From: a virus
Length of the DNA stretch: 42,012 nucleotides
IMG/VR virus record: IMGVR_UViG_3300031251_000050
Span: 1-42,012 of that record
Direction: 5' to 3' (one strand)
Position numbers and translations under genes: made by a program. The notes beneath the pieces were generated by a model. It saw only the letters and a program-made list of their open reading frames with translations. It was not told where the DNA came from and did no database searches. Numbering within the stretch: position 1 is the stretch's first letter; every line of letters starts with the position of its first letter. Shown in pieces: positions 1 through 42,012 of the stretch.

Positions 1-180
1 ATTCACGACCACGGCATCCCGCGTCCACGCCAAGTCGCCCTCTGCGACGTCGCGCGGCGGCGTGGTGTCGGTGTCGACCTCGCCCGCCAGGCGCCAGGAG
101 AGCGCAGCGAGGTGGATGGACAGGCGGGCGACGAGGGTCGCGAGGAGGAGGCGGGGGGATAGGGAGGGGAGGAGGGGCAT
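1..180 (-). CDS. Partial small hydrophobic protein (C-terminus beyond left edge)
   Basis: An open frame on the minus strand begins with an ATG at 180-178, only 4 bases after the stop of the KilA-N gene, and runs off the left edge without a stop, giving 60 visible residues. The start MPLLPSLSPRLLLATLVA is a basic and hydrophobic stretch that could be a signal peptide or a short membrane anchor. The visible C-terminal part is acidic and Thr-rich. The close spacing makes it the fourth gene of the leftward operon. I do not recognise the family and the end of the protein is not visible. Confidence 0.5.
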   Translation of the reverse strand, partial: MPLLPSLSPRLLLATLVARLSIHLAALSWRLAGEVDTDTTPPRDVAEGDLAWTRDAVVVN

Positions 181-184
181 GGGG

Positions 185-1054
185 CTACTCGGCGGCGGTG
201 AAGAGGGACGCCTGCATGACGTGGCCGTGGTCGCGGACGAGGCGCGCGCGCCATTCGTCGAGCCAGCCGGAGATGAGGTCCACGTAGACCGCGGGGAGCT
301 TGTGGAACGCCTTGCGCCCGCACTTCACATCTTCTCGGAGGTCGGAGTGCGCGAGCGATGTGAGGCTCTTGCACTTGGCCTTCCGGCGGTCCTCGCTGTC
401 AGGCTCCAAGGCCAGCGCCTCCCACCGTGCGAGCTTGCGGATGTGGTTCTTGATCCACTGCGCAGCGAGGTCGCCAATCGGGCGCTTCGGGTCGGCCGAC
501 ACAAGGTAGCGTGCCAGCGTCGCGCGGGAGGACTCGCTCGCCGCCAGCGTCGCGGCCGACGCGACCGCCGTGCCCATCGCCTCCTCGTCGTAGGCCAGCA
601 CGGCGGGCGCGGGCAGTTCGGCCAGCATCGGCCGCAGTTCGGCGGCGACGGCCACCGCGAGCGCCTTCATGTCGAAGGGAGGCGGCGCGATCTTCACCTT
701 GTCGTCGGCGCGCGGTTCGATGGCGGCCAGGACGACGTCGAGCATGAACACTCGGAACGACGTGCTCAGGTAGCCGGCGTATTCGAGCGCCAGCTTTCGG
801 CCGAGCCACGTGCCGCCGCCGATGTCTGGGCGACCGCGATTCGTGCGGATTTCGCAATTGCCATCCTGGATGGCAATTGGATTGCCGAGCATTTCCGCGA
901 TCAGTTCCTGCGTGCGGTCGTGGTGCCTCCAGTCATTCGGCTTCTTGTTCGGGTCAGCGCCAGCCGCGCGCCACATGTCCGTCGCGTGGAACCAGTCGCC
1001 ATCGCGGCGGATGGCCAGGCCGTTGAAGGCGAGAGTCGAGAGAGCTGTGGACAT
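185..1054 (-). CDS. KilA-N domain DNA-binding protein
   Basis: This 289-residue protein has a KilA-N-type N-terminal domain at about residues 10-110. The run WFHATDMWRAAG, then a region with GRPDIGGGTWLGRKLALEY and FRVFMLDVVLA, is the usual pattern of this phage and large-DNA-virus DNA-binding fold. The C-terminal half is helical and charged, and is not assigned. The start at 1054 follows a strong GGGAGGAATAG ribosome site. It lies third in a leftward operon headed by an XRE regulator, so a regulatory or antirepressor-like role is inferred; KilA-N proteins are often of that kind. The domain call is firm and the role is not. Confidence 0.8.
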   Translation of the reverse strand: MSTALSTLAFNGLAIRRDGDWFHATDMWRAAGADPNKKPNDWRHHDRTQELIAEMLGNPIAIQDGNCEIRTNRGRPDIGGGTWLGRKLALEYAGYLSTSFRVFMLDVVLAAIEPRADDKVKIAPPPFDMKALAVAVAAELRPMLAELPAPAVLAYDEEAMGTAVASAATLAASESSRATLARYLVSADPKRPIGDLAAQWIKNHIRKLARWEALALEPDSEDRRKAKCKSLTSLAHSDLREDVKCGRKAFHKLPAVYVDLISGWLDEWRARLVRDHGHVMQASLFTAAE

Positions 1055-1486
1055 CTATTCCTCCCCTGCCAGCGACAGACGCGCGGGCGGCTTCATGGGT
1101 TTGGGCATCCCATCGTCAACTTCGTAGTTCGCGACGGGCGCGGGCGTTGCGGGGCGTATGGGCACCGGAATGCCTTCGTGCACGAGGATGCGTTCGACGG
1201 CCGCGCGCTGGCCTTCGCTGGCGCCGCCGCCCATCTGGACGCTCTGCATGACGCCCTGAACGAATCGGCGCAGCGCGCTGATATACTTTCGCTTCTTCGG
1301 GTTACGGAAGGTCGACGGCCACGACATGACTTCTTGAAGCCGCGATATGGCTGCGACGCACATCGCAAGGTCTCGTTGCCGCCAGTCGTCGCACGCGTTG
1401 CCGGTTCCGCCGATGCGCATCGTTGGGCTGATGCCGTTGCCGCTCCATCGTGTAGCGCCGTTGCGATAGCTGCCTGCGCGCGGCAT
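1055..1486 (-). CDS. Hypothetical protein of the leftward regulatory operon
   Basis: This is a 143-residue protein with no family that I recognise. Its N-terminal part is rich in Gly, Arg and Trp. A helical middle (about residues 38-85) contains a basic KKRKY patch, and the tail is Pro-rich. The basic patch and its neighbours would fit nucleic-acid binding, but that is inference. It abuts the XRE gene upstream (stop at 1487) and the KilA-N gene downstream (start at 1054), so translation is probably coupled. A GGGAGG ribosome site precedes the ATG at 1486. Confidence 0.6.
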   Translation of the reverse strand: MPRAGSYRNGATRWSGNGISPTMRIGGTGNACDDWRQRDLAMCVAAISRLQEVMSWPSTFRNPKKRKYISALRRFVQGVMQSVQMGGGASEGQRAAVERILVHEGIPVPIRPATPAPVANYEVDDGMPKPMKPPARLSLAGEE

Positions 1487-1741
1487 CTACGCTGCCTCCC
1501 TCTTCGCTCGAAGGTCGCGCGCTCGGAGCGGCGGGACGTTGGTCTGCCCGGTCTCGAACGCAGTGAGCGTGGCGCGCTCGAGCTTCAGCGCGGCCAGCTC
1601 GCCGATAACGTAGGGCTCGCCCGGCGAACGGCCGTGGACGATGCGCGTGATGATGGACTGCGACAGGTCGGACCGCTTCGCGAGTTCCGCCCCTGTCCAG
1701 CCTGTTGCGGCGAGGTAGGCCGCGACGAGGTTCTTCGACAT
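1487..1741 (-). CDS. XRE-family (Cro/CI-type) helix-turn-helix regulator
   Basis: This is an 84-residue protein with a single HTH domain. The segment TGWTGAELAKRSDLSQSIIT at about residues 13-32 reads as helix 2-turn-recognition helix, with an AELA helix-2 signature and a Ser-rich recognition helix. It heads the leftward operon and diverges from another XRE gene at 1837. It probably acts as Cro or CI for this phage. The -10 hexamer (TAGCGT, 1755-1750) ends only 8 bases before the ATG, which leaves no room for a Shine-Dalgarno sequence, so the mRNA may be leaderless, as is known for lambda cI from PRM. Confidence 0.8.
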   Translation of the reverse strand: MSKNLVAAYLAATGWTGAELAKRSDLSQSIITRIVHGRSPGEPYVIGELAALKLERATLTAFETGQTNVPPLRARDLRAKREAA

Positions 1742-1749
1742 GAGCCAGA

Positions 1750-1788
1750 CGCTAGCGCCATTGGCTTGCCGATGTCAAGCCAATGGCG
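1750..1788 (-). promoter_or_regulatory. Leftward promoter overlapping a 13-bp perfect inverted repeat operator
   Basis: CGCCATTGGCTTG at 1756-1768 and CAAGCCAATGGCG at 1776-1788 are perfect inverted arms separated by 7 bases. On the minus strand the right arm runs into TTGACA (1778-1773), followed by an 18-base spacer and TAGCGT (1755-1750). This gives a sigma70-like promoter with its -35 embedded in the operator. The same 15-mer GCCATTGGCTTGACA recurs at 2364-2378 in the rightward promoter. Binding by one of the two XRE proteins encoded on either side is inferred. Confidence 0.75.
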
Positions 1789-1836
1789 ATCCGCTCGCGT
1801 GCCCCTGGCGAAAACGTGCGCGCGATCATGATCTGC

Positions 1837-2295
1837 ATGTCCACCGAGACGCAGTACGCCCGCCGTTTGCGATTGCTGATGAGTCACCTCGACCTGACGT
1901 CGGCCGAGTTCGCCGCGCGCGTCGGGCTGTCGGAGGGGTACGTCTCGCGCGTGCTCGCGGGCGAGCGGGGCAAGGGCGGGCTGCCGAAGCTGCACGAGAA
2001 GGCAGCGGCGGCGCTGGGCGTGCCCGGACATTACTGGACCGCGAAGGCCGACGTTTCCCCAGCGGATGCGCTACGTTCGCCGGCTGGAGGTGCGGGCATG
2101 GGGACCATGATCGGTGAGCAGCGGCCGGCGTCGGCTGTGGACTATCGGGCGCAACTGGCGCAGCTCGCGGCGGACCGCGACGAGCCTGCGGAAGTCGTCA
2201 AAGCGCTCCTGCGCACCGAGGCGCCATCGGGCGCCGACGCCGCGTGGTGGTTCGCCCGCTACCTCGACCTTCGGACTGCGGCGACGCACGACTGA
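1837..2295 (+). CDS. XRE-family transcriptional regulator (repressor-like)
   Basis: Starting at ATG 1837, this is a 152-residue protein. An in-frame upstream ATG at 1783 exists but lies inside the operator, so the internal start is preferred. The HTH is at about residues 11-50: LTSAEFAARVGLSEGYVSRV shows helix 2, the Gly turn and a recognition helix. The rest is helical, with a Trp-rich C-terminus (about residues 130-145) that may serve for oligomerisation. No LexA-type Ser/Lys protease domain is visible, so classical RecA-triggered self-cleavage is not expected. It is divergent from the other XRE gene and is followed by an intrinsic terminator, so it stands alone as a unit. Confidence 0.8.
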   Translation: MSTETQYARRLRLLMSHLDLTSAEFAARVGLSEGYVSRVLAGERGKGGLPKLHEKAAAALGVPGHYWTAKADVSPADALRSPAGGAGMGTMIGEQRPASAVDYRAQLAQLAADRDEPAEVVKALLRTEAPSGADAAWWFARYLDLRTAATHD

Positions 2296-2322
2296 GGCAA
2301 GCCGAGGCAAGCGCGCCGAAAC

Positions 2323-2347
2323 GCCGCCCCGCTCGCGGGCGGCTTTT
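2323..2347 (+). terminator. Intrinsic terminator after the plus-strand XRE gene
   Basis: GCCGCCC (2323-2329) pairs with GGGCGGC (2337-2343) across a 7-base loop and is followed at once by TTTT (2344-2347). It lies 28 bases after the XRE stop codon and ahead of the early promoter, so it insulates the repressor unit from the early operon. Confidence 0.8.
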
Positions 2348-2355
2348 CAATGTCC

Positions 2356-2402
2356 GATGGCTTGCCATTGGCTTGACAGCGGCAACGCGCTGGCGTTAGG
2401 GT
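2356..2402 (+). promoter_or_regulatory. Early rightward promoter with operator half-sites
   Basis: TTGACA (2373-2378), an 18-base spacer and TAGGGT (2397-2402) match the layout and spacer of the leftward promoter (TTGACA-18-TAGCGT). The 15-mer GCCATTGGCTTGACA (2364-2378) is identical in both, and a degenerate second GATGGCTTGCC lies just upstream (2356-2366). Transcription should begin near 2409 and give a leader of about 118 bases before the first early gene at 2527. Control by a regulator that binds GCCATTGGCTTG is inferred. Confidence 0.75.
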
Positions 2403-2526
2403 TCACCTCGTCGCAGCCGCCGTGGGGGTTCCCTCGGCGCGTAACCGGGCGCCGCACTCCGAGGAGCTGCGCCGCGCCTGCGGGCTTCGGCCCCGCTGCG
2501 ACACCCCACCGCGACGAGGAGGCCCC

Positions 2527-2811
2527 ATGCAGTTCACCGGCTACCAACACCACCAGGCCCGCCAGCTCGCGGCGGCCATCGAGGACGAGCCCGACACCGA
2601 GTGCCCCGAGTGCGGCGGCCCGGCGCACTACGTCGCCGACTTCGACGGCGAGTACTTGCACGCGCTGCCGGTCTGCGATTCGAGCTGCCGCCCGTGCTGG
2701 CTGTGCGTGTCGACGCCGACGACTGAGGCCGACGACGGCCCCGAGTGCGTCCGCTGCGCCGCCGAGGCGGCTGCCGAAGACGCGCGCCTCGCGATGGCGG
2801 TGGCGTCGTGA
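2527..2811 (+). CDS. Small Cys-rich, probably zinc-binding protein
   Basis: This is the first gene of the early operon, 94 residues. The ATG at 2527 follows a GAGGAGG ribosome site; an upstream in-frame ATG at 2422 lies in the leader and is not favoured. Cysteines come in knuckles: CPECGG, then SSCRPCWLC, then CVRC, which suggests one or two zinc sites. The C-terminus is Ala-rich and helical. I cannot assign a family. Its TGA overlaps the ATG of the next gene, so translation is coupled. First-in-line phage early proteins often target host functions, but nothing here shows that directly. Confidence 0.6.
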   Translation: MQFTGYQHHQARQLAAAIEDEPDTECPECGGPAHYVADFDGEYLHALPVCDSSCRPCWLCVSTPTTEADDGPECVRCAAEAAAEDARLAMAVAS

Positions 2812-3152
2812 TGTCGCACTGCGCCCGCTGCGACGCGGCGGACTCGCCGATCGCGGCGGCCTATGCGGAGTGCCTCTCGACGCCGGAGCAGCGGCGGGCG
2901 CGTGAGGCCGTGGATGCGCTGGCGGTGGCGATGCGCGGATGCGGCGAGGCGCGTGCGGCGCGGCGGCTGTTCGCGCTCGACATCCTGGACGTCGGCGAGC
3001 GCGGCGACATCGGCCACCTACTCGGGCAGCTCATCGAGCGCGGCGAGCACGTCGCCCGCGCGACGGCAGCCGTCGAGGCGCTCGCCGACATGGTGAGCGC
3101 GTCGTCGGCGATGATGGCCCGCGCGCTCGGGATCGTGAGGGCGGCGGAATGA
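2811..3152 (+). CDS. Hypothetical helical early protein with an N-terminal CxxC
   Basis: This is a 113-residue protein that starts MSHCARCDAADS, so a single Cys knuckle lies at residues 4-7. The rest is strongly helical and Ala/Arg-rich, and includes a segment of alternating charge around GERGDIGHLLGQLIERGEHV. No known family is recognised. It begins by a 1-base stop/start overlap with the upstream gene and ends by a 4-base ATGA overlap with the downstream one. Confidence 0.55.
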   Translation: MSHCARCDAADSPIAAAYAECLSTPEQRRAREAVDALAVAMRGCGEARAARRLFALDILDVGERGDIGHLLGQLIERGEHVARATAAVEALADMVSASSAMMARALGIVRAAE

Positions 3153-3313
3153 GCGCACGTGAGTTCGTGATGCTCGTCGGCCCGGTGCGGATGCACTGCG
3201 GGCCGCTGGGCTGGCGCGTCGAGTCGAGGTTCGGCGTGCACCGAGGCGAGACGCTGGACGCGATTGTGAGGGAGCTGCGGGCGATGGTGAGCAAACAGGA
3301 GGCTGCGGAATGA
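3149..3313 (+). CDS. Short hypothetical early protein
   Basis: This is a 54-residue protein translated from an ATGA overlap with the gene before it and ending in another ATGA overlap at 3310. The sequence suggests a small beta-beta-alpha unit: two strands around FVMLVGPVRM and WRVESRF, then a helix TLDAIVRELRAMV. No family is recognised. The overlaps on both sides support it as a real gene. Confidence 0.5.
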   Translation: MSAREFVMLVGPVRMHCGPLGWRVESRFGVHRGETLDAIVRELRAMVSKQEAAE

Positions 3314-4170
3314 GCAACGGACACACGACAGCGATGGCAGTGCGCGAGCCGTACGTGGCGGCGCGACCGACGACGACGGCGCTGGCTCCCATCGAGCCGG
3401 GCAACATGGCGGAGCTGGTCACATTCGCGGCGGCAGCGGCCAAGTCGCGGCTCTTCGGTGTCGACAGCCCCGAACAGGCGCTGATGATCTCGATGGCCGG
3501 GCGTGACCTCGGCTTCTCGTACAGCCAGGCACTGCGGGCCTTCCACGTGGTCAAGGGCAAGCCCACGCTATCAGCCGACGGCATGGTCGCCGCGTGCCTC
3601 GCCAGCGGGCACTGCGAGTACTTCCGGGCCGTCGAGGTGACTGAGGAGTCGGCGACGTGGGAGACGAAGCGCAAGGGTAGCCAGCCGCGGCGCTACGCGT
3701 TCACCATGGCCGACGCCCGCAAGGCCGGCATCGCCAATGACATGTACGCCAAGCACCCCAAGCGGATGCTCTCGGCGCGCGCCAAGTCGTACCTCGCGCG
3801 CGACGAGTACCCGGACGTACTCTTGGGGCTGCTCGAGGAGGACGAGGCGTACGAGATCGCGGCCAGGCGCGAGCCCGCGCAGACGCTCGAAGTGGTCACG
3901 CAGGTGACCGACGCCCGCCGCCCGCCGCCGGAGCCGCGTCGCGAGCCAGACTGGGCGGCGCTGGCCAACGAAGCCGAGGGCGCGATCGTGTGCGCCGAGA
4001 CGGTCGACCAGCTCGACGCGGTGGGCGCCGAGATCAAGCGCCAAGGGTTCACGGGTGAACTCCGCGCGTCGCTCGGCCGGAAGTTCGCCACGCGCAAAGC
4101 GGAGTTGGCCAAGGCTGCCGCCGAAGCCGCCGTGCCCGTCGCCGAAGAGACGCGGGAGAACTTCGAGTGA
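3310..4170 (+). CDS. RecT-like single-strand annealing recombinase
   Basis: This is a 286-residue protein. The core (about residues 55-180) contains ALMISMAGRDLGFSYSQALR, a GKPTLSADGMVA strand-turn, a WETKRKG segment and a conserved HPKRMLSARAKSYLARDEYP stretch that runs into an acidic LLEEDEAYE. That order is typical of phage proteins annotated as RecT-family annealing proteins. The C-terminal 90 residues are charged and Ala-rich. It overlaps the exonuclease gene at 4167 and is followed by ssb, which is the usual exonuclease/annealase/SSB partnership for phage recombination. Family membership rests on pattern recognition rather than on a search. Confidence 0.65.
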   Translation: MSNGHTTAMAVREPYVAARPTTTALAPIEPGNMAELVTFAAAAAKSRLFGVDSPEQALMISMAGRDLGFSYSQALRAFHVVKGKPTLSADGMVAACLASGHCEYFRAVEVTEESATWETKRKGSQPRRYAFTMADARKAGIANDMYAKHPKRMLSARAKSYLARDEYPDVLLGLLEEDEAYEIAARREPAQTLEVVTQVTDARRPPPEPRREPDWAALANEAEGAIVCAETVDQLDAVGAEIKRQGFTGELRASLGRKFATRKAELAKAAAEAAVPVAEETRENFE

Positions 4171-5363
4171 GCGCTCACCGTCTGTCGGGTAGCCGCATCG
4201 CGCTCGCGATGGCGTGCGGCTACAGCGCGCGCGCGGACGTGCCGTTGCCCCCGCGCAGCGAGTCGGCAGCGGCGAGCGCGGGCACTCTCGAGCACTCGCA
4301 CATCGAGGCCACGCTGCGCGATGGCGTGCTCGACGCGCGCAGCCCGACGCACGCGGCGTGGTTGGCGGACTGGTACGCCGCGCACGAGCATGAGCAGTGG
4401 GCGCCCGAGATGGCGTTCGCGGTCGACCCGCTCAGCGGGGTCGGCGTGCGGCTCGACTCGGATGGCCACCGCGACTACTCGCGCACGCCACCCGGAGCGA
4501 TCCCGCTCACGCTCGACGCCGTGCGCGTCGAGGGCGGTGTGGTGCATGTGGTGGACTGGAAGACAGGGATCCAGGCTCACACGTCGCCCGCGTCGCAGAA
4601 CGCGCAGCTCCACACGGGCGCGCTGGCGGTCGCGTACGCCTACGGCGCGCACGCGGCGCGCGTGTCCATCGTCCGCATCAGCCCCGACGGTGTGCGGGTC
4701 GACGAGGCGGAGCTGGACGCCATCGATCTGGCGGACTGGCGCAGCGAGCTCGCGGGCCTCGTGCGCCGGATTCCCGGCGCCGAGCCCGTGCCAGGGCCGC
4801 ACTGCCGCGCGGGGTTCTGCGCGGCATACGGCACGACCTGTCCTGCGACCACCGAGGCGCTCGACGTGGTGTCGCCTGAGCCCGTGCGCCGGCTGCCTGT
4901 TGTCGTGCACCCGGACGAGATTCGGGACGGCGAGCACGCATCGTATCTGTACGACGTCTACCGCGCAGCGAGCGCCAGACTGACGGCGCTGCGCGCGGCG
5001 CTGACCATCTACAGCATCGAGCGCGAGCCGATCGTGGTCGGGCCCGGCGTGACGTTCGGTCCGTCCACGGTCCGGCGCGAGACGCTCTCGCTCAAGTCGC
5101 GCGCGGCGGTCGATGCCTTGAAGTTGGAGCTTGGCGACGCGTGGGAGCGCGCGGTGAGCGTCGACACGAGCAAAGCAGGCATCAAGCTCGCGGCGCGCGC
5201 GGTGAAGGCCGCGACGGGCGAGACGATCGCGGCCATCGAGGCGCGCACGCTCGACGCGCTGCGGGCCGTGGGCGCCATCGAGGTGAAGGTGAGCACGGAG
5301 TGCAAGGAGCGAGGCACGCACGCTGCGGGCCTCGCGCTGGCAAGCGAAGAGGAGGCTGCGTAG
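4167..5363 (+). CDS. PD-(D/E)XK exonuclease (RecB/Cas4-like), recombination partner
   Basis: This is a 398-residue protein. The nuclease core is at about residues 110-165: LTLDAVRVEGG supplies the catalytic Asp, and VVHVVDWKTG supplies the D-x-K motif, followed by a QNAQLHTGALAVAYAYG helix of the QxxxY type. Downstream, CRAGFCAAYGTTCP gives three Cys residues that recall the iron-sulfur region of Cas4/AddB-like nucleases; a fourth ligand is not obvious. It probably resects double-stranded DNA ends for the RecT-like protein encoded just before it. The start overlaps the upstream stop (ATGA), and the stop lies 2 bases before ssb. Confidence 0.75.
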   Translation: MSAHRLSGSRIALAMACGYSARADVPLPPRSESAAASAGTLEHSHIEATLRDGVLDARSPTHAAWLADWYAAHEHEQWAPEMAFAVDPLSGVGVRLDSDGHRDYSRTPPGAIPLTLDAVRVEGGVVHVVDWKTGIQAHTSPASQNAQLHTGALAVAYAYGAHAARVSIVRISPDGVRVDEAELDAIDLADWRSELAGLVRRIPGAEPVPGPHCRAGFCAAYGTTCPATTEALDVVSPEPVRRLPVVVHPDEIRDGEHASYLYDVYRAASARLTALRAALTIYSIEREPIVVGPGVTFGPSTVRRETLSLKSRAAVDALKLELGDAWERAVSVDTSKAGIKLAARAVKAATGETIAAIEARTLDALRAVGAIEVKVSTECKERGTHAAGLALASEEEAA

Positions 5364-5365
5364 AC

Positions 5366-5860
5366 ATGGCTGAAGGTCTGAATCGCGTGATGCTGCTCGG
5401 GAACCTGGGCGCCGACCCGGAGCTTCGCTTCGGACAGGGGCCCGACACGGCGGTGCTTCGCCTGCGACTCGCGACGACGGAGTCGTACTTCGACAAGCGC
5501 ACGAACGAGCGCAAGGAGCGCACCGACTGGCACTCGGTCGTCGTCTTCGGCAAGCGCGGCGAGGCGCTGTCGAAGCTGCTCGCCAAGGGGTCGTCCATCT
5601 TCGTCGAGGGGCGCTTGCAGACGTCCAGCTACGACAAGGAGGGGCAGAAACACTACCGCACGGACATCGTGGCCACGAACGTCATCTTGGCGGGCGGCCG
5701 GCGCGAAGGCGGTGGCGGTCAGTCGGACGCGCCGCGAGAGCGTGAGGGGCGCGCGCAGACGGCGGCGCCGACGGGGCAGCGGGCGCCCGTGCAGCCTGCG
5801 CAGCCGACGTTTGACGACGCGTTCCAGGACGGAGGCGACGATGACTCGATCCCGTTCTAG
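5366..5860 (+). CDS. ssb: Single-stranded DNA-binding protein
   Basis: This is a 164-residue protein with a complete OB fold: LNRVMLLGNLGADPELRF at the N-terminus, TDWHSVVVFGKRGEAL in the middle, then SSIFVEGRLQTSSYDKEG and YRTDIVATNVILAGGR. A Gly/Gln/Pro-rich linker leads to the acidic tip DDDSIPF, the standard SSB tail that binds partner proteins. The ATG at 5366 follows GAGGAGG. The 3' end overlaps the next gene by 20 bases. It coats single-stranded DNA during phage replication and recombination. Confidence 0.95.
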   Translation: MAEGLNRVMLLGNLGADPELRFGQGPDTAVLRLRLATTESYFDKRTNERKERTDWHSVVVFGKRGEALSKLLAKGSSIFVEGRLQTSSYDKEGQKHYRTDIVATNVILAGGRREGGGGQSDAPREREGRAQTAAPTGQRAPVQPAQPTFDDAFQDGGDDDSIPF

Positions 5861-6347
5861 GCAGCTCGGCGCCGCCATTAGCACGGCTGGCCCGTTCATC
5901 GAGGTTCCGCTGCGCAAGTGCACGTCGTGCAGCGCGACGAAGACGGAGAGCGCCTTCTACAAGAACAAGGGCAAGACAATGTCGTCTTGCAAGGAGTGCG
6001 TGAAATCCAAGGTTCGCGCCCACTACGCCGAGAACCGCGAAAGGATCGCGGCGTACGAGCGCGAGCGTGCGCAGCGACCAGAACGAAAGGCGATGGTGAT
6101 CGAGTACCAGCGCAAGCGTATCGGCACCGCCGAGCGCACCGCGCGCAGCCGCGTCAGCAACGCACTGCGAGATGGCCGCCTTGTGAGGCAGCCGTGCGAG
6201 GTCTGCCAGGCCACGGCTCGCGTGCAGGCTCATCACGACGACTACTCGAAGCCTCTCGATGTTCGGTGGCTGTGCTTTACCCACCACCGAGAGCACCACG
6301 GGCAGACCGTGACGGCAGCCACACACAAGCGAAGCGAGGCTGCCTGA
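5841..6347 (+). CDS. Zinc-ribbon / HNH-like phage protein
   Basis: Starting at ATG 5841 (GGAGGCGACG upstream), this is a 168-residue protein. An N-terminal zinc knuckle pair, CTSCSATK and SSCKECV, precedes a long basic helix (about residues 50-100). The C-terminal third has a second site: CEVC, then the run ARVQAHHDDYSKPLDVRWLC and HHREHH. This VQAHHDDYSKPL signature is common in small phage proteins annotated as HNH endonucleases or putative zinc-binding proteins. The His/Cys set is present, but I cannot confirm nuclease activity. It overlaps ssb and the next gene, so it belongs to the same operon. Confidence 0.7.
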   Translation: MTRSRSRQLGAAISTAGPFIEVPLRKCTSCSATKTESAFYKNKGKTMSSCKECVKSKVRAHYAENRERIAAYERERAQRPERKAMVIEYQRKRIGTAERTARSRVSNALRDGRLVRQPCEVCQATARVQAHHDDYSKPLDVRWLCFTHHREHHGQTVTAATHKRSEAA

Positions 6348-6520
6348 TGCCCGCGCACCCTCACGAGATGCGGGCGCTGCACACGGTCACCTGCGTCGTG
6401 TGCGGCACGGTGGCGCCGGCCAAGTCGCCGCTGCGGCAGACCTGCCAGTCCGACGCGTGCGTCGAAGAGGCGCAGCGGCGGCGCAACCGCGCTCGCAAGC
6501 TGGCCGCGAAGTTGAAGTGA
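6347..6520 (+). CDS. Mini zinc-ribbon protein (C-x2-C-x13-C-x4-C)
   Basis: This is a 57-residue protein that starts by a 1-base stop/start overlap. It is almost entirely one zinc ribbon: CVVCG, then QTCQSDACVEE, then a basic helix RRRNRARKLAAKLK. The Cys spacing C-x2-C-x13-C-x4-C followed by V-x-E is exactly the spacing found at the N-terminus of the Cas6-like protein at 13749 (C18, C21, C35, C40), and the flanking residues match too. It is probably a nucleic-acid-binding module. An inverted repeat follows the stop codon. Confidence 0.6.
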   Translation: MPAHPHEMRALHTVTCVVCGTVAPAKSPLRQTCQSDACVEEAQRRRNRARKLAAKLK

Positions 6521-6525
6521 CCCCC

Positions 6526-6545
6526 GCGCCCCTCCCACGGGGCGC
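6526..6545 (+). repeat. Intergenic hairpin GCGCCCC/GGGGCGC, copy 1
   Basis: GCGCCCC (6526-6532) pairs perfectly with GGGGCGC (6539-6545) over a 6-base loop. It begins 5 bases after the stop of the mini zinc-ribbon gene and has no T-tract. The same stem occurs at 7232-7249, so the pair brackets the two genes between them. mRNA processing, stability or factor-dependent termination is possible. Confidence 0.65.
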
Positions 6546-6576
6546 AACGATGACTGCGACCACATAGGAGACCGAC

Positions 6577-6903
6577 ATGGCGACCACCAAGACCACCAAG
6601 ACCACCAAGAAGACCAAGACGAAGCCCGCGACCGAGCGCGCGGTGCTGGTGACCACGGCGCACCGAGGCGTGTTTTTCGGCTACGCGACGAAGACCGACG
6701 GGGAGACCATCGAACTGAAGCGCGCCCGCCTGTGCGTGTACTGGTCGGCGGACGTGCGCGGCTTCATGGGCCTCGCGTCGGGCGGCCCGACGAAGAGCTG
6801 CAAAATCGGGCGGGCCGCGGACATCGAGCTGCGGAACGTCACCGCCGTGTTGGAGGTGACCGAGGCCGCCGCGAAGGCGTGGGAGGCGTCGCCGTGGGGC
6901 TGA
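6577..6903 (+). CDS. DUF6948-like phage protein
   Basis: This is a 108-residue protein. A Thr/Lys-rich N-terminal tail (residues 1-18) is followed by a compact beta domain: VLVTTAHRGVFFGYATK, IELKRARLCVYWSADVRGF, GLASGGPTKSCKIGRAAD and a final helix EAAAKAWEASPWG. This order, with RGVFFGY, a CxYWS segment and the SPWG end, matches the phage domain known as DUF6948. Its function is not known. The next gene, the Gly/Tyr repeat protein, starts with a GTG inside its last codons, so the two are translationally coupled. Confidence 0.6.
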   Translation: MATTKTTKTTKKTKTKPATERAVLVTTAHRGVFFGYATKTDGETIELKRARLCVYWSADVRGFMGLASGGPTKSCKIGRAADIELRNVTAVLEVTEAAAKAWEASPWG

Positions 6904-7226
6904 TCCGCGGAGAGCTGCCGGAGTGGGCGAAGGGCTCCGGCTACGGCTCCGGCTACGGCTCCGGCTCCGGCTACGGCGACGGCGGATACGGCGACGGCGG
7001 CTCCGGCTACGGCTACGGCTCCGGCTACGGCTCCGGCTCCGGCTCCGGCTCCGGCTACGGCGACGGCGGATACGGCGACGGCGGCTCCGGCTACGGCTAC
7101 GGCTACGGCTACGGCTACGGCTACGGCTCCGGCTCCGGCTCCGGCTCCGGCTACGGCGACGGCGGATACGGCGACGGCGGCTCCGGCGACGGCGGCTACG
7201 GCTACGGCGATGACATCGTGAAGTGA
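6894..7226 (+). CDS. Gly/Tyr-rich low-complexity repeat protein
   Basis: This is a 110-residue protein from GTG 6894, placed after a GGGAGGCGTCGCC ribosome site and overlapping the DUF6948-like gene. A 13-residue head (VGLIRGELPEWAK) is followed by about 93 residues of Gly at every second position, with Tyr, Ser or Asp between, and the tail DDIVK. A 12-residue unit YGDGGYGDGGSG occurs three times with GY/GS runs between. Such sequence is disordered and typical of self-associating condensate or adhesive proteins; that role is inferred. Expression is supported by the coupled start and by a frame kept intact through the repeats. Confidence 0.65.
   Translation: MGLIRGELPEWAKGSGYGSGYGSGSGYGDGGYGDGGSGYGYGSGYGSGSGSGSGYGDGGYGDGGSGYGYGYGYGYGYGSGSGSGSGYGDGGYGDGGSGDGGYGYGDDIVK
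6933..7211 (+). repeat. Tandem GGC-NNN codon-pair repeat inside the Gly/Tyr gene
   Basis: The stretch is built of hexamers GGCTAC, GGCTCC and GGCGAC with GGCGGA/GGCGGC, and of three larger copies of a 36-base unit coding YGDGGYGDGGSG. All units are multiples of 6 bases, so gain or loss by slippage keeps the frame. Codon choice is nearly invariant (Gly almost always GGC, Tyr TAC), which points to recent repeat expansion. Confidence 0.85.
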
Positions 7227-7231
7227 CAGAA

Positions 7232-7249
7232 GCGCCCCGCGAGGGGCGC
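7232..7249 (+). repeat. Intergenic hairpin GCGCCCC/GGGGCGC, copy 2
   Basis: GCGCCCC (7232-7238), a GCGA tetraloop of the stable GNRA class, and GGGGCGC (7243-7249) form a perfect 7-bp hairpin 5 bases after the stop of the Gly/Tyr gene. No T-tract follows. The stem is identical to that at 6526-6545. The remaining 92 bases to the next gene hold a possible 23-codon reading frame (7251-7322) with no other support. Confidence 0.65.
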
Positions 7250-7341
7250 ACATGCCAGCCGCAGAGCCCGGCGCCCACGCGGCGCCGCTGGGCGCGACTC
7301 CCAGGGCGGGCGCCACGGACTGAGACAGACAGGAGGCCACG

Positions 7342-7614
7342 ATGAACTACGACGAAGCCAGACGATCGGACCAGATCGAGCGCGACATCGCGGCGCGCGA
7401 GCGGACGAACGAGATCATGAGCCGCACGCTGGCGCAGAAGAAGCGCAAGCTCCCTGGGCCCAAGGCACGCGCGCGTGAGTGGACGCTGCACTACGCGGGG
7501 GTCATCGCGAGCGGGCTCGCGGCGGGCAATACCTACGCGCTCGGGGATGAGCGGTTCGTGTTCGACCTGGCGGCGTCGCTCGTCGCCGAAGCGCAGAAGC
7601 GAGGGCTGATCTGA
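7342..7614 (+). CDS. Hypothetical protein, 90 residues
   Basis: An AGGAGG ribosome site precedes the ATG at 7342. The N-terminal half is a charged helix (residues 1-40) with a basic KKRKLPGPKARAR patch. The C-terminal half reads HYAGVIASGLAAGN followed by FVFDLAASLVAEAQKRG, an amphipathic helical pair. No family is recognised, though small phage proteins of this shape are common in early operons. Its TGA overlaps the ATG of the next gene. Confidence 0.55.
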   Translation: MNYDEARRSDQIERDIAARERTNEIMSRTLAQKKRKLPGPKARAREWTLHYAGVIASGLAAGNTYALGDERFVFDLAASLVAEAQKRGLI

Positions 7615-8756
7615 TGGACCACGACGAAATCACCCGCGAGCGCGATGCCGCGCTGCGCGAGGCGGGCGAGATGCAGGACGAGCGCGACCGGGCCCGCAGC
7701 GAGCGCGACCGGGCGCGAGAGGAGCGCGACGAGGCGGTGGGGCAGCGGGACGAGGCGCGGGCGATCCCGTGCGGGCTCGACATGCCGCCGTCTCCGTCCA
7801 TCGTGGCGCGCGGGCTGAACGAGGCGCGCGCGACCGAGCGCAGCGAGTGGGCGGCCAAGATCGCCACGGTGACCGCCGAGCGCGACCAGTGGCGAGCCGA
7901 CAGAGGCCATGCGATCATCGAGCGCGACAACACGCTTGGCAAGCTCGCCACTGTCACCGCCGAGCGGGACCTGGCGCTGGGCAAGCTCGAAGCTGTGACC
8001 GCCGAGCGCGACGAGGCGCGCATGCAAGAGCGCCGCATCACGCAGTGCGCGCTTTCGCTGGCCAACAACTATGGCGCCGCCATCCACATCGCCAACGGCA
8101 TCGTGACCGGGTGGGACATGCCGCCGCAGAGGACCGCGCAACTCGCCGCCGTCATCGCCGAGCGCGACGAATGGCGGGACAAGGCGCGCACCATCATCGA
8201 CGCGCGCGACGCGAACGAGCGGATGATGGCGAGGTTTCGCCGCATCGCCAAGGCGCTCGGGATCGAGGTCGCGTTGAACGACGAGGTTGAGCGGTGCGCC
8301 ATCGAGAAGATCGAGGCGCTCAAGGTCGTCACCGCCGAACGAAACGCGATGCGTGAAACGTTCAACAAGTTCAACGACATGATGGCCGAGCGTGACGCCG
8401 CCCGACGCGCGGCCGAGAACTACCGCGCCGGCGCCACGAAGCGCATCGAGGAGATGGCGATCGAGCGCAGCGGCCTGCGCGCCGAGATCGATGAACTGCG
8501 GGCCAAGCTCGACGCCGAGCGCAAGACGGTGCGGCTCACGACCGAGCAGCTCTCGGCGGTCACCGACGAGCGCGACGCCGCCCGCGCGGAGCTGGACGCG
8601 TTCGTCGACGCGCACGAGCCCGCCGATGCGGGGCGCGTGGCGGAGCTCGAGGCCATGTGCGCCGTGCTGGCGGCCATCGTCCGCTACGACAGCTCGCGCA
8701 CCGTCGCCGACGTCATCGCCGAGGCGCGCGAAGCCGTGCAGGCGGTGCGGGCATGA
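7614..8756 (+). CDS. Long coiled-coil protein
   Basis: This is a 380-residue protein, nearly all helical. It has many copies of a TAERD/ERDxA pattern (for example TVTAERDQWRADRG, TVTAERDLALGKLEAVTAERD), typical of parallel coiled coils built by internal duplication. A non-coiled stretch around residues 140-175 (QCALSLANNYGAAIHIANG) interrupts it. The last 50 residues form a shorter helical domain. No catalytic motif is visible. It lies between unknown early genes and a DUF3310 gene, with overlaps on both sides. A scaffold or SMC-like structural role is possible but unproven. Confidence 0.6.
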   Translation: MDHDEITRERDAALREAGEMQDERDRARSERDRAREERDEAVGQRDEARAIPCGLDMPPSPSIVARGLNEARATERSEWAAKIATVTAERDQWRADRGHAIIERDNTLGKLATVTAERDLALGKLEAVTAERDEARMQERRITQCALSLANNYGAAIHIANGIVTGWDMPPQRTAQLAAVIAERDEWRDKARTIIDARDANERMMARFRRIAKALGIEVALNDEVERCAIEKIEALKVVTAERNAMRETFNKFNDMMAERDAARRAAENYRAGATKRIEEMAIERSGLRAEIDELRAKLDAERKTVRLTTEQLSAVTDERDAARAELDAFVDAHEPADAGRVAELEAMCAVLAAIVRYDSSRTVADVIAEAREAVQAVRA

Positions 8757-8968
8757 CCGACCCCGTCCACCACCCAGCGCACTACACGAGCCACCCCAGC
8801 GGCGTGGAGGCGATCGTCATATGCGAGCATCACGGATTTTGCATCGGCAACGCCATCAAATACCTGTGGCGCGCTGGCTTGAAGGGGTCCGCCATCGAGG
8901 ACCTCGAGAAGGCGCGCTGGTACATCGACCGAGAGCTCGCGCGGCTGCGCGGAGGGGAGAGCAAATGA
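8753..8968 (+). CDS. DUF3310 protein
   Basis: This is a 71-residue protein with the full DUF3310 signature: VHHPAHYTSHPSGVEAI at the N-terminus, then FCIGNAIKYLWRAGLKG and a helix IEDLEKARWYIDRELARL. Members are common in phage early operons and are often annotated as nucleotide-kinase-like, but the biochemical role is not settled. It starts by an ATGA overlap and its end overlaps thyX by 4 bases; the position beside thyX would suit nucleotide metabolism. Confidence 0.9.
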   Translation: MTDPVHHPAHYTSHPSGVEAIVICEHHGFCIGNAIKYLWRAGLKGSAIEDLEKARWYIDRELARLRGGESK

Positions 8969-9633
8969 TCGTCGTGAAGCCGCGAGTCGAGGTCGAAGGG
9001 CCGATCGACGGAGCCGCCATCCTTCGCAGCATCGAGCGCGTTGCGCGCACTTGCTACAAGAGCGAAGACCTCGCGTGCGACGGGAGCGCAGAGCGACTCG
9101 TTGCCAAGCTGCTTTCGCATGACCCGCCACATCTGGCGATGTGCGACCACGTGACGATCCGCGCGAAGTTTGTCGTCGACCGCGGCATCACGCACGAGAT
9201 CGTGCGGCACCGGATCGGCGTCGCCTACGCGCAGGAATCGACGCGGTATTGCAACTACTCGAAAGGGAAATTCAGCGAGCAGATCACCGTGATCGAGCCG
9301 CCCGGCCTGACAGGCGGCGCGCGCGAAGCGTGGCTCACCAGCGTGGCCACCGCGGAGCGCTGCTACCTCGCGATGGTCGCCAACGGCGCGTCACCGCAAC
9401 TCGCACGCAGCGTGCTCCCTACGTGCACGAAAGCGGAGCTGTACGTCACGGCATCGGTGACCGCGTGGCGGCACATCTTCAAGCTCCGCACGGGCAAGGC
9501 GGCGCACCCGCAGATGCGGCAGGTGATGGTGCCGCTGGTCGCGTTTCTCGCCGCGCGATGCCCGATCCTGTTCGACGACATCGACCACAGCGAGATTGTC
9601 GACCCCGCCGAAGTTGTCGAGGTGACATCGTGA
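8965..9633 (+). CDS. thyX: Flavin-dependent thymidylate synthase
   Basis: This is a 222-residue protein that converts dUMP to dTMP using FAD, NADPH and methylene-tetrahydrofolate. The ThyX motif is present as RHRIGVAYAQESTRY (the RHRxxSxxxxSxR class). Upstream, HVTIRAKFVVDRGITHEIVRHR, and downstream, ARSVLPTCTKAELYVTASV and the HPQMRQVM end, are also typical. The canonical Ser after RHR is shifted or replaced (IGVAYAQES), while the second Ser and the Arg are kept. The ATG at 8965 follows GGAGGGGAG. It supplies thymidylate for phage DNA synthesis. Confidence 0.95.
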   Translation: MIVVKPRVEVEGPIDGAAILRSIERVARTCYKSEDLACDGSAERLVAKLLSHDPPHLAMCDHVTIRAKFVVDRGITHEIVRHRIGVAYAQESTRYCNYSKGKFSEQITVIEPPGLTGGAREAWLTSVATAERCYLAMVANGASPQLARSVLPTCTKAELYVTASVTAWRHIFKLRTGKAAHPQMRQVMVPLVAFLAARCPILFDDIDHSEIVDPAEVVEVTS

Positions 9634-9659
9634 GCGCGGCTGCGCGAGGAGGCGGGGAG

Positions 9660-10022
9660 ATGAGCGAGCTGACGACGGAGGACGTGGCGATGGCCGCTCT
9701 GGAAGCCGCATTTGCGGCGGGCGTCTGCGCCGAGGCCAACGACGGTAACGCGCCGTTCGAGTGGTGCGTGAACGCCGCGCTCAACACCACCAAGAGGGAG
9801 CTCGACGAAGCGCTCCGCCCCCTCGCCCGCCGGCTCGTCGCGCTCGTGCGATCCGCGGCGCTGCGGGAGGCGGTTGCGATGGTGGCGGAGAACGCCGCTC
9901 ACTACGCACGCGAGGAACTGTGCAGCACGCCCGCGGAGCGAGTCCTGTTCAGCAACGCCGCTGCGACCCTGCGTGTCGAGGCTCGCGCACTCCGCAGGAT
10001 GGCCGACGAGGTGCAGTCGTGA
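9660..10022 (+). CDS. Hypothetical helical protein
   Basis: This is a 120-residue protein. The ATG at 9660 has a strong GAGGAGGCGGGGAG ribosome site; a GTG at 9630 that overlaps the thyX stop is an alternative start adding 10 residues. The sequence is helical and Ala/Glu/Arg-rich, with two Cys in the first third (VCAEAN, FEWCVN) and one near residue 94. No family is recognised. Its stop overlaps the GTG start of the next gene. Confidence 0.55.
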   Translation: MSELTTEDVAMAALEAAFAAGVCAEANDGNAPFEWCVNAALNTTKRELDEALRPLARRLVALVRSAALREAVAMVAENAAHYAREELCSTPAERVLFSNAAATLRVEARALRRMADEVQS

Positions 10023-10504
10023 GCGCGGTTGATGGGCCACTGCCCTACGTGATCGACGGACTCCGCGCCGACCTCGCCACCGTCATCGCGCGCGCCGAGC
10101 GGGCGGAGGCCGAGGCCGATCGTCTGCGCCACGTCCACGACAACGCATGGGCGATCCTAGGAGCCGCAGATGGCGAATCGCTAGTCGAAGCTTCGATTCG
10201 CGTGAGAGCGCACGCCAAGCGGGCGGAGGCCAAGGCGACGTCGCATCGCAAGATTGGCTGGACGCTTCTCGGCGACGGCTACGCCGCGGGCGTCGAGGCG
10301 GCGGCGAAGCAGCTTGAGGAAGCCGCGAACGTTCAGGAGAAGGATGCGCTCGATGACCTCCACCGTCAGAACGTCGCCGAGCTGAACGGGGCGAACAGGC
10401 CCATGACCTGCACGAACATCAACAGCTACGACGCGGCGCAGATCGAGGCGCTGCGTGAGGCCGCGGGACGCGTGCGCGCGCTCGTGCGGAAGGGGGCGAC
10501 GTGA
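10019..10504 (+). CDS. Hypothetical coiled-coil protein
   Basis: This is a 161-residue protein from GTG 10019 in a GTGA overlap. Residues 14-40 (RADLATVIARAERAEAEADR) and 60-80 (RVRAHAKRAEAKA) are predicted coiled coil with repeated RAEAEA/KRAEAKA units. A helical C-terminus follows. There is no catalytic motif. It lies directly before the ASCH gene, whose GTG start overlaps its stop. Confidence 0.55.
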   Translation: MSAVDGPLPYVIDGLRADLATVIARAERAEAEADRLRHVHDNAWAILGAADGESLVEASIRVRAHAKRAEAKATSHRKIGWTLLGDGYAAGVEAAAKQLEEAANVQEKDALDDLHRQNVAELNGANRPMTCTNINSYDAAQIEALREAAGRVRALVRKGAT

Positions 10505-10983
10505 AAGCGCTCTCCATTCGGCAGCCGTGGGCCTGGGCGATCATCCACGGCGGCAAGCGCGTCGAGAACCGCGATTGGAAGGGCTGCGCCTACCGCGGCG
10601 AGGTCCTGATCCACGCGTCGAAGTGGCCAGCGACGTCGAAGGGCAAGGCTTACGAGTCGTTCGTCGACGAAGCGCTCAGCGCCGTGCGGACTGCGCAGGA
10701 CACGGGCTGGCCACTACCAAAGCCGGCGTGCTTCGCCCTTCGCGACATGCTCGACTCGCGTGGCGGCATCGTCGGGATCGCGCGCATCGTGGACGTTCTC
10801 GAACACGAAGCGCCGTCCTGGATCGTGACCGAGACAGAACGCATCTGGTGGACGGGCGGATTCGCGCTCGTGCTCGACGACGTGCGGCCGCTGCCGCTCA
10901 TCCCCTGCGTCGGCGCGCTGGGCCTGTTCAACGTGCCACCGCCGGTAGCTGGCGCGGTCCGCGTCGCGCGGAATGGGGCGTGA
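10501..10983 (+). CDS. ASCH domain protein
   Basis: This is a 160-residue protein from GTG 10501. It opens with KALSIRQPWAWAIIHGGKRV, then ENRDWKGCAYRGEVLIHASK, the hallmark of the ASCH fold: a beta-barrel related to PUA that binds RNA or modified nucleotides. Later GGIVGIARIVDVLE and WWTGGFALVLDDVRPL complete the domain. Phage ASCH proteins are common and mostly uncharacterised. Its TGA overlaps the ATG of csf1, so it may be translated together with the CRISPR module. RNA binding is inferred from the family. Confidence 0.85.
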   Translation: MKALSIRQPWAWAIIHGGKRVENRDWKGCAYRGEVLIHASKWPATSKGKAYESFVDEALSAVRTAQDTGWPLPKPACFALRDMLDSRGGIVGIARIVDVLEHEAPSWIVTETERIWWTGGFALVLDDVRPLPLIPCVGALGLFNVPPPVAGAVRVARNGA

Positions 10984-11963
10984 TGGACTCCGCATCCACG
11001 CTCCTGCACGCGCACTGTGGCTCGCCTACGGTCGCCGAGTGCAGCGACATCGAGCGCACGGCCTGCTGGCACTGCGGCGGCTCGACGACGCGCGGGCAAC
11101 TCGTGATGCGGTGGATGGGACGAGACTTCGTCGGTCAGAACCGCATCAAGGCGCCCCACAGCCAGCACGTGTGCGAGGCGTGCATCTGGGTCATGGCCCG
11201 CTCGAGCGACGTGCCGCATCGGCCCGCGCAGCCGGGGCAGCAGTGCGGCCCGAACTTCCGCAACTTCTCGCACATGCTCGACGCGCGCGGCTACGTGAAC
11301 GCGAGCAAGGGTGAGAAGCCGACGATTCGCGACTGGCTGCGCGCGCCGAAGGCGGGCCGATGGTTCGCGGCCATCGCCGAGAGCGGGCAGAAGCACGTGA
11401 TCCCCTACGCGCCGATCAACATCGGTGCGACGGGCGGCAGGATCCAGTTCGAAGAGCAGGTGGTCGCGCTTCCGCGCGATGACGCCGGATGGCGCATCGT
11501 CGACACGTGCACCTCGCTGCTCACGCTCGGCGCGACGAAGGAGAGCGTTGCAAGCGGGCAGTACACGCCGGGCGAGTGGCAGCGATGCGGCGAAGCGATC
11601 CGCGCCTTCGAGCGTGACCACGCGGGCGCGCGGCACTCGACGTGGTTCGTGCTCGTCGTGTGGCTCGCGCAGCGAGACGAGGAAGCGGTAGCGGCTCGCA
11701 TGGCCGCAGAAAAAGAGGCGAAGAGTGGCAAGGCTCGACGAGGCGGCGAAGGATCGGTTTCTGGCGGCGACGGTGCTCGTGCTGCTCGACCTGCGGGCGG
11801 CGTACCTCGCAAACGGGGCGAGCGCGCTCAAGCACTGGGACCAGCTACTGGACCGGATGCGAGCCGCGACGCGCACGACGAGCAGCGTGCAGGAGTGGCA
11901 CACGTCGATGCTGCGGTCGCTCCAACTTGGAGCGCCGGGCAGCTCGGCCTGTGGAGCTCTTGA
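10983..11963 (+). CDS. csf1: Csf1-like large subunit of a type IV CRISPR-Cas complex
   Basis: This is a 326-residue protein. A four-Cys zinc finger is formed by C28 and C31 (CWHCGG) and C64 and C67 (CEACIW). It is followed by RDWLRAPKAGRWFAAIAESG (residues 116-135) and QKHVIPYAPINI, the block by which I recognise Csf1. Csf1 is the Cas8-like subunit at the end of the type IV ribonucleoprotein. The last 80 or so residues (from about 248) overlap the cas11 frame and are Gly/Ala/Arg-rich; codon use there follows cas11, so this tail is probably a tolerated extension. It ends with AGQLGLWSS. The ATG overlaps the ASCH stop. The start of the next gene inside it supports strong coupling. Confidence 0.8.
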   Translation: MDSASTLLHAHCGSPTVAECSDIERTACWHCGGSTTRGQLVMRWMGRDFVGQNRIKAPHSQHVCEACIWVMARSSDVPHRPAQPGQQCGPNFRNFSHMLDARGYVNASKGEKPTIRDWLRAPKAGRWFAAIAESGQKHVIPYAPINIGATGGRIQFEEQVVALPRDDAGWRIVDTCTSLLTLGATKESVASGQYTPGEWQRCGEAIRAFERDHAGARHSTWFVLVVWLAQRDEEAVAARMAAEKEAKSGKARRGGEGSVSGGDGARAARPAGGVPRKRGERAQALGPATGPDASRDAHDEQRAGVAHVDAAVAPTWSAGQLGLWSS

Positions 11964-12120
11964 GGCGCTGGTGCAGGAAGTCGGCGCGTGCCGCGCGGAG
12001 TGGCTCGATCTGATCGAGCGCGAGCACGGCTATCTCATCGCGGCAGCGAGGCTGGAGTCTGAGAGGCGGCGCGATGTGCGCGACGCCAAGCGTGACGAGA
12101 TTCGGCTCGAGGGAGAGTGA
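11725..12120 (+). CDS. Cas11-like small subunit of the type IV complex
   Basis: This is a 131-residue, all-helical protein from GTG 11725, with GAGG 6 bases upstream. It starts inside csf1 in another frame; third-position GC is high in this frame across the overlap, so it is the main coding frame there. Cas11 proteins are small helical bundles that pack along the Cas7 backbone, are very divergent, and in IV-B loci lie between csf1 and csf2, exactly as here. The assignment rests on position, size and helical content rather than on sequence identity. It ends 1 base before the csf2 ATG. Confidence 0.6.
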   Translation: MARLDEAAKDRFLAATVLVLLDLRAAYLANGASALKHWDQLLDRMRAATRTTSSVQEWHTSMLRSLQLGAPGSSACGALEALVQEVGACRAEWLDLIEREHGYLIAAARLESERRRDVRDAKRDEIRLEGE

Positions 12121-12121
12121 C

Positions 12122-13102
12122 ATGGAAAAGCGTCGATACGAGTTCATTCTGCAGGCGATTCAGCCCATCGCGCACCACGCCGAGAGCTTCGGCAACAGCG
12201 CGATCCACATGCGGCTAAAGATTCGCCAGCCCGACGGATCCTTCGTGAACGTGCCGAGAATCACCGGCGATACGATGCGCCACGGTCTTCGCGAAGCGGC
12301 TGCGTACGCGTTCCTCGACGCGGCCGGCATGCTCGACACGCCCGCGCTGACGGAGAGCGCGCTGCGACTGCTGTTCGCTGGCGGCATGATCACGGGGGCC
12401 GACGCGGGGTCGGTGAAGATCGACGGATACCGCGAGATGGTGGAGCTGTGCCCGCCGCTCGCGCTGCTCGGCGGATGCGCGCAGAACCGCAGCATCCCAG
12501 GCCGCTTGCAGGTCGACGACGCGATTCTCATCTGCGAAGAGACGTCGCACCTGTGGAGCGACTGGACGCGGGCGTTCGTCGCCGAGATGTCGATCGACAC
12601 GCACCGCGCGCACGTCGAGGAGGTCCAGCGCGTGCGCATGGACCCGTCGCTCGTGCCGCATCACCGCGCGCTGCTCACCGATGGCGGCGACGCGATCGTC
12701 AAGCGGCTGGGCAAGAGCGAGAAGGCGAGCGCGAAGAAGGACGCGGTCGAGAAGGACGAGGCCAAGTCGACGATGCTGCCGCGCCGCTACGAAACGATCG
12801 TCGCTGGCTCGCTGTTCATGTGGGGCCTCGAGTGCACGTGCATGAGCGAACTCGACGTCGACACGCTCGACGCGATGTGCGCGGCGTTCACGAGCAACAT
12901 GGTCGTCGGCGGCAAGCGCGCGACCGGCAACGGGCGCATGCGCGCCATCGCGGCGCAGAACATCGCCGTCCTACGTCCGCGCGACGCGGCGCAGACGCTC
13001 GACCTCGTCGGGCCCGGCAACCGCCACGGAGAGCGCTTCGCGGCGCACGTACGCGTGCGCGCCGACCGCGTGCGCGCCTGGCTGTCGCAGGTGGAGGCGT
13101 GA
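12122..13102 (+). CDS. csf2: Csf2 (Cas7-type backbone RAMP) of a type IV CRISPR-Cas system
   Basis: This is a 326-residue protein starting at ATG 12122 after a GAGGGAGAG site. It shows the Cas7 layout: an N-terminal strand YEFILQAIQPIAHH, the segment VPRITGDTMRHGLREAAAY (residues 44-62) that matches the Cas7 glycine/arginine entry helix, then LRLLFAGGMITG, CPPLALLGG and a Lys/Glu-rich insertion at about residues 200-225 that would form the thumb or a loop. Near the C-terminus, SNMVVGGKRATGNGRM is the second Gly-rich element. Cas7 subunits polymerise along the guide RNA. The short distance to cas11 and the GTGA overlap with csf3 support one complex. Confidence 0.8.
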   Translation: MEKRRYEFILQAIQPIAHHAESFGNSAIHMRLKIRQPDGSFVNVPRITGDTMRHGLREAAAYAFLDAAGMLDTPALTESALRLLFAGGMITGADAGSVKIDGYREMVELCPPLALLGGCAQNRSIPGRLQVDDAILICEETSHLWSDWTRAFVAEMSIDTHRAHVEEVQRVRMDPSLVPHHRALLTDGGDAIVKRLGKSEKASAKKDAVEKDEAKSTMLPRRYETIVAGSLFMWGLECTCMSELDVDTLDAMCAAFTSNMVVGGKRATGNGRMRAIAAQNIAVLRPRDAAQTLDLVGPGNRHGERFAAHVRVRADRVRAWLSQVEA

Positions 13103-13761
13103 CACCGCTGCATGTCGTGGCGCATCTGCAAGGCGGCATCTGCCTACCCAACGGGCCGATCGCGCTCGACGCGCTGCTGACGTGGGCCGAGGCGATGCGG
13201 CGTGAGCTTCCGCCGCCAGCGACCGCGCAGGACTGCCAGGACCTGCCGCTGCCGATCGCGCGCTCGACGTGCGGGCGCTACTGGCTCGCCAGCTTCGGCG
13301 CGTACGAGCCTGAGGAGCACGAGGTCGACTGGACGAATCGACGCTTCCCGATCGCGGAAGCGCAGATGCTCGCGGAGCCGAAACTGCGTCGCGTGAACAT
13401 GAGTGCTGGCGCGTGCAAATCGTACCGCCTGCCGCGCGAGCGCATGCACCTGCGAGGCGATCGGATCGATTGGTGGGCCATCGGCGACGCCGACGGCGTG
13501 CGCGAGCTGCTCATGTACGTCGGCTATCTGGGCAAGCGGCGCGGGGTCGGGCTCGGGCGCGTGCGCGAGTGGCGCGTCGGGCCGTGCGAGTCGTGGGGCG
13601 AAGGCTTCCCAGTCGTGCGTGACGGCTACCCGACGCGGGCGCTCCCGCTCGACGTGAGCGGCATCGCCGATGATGCCGAGCGCGCGATGCACGCGATCCT
13701 GCCGCCGTACTGGGCGCACACGCGACGAGTGGAGGCGTGGGTGCCGTCATGGGTGGCGTAG
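13099..13761 (+). CDS. csf3: Csf3 (Cas5-type RAMP) of a type IV CRISPR-Cas system
   Basis: This is a 220-residue protein from GTG 13099, overlapping the csf2 stop. The N-terminal half begins VVAHLQGGICLPNGPIALDA and includes LLTWAEAMRRELP. The middle KSYRLPRERMHLRGDRIDWW leads to AIGDADGVRELLMYVGYLGK, then the glycine-rich loop KRRGVGLGRVREW (residues 146-158). That ends the RAMP ferredoxin fold in the way seen in Cas5 and Csf3, where it binds the 5' handle of the guide. The 3' end overlaps the Cas6-like gene by 13 bases. Confidence 0.8.
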   Translation: MTPLHVVAHLQGGICLPNGPIALDALLTWAEAMRRELPPPATAQDCQDLPLPIARSTCGRYWLASFGAYEPEEHEVDWTNRRFPIAEAQMLAEPKLRRVNMSAGACKSYRLPRERMHLRGDRIDWWAIGDADGVRELLMYVGYLGKRRGVGLGRVREWRVGPCESWGEGFPVVRDGYPTRALPLDVSGIADDAERAMHAILPPYWAHTRRVEAWVPSWVA

Positions 13762-14726
13762 CTACGATCGTCGGTCCCGAGGTCGCGTCGGCGACGGTGT
13801 GCCGCTTCTGCGGCGCGCCGTTCGTCGGCATCTATCGCGCGCAGTACACGTGCGCGCAGGAAGCGTGCGTAGCGGAGCGGGTGCGGGCGTACGAGCGCGA
13901 GCGCATGCGCGACCCGTCACGCGTGCTCGCATCTCGTGCCCGCAGCCGCGAGTGGGCGCGCGAGCATCGCGGGTGCCACCGGTCGGAGCCGTGGCTACTC
14001 GGGCAGCCTGCGCACGGATCGCATCTGCCCGGCGGCGGCTGCGAGATATTCGTGGCGCCAGCGCCGAAGTGGCCTGTCGAGCACCGCAACGTCCGCGCGC
14101 TGCACGGGGCGATCACCGCGCTTCTCGACCACGGGCACGACGAGGGCGAGCCTGGGCGTGGGCGCTGGCCAGAGTGGGCGCTCATCCCGTGGCCACGCGG
14201 CACGCTCGGCTGGGGCGTGTACTGGCGCACCGAGGCCGGAGCGGCGCTCGCATGCACGACCCGCGACGGCCGGCTCTACGACCGCGCGTGCGCCTTTCGC
14301 TTCGGCCCGCTCGTGCGGGTCAAGGCGCCCGAGATCGCCACGCGGGGGCGTCGGCGCATCGCGATCGATGCAGTCACGCCGGTGTCGATCCAGAGCGCCG
14401 ACAGGACCATCGAGCGCACGTCGCCAGATGCCACGTCGCTGATCTCGGCGCTGTCGCACGGCTTCGGCCGACGCTGCGGGCTGCTCGAAGATGTGCCGAC
14501 GAGCGACTTGCGGATCGAGGTCGTGAGCGACGAGACGCGCATCGAGACGGTGAAGCTCGGCGCGTACGCGTCGGCGAAATACGGCCATGTGCGCGGCTGG
14601 GTCGGCCGCGTCGTGGTCGAGTGCAACGCGCCAGCGCACTGGCTACTCGAGTGCGCGGCGCGGTGCGTGGGGCTCGGAGGCCGAACCGCGTTTGGTTTCG
14701 GTCGAGTGAGGGTGGCGCCGTGCTGA
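13749..14726 (+). CDS. Cas6-like RAMP endoribonuclease with N-terminal zinc ribbon
   Basis: This is a 325-residue protein from ATG 13749 (GGAGG upstream; a GTG at 13737 is an alternative). Residues 15-75 hold a zinc ribbon (C18, C21, C35, C40) and a basic helix. Residues 98-325 look like Cas6: a first ferredoxin unit with a candidate catalytic His in RNVRALHGAITALLDH (H119), a VTPVSIQ segment, and a C-terminal unit with RGWVGRVVVECNAP ending in the G-rich loop VGLGGRTAFGFGRVRV (307-322). Cas6 cuts CRISPR repeat RNA. Known IV-B systems lack Cas6, so its presence and the fused ribbon are unusual. It overlaps csf3 and the CysH-like gene. The Cas6 call is from motif order alone. Confidence 0.7.
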   Translation: MGGVATIVGPEVASATVCRFCGAPFVGIYRAQYTCAQEACVAERVRAYERERMRDPSRVLASRARSREWAREHRGCHRSEPWLLGQPAHGSHLPGGGCEIFVAPAPKWPVEHRNVRALHGAITALLDHGHDEGEPGRGRWPEWALIPWPRGTLGWGVYWRTEAGAALACTTRDGRLYDRACAFRFGPLVRVKAPEIATRGRRRIAIDAVTPVSIQSADRTIERTSPDATSLISALSHGFGRRCGLLEDVPTSDLRIEVVSDETRIETVKLGAYASAKYGHVRGWVGRVVVECNAPAHWLLECAARCVGLGGRTAFGFGRVRVAPC

Positions 14727-15448
14727 TCGAATGCGACCGGCACACGCGCGCCGATCTGGATCACTGGCGCATGCGCGAGCGGCAGGATGCCGTGCACTGC
14801 AAGCTCGCGAGCATGGCGCGCAAGATCGACGCGGCGAAGCGAGCGATCGCGACCTTCGACGCTCACCATCGAGGCGCCTACTACGTGGGCGCGTCCTGGG
14901 GGAAGGACTCGGTCGTGGTCGCCTCGATCGCGTACGCCGCGGGCGTGCCGGCACCGCTCGTGTACGTGCGGGTCGAGCCGATGGCGAACCCGCACTGCAC
15001 GCTCGTGCGCGACGCCTTCCTTGCTGCGCACGCGGCCGACTACGACGAAGTGCGCATCGACTGCGAGCGCGACGAGCATGGGCGCTTCCCGAGCGTCGGG
15101 CGCCTGGAGTCAGGCTTCGCCATCGCTGCCGAGCGCCACGGCGACGCGTACGTGAGCGGCGTACGCGCCGAGGAGAGCGGAGCGCGCCGGCTGCGGATGG
15201 GCGCGCACGGAGTCGAGAGCCTGCGCACGTGCGCACCGATCGGCTGGTGGCGCGGTGAGGACGTCTTCGCCTACCTGCACGCGCACGAGCTGCCCGTGCA
15301 CCCGGCTTACGCGATGACGATGGGCGGACGGCTCGACCGCAACAGGATCCGCGTGGCCACCATCGGAGGCGAGCGCGGCACCGGGCACGGGCGAGCAGAC
15401 TGGGAGGCGCGGTACTACCCGCGAGAATCCGCAGCAATCCTGGCGTAA
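14720..15448 (+). CDS. CysH-like PP-loop (PAPS-reductase family) protein of the type IV module
   Basis: This is a 242-residue protein from GTG 14720 (GAGGG upstream), overlapping the Cas6-like gene by 7 bases. The PP-loop is S59-WGKDS-V, the nucleotide-alpha-hydrolase motif. Later ESGFAIAAERHGDAYVSGVR and RAEESGARR (about 149-157) give the conserved G-x-R-x-x-E-S pattern, followed by CAPIGWWRGEDVFAYLHAHE. The Cys-rich sulfate-reduction tail of true CysH is absent. IV-B CRISPR loci are known to carry a CysH-like ancillary gene of unknown function, and this fits. RNA or nucleotide modification is possible but unproven. It ends the CRISPR block. Confidence 0.85.
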   Translation: MLIECDRHTRADLDHWRMRERQDAVHCKLASMARKIDAAKRAIATFDAHHRGAYYVGASWGKDSVVVASIAYAAGVPAPLVYVRVEPMANPHCTLVRDAFLAAHAADYDEVRIDCERDEHGRFPSVGRLESGFAIAAERHGDAYVSGVRAEESGARRLRMGAHGVESLRTCAPIGWWRGEDVFAYLHAHELPVHPAYAMTMGGRLDRNRIRVATIGGERGTGHGRADWEARYYPRESAAILA

Positions 15449-15482
15449 CGCAGCGCGGCTGTCGATTTGTTCGCCGAACCCC

Positions 15483-15514
15483 TTGCGCATCGTAGTTAGA
15501 GATATCATTATCTC
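15483..15514 (+). promoter_or_regulatory. AT-rich palindrome and candidate promoter
   Basis: The gap 15449-15554 between the CysH-like gene and the next gene contains an unusually AT-rich patch. TTGCGC (15483-15488), a 17-base spacer and CATTAT (15506-15511) form a moderate promoter. GAGATA (15499-15504) and TATCTC (15509-15514) are perfect inverted arms around TCAT and overlap the -10. It could be a promoter with operator that restarts transcription after the CRISPR block, or a structured RNA element. No second copy was seen. Confidence 0.45.
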
Positions 15515-15554
15515 ACTCATGCAGCGCGGTGCTGCACGGCAAGGAGCACGGGAC

Positions 15555-15737
15555 ATGGCGACTTTTCAGATCATCTCGGCGCAGGGCGTGGACATGGGCG
15601 TGTACGAAGCGGCCGACGCCGCTGGCGCGCTAGACGCGATGGCGCGCGACGCGGGCTACAAGAGCCAGGCGGATGCCGCCGAAGTCGCTGGGCCCTTCGA
15701 TGGGACCGTGACGGAGATCGCCGCAGAGGACGCGTGA
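15555..15737 (+). CDS. Small conserved-looking protein, 60 residues
   Basis: ATG 15555 follows AAGGAG at an 8-base spacing. The protein begins ATFQIISAQGVDMGVYEAA and continues through a helix AAGALDAMARDAGYKS and an acidic end. The arrangement (a beta hairpin ending in a Tyr, then a helix with DAMARDAGY) recalls small proteins found in phages and proteobacteria, some described as host-derived. The function is not known. It has its own candidate promoter, and its stop overlaps the GTG of the next gene. Confidence 0.7.
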   Translation: MATFQIISAQGVDMGVYEAADAAGALDAMARDAGYKSQADAAEVAGPFDGTVTEIAAEDA

Positions 15738-15937
15738 CCGACCGCCACCCCGGCGGCCGGCCCGTCACGACGGCGCGTGGCGCCGCCGCTGGCCGCCAGT
15801 TCCTCGTCAGGCTCAGCGCCAACGAAGCCGAGGCCATCGAACGCGCAGCCGAGCTGGCAGGGCAGAGCGCGGCCTCGTGGCTGCGCGATGCCGGGCTGCG
15901 GGCGGCGAAGCGGCGGCGATCTGTGGCCAGCGAGTGA
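15734..15937 (+). CDS. Ribbon-helix-helix-like DNA-binding protein (MobC/antitoxin-like)
   Basis: This is a 67-residue protein from GTG 15734 in a GTGA overlap. After a basic, Gly-rich N-terminus, FLVRLSANEAEAIERAAELA gives the ribbon and helix A, and QSAASWLRDAGLRAAKRR gives helix B. This is the common form of plasmid-mobilisation accessory and antitoxin RHH proteins. It is probably a small transcription factor; the nearby palindrome at 15499-15514 is a candidate site. No toxin or relaxase is seen beside it. Confidence 0.6.
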   Translation: MTDRHPGGRPVTTARGAAAGRQFLVRLSANEAEAIERAAELAGQSAASWLRDAGLRAAKRRRSVASE

Positions 15938-15957
15938 CGGACTCCAGACGCACGAAA

Positions 15958-15987
15958 GCCCCGACCCCTCGCGAGAGGAGCCGGGGC
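15958..15987 (+). repeat. Intergenic hairpin with GCGA tetraloop
   Basis: GCCCCG (15958-15963) pairs with CGGGGC (15982-15987), and an inner CCTC/GAGG stem (15967-15970 with 15975-15978) closes on GCGA (15971-15974). It lies 20 bases after the RHH gene and before the ribosome site of the next gene. No T-tract follows. It is similar in style to the hairpins at 6526 and 7232 and may act in processing or attenuation. Confidence 0.55.
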
Positions 15988-16002
15988 GGATAGGATGAGC
16001 AG

Positions 16003-16317
16003 ATGAGCGAGTGGCCATGCGACTACCTCGACGATATCCGCGAGGCGCTCGGCGCCGAGCATGACGAGATGACCGAGGACGCCGCCAAGCGCGTCGTGCG
16101 CGAGCGCGACGAGGCGAGGCGGCAAGCGGACCGCCTCGTGCGCGAGATGGAAGGCGCTCGCAGCGAATCGCGGCAGTGGCGGGAGCACTACGAGAAGTTA
16201 GTCTCCGGCCGCGTGCGCATCGAGGTGATCCCGCCGACGGACAGGCATCCCGTGACGCTACTCGTGCGGGACGTGGTGGAGATCGACACCGACGGCGACG
16301 CCGGGATCGACCGCTAG
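16003..16317 (+). CDS. Hypothetical coiled-coil/beta protein, last gene of the plus-strand operon
   Basis: This is a 104-residue protein from ATG 16003. It has a helical first half with charged heptads (VVRERDEARRQADRLVREME) and a C-terminal beta part, VRIEVIPPTDRHPVTLLV. No family is recognised. Its stop codon TAG (16315-16317) overlaps the stop codon of the convergent minus-strand gene within the sequence CTAG, so the early and late operons meet here without any spacer. Confidence 0.55.
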   Translation: MSEWPCDYLDDIREALGAEHDEMTEDAAKRVVRERDEARRQADRLVREMEGARSESRQWREHYEKLVSGRVRIEVIPPTDRHPVTLLVRDVVEIDTDGDAGIDR

Positions 16318-16664
16318 TCGCTGCTCGGCGGCGCGGCGTGCTGCACATGGCAAACGGCCTGGAGCTGCGCGATCACGTTCGCCGCTCGGTGCGTCCGCGC
16401 CCGCAGGTCGGTCACTGCCAGGTCGATCGCGTCGAGTCGCTGCTCGTGCACGGCGTGGCCCGTCTCGAGGGCCCGCACCCTCGTCGCGTCGTCGCGCGCG
16501 TCGGCGATGGCGCGGTGCAGCTCGGCGGACGTGAGCCGGAGCTGCACCACGGCGGCCACGACGAGGCTGATGACCGTGAACGCACCGCCGATCGCGGCGT
16601 AGAGCGTCGAGGTCGACACGGTGACGATGTCGCTGGCCTGGGTCACCGATGACGCGACCGCCAC
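16314..16664 (-). CDS. Membrane-anchored coiled-coil protein (spanin- or holin-like)
   Basis: This is a 116-residue protein. Residues about 20-42 (LYAAIGGAFTVISLVVAAVV) form one transmembrane segment near the N-terminus. The rest is helical, with a heptad-like middle (residues 45-95), and it ends with a short His/Cys/Pro tail. One N-terminal membrane anchor plus a periplasmic coiled coil is the shape of inner-membrane spanins, and the place next to the endolysin supports a role in lysis. It is the last gene of the minus-strand operon. A phage virion hemolysin-like family is another option. Confidence 0.5.
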   Translation of the reverse strand: MAVASSVTQASDIVTVSTSTLYAAIGGAFTVISLVVAAVVQLRLTSAELHRAIADARDDATRVRALETGHAVHEQRLDAIDLAVTDLRARTHRAANVIAQLQAVCHVQHAAPPSSD

Positions 16665-16759
16665 GCGTGGATCTCGCTCCGAGCTCGGGTGATGCTGATG
16701 AGTGACTGCGTGGCGAGCGCGCCGGCAGCGGCGAGCACGACTGCGGCGACGACATCCAT
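16643..16759 (-). CDS. 38-residue small membrane protein
   Basis: MDVVAAVVLAAAGALATQSL is a membrane segment followed by a short basic tail with ARSEIHAWRSRHR. GAGGAG lies 10 bases before the ATG at 16759, and a GTG at 16765 that overlaps the endolysin stop is an alternative start. It overlaps the next gene by 22 bases. The size, single membrane span and basic tail next to the endolysin suggest a lysis accessory or small holin. Not recognised at family level. Confidence 0.5.
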   Translation of the reverse strand: MDVVAAVVLAAAGALATQSLISITRARSEIHAWRSRHR

Positions 16760-16761
16760 GA

Positions 16762-17688
16762 TCACGTGTCTCCTCGGTGCGCGAGCTCGCGCGTGAGAGC
16801 GTCGTAGGTCGCGGCGTTCAGGACTCCATCGGCGGCGATGCCGTGCGCCGACTGGAAGCTCGCGACCGCGTGCCCAGTCTCGCCGCCATAGATGCCATCG
16901 GCACCCCATCGCGGCAGGGCGTACCCGAGCGCCAAGAGCGCGCGCTGGGCGTCGATGATGGTGCCGACCACCACGGGCGCGGGGGCGGGCGACGGGAGCG
17001 TTACGGGGGCGTTGGCGAGCTTCGAGCGCGCGATGAACGCGGCCACGTCTTGCTCGTCGAGCTTGCCGTCGGCGTTGACGTCTTCGACGAACACGTCGCG
17101 GTCGACGTCCACGGCGATGCCGCCGACGTGCTCGCCACCGTTGCCCGAGTACTGCCACTCGCAGAACCGCCCCTGCCACTGCGACGGCACGAGCGGATGC
17201 TGCGCCGACGTGTAGTGCGCGACCCAGAGCGGGCGGCTGATGAGCGGCGAGTCCTTCGGCCAGTCGGCGACAGCCGACGTGAACCCGATCCCGGTGTAGA
17301 TGACCCACTGCCGCCGCGTCGCGGGCTCGACGATCGCGAGGTACTGGACCGCCGCAGCGTGCTCGCGCGCGCCGCCGTGGACCTCCCAGTCGAGCATGGG
17401 CGGCAGCTCGTCGTCGTCGACCTGGCCCACGACGCCGAGGAACGCGCGAGCCTGCGCGGCCACGTCGCCGCCTGGGTAGATGACGCCGTAGCTGCCGAAG
17501 CGCAGTCCGGCCTTGCGCGCGCCGTCGCGGTAGCTGTGGTGACGAGAGTCGGGCGAGGTGCCGTTCGTCGCTCGAGCGACGACGCCGACGACGCGCCGGC
17601 CATCGGGCGAGCGCCACGCGGCGACGGCGTTCCAGTCGATCGCGCCTTGCAGCGACGACACGTCGATCATGAGCAGGCCAGCAGGCAT
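16762..17688 (-). CDS. GH25 lysozyme endolysin with EF-hand loop and peptidoglycan-binding domain
   Basis: This is a 308-residue protein from ATG 17688 (AAAGGATCC upstream; the ATG overlaps the previous TGA). The GH25 domain spans about residues 5-200: MIDVSSLQGAIDWNAV holds D9, and PPMLDWEVHG holds the D-W-E pair (D100, E102), with the WQY strand near 180. A calcium-loop-like DVNADGKLDEQD (203-214) follows, of EF-hand/dockerin type. A Pro-rich linker leads to a peptidoglycan-binding domain (245-300: QRALLALGY, then DGIYGGETGHAVASFQ). It has no signal peptide, so a holin is needed. It cleaves the glycan at host lysis. Confidence 0.9.
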   Translation of the reverse strand: MPAGLLMIDVSSLQGAIDWNAVAAWRSPDGRRVVGVVARATNGTSPDSRHHSYRDGARKAGLRFGSYGVIYPGGDVAAQARAFLGVVGQVDDDELPPMLDWEVHGGAREHAAAVQYLAIVEPATRRQWVIYTGIGFTSAVADWPKDSPLISRPLWVAHYTSAQHPLVPSQWQGRFCEWQYSGNGGEHVGGIAVDVDRDVFVEDVNADGKLDEQDVAAFIARSKLANAPVTLPSPAPAPVVVGTIIDAQRALLALGYALPRWGADGIYGGETGHAVASFQSAHGIAADGVLNAATYDALTRELAHRGDT

Positions 17689-17936
17689 CACGGATCCTTT
17701 CGGTAGCCAGTCCATGCACGCGGCGCGTGGCTGCGCGCGACGGCGCCGAGCCATTCGCCGATGACCTTGCCGGCGGCCGGGCGCTCTTCGCTCGACACGC
17801 TCGGATCGTCGACGTGCCAGGTCATCACGTCGCCCGTGCGGCGGATGTCGATGGCGCACGGGTGCGAGCAGAACGACGCGCGGACGTACGCCTCGTCGTC
17901 GATGGGCACCGGCAGCCGCCCGATGATGATGCTCAC
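17688..17936 (-). CDS. Hypothetical protein, 82 residues
   Basis: This protein starts from GTG 17936, in a GTGA overlap with the upstream gene, and ends in an ATGA overlap with the endolysin. The sequence begins SIIIGRLPVPIDDEAYVRAS, includes two Cys (FCSHPC) and IDIRRTGDVMTWHVDDPS, and ends with VIGEWLGAVARS and a basic tail. It looks like a small compact domain. No family is recognised. Its position between a small virion-like gene and lysozyme gives no clear function. Confidence 0.5.
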   Translation of the reverse strand: MSIIIGRLPVPIDDEAYVRASFCSHPCAIDIRRTGDVMTWHVDDPSVSSEERPAAGKVIGEWLGAVARSHAPRAWTGYRKDP

Positions 17937-18269
17937 GCGCTCACCACGTCGAGCCGGATCGGCGACTGCGACGGGTCGGGGTACGTCGTGATCGAGCCGT
18001 CGGCGAGCGTCACCCGCACTCGAATCGAGTACCAGCCCGACATGCCGGCGAGCTCGCCCGCTGCCCACGTGTGGGGTCCGCAGCAGCCGCCGCTGTGCTG
18101 GCGAGCCCATGGGGAGGCGCACGAGCAGGTTCTGCCCAATGATCGCCGTATCGGCGTCGGTCGGCTGGATGCCATCGTACACGTCGACGAAGCCGCCGTT
18201 CGCCTGCGCCAGCACGGTGTCGAGCGCGAGATTGCGGTAGGCCACCGCGAGCTTGCTGTTGGTGGCCAT
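17933..18269 (-). pseudogene. Virion-associated small protein with an internal frameshift
   Basis: The N-terminal part, from ATG 18269, reads NSKLAVAYRNLALDTVLAQA, then GFVDVYDGIQPTDADTAI, a pattern seen in small phage tail-end proteins. Around 18110-18090 the high-GC-third-position frame shifts by one base (+1), and coding continues as HTWAAGELAGMSGWYSIRVR and LADGSITTYPDPSQSPIRLD to a TGA at 17935-17933. The original frame stays open into the next gene, but its codon use there is poor. It may be a disrupted gene, a sequencing error, or a recoding site (CTCCCCATG lies nearby). The C-terminal half alone has no ribosome site of its own. Confidence 0.55.
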
Positions 18270-18272
18270 GTC

Positions 18273-18599
18273 TCACGGCTCCTTGCAGACGATGCCGCCG
18301 CAGGCGCGCACCTCGTCGCGGGTTTGGGCGGCCATCCAACAGCGCGCGGGGAACACCGTCAGGCGCTCGGCCGCGACCTGCTCGATCTTCGGCTGGCAAG
18401 CCTTGTCGAAGCCTTCGGCGCAGCCGATCGCCACGAGCTTCAAGCACAACTCCGCCGATGACGGCGGCGCCCCGGCATCGCTCGCCGCAGGTCGCGGCGG
18501 CTGCGACACGGGGCAGCCCGCGAGCGCCATCGTCGCGGCGGCGTAGGTGAGGAGCATCCCCAGAGCGAGGCCGATGGCAGTGCGTTCGTCGCGGCTCAC
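18273..18599 (-). CDS. Cys-rich lipoprotein
   Basis: This is a 108-residue protein from GTG 18599, with GGAGG 5 bases upstream and the start overlapping the papain-like gene's stop. The N-terminus is a lipoprotein signal: basic MSRDER, then a hydrophobic LALGMLLTYAAATM and the lipobox LAGC. After a Pro/Ser-rich linker the mature domain has six further Cys, suggesting disulfides in the periplasm. It may act at the outer membrane in lysis (as an o-spanin-like protein) or in superinfection exclusion. Both are inference. Confidence 0.6.
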   Translation of the reverse strand: MSRDERTAIGLALGMLLTYAAATMALAGCPVSQPPRPAASDAGAPPSSAELCLKLVAIGCAEGFDKACQPKIEQVAAERLTVFPARCWMAAQTRDEVRACGGIVCKEP

Positions 18600-19387
18600 G
18601 ATGACCTCCGCACGTCGATGGCGCGCAGGCCCCACGCGGCGTTGATGAACGCCTCGGTGGCCCACGTGCTGCCCTCGGTGGCCCATCCGCGGCCCCACGA
18701 GTTGCGCACCAAGAACTGCGTCTGCCCGTCGACGGTGCGATACGCGAGCACGCACTGCGCATGGTCGCCGCCGTGCTTGTCGGCGGGGTCGCACGGCTCG
18801 GCGATGAAGCCCGGACCGGCGGCCATGTACGCGCTGTCGACGAAGCACTCGACCACGAGCGGCACACCCGCGGCGAGCAGCCTGCGCGCCTGCGACACGC
18901 GGTCGCCCGTCACCTCGTAGGTCGTGACCAGCGTCGTGCGGTCGCACTCCTCGAGCTCGTCGAGCGTCAGTTCGTCGAGCAGGTGCGCCAGGTCGACGTC
19001 CGAGTAGCGGCCCGCGAGCGGCGACATCGGGCGGATGCCCCAGCGCGAGATCGCCGACGACACCGCGAGCGCGGAGCACCCGCCATCCGTCAGCGGCTCG
19101 TACTGGCCGTCAGGAAACTGTGCGCGGTCGAGCGAGCGCGCGAGCCTGTAGAGCGAGTCGGGCGACGGCACCCACGGCAGCGGCGCGCCACGGGTCGACA
19201 GGCGCGCAGCGATGGCCGTCGCATGGGCGTGGCCCTCGCACGAGCCGGACGCGTCCTGGTCCATCACGTCGGGCGCGTGGTCGACGAGCGTCATCGCGGG
19301 CGGCGTGCTGCCGCCCATCGCGACGCGGGCGACCAGATGCGACGCAGGCGCGTGGCAGCCGGCCGGGGAGCGGATGGCGCCGAACAT
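18596..19387 (-). CDS. Papain-like (C1A) cysteine protease
   Basis: This is a 263-residue protein starting at ATG 19387. The active-site motif is QDASGSCEGHAHA with Q44 and C50, near the papain QGxCGSCWAF pattern. The catalytic His is in HGGDHAQCVLAYRTVD (H209), and the Asn in FLVRNSWGRGW (N229). The order Gln-Cys-His-Asn and the spacing fit family C1A. There is no prodomain or signal peptide. Papain-like enzymes are rare in phages; possible roles are processing of virion proteins, degradation of a host surface protein, or lysis. It is flanked by two lipoprotein genes with overlapping starts. Confidence 0.85.
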   Translation of the reverse strand: MFGAIRSPAGCHAPASHLVARVAMGGSTPPAMTLVDHAPDVMDQDASGSCEGHAHATAIAARLSTRGAPLPWVPSPDSLYRLARSLDRAQFPDGQYEPLTDGGCSALAVSSAISRWGIRPMSPLAGRYSDVDLAHLLDELTLDELEECDRTTLVTTYEVTGDRVSQARRLLAAGVPLVVECFVDSAYMAAGPGFIAEPCDPADKHGGDHAQCVLAYRTVDGQTQFLVRNSWGRGWATEGSTWATEAFINAAWGLRAIDVRRSS

Positions 19388-19650
19388 CAGGGCACGCTCG
19401 CCGCGCGCGAGAGGCCCGCACGCTTCGCGCTGGCAAAGATGTCGACGACGTCGCTCAGGACGAGCCCGCCGCACGCCTCGGCCGCTTGCTCGGGCGAGTT
19501 GCCCCCGGCGTAGTGCGCGAGCACGCAGGCGATGGCGTCGCGCGTGGTCTTGTCGATGGCCTTCGAGTGCGCGCTCCACCACGCGCAGGACGAGCACGCG
19601 AGCGCGAGCGAGATCATGGCAACGGCCGCGACCCTGCCAGCGAGGATCAC
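19387..19650 (-). CDS. Small lipoprotein
   Basis: This is an 87-residue protein from GTG 19650 in a GTGA overlap with the holin-like gene. A signal peptide MILAGRVAAVAMISLALAC with a lipobox at LALAC directs lipidation at Cys19; further Cys follow (SSC). The mature part is helical, with VLAHYAGGNSPEQAAEACGG and LSDVVDIFASAKRAGL. The place between a membrane protein and the papain-like protease suggests lysis or surface modification. It ends by a TGATG overlap with the next gene. Confidence 0.6.
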   Translation of the reverse strand: MILAGRVAAVAMISLALACSSCAWWSAHSKAIDKTTRDAIACVLAHYAGGNSPEQAAEACGGLVLSDVVDIFASAKRAGLSRAASVP

Positions 19651-19943
19651 GACTTCACCTGCTCGGCGACATCGGCCGCAACGACCTTCGCGGCTTCGAC
19701 GACGCTGCCCGCCGCGACGGCCTTCGCCGCCACGTCGAGCGCCTCGGTCACCAGCGACGCGGGGCCGCGCTTGTCCGCGGCGTCCTCGTGCGCGATGGCG
19801 GCCACGAGCAGCCCGATCAGTGCCGTGCACTGTGGCAGCGCCGTCGCGATCGGCTCGGCCTTCGCGATGACGAGCACGACGTGGGCGATGATGCCCGAGA
19901 GGACGAGCCAGAACTTACGAGACGAGAGGAGAGCTTTGAGCAT
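19647..19943 (-). CDS. Holin-like membrane protein
   Basis: This is a 98-residue protein from ATG 19943. LLSSRKFWLVLSGIIAHVVL (about residues 4-23) and TALIGLLVAAIAHEDAADK (about 42-60) are two membrane segments. The start SSRKFW and the AIAHEDA boundary resemble small phage membrane proteins annotated as holins or as HP1-like accessory proteins. The C-terminus is an Ala/Val-rich amphipathic helix. It lies at the head of the lysis cluster behind the tail fibre gene, as holins often do. Confidence 0.55.
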   Translation of the reverse strand: MLKALLSSRKFWLVLSGIIAHVVLVIAKAEPIATALPQCTALIGLLVAAIAHEDAADKRGPASLVTEALDVAAKAVAAGSVVEAAKVVAADVAEQVKS

Positions 19944-19951
19944 GTGATGTC

Positions 19952-21109
19952 CTAGAGCGCCCATGTCGGGCGCTTGCCGCGGGAGTACGTGGCGCCCGTC
20001 TCGATGAACGCGGATGTCTGCAACGCGCCCACGAGGTTGAGCAGGTCGAGCGAGGTGTACGGGAGCGCCGCGCGGATGGTCGCATCCGTAGCGCGCGAAA
20101 CGGCGCCGCCGTTCACGCGCACTGCGACCTCCGTCGGCCCGGCGCCCATCGCGACGTAGAGGTCGATCGGGTTGTTCGCGGCCCATGACGTCGTGACCGA
20201 AGCGAGGCCGGATACGCCGCCGACGGACGCGGTAAACACGCCGCTCGCCGCCTGCGCGAAGTTGCTGGCGTCGAGGCCGAAGGATGCGCCCGTGATGCCC
20301 GCAGTGGACGCGTACAGCGGGCGGTATCGGAGCTCGACCGCGAGCCTGCCTCCGTCCATCAACCATCCCGCTGGCGTCGGGTGACGGAGGCGATCCGCGG
20401 CGCGGGTCGCGGCGGCGCCTGCTGTCGTGATCAGCGACGTAGCGAATCCGCCGGCCTCCGCCTGGAAGCCCCAGAAATCCGCCGCGCCTAGGCTTGTCAC
20501 TGCGTTCGCGGCGGGGATGACGGTCGCGTTGACGCTGCCGGTTGCGACGGAAGTCCCCGCGGTCGACAGTCGCGCCCATGCGCTCGCGGGCCGCGTACGC
20601 CGAGGCGCGCCCGCCACCGCGTTCATGTTCGGGCCGAACTGAATGCCCGCGCTGCCGCTGAAATCGGCAGACCAGCACGATTCCACGTATGGAACCGCCG
20701 TCGCGGCCTTGTTGTATGTGAAGATCGCGTATCCCGTTTGCGCGGCGTCCGCGTCCGCGACTCTCCCCGCGTTTCCGCCGTCCGGAGCGGTCGCGACGGT
20801 CGACACCGTTGCGCCTGCACCGCCGGCCCATGCGGAGACGTTCGACTGCATACAGTCGTTCGTCCGCGCTTCCTCCACGAGCAGACCGACCGGATCCGCA
20901 GACGCGAGGCGCCCCGCCCGCGCGACGTTCGCCGCGATGCCGCTGACGACCGTCGAATCTCCAGTCTGCACCGTGGCGACCGTCGACGCATCCGCTCGCG
21001 TGAGCACGAGCCCACCGGGGAGCGACGCGAGCGCGCCGGGCGTCAGCGTCGTGAAGTCAACGAGCCAGAGGCGGCCGGTCCGCCTGCTGTCATGGTAGCG
21101 GTCAGCCAT
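19952..21109 (-). CDS. Tail fibre / receptor-binding-like protein with LamG-like domain
   Basis: This is a 385-residue protein. Residues 1-80 form an N-terminal region containing LASADPVGLLVEEARTN. A middle beta domain (about 95-215) shows the carbohydrate-module pattern with CWSADFSGSAGIQFGPN and WARLSTAGTS. A C-terminal domain (about 235-370) with ELRYRPLYASTAGITGASFG and DLYVAMGAGPTEVAVRVNG resembles a concanavalin/LamG fold. The EEARTN-type segment followed by jelly-roll domains is frequent in phage minor tail and spike proteins. It probably binds the host surface. It ends the tail gene block. Confidence 0.65.
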   Translation of the reverse strand: MADRYHDSRRTGRLWLVDFTTLTPGALASLPGGLVLTRADASTVATVQTGDSTVVSGIAANVARAGRLASADPVGLLVEEARTNDCMQSNVSAWAGGAGATVSTVATAPDGGNAGRVADADAAQTGYAIFTYNKAATAVPYVESCWSADFSGSAGIQFGPNMNAVAGAPRRTRPASAWARLSTAGTSVATGSVNATVIPAANAVTSLGAADFWGFQAEAGGFATSLITTAGAAATRAADRLRHPTPAGWLMDGGRLAVELRYRPLYASTAGITGASFGLDASNFAQAASGVFTASVGGVSGLASVTTSWAANNPIDLYVAMGAGPTEVAVRVNGGAVSRATDATIRAALPYTSLDLLNLVGALQTSAFIETGATYSRGKRPTWAL

Positions 21110-21112
21110 CGC

Positions 21113-21442
21113 TCACTCGCACAGGACGCGGTAGGTAGGCGTACCCGAGGCGGCGCAGATGTAGAACAGCGACGTATTGGCGTAGCCGAGCCACACGCGC
21201 GAGCCGGGCACGAGGGTCACGAGCGAGTTCGCGCCCGCGTTCGTGACGCCCGATCCGCCGAGGTAGATGATGACGGTGTTCGCCGTGTCGCTCTCGATCC
21301 AGAAGCCGCGCACGCACGCGTTGGACGCGAGCGGCGCGGCGGCGTTGGTACATGTGGACTGGACGATGCCGGAGATGGCGGAGATGGGCCGCAGCGCGAG
21401 CGAGTTAGGGTCGTTCGCCTGAAAAGTGACCGACTGCGACAT
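21113..21442 (-). CDS. Small beta-rich virion-like protein
   Basis: This is a 109-residue protein, beta-rich, with three Cys. Segments such as FWIESDTANTVIIYLGGSGV and LVPGSRVWLGYANTSLFYIC suggest a compact beta sandwich like those at phage fibre tips or in head-decoration-type proteins. No family is recognised. It lies between two fibre-like genes, separated by short gaps, so it probably forms part of the adsorption apparatus. Confidence 0.5.
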   Translation of the reverse strand: MSQSVTFQANDPNSLALRPISAISGIVQSTCTNAAAPLASNACVRGFWIESDTANTVIIYLGGSGVTNAGANSLVTLVPGSRVWLGYANTSLFYICAASGTPTYRVLCE

Positions 21443-21445
21443 GCA

Positions 21446-22012
21446 TCACACCCAGTGCGGGCCCGAGCCCGCGGCTTGAGAGGTCAGGACCTTGCCGGCA
21501 GTGCCGGGATGCGCGAGACGCACCCACGCGCTGCCGTTCCAGTACGCGATGTCGCCGATCGCCCCGCCGGTGTTGCCCAGCTGCGCGAGCGGTATCGTCG
21601 CCTCGATCGCTTGAACAATGGCGTACATCGCTGAGACGATCCCGTTGCCGGAATCCCATTCGACTGTTTCGCCCAGCGCTGGCAGCCTGAGCCCGTAGTA
21701 CGGCGTCGACAGCACGCAGATCGCACCGACCGCTGCGCGCGATGCGTCGCCGTCGGGGATGCACGTGATCAGGTAGGTGCCGACGTCGAGCGGGCCGAGC
21801 GTCGTCGAGAACGGCCGCGACGGCGCCGACGCGCCGAGCGCTGCAGACGACGTGACGTACTTGCCGACCAGCCACTGAATTGAGCCGAATCCGGCATCGC
21901 TCACAAGCGAGAGCGTGACAGTTGCGCCGGCACTGAACTGAGCGTTCGCAGCAACGCCGCCCGGCATGGGCGCATTGCCGTTCACCAGGATCGAAGGGAT
22001 CGCCTTCGCCAT
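21446..22012 (-). CDS. Tail fibre-associated protein
   Basis: This is a 188-residue protein. The N-terminal half (about residues 10-110) looks like an Ig-like beta domain: VTLSLVSDAGFGSIQWLVG, then GPLDVGTYLITCIPDG. The C-terminal part reads IPLAQLGNTGGAIGDIAYWN and GSAWVRLAHPGTAGKVLTSQ, a repeat type (IAYWNGSAWVRL, GKVLTSQ) found in many phage tail fibres. This links it to receptor binding or to the fibre shaft. Confidence 0.65.
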   Translation of the reverse strand: MAKAIPSILVNGNAPMPGGVAANAQFSAGATVTLSLVSDAGFGSIQWLVGKYVTSSAALGASAPSRPFSTTLGPLDVGTYLITCIPDGDASRAAVGAICVLSTPYYGLRLPALGETVEWDSGNGIVSAMYAIVQAIEATIPLAQLGNTGGAIGDIAYWNGSAWVRLAHPGTAGKVLTSQAAGSGPHWV

Positions 22013-22039
22013 GCGAGTCTCCTACGCAGCCGACAGCGG

Positions 22040-23347
22040 CTAGCGGCTATTCGAGAAGTGCGCGACGAGCAGCACCGTCACAGGCGCGCCCGCGGCAGCT
22101 CCGGCGATGTTGCGCTGCAGCTGCAGCTTGCCCGTCGAGATGTCCACGCGGAGTTGCAGCCAGTCGGCCGCAGCGATGTACGGCGCGCCAACGATGGGGC
22201 GAGCGCCCGCTACCGCACTGGCCGTGGTGCCGAGCTTGCCTGTCACGGTGCGCACCGCAACGGCGTCGGTGAGGTCGTTCGTCTCGTAGCTCTGACCCCA
22301 CTGCAGGTAGAGCGCGGGCACGTTGGCGCCGCCGCTCACGTCGGTGCTCATGGGCGCGCGGCGAGTGCCAGCAACACCGGTGCCGGTGTCCTCTTCGGCG
22401 TGGTACTGGATGGCCGTCGCGGTCGAGTCCTGCCCGAGTCCGGCGGTGCCGTAGGGCACGTTCCACGCGCTGAAGAAGGTCCCGTCACGCCAGTCGCGGG
22501 TGTCGTCGACATCGACGGTCGCGGTGACGCCGCTCGTGCCGCCCGTCATGGATTTCGTCAGCGTCAGCAGTCGCATCACCATCTCGCCGCCGGCCTTGTG
22601 CACGGTCGGGCGGGTGAGCGCGCTCGTGATCTCGGTGTGCGCGGCGTTGAGCGTGGCGACTGACTGCGGGCCGCTGGCGTACGCGCGCCGCGCGTCGATG
22701 CCGCCGCCACGCACCCGCCGCCGCAGCTTGCCATCGGTGCCGCCGCTCGCGGCTGGAGTGTAGTCGAGCACGTCGCGCGGGTTGATGCCGGTCGCGCCGT
22801 TGATGTTCTTCACGTAGGCCAGCGGGACGTTCCACGTGCTCGACGTGTTCGCCGGCAGCGTGGCGACGTTGGCCGCGCCGCTGGTCACGGCGTCCGCAGG
22901 CGACGTCGCGAACGCGAACGTGACCGACGCTCCGGCGGCCGGCTCGCTCGCGTTCGTCCATGCGATCTGCGCGTACAGCAGCTCGATTCGCCACTTGCCC
23001 GCCGCGGGCGCCGCCGGCATGGAGACGGTGGTCGCCGCGCTCGAGATAGCCGACAGGATGCGGCGAGGCGTCGACGCGGAGATCGACGATCGCACGACGC
23101 GCACGGGCGCGACGAAAACGCGCATGTTCGACGGGTCGCCGGTGACGACCGCGCCCTCACGCAGCGGGATGTACCCAACGTTCACGAGCGTCGACGTGGC
23201 CGCTGATGGCGGGTCGAGCTCGTACAGGTCGAACAGCGTCTCGTCGTCGGCGCGCGAGAGCAGCAGCGACAGATCGTCGACGGTGTTCGCCGGCAACACC
23301 GAGCCCGTGACGAACGCGGAGATGAGGTTAGCCGTGCCGATGGTCAC
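22040..23347 (-). CDS. Large tail/baseplate-associated structural protein
   Basis: This is a 435-residue protein with little homology that I can name. It is rich in Ala, Thr, Ser and Gly, and appears beta-rich in the middle and C-terminal parts (KWRIELLYAQIAWTNASEPA, AADWLQLRVDISTGKLQLQR). Lying between a YmfQ-like baseplate protein and fibre genes, and overlapping the former by 4 bases, it is probably the connector or the proximal part of the tail fibre. The ATG at 23347 is the first in frame. Confidence 0.55.
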   Translation of the reverse strand: MTIGTANLISAFVTGSVLPANTVDDLSLLLSRADDETLFDLYELDPPSAATSTLVNVGYIPLREGAVVTGDPSNMRVFVAPVRVVRSSISASTPRRILSAISSAATTVSMPAAPAAGKWRIELLYAQIAWTNASEPAAGASVTFAFATSPADAVTSGAANVATLPANTSSTWNVPLAYVKNINGATGINPRDVLDYTPAASGGTDGKLRRRVRGGGIDARRAYASGPQSVATLNAAHTEITSALTRPTVHKAGGEMVMRLLTLTKSMTGGTSGVTATVDVDDTRDWRDGTFFSAWNVPYGTAGLGQDSTATAIQYHAEEDTGTGVAGTRRAPMSTDVSGGANVPALYLQWGQSYETNDLTDAVAVRTVTGKLGTTASAVAGARPIVGAPYIAAADWLQLRVDISTGKLQLQRNIAGAAAGAPVTVLLVAHFSNSR

Positions 23348-24249
23348 AGGGCGCTCCGTCCGAGCAGCGAGCTACCCAAGATGAAGGGCGATGCTGCAGC
23401 GATGTCGTAGGTGGTCCACGCAGAGAGCATCGCGCCGAGCACGGCGTGAACCTTCGCGCGGCGTGTGGTGTCGGAGGCCGTCGCAGCGCTCACGAGCACG
23501 GTGACGTGATGCAACCCGGGCAACGGCGGGTTGCTTGGGTAGTCGGCGAGCGTGATCGGTGTGCCGCCGAAGTTGGACGCTGCGAGCGCGAGCTGTTGCG
23601 AGCCCGCTTTCGTCGACAGGTAGAAGCGCACGGTCACGCCGGGATTCGTCACGCCCGAGACAACGATCGATTGGCCCGCAGTCGTCGTGATGAGCGTCGG
23701 CGTCGTGTTTTGCTCGACGTTGCCTGACGCGTCTTCGGTCGCGACGTTGACGTAGTGCGCGCCCGCCGCCAGGTTGCCGCCTGCGACAGCAACGCACACA
23801 GGCGTCGCGACGAACGACGTCGACCACGATTTCGGATTTTGTACGGCGACGATCACGGTCACCGACTCGCCCGCGAGCGCCGTCGACACGGCGGCTGCGA
23901 TGGCGTCGCGCTCGGGGAAGCTGTTGCCCTTCAGGATGCCCGAGCACACCGCGGCGCGGACATGCGGCGGGTCTGCGGGGTCGACAGGGGCTTGCAGGGC
24001 GCGTTCCCAGTCGTCGAGGCGGTCGCTGGCCAGGTCGGGCAGCGACTGCAGGCCGCCGCGCTCCTGCGCCGACTGCGCGCGAGCGATGGCGAACGCGTCG
24101 GCGCGCAGCTCCGCGTTGGCACGCGTGCCCGAGTCGCGAGAGAACGCTGTGCCGATGCCGTCGCGGAGCGATTCGTAGATGGCCTGTGCACGGCTACGCC
24201 CGCCGCCCATGCGCAGCGGCATGCGGCCGAAGTGCCCGAGCGCCGTCAT
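23344..24249 (-). CDS. Baseplate protein, YmfQ/Mu gp48-like
   Basis: This is a 301-residue protein from ATG 24249. The first half resembles YmfQ/DUF2313 proteins that follow the baseplate J gene in Mu-like phages: a helical region with SDRLDDWERALQAPVDP and PHVRAAVCSGILKGNSFPE. The second half is beta-rich and contains segments such as TTAGQSIVVSGVTNPGVTVR, so it may carry a fibre-attachment domain beyond the usual family length. It sits one gene after the J protein, as expected. Confidence 0.6.
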   Translation of the reverse strand: MTALGHFGRMPLRMGGGRSRAQAIYESLRDGIGTAFSRDSGTRANAELRADAFAIARAQSAQERGGLQSLPDLASDRLDDWERALQAPVDPADPPHVRAAVCSGILKGNSFPERDAIAAAVSTALAGESVTVIVAVQNPKSWSTSFVATPVCVAVAGGNLAAGAHYVNVATEDASGNVEQNTTPTLITTTAGQSIVVSGVTNPGVTVRFYLSTKAGSQQLALAASNFGGTPITLADYPSNPPLPGLHHVTVLVSAATASDTTRRAKVHAVLGAMLSAWTTYDIAAASPFILGSSLLGRSAL

Positions 24250-24683
24250 CAGAAGACCAGCAGCACGAAAGGTGCGTCCGTCGCGGTGCCCGTCACCGTG
24301 GCGAAGGTTTGGATCGTGATGTCCTGCCCGCTTATCGACACGATGCGCGCGGCGACGTTGGCGCCGACGTTGATCGCGCACGCGGACGCGACGACGGGCA
24401 CCGGGCCCGAGATCGTGACCTTCACGTTCCCGGTGCCGACATAGGTCAGCGTCGGCGACGTGAGCGCGCTCGGGAGCTTGGCGCCGAGCGCCGCAACACC
24501 GCCGCTCACGTCGATGCGCAGCACCGCGAACGGCACCACCGCGCCCATCGCAGCGACGTCGTCGCGCATCGCGTTCCAGCTCGTCGCGTCGAGTTCGCGC
24601 GTGCGGTCGGCGACGGGCTGGTCATTCACGAGCGACGGCCCGTAGGTGTCGACCGACGGGCGAGAAGTAGGGAGCGTCGCCAA
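24249..24683 (-). CDS. Small virion protein between baseplate J and YmfQ-like genes
   Basis: This is a 144-residue protein. An N-terminal segment RTRELDATSWNAMRDDVAAM is a helix with a motif that I have seen in phage tail-end proteins. The C-terminal 90 residues are beta-rich, with GTGNVKVTISGPVPVVASAC and ITIQTFATVTGTATDAPFVL. It overlaps the downstream start (ATGA-type). Its function is not known; a baseplate wedge accessory or fibre adaptor is likely from position. Confidence 0.5.
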   Translation of the reverse strand: MATLPTSRPSVDTYGPSLVNDQPVADRTRELDATSWNAMRDDVAAMGAVVPFAVLRIDVSGGVAALGAKLPSALTSPTLTYVGTGNVKVTISGPVPVVASACAINVGANVAARIVSISGQDITIQTFATVTGTATDAPFVLLVF

Positions 24684-24695
24684 GGTGACCTCGAG

Positions 24696-26219
24696 TCAGG
24701 GGATGGGCTGCAGGATGACGGCGCCGCACGTGAGCACCGACGGCGGCGATCCGAGGTACGACGCGAGCGGGACCGCTGGCGTTTTCGTCGCCACGACCAG
24801 TTCGACGTCCTGCGCGTCCGTCGCGGTGTAGATGGCGGCGGTGAGGCGGCCACCGACGTCGGTCGGCCACTCGACTTCGCCCGTGATCGGGTTCGTGTCC
24901 GAGGTGCGCGGCCAGCGGCATCGGCGCGCGATGTCGTCCGACGTCAACGGCGTCATCTCGCCCGGGCCGAGCGTCGCGAAGTAGGCGAAGATCGCGGTGG
25001 ATAGCGGGATCAGCTGGTCACACCACGGCGTGATCGTTGTGAGCGGGACTGCGGTCTCCGTTGGCGCCGGAGACCATCCGCCGACCGTGACCGTCCACGT
25101 GCCGGTGCCACTGACCGCCGTGATCGTCGCCTTCGAGAAGCCGACGCTCGGGAACCATACAGCGATCGACTGGCCGACCTTCGGCGAGACGGGCGACCCG
25201 CTGCCTGGCACGTTGACGATAAACGACGTCAGGTTCGGCGTCGGGTAGTATGCATAGATGTTGTACCACTGCGTCGAGTCGAGGTAGCTCGTCGACGTCG
25301 CGGGCGGCCACGCGCCGAATGGCGATAGCCGCGATGCTTGGTAGCCGAGCGTGAATGGCGTCGGCTGCGCGACGGCGCAACTCACGACGGTGTTCTCGTA
25401 GACGTCGGCGGGGATGCCGGCGAGGAACTCGCCCGAAGGCGCACGCGCGCCGAAGCGCAGCGCACCCGAGACCCGCGAGAGCAGCGATGCCGAGGCGACG
25501 CGCGTCCCGCTTGCGGCGCTGGTCATCACGACCACGTCGAGCGTGCCGGTGCCGCGCAGTGCGGGGTAAACGAACGCCTGCTCGACGCCGGGGATCGTCT
25601 CGGCGAGCGCGATGATGTGCGCGACGTTGCCGGCTGCGGGGCGAGCCCTCAGCGTGCGCAGGATCTCGGTCGCCCAGCGCGCGTTGGTCCATGCGGCATC
25701 GCCGCCTGCAAGCGTGATGACCGTGGCCGTCGGCGAGATGCCGGGCGGGGTCGCCACGAACTCGAGCGAGGTGCCGGCGAGCGCGTTGCCTTGCGTGCCC
25801 GTGGCGCTCGCGACGAGGAACGCGGCCGCCGTGCCGGGCGAGGCGAACACCGTGGCGCCGACGGTCGAGAACATCGCGCCCGTGGTCGGGTTGCGCAGGA
25901 CGGTGCCGCTCGGGATGACCGTCGACACGCTCGACGACACCGTGGCCGAGCCGACCGCGGCAGACGCGCCGAGCTTGGCGACGCCAGCGATGCGGGCCCA
26001 GCGAATCAGCGCCTTGTCGCTCGCCGCCGTGTCGGGGAGCGCTTCACGCGAGAGGGCATCGCCGTTCGCGTAGATGGGCAGCAGCGTCTGTGCGAGCACC
26101 GTGGCGCGCGCCCAGAGGTCGGAGCCCTCAGTGGTGACCGCGCCAGGGATCTCGAGGCGGTAGTCGCGCAGGATTTGATCGCGGATCTCGTCCTGCGTCG
26201 GAAGGTAGAAGTCGGCCAC
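24696..26219 (-). CDS. Baseplate J-like protein
   Basis: This is a 507-residue protein. FYLPTQDEIRDQILRDYRLE at the N-terminus, then SDLWARATVLAQTLLPIYAN, ALIRWARIAGVAKLGASAAV and VIPSGTVLRNPTTGAMFSTV are the classical steps of baseplate J (Mu gp47 / P2 J). Later ETIPGVEQAFVYPALRGTGT is another conserved J segment. It forms the main wedge of the contractile-tail baseplate. It follows the gp25-like protein directly. Confidence 0.9.
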   Translation of the reverse strand: MADFYLPTQDEIRDQILRDYRLEIPGAVTTEGSDLWARATVLAQTLLPIYANGDALSREALPDTAASDKALIRWARIAGVAKLGASAAVGSATVSSSVSTVIPSGTVLRNPTTGAMFSTVGATVFASPGTAAAFLVASATGTQGNALAGTSLEFVATPPGISPTATVITLAGGDAAWTNARWATEILRTLRARPAAGNVAHIIALAETIPGVEQAFVYPALRGTGTLDVVVMTSAASGTRVASASLLSRVSGALRFGARAPSGEFLAGIPADVYENTVVSCAVAQPTPFTLGYQASRLSPFGAWPPATSTSYLDSTQWYNIYAYYPTPNLTSFIVNVPGSGSPVSPKVGQSIAVWFPSVGFSKATITAVSGTGTWTVTVGGWSPAPTETAVPLTTITPWCDQLIPLSTAIFAYFATLGPGEMTPLTSDDIARRCRWPRTSDTNPITGEVEWPTDVGGRLTAAIYTATDAQDVELVVATKTPAVPLASYLGSPPSVLTCGAVILQPIP

Positions 26220-26229
26220 GTTTCTCCTG

Positions 26230-26667
26230 CTAGCGGGCGCCGGTCTTCACGTAGGCCACGGCGTAGGTGGCTCGCGTGGTGCCGGCGGTGGTCGACTGGT
26301 CGGCGGTGACAGAGATCGACGACAGCGCGCCGCGTGCGCGCATCGGTTCGAGCGCGCGGGTCACAGCGTCGCGGATGGCGATGACGCTGGTGTCGCTTGT
26401 GACGAGCACGCGTGTGGCGCCATTGCCGATCGACAGGTCACCCGCGAACGAGCCGGCGACGGTCGCGATGCGCCAGTAGGCTTCCTCGTCGACGGGGTCG
26501 GCGGCGTCGCGCAGGTTGCCGTTGCTCGCGACCTCGTAGTCGCCATTCACGCCGACCACGCGCGCCTTGGCCGCGGTGACCGCGCCGGGCGTCGTGGGCG
26601 TGGCGTAGAAGGCGCCACCGAACGGAGCGACGCCGAAGGGGGACACGCCGAATCCGAGTGCGCTCAT
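26230..26667 (-). CDS. gp25/W-like baseplate wedge protein (Mu gp46-like)
   Basis: This is a 145-residue protein. The N-terminus has GFGVSPFGVAPFGGAFYATP repeats. The core, DPVDEEAYWRIATVAGSFAG followed by VIAIRDAVTRALEPMRARGA, matches the gp25/Mu gp46 family of lysozyme-related baseplate proteins lacking catalytic function. The position ahead of baseplate J is canonical. Confidence 0.75.
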   Translation of the reverse strand: MSALGFGVSPFGVAPFGGAFYATPTTPGAVTAAKARVVGVNGDYEVASNGNLRDAADPVDEEAYWRIATVAGSFAGDLSIGNGATRVLVTSDTSVIAIRDAVTRALEPMRARGALSSISVTADQSTTAGTTRATYAVAYVKTGAR

Positions 26668-26691
26668 GGGTTGTGTACTCGTGGGGCCAGC

Positions 26692-27033
26692 TCACCCAAG
26701 CGGGCAGGCGGCGAGCGACGGCAGCGACGGCAGCGCGGGAACGGGCAGCGTCGGCGTCGCGATGCCCGCCAGCGCGGCGAGCAGCGAGGCCAGGTCGGCA
26801 GCGCCCGCGAACGGCAGCGGGGGCGCCGTGGGGAGCGCAGGAAGCGCCGGGATGGGGAGCGTGGGCGTCGGCACGCCGGGGATGGCGGCGAGCAGCGCAG
26901 CGAGCGGGTACGCGCCCGAGAAGGGCAGCGCGGGGAGTGTCGGCAAAGCGGGCAGCGCCGGGATCGGCAGCGTCGGCGTAGGGACGCCGGGGAGCGCGGC
27001 GAGCAGGCCACCGAAACCGCACAGGGAGGGCAT
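26692..27033 (-). CDS. Leu/Pro-rich tandem repeat protein beside the baseplate genes
   Basis: This 113-residue protein consists of three tandem copies of a repeat of about 35 residues. The copies contain LLAALPGVPTPTLPIPALPA, LLAAIPGVPTPTLPIPALPA and LLAALAGIATPTLPVPALPS. Each has an Ala/Leu helix followed by a Pro-every-third-residue stretch, like a polyproline rod. No family is recognised. It lies between the spike gene and the gp25-like gene. Possible roles are a flexible connector, a membrane-active tip or a tail lysis accessory. Its minus-strand frame is well ordered and its neighbours are close, so it is likely expressed. Confidence 0.6.
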   Translation of the reverse strand: MPSLCGFGGLLAALPGVPTPTLPIPALPALPTLPALPFSGAYPLAALLAAIPGVPTPTLPIPALPALPTAPPLPFAGAADLASLLAALAGIATPTLPVPALPSLPSLAACPLG

Positions 27034-27036
27034 CGG

Positions 27037-27792
27037 CTAGGCGGACTTCACGCGCGTCGAGGCGACGGTGGTCGTCGGCGTAAGGATCTGCGTCCCAGTG
27101 ATCAGCGTCGCCGCGCCGGACACCGGGTGAACGTGCGCGTTGTACATCGTCTCGAGCCGCGTGATGGCCGTCAGCACCAGCGACGCCAGCGCGACGAAGT
27201 CCGACGCGCCGTTGCCCAGCGTGACGCTACCGACGTCCAGCGCGCAGGCCGCGCCGCTCGCGGTCACCTGGTCGGCTTTCACGTTCAGCGAGGCCGCGCC
27301 GGTCGCGCTCACCATGCCGATCGACGTCGTCGAGATCGACAGGTACGGCGCGCCCGCGCCTGCGCTCGCAGGGTAGCCCGCGAGCCCAACGAGCTGGTTG
27401 GCCAGGTCGAACGAGAGGAACGCGCCGCCGCCGTTCAGTGCGGCGACGTGCTGCCCGAAGTACAGCCGCGAGCCGTAGGCGTTCCACACCGCGAACTCGC
27501 CGGGCTTCACGTCCTGCGAGTACTTCGACCACCGCACATCGCGCTGGCCGAGCGCGACGAGCTGGTCGCCCATCTGCACGACCGCGGCCTCACACCCGCT
27601 CGACGCGGCCCCCGTGGCGTCCACGGTCGGCGGCATCGGCGGGGCGGCCATGTTCCACGTCCCGACGAAGCAGTCGCCCCAGCTCGTGCGCGAGCTCGCG
27701 CCGGTGCCTGTCGCCGTGCACTGCAGTTGCAGCGCCTTGTTGGTCGCGGTGTACCGCTGGCCGAAGATGGTAGCGATCTCGACGGGGTTCAC
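27037..27792 (-). CDS. Baseplate spike/hub-type protein (Mu gp45-like by position)
   Basis: This is a 251-residue protein from GTG 27792 in a GTGA overlap with the hub gene. The middle reads WSKYSQDVKPGEFAVWNAYG and SRLYFGQHVAALNGGGAFLS, which matches the GE-x-x-x-Y-N-x-x-G-x-R-I/L-Y-F-x-x-x-G-x-I pattern of phage spike proteins with an OB-like and beta-helix layout. The C-terminus has repeating short beta segments and an ETMYNAHVHP helix-turn found in such proteins. It probably forms the membrane-piercing tip. The N-terminal third has no clear parallel. Confidence 0.6.
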   Translation of the reverse strand: MNPVEIATIFGQRYTATNKALQLQCTATGTGASSRTSWGDCFVGTWNMAAPPMPPTVDATGAASSGCEAAVVQMGDQLVALGQRDVRWSKYSQDVKPGEFAVWNAYGSRLYFGQHVAALNGGGAFLSFDLANQLVGLAGYPASAGAGAPYLSISTTSIGMVSATGAASLNVKADQVTASGAACALDVGSVTLGNGASDFVALASLVLTAITRLETMYNAHVHPVSGAATLITGTQILTPTTTVASTRVKSA

Positions 27793-28967
27793 TTGATGCC
27801 TTCGCCGAGAACGATCGAGTTCTTCGGCACGAGGTCGAGCGTTGTCTCGGTGCCGGTGCCGAACGCGCACGAGAACGTGCGCCGCACGACGTACATGGAC
27901 GCGTCCACGCTCGCCGACGGGACGTAGACGTCCGCCATCGTGTCGACGCCGTAGACGGTGCCATCGTCGGCCGCGTGGCGGGCCAGCGAGACGCTCACGA
28001 CGTCGCTCGTCTGCCTGCGCTTGCCGATCTCGTAGCGCCCGCGCTCGCGTGCCTGCGTTGCGTCGCGCGCGGCGTTGTCGTGCACGGTGATCGGCGCGTA
28101 GATGCCCGCCGCCTTCACTTCGTCGTCCGAGACGATCTCGTGAATCTGCGTGCGGTACCAGTCGCCGCCGTGGCTCTTGCCGTATACGTGCACCTCGCTC
28201 GGGCGCTGCGACATCGACAGCCGCCGTCGGAAGCTCTGCACGTTGTTGCTCACGCCGCCCGTGGCCGACGCGATGAGCTGGAAGCGATAGGCAGGCTTCT
28301 GCGTGTAGTTCGGGCGGCCGATGATGACCTTGCCGTCCGCGCTGCCCCACACGAGCAGCCCGAAGCGGCGAGCGTGCCGCGCGAGGTACGCGTAGGCGTT
28401 CTCGCCGGCTTGCGGCATCGCCTGGTCGACCTTGTACGCCTCGAGGTCGATCGGCGCCTGCGCCGAAAGCGTCGCGCCTGCAGCGGGCTTGCCCGTCACG
28501 AGCGAGCGCGCGGCGTCGCTGTTGACCGTGACGTCGGAGTCCGCGAAGCCGTACTTGCGCGTGATGGCCTTCACGACGTCGGCGAAGGTCATGCCCTCGA
28601 TCGCGAGATCGGGCAGCGCGTCGCCGTGCACGAGGCCGTGCATGTGGTCGCGCACGACGACGAGGATCGTCGAGCCCGTCTTGCGCGCGACCTCGTACTG
28701 GACGTCGTAGATGCGCCCGGTGTGCTGCAGCGTCTGGCCCTTCGGCGTCACGAGGCGCAGCGCCACCTTTCGGCCTGGCGCCAGGCCCTTCGGCCCGAGG
28801 TTCGCGCGCACGCCACGGCTCGACGAGATGAGCGCGGCGCCGAAGTGGAACTCGCCGCCGGGCTGCAACAGGTCGCTCTGGACCGTGTAGTCGCTGAAGA
28901 AGTCGAACTGCACGCCGTCGACGTCGAGCAGGATGTAGCTCGCATTCGCGGCCTTCGTCGCTGCCAT
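27789..28967 (-). CDS. Tail/baseplate hub protein (Mu gp44 / P2 gpD-like)
   Basis: This is a 392-residue protein. Its domain order fits phage hub proteins of the gpD/gp27 type: an N-terminal beta barrel (LLDVDGVQFDFFSDYTVQSD; VALRLVTPKGQTLQHTGRIY), the segment GMTFADVVKAITRKYGFAD, and AYLARHARRFGLLVWGSADG. The middle contains QSFRRRLSMSQRPSEVHVYG, and the C-terminal strand ends LVPKNSIVLGEGIK. In Mu-like phages this gene lies between the DNA-circularization protein and the spike, as here. Confidence 0.8.
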   Translation of the reverse strand: MAATKAANASYILLDVDGVQFDFFSDYTVQSDLLQPGGEFHFGAALISSSRGVRANLGPKGLAPGRKVALRLVTPKGQTLQHTGRIYDVQYEVARKTGSTILVVVRDHMHGLVHGDALPDLAIEGMTFADVVKAITRKYGFADSDVTVNSDAARSLVTGKPAAGATLSAQAPIDLEAYKVDQAMPQAGENAYAYLARHARRFGLLVWGSADGKVIIGRPNYTQKPAYRFQLIASATGGVSNNVQSFRRRLSMSQRPSEVHVYGKSHGGDWYRTQIHEIVSDDEVKAAGIYAPITVHDNAARDATQARERGRYEIGKRRQTSDVVSVSLARHAADDGTVYGVDTMADVYVPSASVDASMYVVRRTFSCAFGTGTETTLDLVPKNSIVLGEGIK

Positions 28968-28968
28968 G

Positions 28969-29883
28969 TCAGAGCTTCCGCAGCACGGTCAGCGTCACGC
29001 CCGCGTCGATCGCGTTGGCGTCGTAGATGTCTGGATTGAGCGCGAGCACGTCGGCCACGTCGTTCTTCGTCGCGGTCGCGACCTGCGTCACGTTCGTCGG
29101 CGCGCCCGTCGTGTAGCCGGTGATCTCCTGCGAGCTGGTCACCGTCTCGGCGAGCGTCTGCGCGTTCGCCTTGAGCGTGCGCAGCGCGTTCAGCAGCGGC
29201 CAGTCGCTCGGGGATGCGACTTCCTGCAGCTCCTCGAGCAGCGCGTCGACCGCGCCGACCATCGCGGCGATCTGCTGCACCGGACGCGCGAGGTCGTCTT
29301 GCAGCATGTCGATCTGGCCGATGATGTTTGTGGTCCAGTTGGCGAAGCTCGAGATCGTCGAGCCATCGTCGTAGGTGAACGGCTGAAAAGGGTCTTTCGT
29401 CACCGCGGCGAGCGCGGCATCAGCATCGCTCGCGGAGCTGCCGACGGCACCCTTCGGCGCGTCCACCTTCAGGTTCGAGAACTGCGCGGCCGAGTCCTCC
29501 TCGAACGTGATCGTGACGTGCGCGCCGTCGACGAATTCGGTCGTGTTGTCTTCGTCGATGTCGATGCTCGCGAGCGGGATGCGCCCCAGCGTCGGGATGA
29601 CGAGCGGGCCGCTGCGGGCTTCCTGCACGCGGTTGCGGAGCGTCGTGAGCGCGCCGGGCCATAGGTCGTTGGTGGCCGCAACGCCTTCGAGGCCGTTGAC
29701 GTAGACCGCCACGATCGTGCCCGCGAGCCCCTCGCGCGACATGTGCTCGATGTCGACGCCGGGACGGAACGGGTAGACGTGCCGCGCCTTCGCCGTGCCC
29801 GTGTGGAGCTTCACCGAGACGACCGGAATCACGATGCCGTCGAAGCTGCCCTCTTCGAGCGTCTCGTAGATCGTGTCGGCCAT
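28969..29883 (-). CDS. DNA-circularization N-domain-like tail protein (Mu gp43-like)
   Basis: This is a 304-residue protein. The N-terminal part, with SFDGIVIPVVSVKLHTGTAK and YPFRPGVDIEHMSREGLAGT, then VYVNGLEGVAATNDLWPGAL and LRNRVQEARSGPLVIPTLGR, matches the DNA_circ_N/Mu gp43 family, which despite its name acts in the tail. The middle is helical. The C-terminus, VATATKNDVADVLALNPDIY, looks like a LysM-type motif. The position between the tape measure and hub genes agrees. Confidence 0.75.
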   Translation of the reverse strand: MADTIYETLEEGSFDGIVIPVVSVKLHTGTAKARHVYPFRPGVDIEHMSREGLAGTIVAVYVNGLEGVAATNDLWPGALTTLRNRVQEARSGPLVIPTLGRIPLASIDIDEDNTTEFVDGAHVTITFEEDSAAQFSNLKVDAPKGAVGSSASDADAALAAVTKDPFQPFTYDDGSTISSFANWTTNIIGQIDMLQDDLARPVQQIAAMVGAVDALLEELQEVASPSDWPLLNALRTLKANAQTLAETVTSSQEITGYTTGAPTNVTQVATATKNDVADVLALNPDIYDANAIDAGVTLTVLRKL

Positions 29884-29886
29884 GGG

Positions 29887-30324
29887 TCAGGTGCCTTCGG
29901 GCAGCGTGTACAGCTCGACCATCCATCGCCCATCGGTCGCGAGCCGCACGCGCGAGCGCCAGTCGAGCGGCGCGCCGATCGTGTAGTGCGCGGTGACGTC
30001 GGTGCCGCGGTCGAGCGCGCCTTGGATGACGCCGATGGCCTGCAGCCCGTCGGGCGTCGTCGTCAGCTGCGCGAGCCGCTGCGGGCCGGTGACGATGGGC
30101 CCGAACTCGCCCGAGACGGTCACGTATGCGACGCCGGGGATGATCGACTGCGCCGTGCCCGTGAACGCCGCCGTCGGCGCCTCTGTGGCCGGCGCCGTGC
30201 CGCCCGCGATCGCAGGGTCCAGCGCCGAGGCTGCCGCGTACCGCGCGCGCACGCCCGCAACGGCCGCGGACGCAGCTGCGTCGGCATCGCTGCGGGACGC
30301 GTAGAAGGCGCGGGAGAGGGGCAC
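29887..30324 (-). CDS. Hypothetical tail protein after the tape measure
   Basis: This is a 145-residue protein from GTG 30324, which follows the tape measure stop by 1 base. The first 50 residues are Ala-rich and helical (RSDADAAASAAVAGVRARYA). The rest is beta-rich with ITVSGEFGP-like strands (YVTVSGEFGPIVTGPQRLAQ) and WMVELYTLPEGT at the end. In Mu-like phages this spot is variable. A role in the tail tip is inferred from position only. Confidence 0.5.
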   Translation of the reverse strand: MPLSRAFYASRSDADAAASAAVAGVRARYAAASALDPAIAGGTAPATEAPTAAFTGTAQSIIPGVAYVTVSGEFGPIVTGPQRLAQLTTTPDGLQAIGVIQGALDRGTDVTAHYTIGAPLDWRSRVRLATDGRWMVELYTLPEGT

Positions 30325-30325
30325 G

Positions 30326-32947
30326 TCAGATCCTTGGTTCGGTCTTGAACAGCGAGACGCCCTGCGATGCCGAGCGTGCGCGCTTGCCAAGCTCGTCGAC
30401 GGAGTCCTTCGCCTTGTCGAGCGCCACCACGAGCGCCTCGAGCTTCTTCGTCGTCGGGTCGATCACGCCCTTGCCCGAGCCGTCGACCATCGTCGTCGAC
30501 GAGCGCACGGCGCCCCAGCTGCCGCCGCCGATGTCGCCGCGGCCTGCGCGGGGACTGTGGCCGCCCATCGCCGCCATCGCTTCGGCTTCGGCGAGGCGCT
30601 GCGCGTTGGAACCCGCACGGCCGCCGACGGACACAGGGAACGCGTCGCCAAGCAACTGGTCGCGCTTGGCACTGCGCGACGGCACCATGGAGAAGCCGCC
30701 TTCGCTGCCGATGGCGTCCTGAATGAGCTTCGTGTCGCTCTTGGCGCCCTTCAGGTCGCCGAGCGTGTACGGCGCCGCAGGGTCGACGGTGTGCGCCAGC
30801 GAGTCGACGCCGTTTTTGCGAGCGTGGTTGATGATGGTGCCGATCATGAGGCCGGCGCCCGTGCCGAGCGCGGAGCCCACGACCGGCGCCGACGTCATGA
30901 GGCCGGCGAGCATCGACGTGCCGCCCGTCGCGCCGCCAGCACCCGCAGCACCGGCGCCAGCGCCCGGCAGCGGAAGATCGCCGCCACCGCCGCCCATGCC
31001 TGCGGGCCAGTTGGTCACGAAGACAGGCGTCGAGTTCGCGCTCTGGACCATGTTGCCGACGCTGCCGACGGCGCCGCCGAGCATGCGCCCAGCAGCTCCG
31101 GGAACGGTGTTGACGAGGCCGCCTGCGAGCCAGCGCGCCGCCGCCGGGATAGCGACGCCACCGAAGCCTTTGGCCATGCCGAGCGCGCCGGTGCCGGCGA
31201 TCGCGGTCATCGCCGCGAGCGCGGGGTGCTTGCCAACGAAGTCGAGCAGGCTGCCGATCGCGTCGATGAAGCGCGGCATCGTGTCGACGATCTTGTCGAT
31301 GAGCGGCCCAAGCTTCTCGGCGATCTTCTGCCGCATCGTCTCGAGCGAGTTCGCGAGCTGCACCGACTGCTCGCCGATGGCGGCAGACGCGTCCTTCTGC
31401 ATCTCGCCGACGCTGGCGTTCTTGAGCGATGCGTCGCCGCCGAGCAGCGCGTTCATCGCGTCCATGCCCTTGCCGGCGATGGGATGCCCCTGCGCATCAG
31501 TGCCGCGCCCCTGGTAGGCATCGATCAGCGTCGCGATGGCCTTACCGCCGCGCGACGGGTCGAAAATCTTCGAGAGCTTCGTACGGTCGCCGCCAGTGGC
31601 CGCGATCACGCTGGTGATGATGTCCACGGGGTTGCGCGCGTTGCCGTGCTCGTCCTCGTAGTTCACGCCCATCGCTTCGATCTTGCCGCGCTTCTTCGTG
31701 AGCGCATCGAGCGCGCTGTCGAATGCGGTGCGCGCCATTGCGCCAGAGCCCGTCGAGCGACGAGCTTCGTTCGCGAAGCCGAGGAACCTGTCGCCGCCGC
31801 TCGCGATGTCGGGGCCGAAGCTCGCCAACATCTGCTCGGACTGCGCGACCATGTCCTTGGCGCGGAACACTCCGGTTTTGCCGACGAAGTGCATGCGCGC
31901 CATGAACGAGTCGATCGCGGTGTCGTTCATGCCGTGCGAGCCGAGGTTCGCGCGCATCTTGGCGATGTCGGCCGGGTCGGCGCCCATCGCGCGCGCCTGC
32001 GTGGCGATCTTGTCGAGGCTCGCGAGCGCAGACGCCCCGGAGCCCTTCTCGCTTGCGGCGTCGATCGCGCTCATGAGTTCCGTCTGCGAGTAGCCCGACG
32101 TGCGCGCGACATCCGCAAGCCGCGACTTGGCCGCGCCCTCGTTGAAGTTCGCATCGCCGAACGAGCCGCCAGCGGTGCGGGCCTCGATGGCCACCGAACG
32201 CATGCCGCGACTGATCGCCGCGCGCTCCTGGATGATGTCGCCGACGTCGTAGCCACGCGACACGCCCATGCCGTTGGCAACCTCTCGCACGCCTCGAGCC
32301 GCGAGCCCGTACGTGTAGCGCGCGGCGCTGCCGACGCCCTCGACGAGCCCGACCGCGGCGCCCTTGTAGAGCCGACGATCCTCGAATGCGCGGTCGCGGG
32401 CGTACTGGCGTGCGTCGCGCTCGCGCGAGCGCTGGTCGGCGTTCTGCCGCCGCACCTGCTCACGCATGCCGCGCTCTTGCGCCTGCTCGACCCAGCGCTG
32501 CAGCTCGCTCGCCTCGGCCTTCTCGGCTTTGGCGCGCATCTTCGCCTCGCGCTCGGTCGCCTTCGTCTTGGCGGCCTCGGCCTTCTCGTGCGCCTTGACC
32601 TCGGCGGAGAGCGCCTTCTCGACGGACTTCGCCGCCGACGTTGCCGAGCGCTCCTTTTCCTTCGCCGCGCGTTCCATCTCGCGCACGCGCTCGCGCGCCA
32701 TGCGGATCTCGAACGTGCGGTTCAGCTCGCCGACCTTCTTCTGATGCGCCGCCTCGTCGTCGACCACGCGGCGCACGTCACGCGAGCCAGCACGCCGCGC
32801 CTGCACGCGCGTCGCCTCGACGCCTGCCGTGACGCGAGCTTCCTCGCGAGCCTGGTCGCGCGCAGCCTGCGAGACGGAGCGGATCGCCGAGATGGCTTCC
32901 GCCTGCCCGCGCACGCTGATGCGGTAGACAAGTTCGCGGTTGCTCAT
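30326..32947 (-). CDS. Tape measure protein
   Basis: This is an 873-residue protein. The N-terminus (1-200) is a charged coiled coil full of KAEKAEAxE patterns. The region 215-480 shows the typical phage tape-measure signature: AAKSRLADVARTSGYSQTEL, then SFGPDIASGGDRFLGFANEA and KIFDPSRGGKAIATLIDAYQ. Then comes a hydrophobic, Gly/Ala-rich stretch (about 600-740) that may insert into the membrane, and a helical tail. By the usual rule of about 0.15 nm per residue it would set a tail of roughly 130 nm. Its ATG overlaps the end of the frameshifted chaperone reading frame. Confidence 0.95.
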   Translation of the reverse strand: MSNRELVYRISVRGQAEAISAIRSVSQAARDQAREEARVTAGVEATRVQARRAGSRDVRRVVDDEAAHQKKVGELNRTFEIRMARERVREMERAAKEKERSATSAAKSVEKALSAEVKAHEKAEAAKTKATEREAKMRAKAEKAEASELQRWVEQAQERGMREQVRRQNADQRSRERDARQYARDRAFEDRRLYKGAAVGLVEGVGSAARYTYGLAARGVREVANGMGVSRGYDVGDIIQERAAISRGMRSVAIEARTAGGSFGDANFNEGAAKSRLADVARTSGYSQTELMSAIDAASEKGSGASALASLDKIATQARAMGADPADIAKMRANLGSHGMNDTAIDSFMARMHFVGKTGVFRAKDMVAQSEQMLASFGPDIASGGDRFLGFANEARRSTGSGAMARTAFDSALDALTKKRGKIEAMGVNYEDEHGNARNPVDIITSVIAATGGDRTKLSKIFDPSRGGKAIATLIDAYQGRGTDAQGHPIAGKGMDAMNALLGGDASLKNASVGEMQKDASAAIGEQSVQLANSLETMRQKIAEKLGPLIDKIVDTMPRFIDAIGSLLDFVGKHPALAAMTAIAGTGALGMAKGFGGVAIPAAARWLAGGLVNTVPGAAGRMLGGAVGSVGNMVQSANSTPVFVTNWPAGMGGGGGDLPLPGAGAGAAGAGGATGGTSMLAGLMTSAPVVGSALGTGAGLMIGTIINHARKNGVDSLAHTVDPAAPYTLGDLKGAKSDTKLIQDAIGSEGGFSMVPSRSAKRDQLLGDAFPVSVGGRAGSNAQRLAEAEAMAAMGGHSPRAGRGDIGGGSWGAVRSSTTMVDGSGKGVIDPTTKKLEALVVALDKAKDSVDELGKRARSASQGVSLFKTEPRI

Positions 32948-33620
32948 CGTCTCTTCAGCTTTCGGATGGCGTCACGCGCGCTCGGCTTTGGCGGCGCCTT
33001 CGACTCGCTCACGCGTTCGGCTTCTGCTCGTCGCTTGCTTCGGATGGACTCGACGGCTCGGAGGACTCCGAGGTAGTGGAGGACTTGGCCATCCGTAGTG
33101 CGAGCAGCTCCAACACCGTAGTAGTGATGAAGTCCTTCTGCGTGCGCGAATCGTACAGCACTAAAGGGTCAGCACTCGCCCTTTGGGCGATGGCTGAGAG
33201 CATGGCCTCGTAGCGTTCGTCGGTGAGCGTCGAGAACAGCGGGCCGACCTCGTCCTGAAACGCGTTGTACGCGCGCAGGAGCAGGGCGATCTCGTTCGTC
33301 GACAGCGTGCCGCGCAGCGTCCCGCTACCCGCCCAGCACTCGTCGGGCTTCTCAGGGTCGCGCAGTGCGAGCGCCAGGACTTCGATGTCGCGCGCGTCGG
33401 CGAGAATCTCGTCTCGCGTCGGCGCGCCCTTCGTCCCGTCGATCTTGCCGCACTGGTGGTCGGCGTAGATTTCGGCGTTCACCCGCGCGCGGTCGAGGTC
33501 CATCGCGGACAGGGCCCGGATGTGCACCACGATATCGCGCGGGCCCTTCGGCGTCTGCCGCGTGAAGGTGAAGTCTTTGCCGACCGTGTCGCCGAGCGAG
33601 AGAGCTTCGAGCTTCGCCAT
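32944..33620 (-). CDS. Tail assembly chaperone, -1 frameshift product (G-T type)
   Basis: The upstream gene (33620-33009) contains the slippery heptamer C_CCT_TTA at 33168-33162, in the right phase (codons 152-153). A -1 shift there continues for 72 codons without a stop, through GLHHYYGVGAARTTDGQVLH and YLGVLRAVESIRSKRRAEAE, to a TGA at 32946-32944 that overlaps the tape measure ATG. The product would be about 225 residues. Two-protein chaperones made by frameshifting just before the tape measure gene are a rule in tailed phages. The whole -1 frame has good codon use and protein-like sequence. Confidence 0.75.
33009..33620 (-). CDS. Tail assembly chaperone, unshifted form
   Basis: This is a 203-residue protein. 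The N-terminus resembles phage tail chaperone/tail tube-initiator proteins: FTFTRQTPKGPRDIVVHIRA, then DEILADARDIEVLALALRDP and STNEIALLLRAYNAFQDEVG. After the slippery site the 0-frame tail becomes Ser/Glu-rich (SSTTSESSEPSSPSEASDEQ) and looks non-globular, as expected for a dual-coding stretch. Position directly before the tape measure and after the tube gene is canonical. Confidence 0.75.
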   Translation of the reverse strand: MAKLEALSLGDTVGKDFTFTRQTPKGPRDIVVHIRALSAMDLDRARVNAEIYADHQCGKIDGTKGAPTRDEILADARDIEVLALALRDPEKPDECWAGSGTLRGTLSTNEIALLLRAYNAFQDEVGPLFSTLTDERYEAMLSAIAQRASADPLVLYDSRTQKDFITTTVLELLALRMAKSSTTSESSEPSSPSEASDEQKPNA

Positions 33621-33997
33621 CAGAGGATCTTCAGCTGGCCCGTGACGCCCCAGTCGCAGGTCACGTTGCTCGACTCGCCCATGGAGTAGGACGCCTCGGC
33701 GACGATGCCCTGGACCTGCACGCGCAGGCCATCGGAGAGCACGGCCTGCAGCTTCACGATCTTCTGTCGAGCGACGAGGTCAGTGAGGTTGAGGCGCGTG
33801 CCGGACTTGAGCACGGCTTCGTTGACCGTGATCGTGCCGACGAGGGTGCCCTTGTGCGAGCCGCGAACGCCGCCGCGCAAGGTCTTGACGAGGCCGGAGC
33901 CGTTCGCCATCGACACTTTGCCGCTCGTGATCTCGGCGAGCGACTCGCCTCCCGCGATGATGTCGCCGCGGGCGAATTCCTCGAAGTCGTTGGCCAT
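33620..33997 (-). CDS. Tail tube protein
   Basis: This is a 125-residue protein from ATG 33997 (GGAG 6 bases upstream; a TTG at 34009 is not favoured). Segments EFARGDIIAGGESLAEITSG, then LVGTITVNEAVLKSGTRLNL and the closing VTCDWGVTGQLKIL are consistent with the small beta-barrel tube proteins that follow sheath genes in Mu-like phages (Mu gpM position). It polymerises inside the sheath. It shares a GGAGCAC-x4-ATG start region with other abundant virion genes, and a 92-base leader with a strong hairpin precedes it. Confidence 0.75.
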   Translation of the reverse strand: MANDFEEFARGDIIAGGESLAEITSGKVSMANGSGLVKTLRGGVRGSHKGTLVGTITVNEAVLKSGTRLNLTDLVARQKIVKLQAVLSDGLRVQVQGIVAEASYSMGESSNVTCDWGVTGQLKIL

Positions 33998-34089
33998 GCT
34001 GTGCTCCAAACGGCGACGGGCCCGCGCCGCCGATTGGCGGCCGAGCCCGTCATGTGGATGTGATGTGAGAGCGGACTACGGCGCAGCGA
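33998..34089 (-). promoter_or_regulatory. Leader of the tube gene with hairpin and TCTCAC motif
   Basis: The gap holds, in minus-strand order, GCTCTCACATCACATCCACA (34073-34054), then a long hairpin with outer arms 34015-34021/34045-34051 (GACGGGC/GCCCGTC) and inner arms 34026-34031/34036-34041 (GCCGCC/GGCGGC), then TTTGGAGCACAGC before the ATG. A similar TCTCA-CACA motif and GGAGCAC site occur in the leaders of the capsid and decoration genes. The hairpin may limit read-through from the sheath or protect the downstream mRNA. Confidence 0.5.
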
Positions 34090-35601
34090 CTACGAGAGCG
34101 CCTTGATCTGGCCCGAGAACTGGACGAACCACTTCGGCGGGTGAATCGGCATCGTGGCGTTCACGCGCCCCGGCGACGACGCGGCGAGGTTGAACGACCA
34201 CGACGCGAGGTCGGTCGGCAGCGCGGTCGCGTCGATCCAGCCCTTGCGAGCCCACGACTGCGCGAGCCCGCTGCAGAAGCCCTTGATGCGCGCCGGGGTC
34301 GTGGTGCGCGGCGGCACCTCGTCGTCGCTGTCGAGCGGGTCGTCGATGAGGTTCAGGCCCGCGAACTCGCTCGGGACGCTCGTGAGCAGCTCTTCGGCGA
34401 ACGCCTGCGGGACGGTCACGTTCGACGTGTCCAGCTGGCGCGTGTCGGGGTTGCCGCTCGCGTCCTGCGAGTGCGTCGTGATGCTGCGGACGATGTAGAC
34501 GTGACCAGATGCGGTGACCTGCAGCGGCGTCAGCCCGACGTCGAGCGCGCTCGCGGCGCTGGTGTCGGTCATGTAGTTCGCCGCGTTCGACTGCGGCTGG
34601 ACCACCGGGTAGAGGTCCGCGACGTCGATGTTCCACTTCGAGATGTTCACCGACGGCTGGTCTTCTTCGGCTGCTGCGCGCACCGCTGCGACCGCGCTCG
34701 CCACGACGATCGGAAGGTCCTCGGCGCCGGGGTGAAACACGCCCTGCATCAGACCTTCGTTGAGCGTCTGCACTTGCGTGGTCGCGGTGCCGAGCGACGA
34801 CGTCGAGCAGTAGATCGCCTGTTCCTCGCGGTTGACCGTGGGGCCGACCTGCGCGAGCAGATGGACCTGAACGGCCTGCAGTCCGGTCGTGTCGGTCATC
34901 GCCACCGCGATGCGGTGGTAGAGCGACGCGGCAATCGTCGCGATCGCGGCCGTCAGGACTTCGGAGCCCGTGCCGCTGCCGAGCGTCGCCGCCGACAGCG
35001 TGACCGTTGTCGCAGTGACAGACGAGTCCATGTCGTAACGGAGCGTCACGGCGTTGCCGCGGGTGCCGTTGTGGCGATAGGTCACCGTCACGACCGCCGA
35101 AGCGGGCGACGCGGTGACGCACAGGCTCGACGCGAGGCCGTTGATGGCCGCCGAGACGTTCGCCGCGATGGTGATCGCGCTCTGGCCGCTCGTGATGCCG
35201 ACCGTGACCTTCTGGCCGTGGATGTACAGGCGTAGGTCACCCGAGCCCGTCGCCGCGTTGGCGATCGTGATCGTCGCGGTCGCCTTCGCGCCGGACGGCT
35301 CGGGGATCGCGATCATGTACGCGTCGATGTCGGGCTGTAGCGTCAGCGCCGCCTTGTACCCGAGGTGAAGCTCCGAGCCGGGCCCGGCATAGGTCGACGC
35401 GTCGTCGATGCTCGTCGGATGCACGACCTGGCTTCCGGCCGTCATGGTGCCGGTGCCGGTCGTCATCTGGCCGAAGATCAGGACCTTCTTCTTGCGACCG
35501 CCCGCGCTCGCGGTGCCGGCGCCGAGCTGCACCTGCAGGAAGACGGCGGGGTACTTGTTCGCGCTCGAGACGCCGACGGCGCCAGTGCTAGCAGTGGGCA
35601 T
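34090..35601 (-). CDS. Contractile tail sheath protein
   Basis: This is a 503-residue protein. The N-terminus KYPAVFLQVQLGAGTASAGG and VLIFGQMTTGTGTMTAGSQV, the middle TLNEGLMQGVFHPGAEDLPI, and the C-terminal ARKGWIDATALPTDLASWSF with the closing WFVQFSGQIKALS match the Mu gpL-type sheath family. It forms the outer contractile cylinder around the tube. A GGAGCACGCAC site precedes the ATG. It is placed directly before the tube gene, as expected. Confidence 0.9.
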   Translation of the reverse strand: MPTASTGAVGVSSANKYPAVFLQVQLGAGTASAGGRKKKVLIFGQMTTGTGTMTAGSQVVHPTSIDDASTYAGPGSELHLGYKAALTLQPDIDAYMIAIPEPSGAKATATITIANAATGSGDLRLYIHGQKVTVGITSGQSAITIAANVSAAINGLASSLCVTASPASAVVTVTYRHNGTRGNAVTLRYDMDSSVTATTVTLSAATLGSGTGSEVLTAAIATIAASLYHRIAVAMTDTTGLQAVQVHLLAQVGPTVNREEQAIYCSTSSLGTATTQVQTLNEGLMQGVFHPGAEDLPIVVASAVAAVRAAAEEDQPSVNISKWNIDVADLYPVVQPQSNAANYMTDTSAASALDVGLTPLQVTASGHVYIVRSITTHSQDASGNPDTRQLDTSNVTVPQAFAEELLTSVPSEFAGLNLIDDPLDSDDEVPPRTTTPARIKGFCSGLAQSWARKGWIDATALPTDLASWSFNLAASSPGRVNATMPIHPPKWFVQFSGQIKALS

Positions 35602-35618
35602 GTGCGTGCTCCGTCAGC

Positions 35619-36047
35619 TCAGGTGGATTCGATGGCGGCGACCGCGGCGGCGTGCGCGGCGAGCTCGCTCGCGGTGGCGGCGGCCTCGGCAGCGGCCTGC
35701 GCGACGCGCGCGGCCTTGTGCGCCTTGGTCGCCCGCATGAGGTCGAGGTCGCGCAGGGCGTTGGTCGCCTTGCCGTCCGCGGCGATCTCGACGCTCTCGA
35801 GGTAGTCGAGGTCGCCGTCGAGGATGGCGCGGCGGAAGAAGTGGTCGGACGTCTCGGTGACGACTTCGGGCTCGTCGCCTGCGAACGTCCACACCTCACG
35901 CGGAACGGCCTTGCCGCTCACGGGATCGATGACGGTGCCGTCGAAGCTGCGCAGCCAGCCAACGCGACGCTGCGGGACGCGGCCGATCGAGAACGGATCG
36001 AGCACCGTGCGCCCCGCAACGGGAGCGACGAGAAAGCCCTTGGGCAT
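35619..36047 (-). CDS. DUF2635-like protein with long helical C-terminus
   Basis: This is a 142-residue protein. The first 80 residues, with LVAPVAGRTVLDPFSIG and GTVIDPVSGKAVPREVWTFA, resemble the small DUF2635 protein that precedes the sheath gene in Mu-like phages. The last 50 residues are an Ala-rich helix (AARVAQAAAEAAATASELAA) not present in short family members. It may bridge the tail terminator and the sheath. Confidence 0.6.
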   Translation of the reverse strand: MPKGFLVAPVAGRTVLDPFSIGRVPQRRVGWLRSFDGTVIDPVSGKAVPREVWTFAGDEPEVVTETSDHFFRRAILDGDLDYLESVEIAADGKATNALRDLDLMRATKAHKAARVAQAAAEAAATASELAAHAAAVAAIEST

Positions 36048-36062
36048 GGGAGACTCCTGCGA

Positions 36063-36893
36063 CTACGGGGTCGCGATGTCGGTCGAGACGGTGAACTCGT
36101 CGCCGATGGCGCTCGCGCCCACGGTGTTGAGCTTCTGCGTCGAGGCGTTGGCGTCTTGGAACGGCCGTCCGCGCGCTGAGAAGCGCGTCGAGATGACCAG
36201 CTCGTACGTGTTGTACTCAGGCGACGATCGGACCTGTTTCCAGGACTCGAACATCACGGGCGCGCTGCCGACCTTGCCGCCGACAATGGCCGCGACGAGC
36301 GCGTCGCCGACCGCGTCCGCACTCGCGGCGCGTCGCTGCGTGTGGGCGAGCGATGACAGGTTCACGCGGATGCGGAAGCGCGCCATGCCGATGTGATGCC
36401 GCGACAGCCGGTCGCTCACCGTGCCCGATGCGCGCTCGATGTCGACGGACACGAGCATCGCGAGCACGCTGCCGAGGCCGCCAGACGCGTACGGGTCGGC
36501 GTCCGAGGGCATGCGGTCGATCTCGGTGAACGAGGTCAGGACCGCGGCGGCGTTCTGCGCGAAGTCGCTGGCCACCGTGCCGCTCGCAACGATGCCGGTC
36601 GGCGGCGTCTGCCAGGTGACCGGCGTGCCGGCGAGCACGGGGGCGAAGTTGTTGGCGGGCAGCGTCGGCGTGAGCGACATCAGCCGCACACGCACCGGCG
36701 TGCCGGCGATGTAGACGCGCGCGCCCTGGATGACGCGCACGAGACGGCCATCGGGCAGCGAGCCGAGCTGGCCACGATCGAGCGTCGTGCGGTCGACGGT
36801 GGACGTCGCCGTGACGATGCCCTGCACGGGGCCGAGCACGCAGTCGCTGGCCTTGTCGAGCACCTGCGCCGACAGCTCTGCGAACGGGCTCAT
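36063..36893 (-). CDS. Neck/tail-terminator-region protein (Mu gp37-like by position)
   Basis: This is a 276-residue protein. The N-terminus, with CVLGPVQGIVTATSTVDRTT, is beta-rich. A region ASGTVSDRLSRHHIGMARFR followed by IRVNLSSLAHTQRRAASADA and a closing YELVISTRFSARG strand looks like tail-completion folds. It is longer than the usual Mu gp37 (DUF1834) proteins. Assignment to the neck is by gene order. Its start overlaps the upstream gene's stop. Confidence 0.5.
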   Translation of the reverse strand: MSPFAELSAQVLDKASDCVLGPVQGIVTATSTVDRTTLDRGQLGSLPDGRLVRVIQGARVYIAGTPVRVRLMSLTPTLPANNFAPVLAGTPVTWQTPPTGIVASGTVASDFAQNAAAVLTSFTEIDRMPSDADPYASGGLGSVLAMLVSVDIERASGTVSDRLSRHHIGMARFRIRVNLSSLAHTQRRAASADAVGDALVAAIVGGKVGSAPVMFESWKQVRSSPEYNTYELVISTRFSARGRPFQDANASTQKLNTVGASAIGDEFTVSTDIATP

Positions 36894-37318
36894 TCGTGCT
36901 CGGCGAGGTGGCGATGAATCGCGTCGTCGATGGCATCGACGGACAGCTCCGAGATGTCGAGAAACGGGCGCGCAGGCATGCGTGGCGTGCCTGTCAGGTG
37001 GTATTCGGCGTAGTCCGGGCCTTCGGGGCCGACTTCGGCGCCGCTCTCGCTCACCTCTCGGTGTGCGCTGGCGAGCGTACGCAGCGTGCCTTCGCGCTGC
37101 AGGATCGGCCCCGGGCCGTAGCCCTTGCGTTCACGCTGAGCGAGCGTCGAGGGGGCCAGCGGCGCCCATCGTTTGCCCGCGTCGGACTCGCTGCGGAAGT
37201 TGCTGTCGATGGCGTCGGCCACAATGGTGACGGCCTTCGTCATCGCCGGGCGCAAGTTGCCGATCGCGCGCGTGAGCTCGCGATCGCTGCGTTCCGCGTC
37301 GGCAGTGTCGTAGGGCAT
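36890..37318 (-). CDS. Phage virion morphogenesis / tail completion protein
   Basis: This is a 142-residue protein. KRWAPLAPSTLAQRERKGYG, PGPILQREGTLRTLASAHRE and EYHLTGTPRMPARPFLDISE form the well-known signature of the Mu gpG / P2 gpS virion morphogenesis family. It acts in head-tail joining or tail completion. It overlaps genes on both sides by a few bases. Confidence 0.85.
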   Translation of the reverse strand: MPYDTADAERSDRELTRAIGNLRPAMTKAVTIVADAIDSNFRSESDAGKRWAPLAPSTLAQRERKGYGPGPILQREGTLRTLASAHREVSESGAEVGPEGPDYAEYHLTGTPRMPARPFLDISELSVDAIDDAIHRHLAEHE

Positions 37319-37815
37319 CAGTAGCTGCCCGAGTTGAAGCCGCCACAGCCCGTCGACGGGTCGCCCACGAACGTGAACGGCTGCTGATTAGACGGCTGCG
37401 ACGTTGCGACCTGGCCGCCGACGTTGGCGGGCGTGAGCGTCTTGGCGATGCGCTGCTGCGCGCTGCGGATCTCGGCGAGGTCCGCGCGTGCCTGCATGTA
37501 GTCGGCGAGGTAGGGCGAACGCTTGGGGTCTAGGTTGTACTCAGGCCGGCGCAGCATCGCGCCGTGCATCACGAAGATGCCGACGAGTTGCTTGACCGTG
37601 TCCGGGTATGGCGCCGCGAACGGCATTGAGGCGCCGTAGATGCCGAGCGCCAGGCGGTCGAACTCCGCCGAGCCCATACGGATGCCGTAGGCCACTGCGC
37701 CCGCGTCCGCCGCGCCCGTGCTCGACCCGTCCGAGGCGATGACGGAGAACGCCTGCGCGACGCGGTCCGCCCCGAACTGCTGCTCGAGGTCGTTCTGGTC
37801 GACGTAAGCGCTCAT
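37318..37815 (-). CDS. DUF1320 protein (Mu gp36-like head-tail connector)
   Basis: This is a 165-residue protein. YVDQNDLEQQFGADRVAQAF at the N-terminus, then GAVAYGIRMGSAEFDRLALG and DTVKQLVGIFVMHGAMLRRP match the DUF1320 family, whose members adapt the portal to the tail. The C-terminal 40 residues are Gln/Gly-rich and probably flexible. It is located two genes after the capsid, as in Mu-like phages. Confidence 0.8.
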   Translation of the reverse strand: MSAYVDQNDLEQQFGADRVAQAFSVIASDGSSTGAADAGAVAYGIRMGSAEFDRLALGIYGASMPFAAPYPDTVKQLVGIFVMHGAMLRRPEYNLDPKRSPYLADYMQARADLAEIRSAQQRIAKTLTPANVGGQVATSQPSNQQPFTFVGDPSTGCGGFNSGSY

Positions 37816-37822
37816 GTCAGGC

Positions 37823-38143
37823 TCAGATGGCGGCGAGTTCGTAGTGCGTGCCGAGGGTGAGTCCCTCGATTTCGTCGGCCGTGATGGGCTCGCCCGGCGC
37901 GATCATGCGTCGGCCCTTGCCCATGAGCGAGACGAGCGCGCGAGCCTCGTGCGGGCGCGCTGCGCCCTTCGCCTTGGACGCCTTCTGCGCGGCGTCGCGC
38001 TCGGATTCGAGCGACTTGTACGCGGCGAGTTCGTCGCGCAGCGTGCGGTTTTCGCGCTGCAGCTGCTCGATGGTGATGCGGAATGCAGTCTCCGCGTCCA
38101 TCGAGAGCTGCGGCGCCTCGGCGGGCTTGGTGTCGTCGGCCAT
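37823..38143 (-). CDS. Mu gp35-like small protein with coiled coil
   Basis: This is a 106-residue protein. A helical part (FRITIEQLQRENRTLRDELA) is a coiled coil. The C-terminus, with ARALVSLMGKGRRMIAPGEP and ITADEIEGLTLGTHYELAAI, has a short fold that recalls the small proteins encoded after the capsid gene in Mu-like phages. Its exact role is not known. It is followed by a 7-base gap to the DUF1320 gene. Confidence 0.55.
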   Translation of the reverse strand: MADDTKPAEAPQLSMDAETAFRITIEQLQRENRTLRDELAAYKSLESERDAAQKASKAKGAARPHEARALVSLMGKGRRMIAPGEPITADEIEGLTLGTHYELAAI

Positions 38144-38186
38144 GTCGTGAACCTCCTAGTTCGTCGTCTGTTATCCGGTCTATCCG

Positions 38187-39344
38187 CTAGGAAATGACCG
38201 TATCGAGCAAAAATCCACGGTCATTCGCGACCACGAGGTCGGCGTCTGCGTGGCTGCCCTTCAGGATCGTGATGCCGCTCACACCGGGCACGAGGTCCAC
38301 GGTGTCGGTGAAGACGAACTGGTTGTGGCGGATCGTCTTGGCGAAGCTCGGGTCCTGCTGCTTGCCGCCGGGGACGACGGTGAAGACAGCGAAGCCCTTG
38401 CCCCACAGGTAGTCGTAGGACGCGGTCGCGGCGCCGGGCACCGTGTCGTACTTGGCGTCGCCCACGAAGAGGTACTGCAGGCCGAGCATCTCGCGCAGTT
38501 CGTTGGCGCTCACGACGCGGTCCATCGCGCGCGTGCCGGCCGCCGCGATGACCTTCGGGTGCTTGCGCAGGTACTCGAAGACGATCTTCGAGCACGCGCC
38601 CGCGTTCGGGGTGCCCGCGACGTACTTCGACGCAGCCGCGGTGACGCGGATGTCCTGCACCGGGTCGGCGGTCGAGGTGGCCGCGCCGACGTCCCAACGG
38701 TTCGTCGACGACAGCGCTGTCGTACAGCTGGTGCCGTAGTTCGCGGCGGTCATGAACAGATCCGCGACGCGCTTCTCGCGGGCGCGCATGAGGTCGAACA
38801 TGATCGCTTTGCGGTGCCAGTCGAAGAGGTCCGGCAGGCTGACCGCGTCCGCGATCTCCTTGTTGGCGATCTTCGCCATCTCGGCGTAGCCGGTCTCGAG
38901 GTAGGTCGTGGACGAGACGTCGATCGACATCTCGGCGGGGACGCCCTTCGGCCCGACCTTCAGGTCGGCGAGGCGGCTCGCGTCGCGGCGCGACTGCTTG
39001 GCGTAGCGGCGCTGAACGTTGCCCGGCAGCACCGGGCAGACGAAGTCCGCGATGTACGTCGAGCCGTCCGTGTATCCCACGGAGAAGTTCGGCAGGAACG
39101 GGACCGCAACGTCGCTCGAAGCGTAGTCGCGCTCGCGGAATCCCTTGTCCATGACGACGCCGCTCTTGAGCTGCATCTTCTCGATGCCGCCCATGTGCTC
39201 GGCGAAGCGCTGCGCCTCGAGGGAGGTGTACGCGGCGTGGATGTCGATATCGCGGTCGCTGCCTGCGAGCTCCGTCATGCGCGCGAGCGCGTGCATGTCG
39301 TTCGTCGAGGCGTGGGCGCGGGCGTAGAGTTCCGAGATGCGCAT
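38187..39344 (-). CDS. Major capsid protein (HK97-like)
   Basis: This is a 385-residue protein from ATG 39344 (GGAGCACACCC upstream). Segments DYASSDVAVPFLPNFSVGYT, ADFVCPVLPGNVQRRYAKQS and SVTTYLETGY-type spine regions, then TYLETGYAEMAKIANKEIAD, the long helix LFDWHRKAIMFDLMRAREKR and the end VSGITILKGSHADADLVVAN match capsid proteins of Mu gpT-unrelated but similarly placed phages, with an HK97-like layout. No N-terminal scaffold arm beyond about 55 residues is seen; the scaffold is probably the separate protein at 41357. Confidence 0.85.
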   Translation of the reverse strand: MRISELYARAHASTNDMHALARMTELAGSDRDIDIHAAYTSLEAQRFAEHMGGIEKMQLKSGVVMDKGFRERDYASSDVAVPFLPNFSVGYTDGSTYIADFVCPVLPGNVQRRYAKQSRRDASRLADLKVGPKGVPAEMSIDVSSTTYLETGYAEMAKIANKEIADAVSLPDLFDWHRKAIMFDLMRAREKRVADLFMTAANYGTSCTTALSSTNRWDVGAATSTADPVQDIRVTAAASKYVAGTPNAGACSKIVFEYLRKHPKVIAAAGTRAMDRVVSANELREMLGLQYLFVGDAKYDTVPGAATASYDYLWGKGFAVFTVVPGGKQQDPSFAKTIRHNQFVFTDTVDLVPGVSGITILKGSHADADLVVANDRGFLLDTVIS

Positions 39345-39442
39345 GGGTGTGCTCCGGGACCGCGCTTCGTGGCGCGGCAACGTGTGACAGACCCGAGAGC
39401 GCACGGCGCTCTAGTCGGGACTTGGACAGGTGTGAGATGGGG
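39345..39442 (-). promoter_or_regulatory. Leader of the capsid gene with two hairpins
   Basis: In minus-strand order this gap has CCATCTCACA (39440-39431), a 7-bp hairpin AGAGCGC/GCGCTCT (39396-39402/39406-39412), a second hairpin CCGCGC/GCGCGG (39360-39365/39372-39377), and GGAGCACACCC before the ATG. The hairpins may end or process transcripts from the glycosyltransferase side and stabilise capsid mRNA. No clear sigma70 promoter is seen. Confidence 0.5.
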
Positions 39443-40576
39443 CTAGGCGGCGGTGTCGCAGGCGACGGCGCAGCACTCGCGCTCGGCGGCCACATCGGGC
39501 GCGCCGTGAGAGATCGCATCGTCGTAGGCGGCGAGCGCCTCGGTGTGACGACGCAGCAGGAACAGTGACCGGGCGCGGCCGAGCGACGCGCGCCACTCGC
39601 GAGCGCCAGGGATCAGCGTCTGCGAGACGACCGAGCCGCGCCGTGCGGTGACGATGGCGAAGGCCAGCGCGGCGTCGGCGTGCATGCCGAGCGCGGCGAA
39701 CGCGTCGGCGCGCATGAAGTCGAGGTCAGGATGGGTGGCGCCGAGAATCACGGCGGTGTCGGCGGTGTCGAGCACGCCGAGCCAGTCATCGGCCAGTGTC
39801 TGCAGCATCGCGCGAGCGATCGCGAGGCGAGCGCAGCCCGTGGCGTGCATCGTCAGCGCCGGCCATGCGGCCTCGACGACGTCGCGGGCTTCGTCGATGC
39901 GGTGGACCGCAGCGAGCGCGACCGCCAGGTAGCCAGCGGCCTCGACGTCGTCGGGGTCGGTGGCGAGCCGGCGACGCAGTAGCGCCTCGTTGCGCGCGTC
40001 TTTGCCGAGCGCGTCGCGCACAGCCTGGATCGCGCCGTAGTGGACGACGCGGACGCGGAAGACGCCGCCTCGGCCGCCAGCTTCGCGCATGGCGGGCTCG
40101 AGCGACTCGTGCACGATGCCGCGGTAGCGCAGGTGAGGCGCGCGCCGCGTGAGCATCACGACCCAGTTCGGATCGCCACACCGTGCGGCGCCGCTCACCA
40201 CGTCGGCGGGGGCGTCGTCTGGACACGTGGCTTCGTGCTTCTCGATCGCGCCAATGTCGATCCCGCGTGCGTCGAGCTTCTCGGCGGCCCGGCGCAGCTT
40301 CGCGGCTTCCCCGTCGGGGAAGACGTCGTCAGCGTCGACGAGTACGCACCAGTCGCCCGTGGCCGCGTCGAGTGACACGTTGCGGGCGGCGGCGAAGTCG
40401 TCGCGCCACGCCCACCGCACCACGCGAGCGCCGAAGCTCTCGGCGATCTCAATGGTGCGGTCGGTCGAGCCGGTGTCGACGACGACGAGCTCGTCAACGT
40501 GCTCGGCGAACGACGCAAGGCACCGCGCGAGCGATGCCTCTTCGTCGCGGACGATCATGCAAGCAGAGAGGCGCAC
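39443..40576 (-). CDS. Family 2 glycosyltransferase with helical-repeat C-terminus
   Basis: This is a 377-residue protein from GTG 40576; ATG 40558 is an alternative. The GT2 core is clear: LSACMIVRDEEASLARCLAS, HVDELVVVDTGSTDRTIEIA, WAWRDDFAAARNVSLDAATG and WCVLVDADDVFPDG with the DxD metal site. The acceptor region HLRYRGIVHESLEPAM follows. The last 170 residues are helical with TPR-like patterns. The gene sits between decoration and capsid genes in the late operon, so glycosylation of a virion protein is a reasonable inference; alteration of host surface sugars is the other option. Confidence 0.9.
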   Translation of the reverse strand: MRLSACMIVRDEEASLARCLASFAEHVDELVVVDTGSTDRTIEIAESFGARVVRWAWRDDFAAARNVSLDAATGDWCVLVDADDVFPDGEAAKLRRAAEKLDARGIDIGAIEKHEATCPDDAPADVVSGAARCGDPNWVVMLTRRAPHLRYRGIVHESLEPAMREAGGRGGVFRVRVVHYGAIQAVRDALGKDARNEALLRRRLATDPDDVEAAGYLAVALAAVHRIDEARDVVEAAWPALTMHATGCARLAIARAMLQTLADDWLGVLDTADTAVILGATHPDLDFMRADAFAALGMHADAALAFAIVTARRGSVVSQTLIPGAREWRASLGRARSLFLLRRHTEALAAYDDAISHGAPDVAAERECCAVACDTAA

Positions 40577-40583
40577 GGCGGGC

Positions 40584-41243
40584 TCAGTCGTCGTCCACGA
40601 TCTCCCAGTCGACCGTCGACGTGTCGGCGTTCGTGCTGGAGCTGATGACGAACGTACCGGCCGTGAGGCGCGACGCGCTCGGCACCGAGAGGTGGCCGAT
40701 GGTGCCGCCCGTCGTGTTGTGAGTGACGTTGATTCGGCAGGTCGTGCCGCTGATGCGCACGCCGCTGACGGTGACGGTGCCGGCGACGAGCGTGGCCACG
40801 CCCGACTGGCGGCCTTCCGAGACGCGGTGCGGAGCGAGACGCACGGCGACGAGCGAGCCGTCAGCGGCGTCGTCCTGCGCGATGCCGAGCACGAACTGCG
40901 CGCCGTTCGTCTTGACGCCGGTGAACGTCGAGACCTGGCCGAGATGGCTCGAAGTCGTCGTGACGTAGACGCGGTCGCCCTTGGTGATCGCGCCGTTCGC
41001 GGTGCACACGGCGATGTCGCCGGACACGGCAATCACTTCGCCTTCGGCCGCCGCGGGGACGCCGCGCTGGGTGACGCCGACGATCTCCTTGATGACCGAG
41101 GAGAGGACCGGGATCTTCGCGCCGCGCGCCGTCGCCGCATCGGGGACGAGGACGATGTTGGCGCCGATGGCGGAGCCGGTGCCGTTGTAGAACTTGAGGT
41201 ACCGCGTCTCGTCGACGAACGGCTTGTTGATGGGGTCAGCCAT
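40584..41243 (-). CDS. Head decoration / fibre-like capsid-associated protein
   Basis: This is a 219-residue protein. The N-terminal 130 residues, with YLKFYNGTGSAIGANIVLVP, VGVTQRGVPAAAEGEVIAVS and GDIAVCTANGAITKGDRVYV, follow the DUF2190-type decoration fold: a small beta-tadpole with a repeating G-D motif. The C-terminal part, with RINVTHNTTGGTIGHLSVPS, adds a second beta domain of a kind seen in surface proteins, perhaps the target for the nearby glycosyltransferase (several Ser/Thr-rich strands). A GGAGCACGCCC site precedes its ATG. Confidence 0.7.
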   Translation of the reverse strand: MADPINKPFVDETRYLKFYNGTGSAIGANIVLVPDAATARGAKIPVLSSVIKEIVGVTQRGVPAAAEGEVIAVSGDIAVCTANGAITKGDRVYVTTTSSHLGQVSTFTGVKTNGAQFVLGIAQDDAADGSLVAVRLAPHRVSEGRQSGVATLVAGTVTVSGVRISGTTCRINVTHNTTGGTIGHLSVPSASRLTAGTFVISSSTNADTSTVDWEIVDDD

Positions 41244-41356
41244 GGGCGTGCTCCGAACGCACCTCGGCCTGACCGCGCGCCCCTATGGGCGAACAGACAG
41301 GCTGTGCGTGTGTGATGAGAGGCGGCGCCTAGCGCCGACGTGTGGAGGTCAGACGA
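41244..41356 (-). promoter_or_regulatory. Leader of the decoration gene with TCTCA motif
   Basis: This 113-base gap contains CCTCTCATCACACACGCACA (41322-41303) on the minus strand and ends with TTCGGAGCACGCCC before the ATG at 41243. The TCTCA-CACA motif and GGAGCAC site match the leaders at 33998-34089 and 39345-39442. A short inverted repeat GGCGC-TA-GCGCC lies at 41324-41335. No consensus sigma70 promoter is visible. Confidence 0.45.
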
Positions 41357-42012
41357 TCAGGCGCGCGTGCCGTGAATGGCAAGCTCGAGCGCTTCGCTGC
41401 GCGAGATGGGAGAGCCGTTGCGAGCGCGGAGCGCCTGCAGCTCGGAGGCGGCGCGCTCGAGGTCGCTGTTGTCGGTCGCGGCGGTCTTGCCGGCGAGCGC
41501 GGTAGGCGCCTGCGACGCGACTCCGCCCGCGGTCGTGATGGGGGCGAACAGCGCGCCGCTGTCGAACGCCTTCAGGCCGTCGAGCGCCGCCTTGTAGTCC
41601 TCGGCGAAGCCCTTGGCGTCGTGCTTGCGGCGGACGAGCAGCGCCTTGCGCGCGCGCTCGTCGATCGCCAGGCCGTAGTCCTTCTGGCGCGCGAACAGCC
41701 AGTTGACCTCGCGCTCGGCCTCGGCGGCGTCGCGCTTATCGATCTCGGCTTCGAGCTGCCGCACGCGCGGGGCGAGCGCGTCACGCTCGGCGGACGCGAG
41801 CCGCAGGTCGGCCACTGCCTTCGCGGCAGTCGCGGCGTCGTCGCCGATGCCCAGCTCGCGCAGGTCGAAGACGGGCGCGGCCGGCGTCTGGATCTCGGCG
41901 GCGCGCTCGCTCACGATGGCGGGCGCTTCGACGATGACGGGCGCGAACTCGATGACAGGCTCCGCGGCAGGCGCAGCGGTGACAGCTTCGACGACGGCGG
42001 GCGCTTCGGTGG
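41357..42012 (-). CDS. C-terminal part of a Mu-like prohead protease/scaffold protein (partial)
   Basis: The minus-strand frame is open from the right edge to a stop at 41357, with about 218 codons visible. The visible N-terminal part is an Ala/Pro/Val/Glu linker (VVEAVTAAPAAEPVIEFAPV). The rest is a charged helix (ASAERDALAPRVRQLEAEID) and a C-terminal domain, KALLVRRKHDAKGFAEDYKA, ending SRSEALELAIHGTRA. This layout, ahead of the decoration and capsid genes, fits the scaffold half of Mu gpI-type protease-scaffold proteins. The protease domain would lie to the right of the window. Confidence 0.65.
   Translation of the reverse strand, partial: TEAPAVVEAVTAAPAAEPVIEFAPVIVEAPAIVSERAAEIQTPAAPVFDLRELGIGDDAATAAKAVADLRLASAERDALAPRVRQLEAEIDKRDAAEAEREVNWLFARQKDYGLAIDERARKALLVRRKHDAKGFAEDYKAALDGLKAFDSGALFAPITTAGGVASQAPTALAGKTAATDNSDLERAASELQALRARNGSPISRSEALELAIHGTRA

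Follow-up and report, generated by a model that had tools for sequence, protein, structure and literature searches.

The window analysed here, a stretch of 42,012 nucleotides of viral DNA taken as a whole, carries a IV-B-type phage CRISPR-Cas operon that has gained a Cas6, and this operon lies within a viral lineage of such operons. With a little more belief than doubt, we favour the reading that the viral IV-B effector is docked on the replisome through a Csf1 motif overprinted on cas11, and that its RNA component is made by Cas6, or by a RelE/BrnT-like RNase in relatives lacking Cas6. IV-B systems have so far been described without an array, Cas6, nuclease or known function, and two open questions about them are now testable through the Cas6 and the clamp-type tail.

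Operon layout and subtype

The operon is hosted by a fragment of a contractile-tail phage, in which six genes on the + strand, overlapping or abutting one another from 10983 to 15448, encode Csf1, Cas11, Csf2, Csf3, Cas6 and a CysH-like PP-loop protein (Table 1). These are the genes named by an earlier sequence-only reading, and the names are supported by profile matches for all six, by the Csf2 tree and by the Cas6 structure model. Csf1, Csf2 and Csf3 fall within the type IV families (PADLOC), with NCBIfam scores lying under the equivalog cut-offs. Because every one of the six families recurs in the same operon across dozens of independent viral contigs, the arrangement is not due to chance.

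That reading had also described the module as joined by stop/start overlaps to the ASCH gene and the early operon, and had suggested that it may act against competing phages or plasmids or on host transcripts. The TGATG junction between the ASCH-domain gene and csf1 is indeed of this kind, but the csf1/cas11 overlap is far longer, and the overprinted Csf1 tail with its clamp-type motif had been overlooked. Early expression of the operon is plausible, judging from the TGATG overlap and the strand shared with recT, exonuclease, SSB and thyX genes. An ASCH-related gene also lies within several kb of IV-B operons at some other loci.

Table 1. Features of the operon and its upstream neighbour
Feature	Coordinates	Strand	Evidence and remarks
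ASCH-domain gene	10501..10983	+	Pfam PF04266 2.8e-6; immediately upstream of csf1, TGATG overlap; context, not core
csf1, Cas8-like large subunit, 326 aa	10983..11963	+	PADLOC typeIV_Cas8 1.4e-23; TIGR03114 9.4e-9
Overprinted stretch, 239 nt	11725..11963	+	csf1 C-terminal tail in +1 frame over first part of cas11
QLGLW, putative beta sliding-clamp-binding motif	11940..11954	+	seven residues before Csf1 C-terminus
cas11, small subunit, 131 aa	11725..12120	+	PADLOC typeIV_Cas11 1.2e-6; present in nearly every relative
csf2, Cas7 backbone, 326 aa	12122..13102	+	PADLOC typeIV_Cas7 7.9e-45; PDB 7jhy 4.4e-10; loop GGKRATGNGR; Csf2 tree
csf3, Cas5, 220 aa	13099..13761	+	PADLOC typeIV_Cas5 5.3e-37; TIGR03116 8.3e-17; G-rich loop GKRRGVGLGR
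cas6, 329 aa, start GTG 13737 or ATG 13749	13737..14726	+	Pfam PF10040 2e-5, 25.6 bits (gathering score 25); PADLOC 2.9e-9
Cas6 N-terminal four-Cys finger, Cys 22, 25, 39, 44	13800..13868	+	read from sequence
CysH-like PP-loop protein, 242 aa	14720..15448	+	Pfam PF01507 7.7e-8; SWGKDS

The Csf2-type Cas7 and Csf3-type Cas5 that mark type IV are both present, as are the IV-B core of csf1, cas11, csf2 and csf3 and the CysH-like ancillary gene of that subtype. The nearest solved Csf2 structure is that of the IV-B complex 7jhy (1.5e-16, versus 6e-4 for IV-A), and the window and Rhodococcus Csf2 proteins share only ~26% identity. As expected of IV-B, no CRISPR array was found in the window or in six cas6-carrying relative contigs of 47-85 kb, records that may be fragments. 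The DinG helicase that marks IV-A was not found either (no PF13307 in the 42-kb record, a fragment), and the large subunit is Csf1 and not the Cas10-like HD protein of IV-C. However, IV-B has been described without a crRNA-processing enzyme (PMC8175902, PMC7937560), that is, without Cas6 or Csf5, yet cas6 is present here, and the operon is therefore a IV-B variant. Thus the earlier assignment to phage-borne IV-B stands for csf1-cas11-csf2-csf3 with a cysH-like gene, whereas the inclusion of cas6 in the standard IV-B hallmark does not.

Csf1 carries Cys pairs at positions 29/32 and 65/68 and an ESGQKH block, whose GQKH is conserved in the Csf1 alignment. The CysH-like protein aligns with its counterparts at other IV-B loci, and its start is likely the GTG at 14720 because homologues begin MLI. 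The SGGKDS-type loop is present in it as SWGKDS, while the ECG reductase motif and the C-terminal Cys are both absent; since a PAPS reductase combines a PP-loop with a catalytic Cys, we call the protein CysH-like only.

Cas6 and possible RNA processing in a viral clade

Searching PDB sequences with a Cas6 profile gave chance matches only, so the protein was compared by fold. Foldseek searches with an AlphaFold model returned Cas6 proteins as all top matches (best E 8.9e-8, TM 0.40-0.57), among them the type IV Cas6 6njy with a probability of 1.0. The predicted structure has the tandem RAMP fold and the C-terminal glycine-rich loop of Cas6 enzymes (GLGGRTAFGFGR); this loop is intact, and His123 and His134 are invariant, across 15 aligned homologues. 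A Cys-rich N-terminus like that of the window protein was found only in L011, L057, L101 and L108.

The Csf2 tree places the operon in a clade of 27 members that is almost exclusively viral, the same query having given 5 matches in ~85,000 species genomes versus the 27 viral loci. These relatives were found only with alignment profiles; scanning viral contigs with one Csf2 protein, or named phages by tblastn, gave no matches. The window-type Cas6 is present in 18 of the 27, at three different operon positions. Most of the clade members lacking Cas6 carry instead a small RelE/BrnT-like protein, a possible RNase that never occurs alongside the window-type Cas6. In L116 an unrelated Cas6e stands in for the window-type Cas6 (PF08798 4.9e-8). 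A third, MYXAN-type Cas6 occurs on a separate cyanobacterial branch, and was met both on a Gloeobacter plasmid and in viral contigs related to it. The other phage IV-B clades lack Cas6, and gap ORFs of the second phage IV-B clade, checked as extra Cas6 or small-RNase genes, formed no consistent family. Retention of Cas6 in a viral lineage, together with the presence of different Cas6 families or a possible RNase among its relatives, suggests that defined RNA ends matter.

Given that neither the window nor the six long relatives with cas6 showed an array, any guides must come from elsewhere. Array candidates within the window turned out to be coding repeats, some in a glycine-rich gene (6933-7208) and others encoding coiled coils. 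No RNA family was found by Rfam in the window or nine relatives, and a candidate conserved non-coding RNA beside cas6 in L015-L019 was only a terminator-like hairpin. An origin of the phage Cas6 from host chromosomes was likewise rejected, since 284 Myxococcota genomes yielded two weak matches without arrays nearby.

An overprinted Csf1 tail with a clamp-type motif

The long +1-frame csf1/cas11 overlap is common to most phage relatives, and 24 of 32 overprinted phage Csf1 tails contain Q..[LIM][FW], versus 1.33 expected from synonymous permutation of cas11. In the same permutation test a strict form of the motif occurred in 13 tails versus 0.25 expected, with control motifs giving 0. Among unique Csf1 C-termini, 29 of 57 bear a clamp-type motif versus 0.45% of background ORFs, and at two distant loci reached through another gene Csf1 ends in QLSLFAQ and QLNLFDW. 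For the window alone, a motif turns up in 1.9% of the permutations if stop codons are ignored.

Many relatives have the canonical clamp-binding form, QL[S/D]LF or QxxLF (PMC12309361). By contrast, the window has QLGLW and not the F form; a W variant is known from ImuB, as QLPLWG (PMC10421592). Csf1 resembles PolC (QLSLF) and ImuB in its short QLxLF/W motif, which is C-terminal or nearly so in PolC and sits on an accessory protein in ImuB. The Csf1 tail signal probably docks the complex onto the host sliding clamp. The motif would place the complex at the replication fork, and mutation of five residues suffices as a test. In the literature searched we found no report of a beta-clamp-binding motif on a CRISPR effector; if the reading is true, IV-B would provide the first known case of a CRISPR effector held at the replication clamp, and the tail, if functional, an unusually well-sampled functional overlap of genes in phages, being overprinted on the gene of another subunit.

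Possible mechanism and comparison with known systems

As the best but still tentative model, we propose an RNP that is matured by Cas6, sits on the replication clamp of the host and uses guides supplied in trans. Csf2, Cas11, Csf3 and Csf1 would assemble on short RNA, a Csf2-Cas11 filament on RNA being a character of IV-B, and the phage Cas6 would cut a repeat-containing precursor supplied in trans, most likely host CRISPR array transcripts, into guides capped by Csf3. The overprinted Csf1 tail would then attach the complex to the beta sliding clamp of the host and so bring it to replicating DNA, where it might hinder a guide-matched host or rival element, with the CysH-like PP-loop enzyme acting at the docked site as an ATP-dependent modifier. 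The guide source and the role of CysH are the weakest steps; where Cas6 cuts would show what the guide is. A demand for RNA processing counts for the model, as indicated by the same Cas6 at three positions, the Cas6e swap and the third, MYXAN-type Cas6, and so do the Cas6 fold, the lack of an array in the window and six long relatives, and the excess of clamp-type motifs in the Csf1 tails. Against it count the 9 of 27 clade members without the window-type Cas6, the non-canonical QLGLW of the window and its 1.9% rate of chance occurrence there, the Rhodococcus plasmid IV-B systems without a Csf1 tail, and the one purified IV-B complex, which bound heterogeneous RNA of ~55-60 nt and showed no enrichment of crRNAs that had been co-expressed and processed by Cas6 (PMC7937560).

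A sponge role has been proposed for IV-B before (PMC8175902): the phage Cas6 and Csf filament would mature host pre-crRNA into inert complexes that starve host CRISPR effectors, the gain being sequestration and not targeting. Near-exclusive viral distribution and the absence of an own array agree with this, and exchange of unrelated Cas6 families would fit matching of different host repeats. However, it leaves the conserved tail and the CysH-like enzyme unexplained, and the 284 Myxococcota genomes, with no close Cas6 relatives beyond the two weak matches, provide no link to host repeats; we regard it as unlikely. Slightly less probable again is a non-CRISPR RNP that would package RNAs of the phage or its host independently of their sequence, perhaps to control replication or transcription at the fork, with Cas6 or the RelE-like protein trimming these RNAs to length. 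Cas6 enzymes are as a family specific for CRISPR repeats, and three unrelated Cas6 families have been recruited, both of which speak against such an RNP. On the other side, the solved complex formed on heterogeneous RNA, one in three clade members lacks Cas6, most of these having a possible RNase instead, the other phage IV-B clades lack it too, and the clamp motif does not require guides. Finally, it is improbable that the QxxLF tail has no function and merely reflects the conserved coding of Cas11 in the alternative frame. Although the motif falls within a comparable part of Cas11 (residues 39-81), where residues are partly conserved, synonymous permutation gives 0.3-1.3 motifs versus 24-26 observed, and QLQMF at the Csf1 end of L058 and QLELF at the Cas11 end of a Rhodovastum plasmid lie outside overprinted tails.

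A plain phage IV-B operon is already known. Skermania phage SPI1 (KR011061, L008) has a full csf1-cas11-csf2-csf3-cysH operon, orf40-44, annotated as hypothetical; unlike the window it lacks cas6 and the Csf1 tail motif, and it belongs to a different Csf2 clade. Fuxivirus of Bathyarchaeia resembles the window in being virus-borne with a CysH-like gene, but it is an archaeal virus with a CRISPR mini-array and no cas6 mentioned (PMC10848311). The Csf complex of Mycobacterium sp. JS623 (PDB 7jhy) and the Rhodococcus plasmids share csf1, cas11, csf2, csf3 and the cysH-like gene with the window, and no array, dinG or cas1 was found; the window alone has cas6 inside the operon, phage carriage and an overprinted Csf1 tail with a clamp-type motif. 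The Gloeobacter morelensis plasmid pGMOR1 (L007), with cas11-csf2-cas6-csf3-cysH, includes a Cas6 as the window does, whereas its Cas6 is of the MYXAN-type family, its gene order is different and it is plasmid-borne.

Gene content and lineage of the operon

The record of 42,012 bases (G+C 70%) represents one entire virus record and is probably a fragment. Its − strand carries contractile-tail phage genes for head, sheath, tape-measure, baseplate and endolysin, while all six operon genes reside in the + strand block encoding a RecT-like annealing protein, an exonuclease, an SSB-like protein, ThyX and an ASCH protein. The six reading frames claimed by the sequence-only reading were all found where it placed them, and profile searches agreed with its identities, one name per gene, establishing the gene set as Csf1, Cas11, Csf2, Csf3, Cas6 and CysH-like. 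Elsewhere in the window, a family 2 glycosyltransferase with TPR repeats adjoins the capsid gene (39443-40558) and is possibly a virion or host-surface modifier, and a small early-region protein (6894-7226) consists of nearly all Gly-Ser-Gly-Tyr/Asp repeats.

We established a viral Csf2 lineage by alignment: near Csf2 proteins matched 27 viral loci versus only 5 loci in ~85,000 species genomes (3 of the 5 on MAG contigs <13 kb), and distant ones matched 35 viral loci. This pattern scan, which is not exhaustive, suggests a lineage confined almost entirely to viruses. A maximum-likelihood tree of 55 rows placed the window inside a 27-row Csf2 clade (support 100/100), apart from Rhodococcus plasmids, Skermania phage SPI1 and a second phage clade without Cas6. 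Closest to the Csf2 profile were the solved IV-B Csf2 (7jhy, 1.5e-16) and a chain called Cas7c (11fs, 4e-12), with IV-A Csf2 matched far behind both. SPI1 (L008:4988-8621, KR011061) carries a complete IV-B operon annotated only as hypothetical proteins.

The CysH-like protein retains an intact PP-loop and misses the reductase Cys motif, as reported for IV-B CysH-like proteins (PMC8175902). Its profile showed no clear preference between sulfate adenylyltransferase subunit 2 and PAPS reductases, and our preferred guess is an ATP-dependent activity other than reduction. At another compared locus (L110:10183-13733), the IV-B operon is followed by a second CysH-family protein and a ParB-like protein; clusters of DUF3440, ParB and CysH occur near the plasmid IV-B loci L004-L006 as well.

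Cas6 and a small protein found where it is missing

IV-B has been described without a crRNA-processing enzyme (PMC8175902; PMC7937560). A window-family cas6 was found in 18 of the 27 clade members (the L120 copy split over two frames), located before csf1 in 9 loci, between csf3 and cysH in 5 (window included) and after cysH in 4. In L116 (11571-12416), a Cas6e-family protein (PF08798, 4.9e-8) replaces it between csf3 and cysH and adjoins a small protein described below, while a third, MYXAN-type Cas6 occurs in two viral contigs and the Gloeobacter plasmid to which they are related. That Cas6 was recruited several times speaks for a function. The top matches of the window Cas6 structure model (pLDDT 82.7, pTM 0.74) were all Cas6-type with probability 1.0, type IV Cas6 6njy among them; TM-scores were modest (0.40-0.57), in part because of an extra N-terminal Cys-rich segment. 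Two His and a glycine-rich loop are invariant among 15 homologues. The Cas6 fold is established; cleavage of CRISPR repeats is a putative activity. Directly past cas6 in two loci (L018 and L019), the 3' end of the gene recurs as degenerate tandem copies (GAGGTCAGGACTT...), followed by a terminator-like hairpin.

A ~90-residue protein starting R-W/Y-F-I-T-P-H-A (ITPHA protein), usually adjoining csf3 or cysH, was present in 6 of 7 clade members lacking window-type Cas6 whose surroundings are readable versus 0 of 18 possessing it (Fisher p = 4e-5, with no correction for kinship). Scanning with this family only gave 14 loci not labelled before, several on contigs already seen, 12 with csf genes and 2 with cysH. 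No Pfam or PADLOC family matched the protein, and BrnT and RelE-type ribonucleases are only weak structural matches to its model (best E 0.13, probability 0.92). We infer that it takes the place of Cas6.

Positions of ITPHA proteins (RWFITPHAVRRY...) tied to IV-B/CysH loci
Feature	Locus	Coordinates
ITPHA protein	L105	13714-14034
ITPHA protein	L106	12344-12586
ITPHA protein	L118	12020-12295
ITPHA protein	L124	9437-9805
ITPHA protein	L014	10786-11121
ITPHA protein	L004 (Rhodovastum plasmid)	7577-7834

The overprinted Csf1 tail

The last 239 nt of the window csf1 overlap cas11 and are read in the +1 frame, and most phage relatives share such an overlap (130-350 nt). The resulting tail is poorly conserved apart from its end, which reads QLSLF, QLDLF, QLTLF, QIALF, QRSLF and similar, and QLGLW in the window. 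The bacterial clamp-binding consensus is QL[S/D]LF or QxxLF (PMC12309361), with a W form, QLPLWG, in ImuB (PMC10421592). As a test of whether Cas11 forces this ending, synonymous codons were permuted with each Cas11 protein kept unchanged. The motif occurred in 24 of 32 non-redundant loci versus 1.33 expected (26/35 versus 0.34 in a first run), its strict form in 13 versus 0.25, and none of the 32 had any of five control motifs; the motif also lay within the last 32 residues of 29/57 unique Csf1 proteins versus 0.45% of 2,450 other ORFs, establishing an enrichment whose significance these figures overstate because kinship makes the loci non-independent. Later retrieval via another gene added two distant loci, which likewise end QLSLFAQ and QLNLFDW.

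In the Rhodovastum plasmid (L004:5450-5920), a canonical-looking motif, QLELFEAA, ends Cas11 instead, and L058 has QLQMF on a Csf1 end that is not an overprinted tail. Two archaeal plasmid IV-B loci have Cas11 proteins ending SLSEFV (L003:5567-5977) and SKLTDFI (L006:5505-5900), which resemble a degenerate archaeal PCNA-binding (PIP) box and would parallel the bacterial motif. Since the window encodes no sliding clamp of its own, the partner of the Csf1 tail would be host DnaN. Clamp docking taken alone seems slightly favored, and a literature search of incomplete coverage found no link of CRISPR effectors to clamp-binding motifs.

Source of guides and possible modes of action

IV-B is described as having no CRISPR array (PMC8175902; PMC7937560; PMC11656645). 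Scripts and repeat finders detected none in the window or in six cas6-containing contigs of 47-85 kb, an Rfam search gave no match, and Cas1 is absent from the 42,012-base record. Guides, if used, are supplied in trans or from a genome part outside the record. At L027:4494-4700, near-identical palindromes (GACTCATCGGACAAAATGTCCGATGAGTC) cluster ~3.5 kb ahead of a phage csf2 and may be operators or a mini-array.

We suggest that the Csf proteins would assemble as an RNP, as in 7jhy, with Cas6 maturing guides out of RNA made elsewhere; the Csf1 tail may then dock the complex on the clamp, hindering the target at the replication fork, with the CysH-like enzyme as a putative modifier. As a whole, this guided, clamp-docked model is tentative, a little short of an even chance. 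Capture of host pre-crRNA into inert complexes would account for both the viral distribution and the swapping of Cas6 but leaves the clamp motif unexplained, and we consider it unlikely. Packaging of RNA without sequence guidance, which accounts for the published heterogeneous RNA but not for the recruitment of Cas6, appears a little less likely still.

With type IV surveys only partly covered, our literature search found no prior description of IV-B combining Cas6 with the clamp motif. Phage-borne IV-B is already known; IV-B with Cas6 and the clamp motif is a new form of it.

Follow-up and report, generated by a model that had tools for sequence, protein, structure and literature searches.

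A Cas6-like protein with an N-terminal Cys4 module in a phage locus resembling type IV-B

CRISPR-Cas loci of type IV-B are described as having no crRNA-processing enzyme in the relevant passage of one review (PMC8175902), and a passage in a second source (PMC11127173) gives their processing enzyme as unknown. The phage operon analysed here combines csf genes with a gene, X, for a Cas6-like protein that carries a Cys4 module. What might such a protein do in a locus of this kind, and which RNA might it act on?

The operon and its relation to type IV-B

The window, that is, the whole stretch of DNA analysed, is an IMG/VR virus record of 42,012 bases with a G+C content of 69.8%. Since tail sheath, tape measure, baseplate and major head genes are encoded in it (PHROGs), we take its source to be a contractile-tail phage whose genome is possibly incomplete. 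One phage ORF contains a long repeat rich in Gly, Tyr, Ser and Asp (6872-7261). Between 10983 and 15448 the plus strand carries a tight operon in the order csf1-cas11-csf2-csf3-X-cysH:

10983-11963, + strand: csf1, large subunit, type IV Cas8-like (PADLOC, 1.4e-23; putative start codon)
11725-12120, + strand: cas11, small subunit-like, in the +1 frame and overlapping csf1 by 239 nt (PADLOC typeIV_Cas11, 1.2e-6)
12122-13102, + strand: csf2, Cas7-like (PADLOC, 7.9e-45)
13099-13761, + strand: csf3, Cas5-like (PADLOC, 1.7e-37)
13749-14726, + strand: X, 325 residues, Cys4 module plus Cas6 domain (open ORF, profiles and predicted fold)
14720-15448, + strand: cysH-like gene with the PP-loop SWGKDS (Pfam PAPS_reduct, 7.8e-8; aligns with cysH of other type IV loci)

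The NCBIfam matches of csf1, csf2 and csf3 all fall under their equivalog cut-offs, that of csf1 to Csf1 standing at 9.2e-9. The ORF of X shares 13 bases with the end of csf3 and 7 with the start of cysH and is as the first-pass annotation of this DNA had described it, namely open, with a Cys4 N terminus ahead of a Cas6 domain. That annotation had also placed a Cas6-like protein in an otherwise IV-B-type locus, and on this point the profiles, the predicted fold and the csf neighbours agree with it.

With type IV-B the locus shares csf1, cas11, csf2, csf3, the adjacency of a cysH-like gene, carriage by a mobile element and the fact that no array was found; passages of PMC12669027 and PMC11656645 likewise describe IV-B without an array. 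It differs in adding a Cas6 to a type that lacks a crRNA-processing enzyme, the subtype being assigned here by gene content and profiles. Because a protein of predicted Cas6 fold sits in the operon, we file the locus as a Cas6-bearing variant and not as canonical IV-B; it looks like a Cas6-bearing phage variant of type IV-B in which the Cys4 fusion is optional.

Two known systems come close to this arrangement. The viral IV-B system of Fuxiviridae, as set out in part of PMC10848311, also has a cysH-like gene in its operon, but it belongs to an archaeal virus and has a two-repeat mini-array, and the word Cas6 is absent from that text. On the Gloeobacter morelensis plasmid pGMOR1 (L007), csf2, csf3, a cysH-like gene and an annotated Cas6 occur together, as here; in the 12.4 kb examined, however, that Cas6 is of the Cmx6/Cas6a type, lies between csf2 and csf3 and has no Cys4 fusion. 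Among the titles and abstract openings searched there was no published report of a phage IV-B locus with Cas6, or of a zinc-ribbon or zinc-finger fusion to Cas6. Our claim of novelty is therefore limited to this: neither the fusion nor the recurring Cas6 was met in the literature searched.

Predicted fold and candidate active site of X

Nine PADLOC Cas6 models match X (best E 2.9e-9), as does the Pfam Cas6 family PF10040 (E 2e-5, 25.7 bits, narrowly over the cut-off of 25); the NCBIfam Cas6 equivalog TIGR01877 scores 18.4 bits, far under its cut-off of 58.65. Three features of this part of the protein are of concern here:

14004-14723, + strand: predicted Cas6 domain, about residues 86-325 (VIA-align ranges begin at 85-95 and end at 325 against Cas6 chains)
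14103-14138, + strand: candidate catalytic residues, from the codon of His119 (14103-14105) to that of His130 (14136-14138)
14670-14705, + strand: Gly-rich C-terminal loop GLGGRTAFGFGR, residues 308-319, with G308, G310, G316, G318 and R319 invariant

X is predicted to have a Cas6-like tandem ferredoxin fold. In an AlphaFold2 model built on a 13-row alignment (mean pLDDT 70.7, pTM 0.61) the tandem ferredoxin folds to be expected of a Cas6 are present. We found further that: (i) the top matches of the model in a Foldseek search of the PDB are Cas6 (E 1.6e-6); (ii) VIA-align superposes it on S. thermophilus Cas6 6fjw with Z 13.7 over 208 residues, on TTHA0078 of T. thermophilus with Z 12.9 and on the type IV Cas6 6njy with Z 11.9; and (iii) its top 15 VIA-align matches are all Cas6 or Cas6 domains. 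The predicted tandem ferredoxin fold and the Gly-rich C-terminal loop are common to X and these three Cas6 proteins, from which X differs in its N-terminal Cys4 module, in having no array and in sequence, identity across the structural alignments being 11-16%. Csf5, the crRNA endonuclease of type IV-A, shares the fold class but is less close to X than is 6fjw (6h9h, Z 8.0), and its active site consists of arginine residues, according to a passage in PMC8175902, whereas X has invariant histidines. A Foldseek search of predicted viral structures with X gave no match at E < 0.001, and a sequence-profile search of solved structures returned only chance-looking matches.

It might be argued that X is a second RAMP subunit of the Cas5/Csf3 kind and not a Cas6, as Csf3-type proteins can weakly match Cas6 profiles (the L006 protein is an example). 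We find this hardly credible: X has no typeIV_Cas5 match, whereas the neighbouring csf3 is matched at 1.7e-37, and the best structural matches of the predicted model are Cas6. The idea of X as a duplicate of Csf3/Cas5 was rejected on the same profile result.

Conservation was judged in an alignment of 16 rows including X (A11), the other rows being 26-44% identical to X. The first-pass annotation had picked out His119 as a candidate residue, together with a VTPVSIQ strand and the terminal loop. Both of the latter were found and both hold invariant columns (T210 and P211 in the strand), and W155 is invariant too. All 16 aligned homologues do keep His119, and they equally keep His130, a residue that had gone unnamed. 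The model puts His119 within a helix (112-126) and His130 in the loop directly after it. The VIA-align alignment with 4c8y begins at model residue 93, paired with chain residue 1, and His37 of TTHA0078, named in the title of 4c97, would, barring gaps, fall at about model residue 129, next to His130. In Cas6 the general base is Tyr or His and the general acid His (PMC11127173, in part), a scheme into which His119 and His130 would fit. We propose that His119, which would take the Tyr/His position in the first helix, and His130, in the next loop, may form the acid-base pair that cuts RNA.

A different view of the same protein is that it caps the Csf complex as a structural RNA binder and cleaves RNA hardly or not at all, much as Cas6 may remain bound in I-E, I-F, I-G and IV-A complexes (also in part of PMC11127173). 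We consider this unlikely, given that the retention of two histidines down to 26% identity suggests catalysis.

Recurrence of Cas6 and of the Cys4 module in related loci

Searches of phages, plasmids and viral contigs with the single sequence of X found no relatives, and the same was true of csf2 alone (viral and genome contigs) and of a csf3 alignment. A three-row csf2 alignment (window, Rhodovastum, Gloeobacter) succeeded, giving 39 viral loci, among which 25 have a Csf2 46-58% identical. A search with an alignment of X and its homologues (Cas6x) added L053, which carries csf genes, and a clade csf2 alignment added L116 (a Betaproteobacteria MAG), L117 (Acidobacteria MAG RBG_13_68_16) and L118 (viral). 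Once repeats had been dropped (L011 and L033, with the match figures of L010, and L019, with those of L018), there were 27 distinct loci including the window.

Cas6x is present in 17 of the 27 (window, L010, L014, L015, L024-L029, L031, L032, L034, L053, L116-L118), its gene lying before csf1, between csf3 and cysH, or after cysH. One more locus, L022, has a Cas6e-type gene (8652-9413; PADLOC Cas6e 1.8e-8, PF08798 3.4e-8) in the slot of X between csf3 and cysH. No Cas6 was found in the other nine (L012, L013, L016, L017, L018, L020, L021, L023, L030), whose contigs may be fragments; the Cas6x profile was run over the whole contigs of L012, L013, L017, L021, L023 and L030, and L016, L018 and L020 were checked for PF10040 and around the operon only. 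In the csf tree L016, L017, L018 and L020 are near copies. A Cas6 that nine loci did not show is not essential to the system; its function nonetheless seems wanted, as it is found as Cas6x in 17 loci and as a Cas6e-type protein in one.

The start of the operon shows a regularity of its own. In 27 of 27 loci (the window and 26 relatives) cas11 begins inside csf1 in the +1 frame, the overlap in the window being 11725-11963. With the first matched codon of cas11 and the stop codon of csf1 as end points, the overlaps measure 44-332 nt, mostly 220-290 nt, and are long, conserved and out of frame.

A fused Cys4 module is found in eight of the 17 Cas6x loci, that is, next to csf genes in seven loci besides the window (L010, L015, L025, L032, L053, L116, L117), and nine Cas6x genes are without it. 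In the L116 gene (1995-3623, on a MAG contig) Cas6x is fused to a tandem pair of Cys4 modules and carries a C-terminal extension. In L025 the reading frame is broken in the Cas6 domain; this sequence was excluded from alignments A8 and A11 and included in A6 and A7. The suggestion that the Cys4-Cas6 combination may define a new variant stands in part: the combination is found repeatedly and has the look of a variant, but the fused gene is one of several forms, nine genes being unfused and one of Cas6e type. On a Cas6x tree of low resolution, in which 3 of 13 inner branches are well supported, the fused state requires four changes, one of them forced; on a csf1-3 tree of 24 rows (without L116-L118) it requires four, two of them forced. 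Repeated gain or loss of the fusion is suggested by these trees. TnpB/OrfB_IS605 genes lie upstream of cas6x in L015 (3443-4636) and in L118 (1288-2298), the latter in the place expected for the Cys4 module.

The module itself has a counterpart elsewhere in the window:

13800-13868, + strand: Cys4 motif of X, C18-x2-C21-x13-C35-x4-C40 (from sequence; predicted zinc binding)
6347-6520, + strand: stand-alone Cys4 protein of 57 residues, kin to the N terminus of X (same Cys spacing; profile comparison)

Cys spacing is identical in the two, and the motif is followed by V-x-E in X and by V-E-E in the 57-residue protein. Spacing alone is weak evidence, being present in 12 of 18,997 ORFs (those of at least 30 residues on both strands of the window and of overlapping contig chunks), which include X, the 57-residue protein and, from these phages, five further Cys4 proteins or fusions. 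Profile alignment, however, does relate them. With hhalign the alignment of fused modules gives 92.4% (E 5.2e-7) against the 57-residue protein and 0.5% against the Csf1 finger, and the fused-module profile scores the 57-residue protein at 22.1 bits against 19.7 for the best shuffle (cysteines kept in place), none of 2000 shuffles reaching the real score. Judged by these comparisons, the fused module and the 57-residue protein are related.

The first-pass annotation had gone further and proposed that the phage recruited its own zinc ribbon, which we do not uphold. The fusion occurs in divergent phages and on two MAG contigs, and the fused-module profile ranks the 57-residue protein 13th of 17 matches (E 0.0048), after Cys4 proteins of other phages; on this ranking its gene was rejected as direct donor of the module. 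The top stand-alone matches are tandem Cys4 proteins of the L034 phage (E 1e-8 and 6e-7) and one of the L031 phage (2.6e-6). Because the fusion appears in divergent loci and Cys4 proteins in several phages, the module is better regarded as a common phage part and the fusion as not peculiar to this phage. The L031 and L034 phages (chunks L112-L114) encode several repeated-Cys4 proteins, with up to four modules per ORF. In L030 a Cys4 protein without a Cas6 domain (8402-8884; E 1.7e-5) lies between csf3 and cysH and may be a stand-alone form or a remnant.

An AlphaFold2 model of residues 1-90 of X exceeds pLDDT 90 at about residues 21-70 and consists of short strands and helices 38-54 and 56-72; for the module alone there was no PDB Foldseek match at E < 2, and VIA Z was at most 3.5. 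From its cysteines we infer that the module binds zinc. A basic stretch separates the motif from the Cas6 domain, and the Cys4 module with the basic helices that follow it would be an extension that is optional and probably assists in holding RNA or the complex.

Possible sources of RNA and the role of X

No CRISPR array was detected by the finders used in the 42,012-base window, a contig that may be incomplete, and none came from ten contigs of relatives with Cas6x (G001, G005-G013) that are whole or nearly so. The array finder looked for 14-mers occurring at least three times 45-100 nt apart, and it covered G005 (the contig of L014) up to its last 418 bases; for L027-L029 and L116-L118 the repeat scan covered the fetched loci only. 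The same finder did detect arrays in G004 (L013) and G020 (L040). In L013 a Cas12u1/Cas12f-like gene for a 675-residue protein (9544-11571; PADLOC 7e-45) stands beside a IV-B-type locus without Cas6, and an array with repeats of about 37 nt occupies 11587-12010. The distant type IV locus L040 (10986-12715) has both a Cas6 matching PF10040 (E 3.6e-19) and a four-repeat array of 61-nt period. Two array candidates were rejected as coding repeats: Gly/Tyr/Ser repeats at 6.9-7.2 kb of the window and a supposed mini-array at 4.2 kb of L022.

The RNA might instead be a non-array RNA encoded by the phage (a single hairpin, an mRNA or a small RNA), which X would process into guides for Csf. Operon linkage of cas6x with csf genes would suit such a role, and the viral IV-B system with a two-repeat mini-array (PMC10848311, in part) makes viral guide RNAs conceivable. 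We nevertheless judge this improbable. Similar 24-mer pairs (at least 21 of 24 positions identical, 48-100 nt apart) are few or absent at the 17 Cas6x loci, and every spacing is divisible by three, as in coding repeats; pairs were judged by their spacing, those of L022 being read individually. In the window, the gap that follows cysH shows no folding advantage over its shuffled versions (z -0.16), and the window has no Rfam match. Strong hairpins do occur 3' of cas6x in L026-L029 (z -3.0 to -3.9, lowest in L026) and also in L024, but these were rejected as Cas6 targets, the A-rich sequence before them pointing to a probable opposite-strand terminator. Their stem varies between loci in apparently matching ways.

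We favor, at what we would call an even chance, the possibility that X is the RNA maturase or loader of the operon, acting for the Csf complex on RNA that is provided in trans and most likely consists of host CRISPR transcripts. Our reasoning for a supply in trans is that the phage contigs yielded no array. X would fill the place of an RNA-processing or RNA-loading subunit, which is absent from canonical IV-B loci; the cut RNA, coming above all from host CRISPR transcripts, would be passed on to the Csf1-Cas11-Csf2-Csf3 filament, and the Csf complex would either capture host crRNAs or employ them as guides. The Cas6 profiles, the predicted fold, the invariant histidine pair and the recurrent linkage to csf genes support a maturase or loader, and CAST systems that take host crRNAs via Cas6 are described in part of a review (PMC11656645). 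Against it count the failure to find an array, a mini-array or significant RNA structure, the nine of 27 loci without Cas6, the marginal Pfam score, an NCBIfam score below its cut-off and the mean pLDDT of 70.7. To these must be added a result given in part of PMC7937560, where the purified IV-B complex had assembled on heterogeneous RNA and crRNAs were not enriched when it was co-expressed with I-E Cas6 and an array.

It is also possible to imagine X working apart from Csf, as a stand-alone counter-defence RNase or repeat-binder directed at host CRISPR RNA. The variable position of its gene and the nine loci without Cas6 would be in keeping with this, as would the use of RNA decoys against Cas6 by phages (PMC11656645, in part). 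We think it very unlikely, as Cas6x is accompanied by csf genes in the fetched loci and as strong Cas6x matches in 396 and 399 cellular genomes (two groups) were confined to two MAGs already known. The linkage to csf is biased by most loci having been found through csf2, but L053, found via Cas6x, still has csf genes.

If X is a maturase or loader, a fuller scenario may be offered tentatively, and as a whole we hold it to be doubtful: a phage IV-B lineage may have regained an RNA maturase, so that host crRNAs would be taken, trimmed by X and loaded on Csf, either blinding host immunity or turning it on rivals, with Cys4 as an exchangeable targeting or RNA-gripping part. Which RNA is carried by IV-B complexes becomes a testable question with these Cas6-bearing operons. 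The RNA that X binds or cuts would tell which RNA the complex should hold, and the loci described here supply many natural versions of the protein with and without the Cys4 module.
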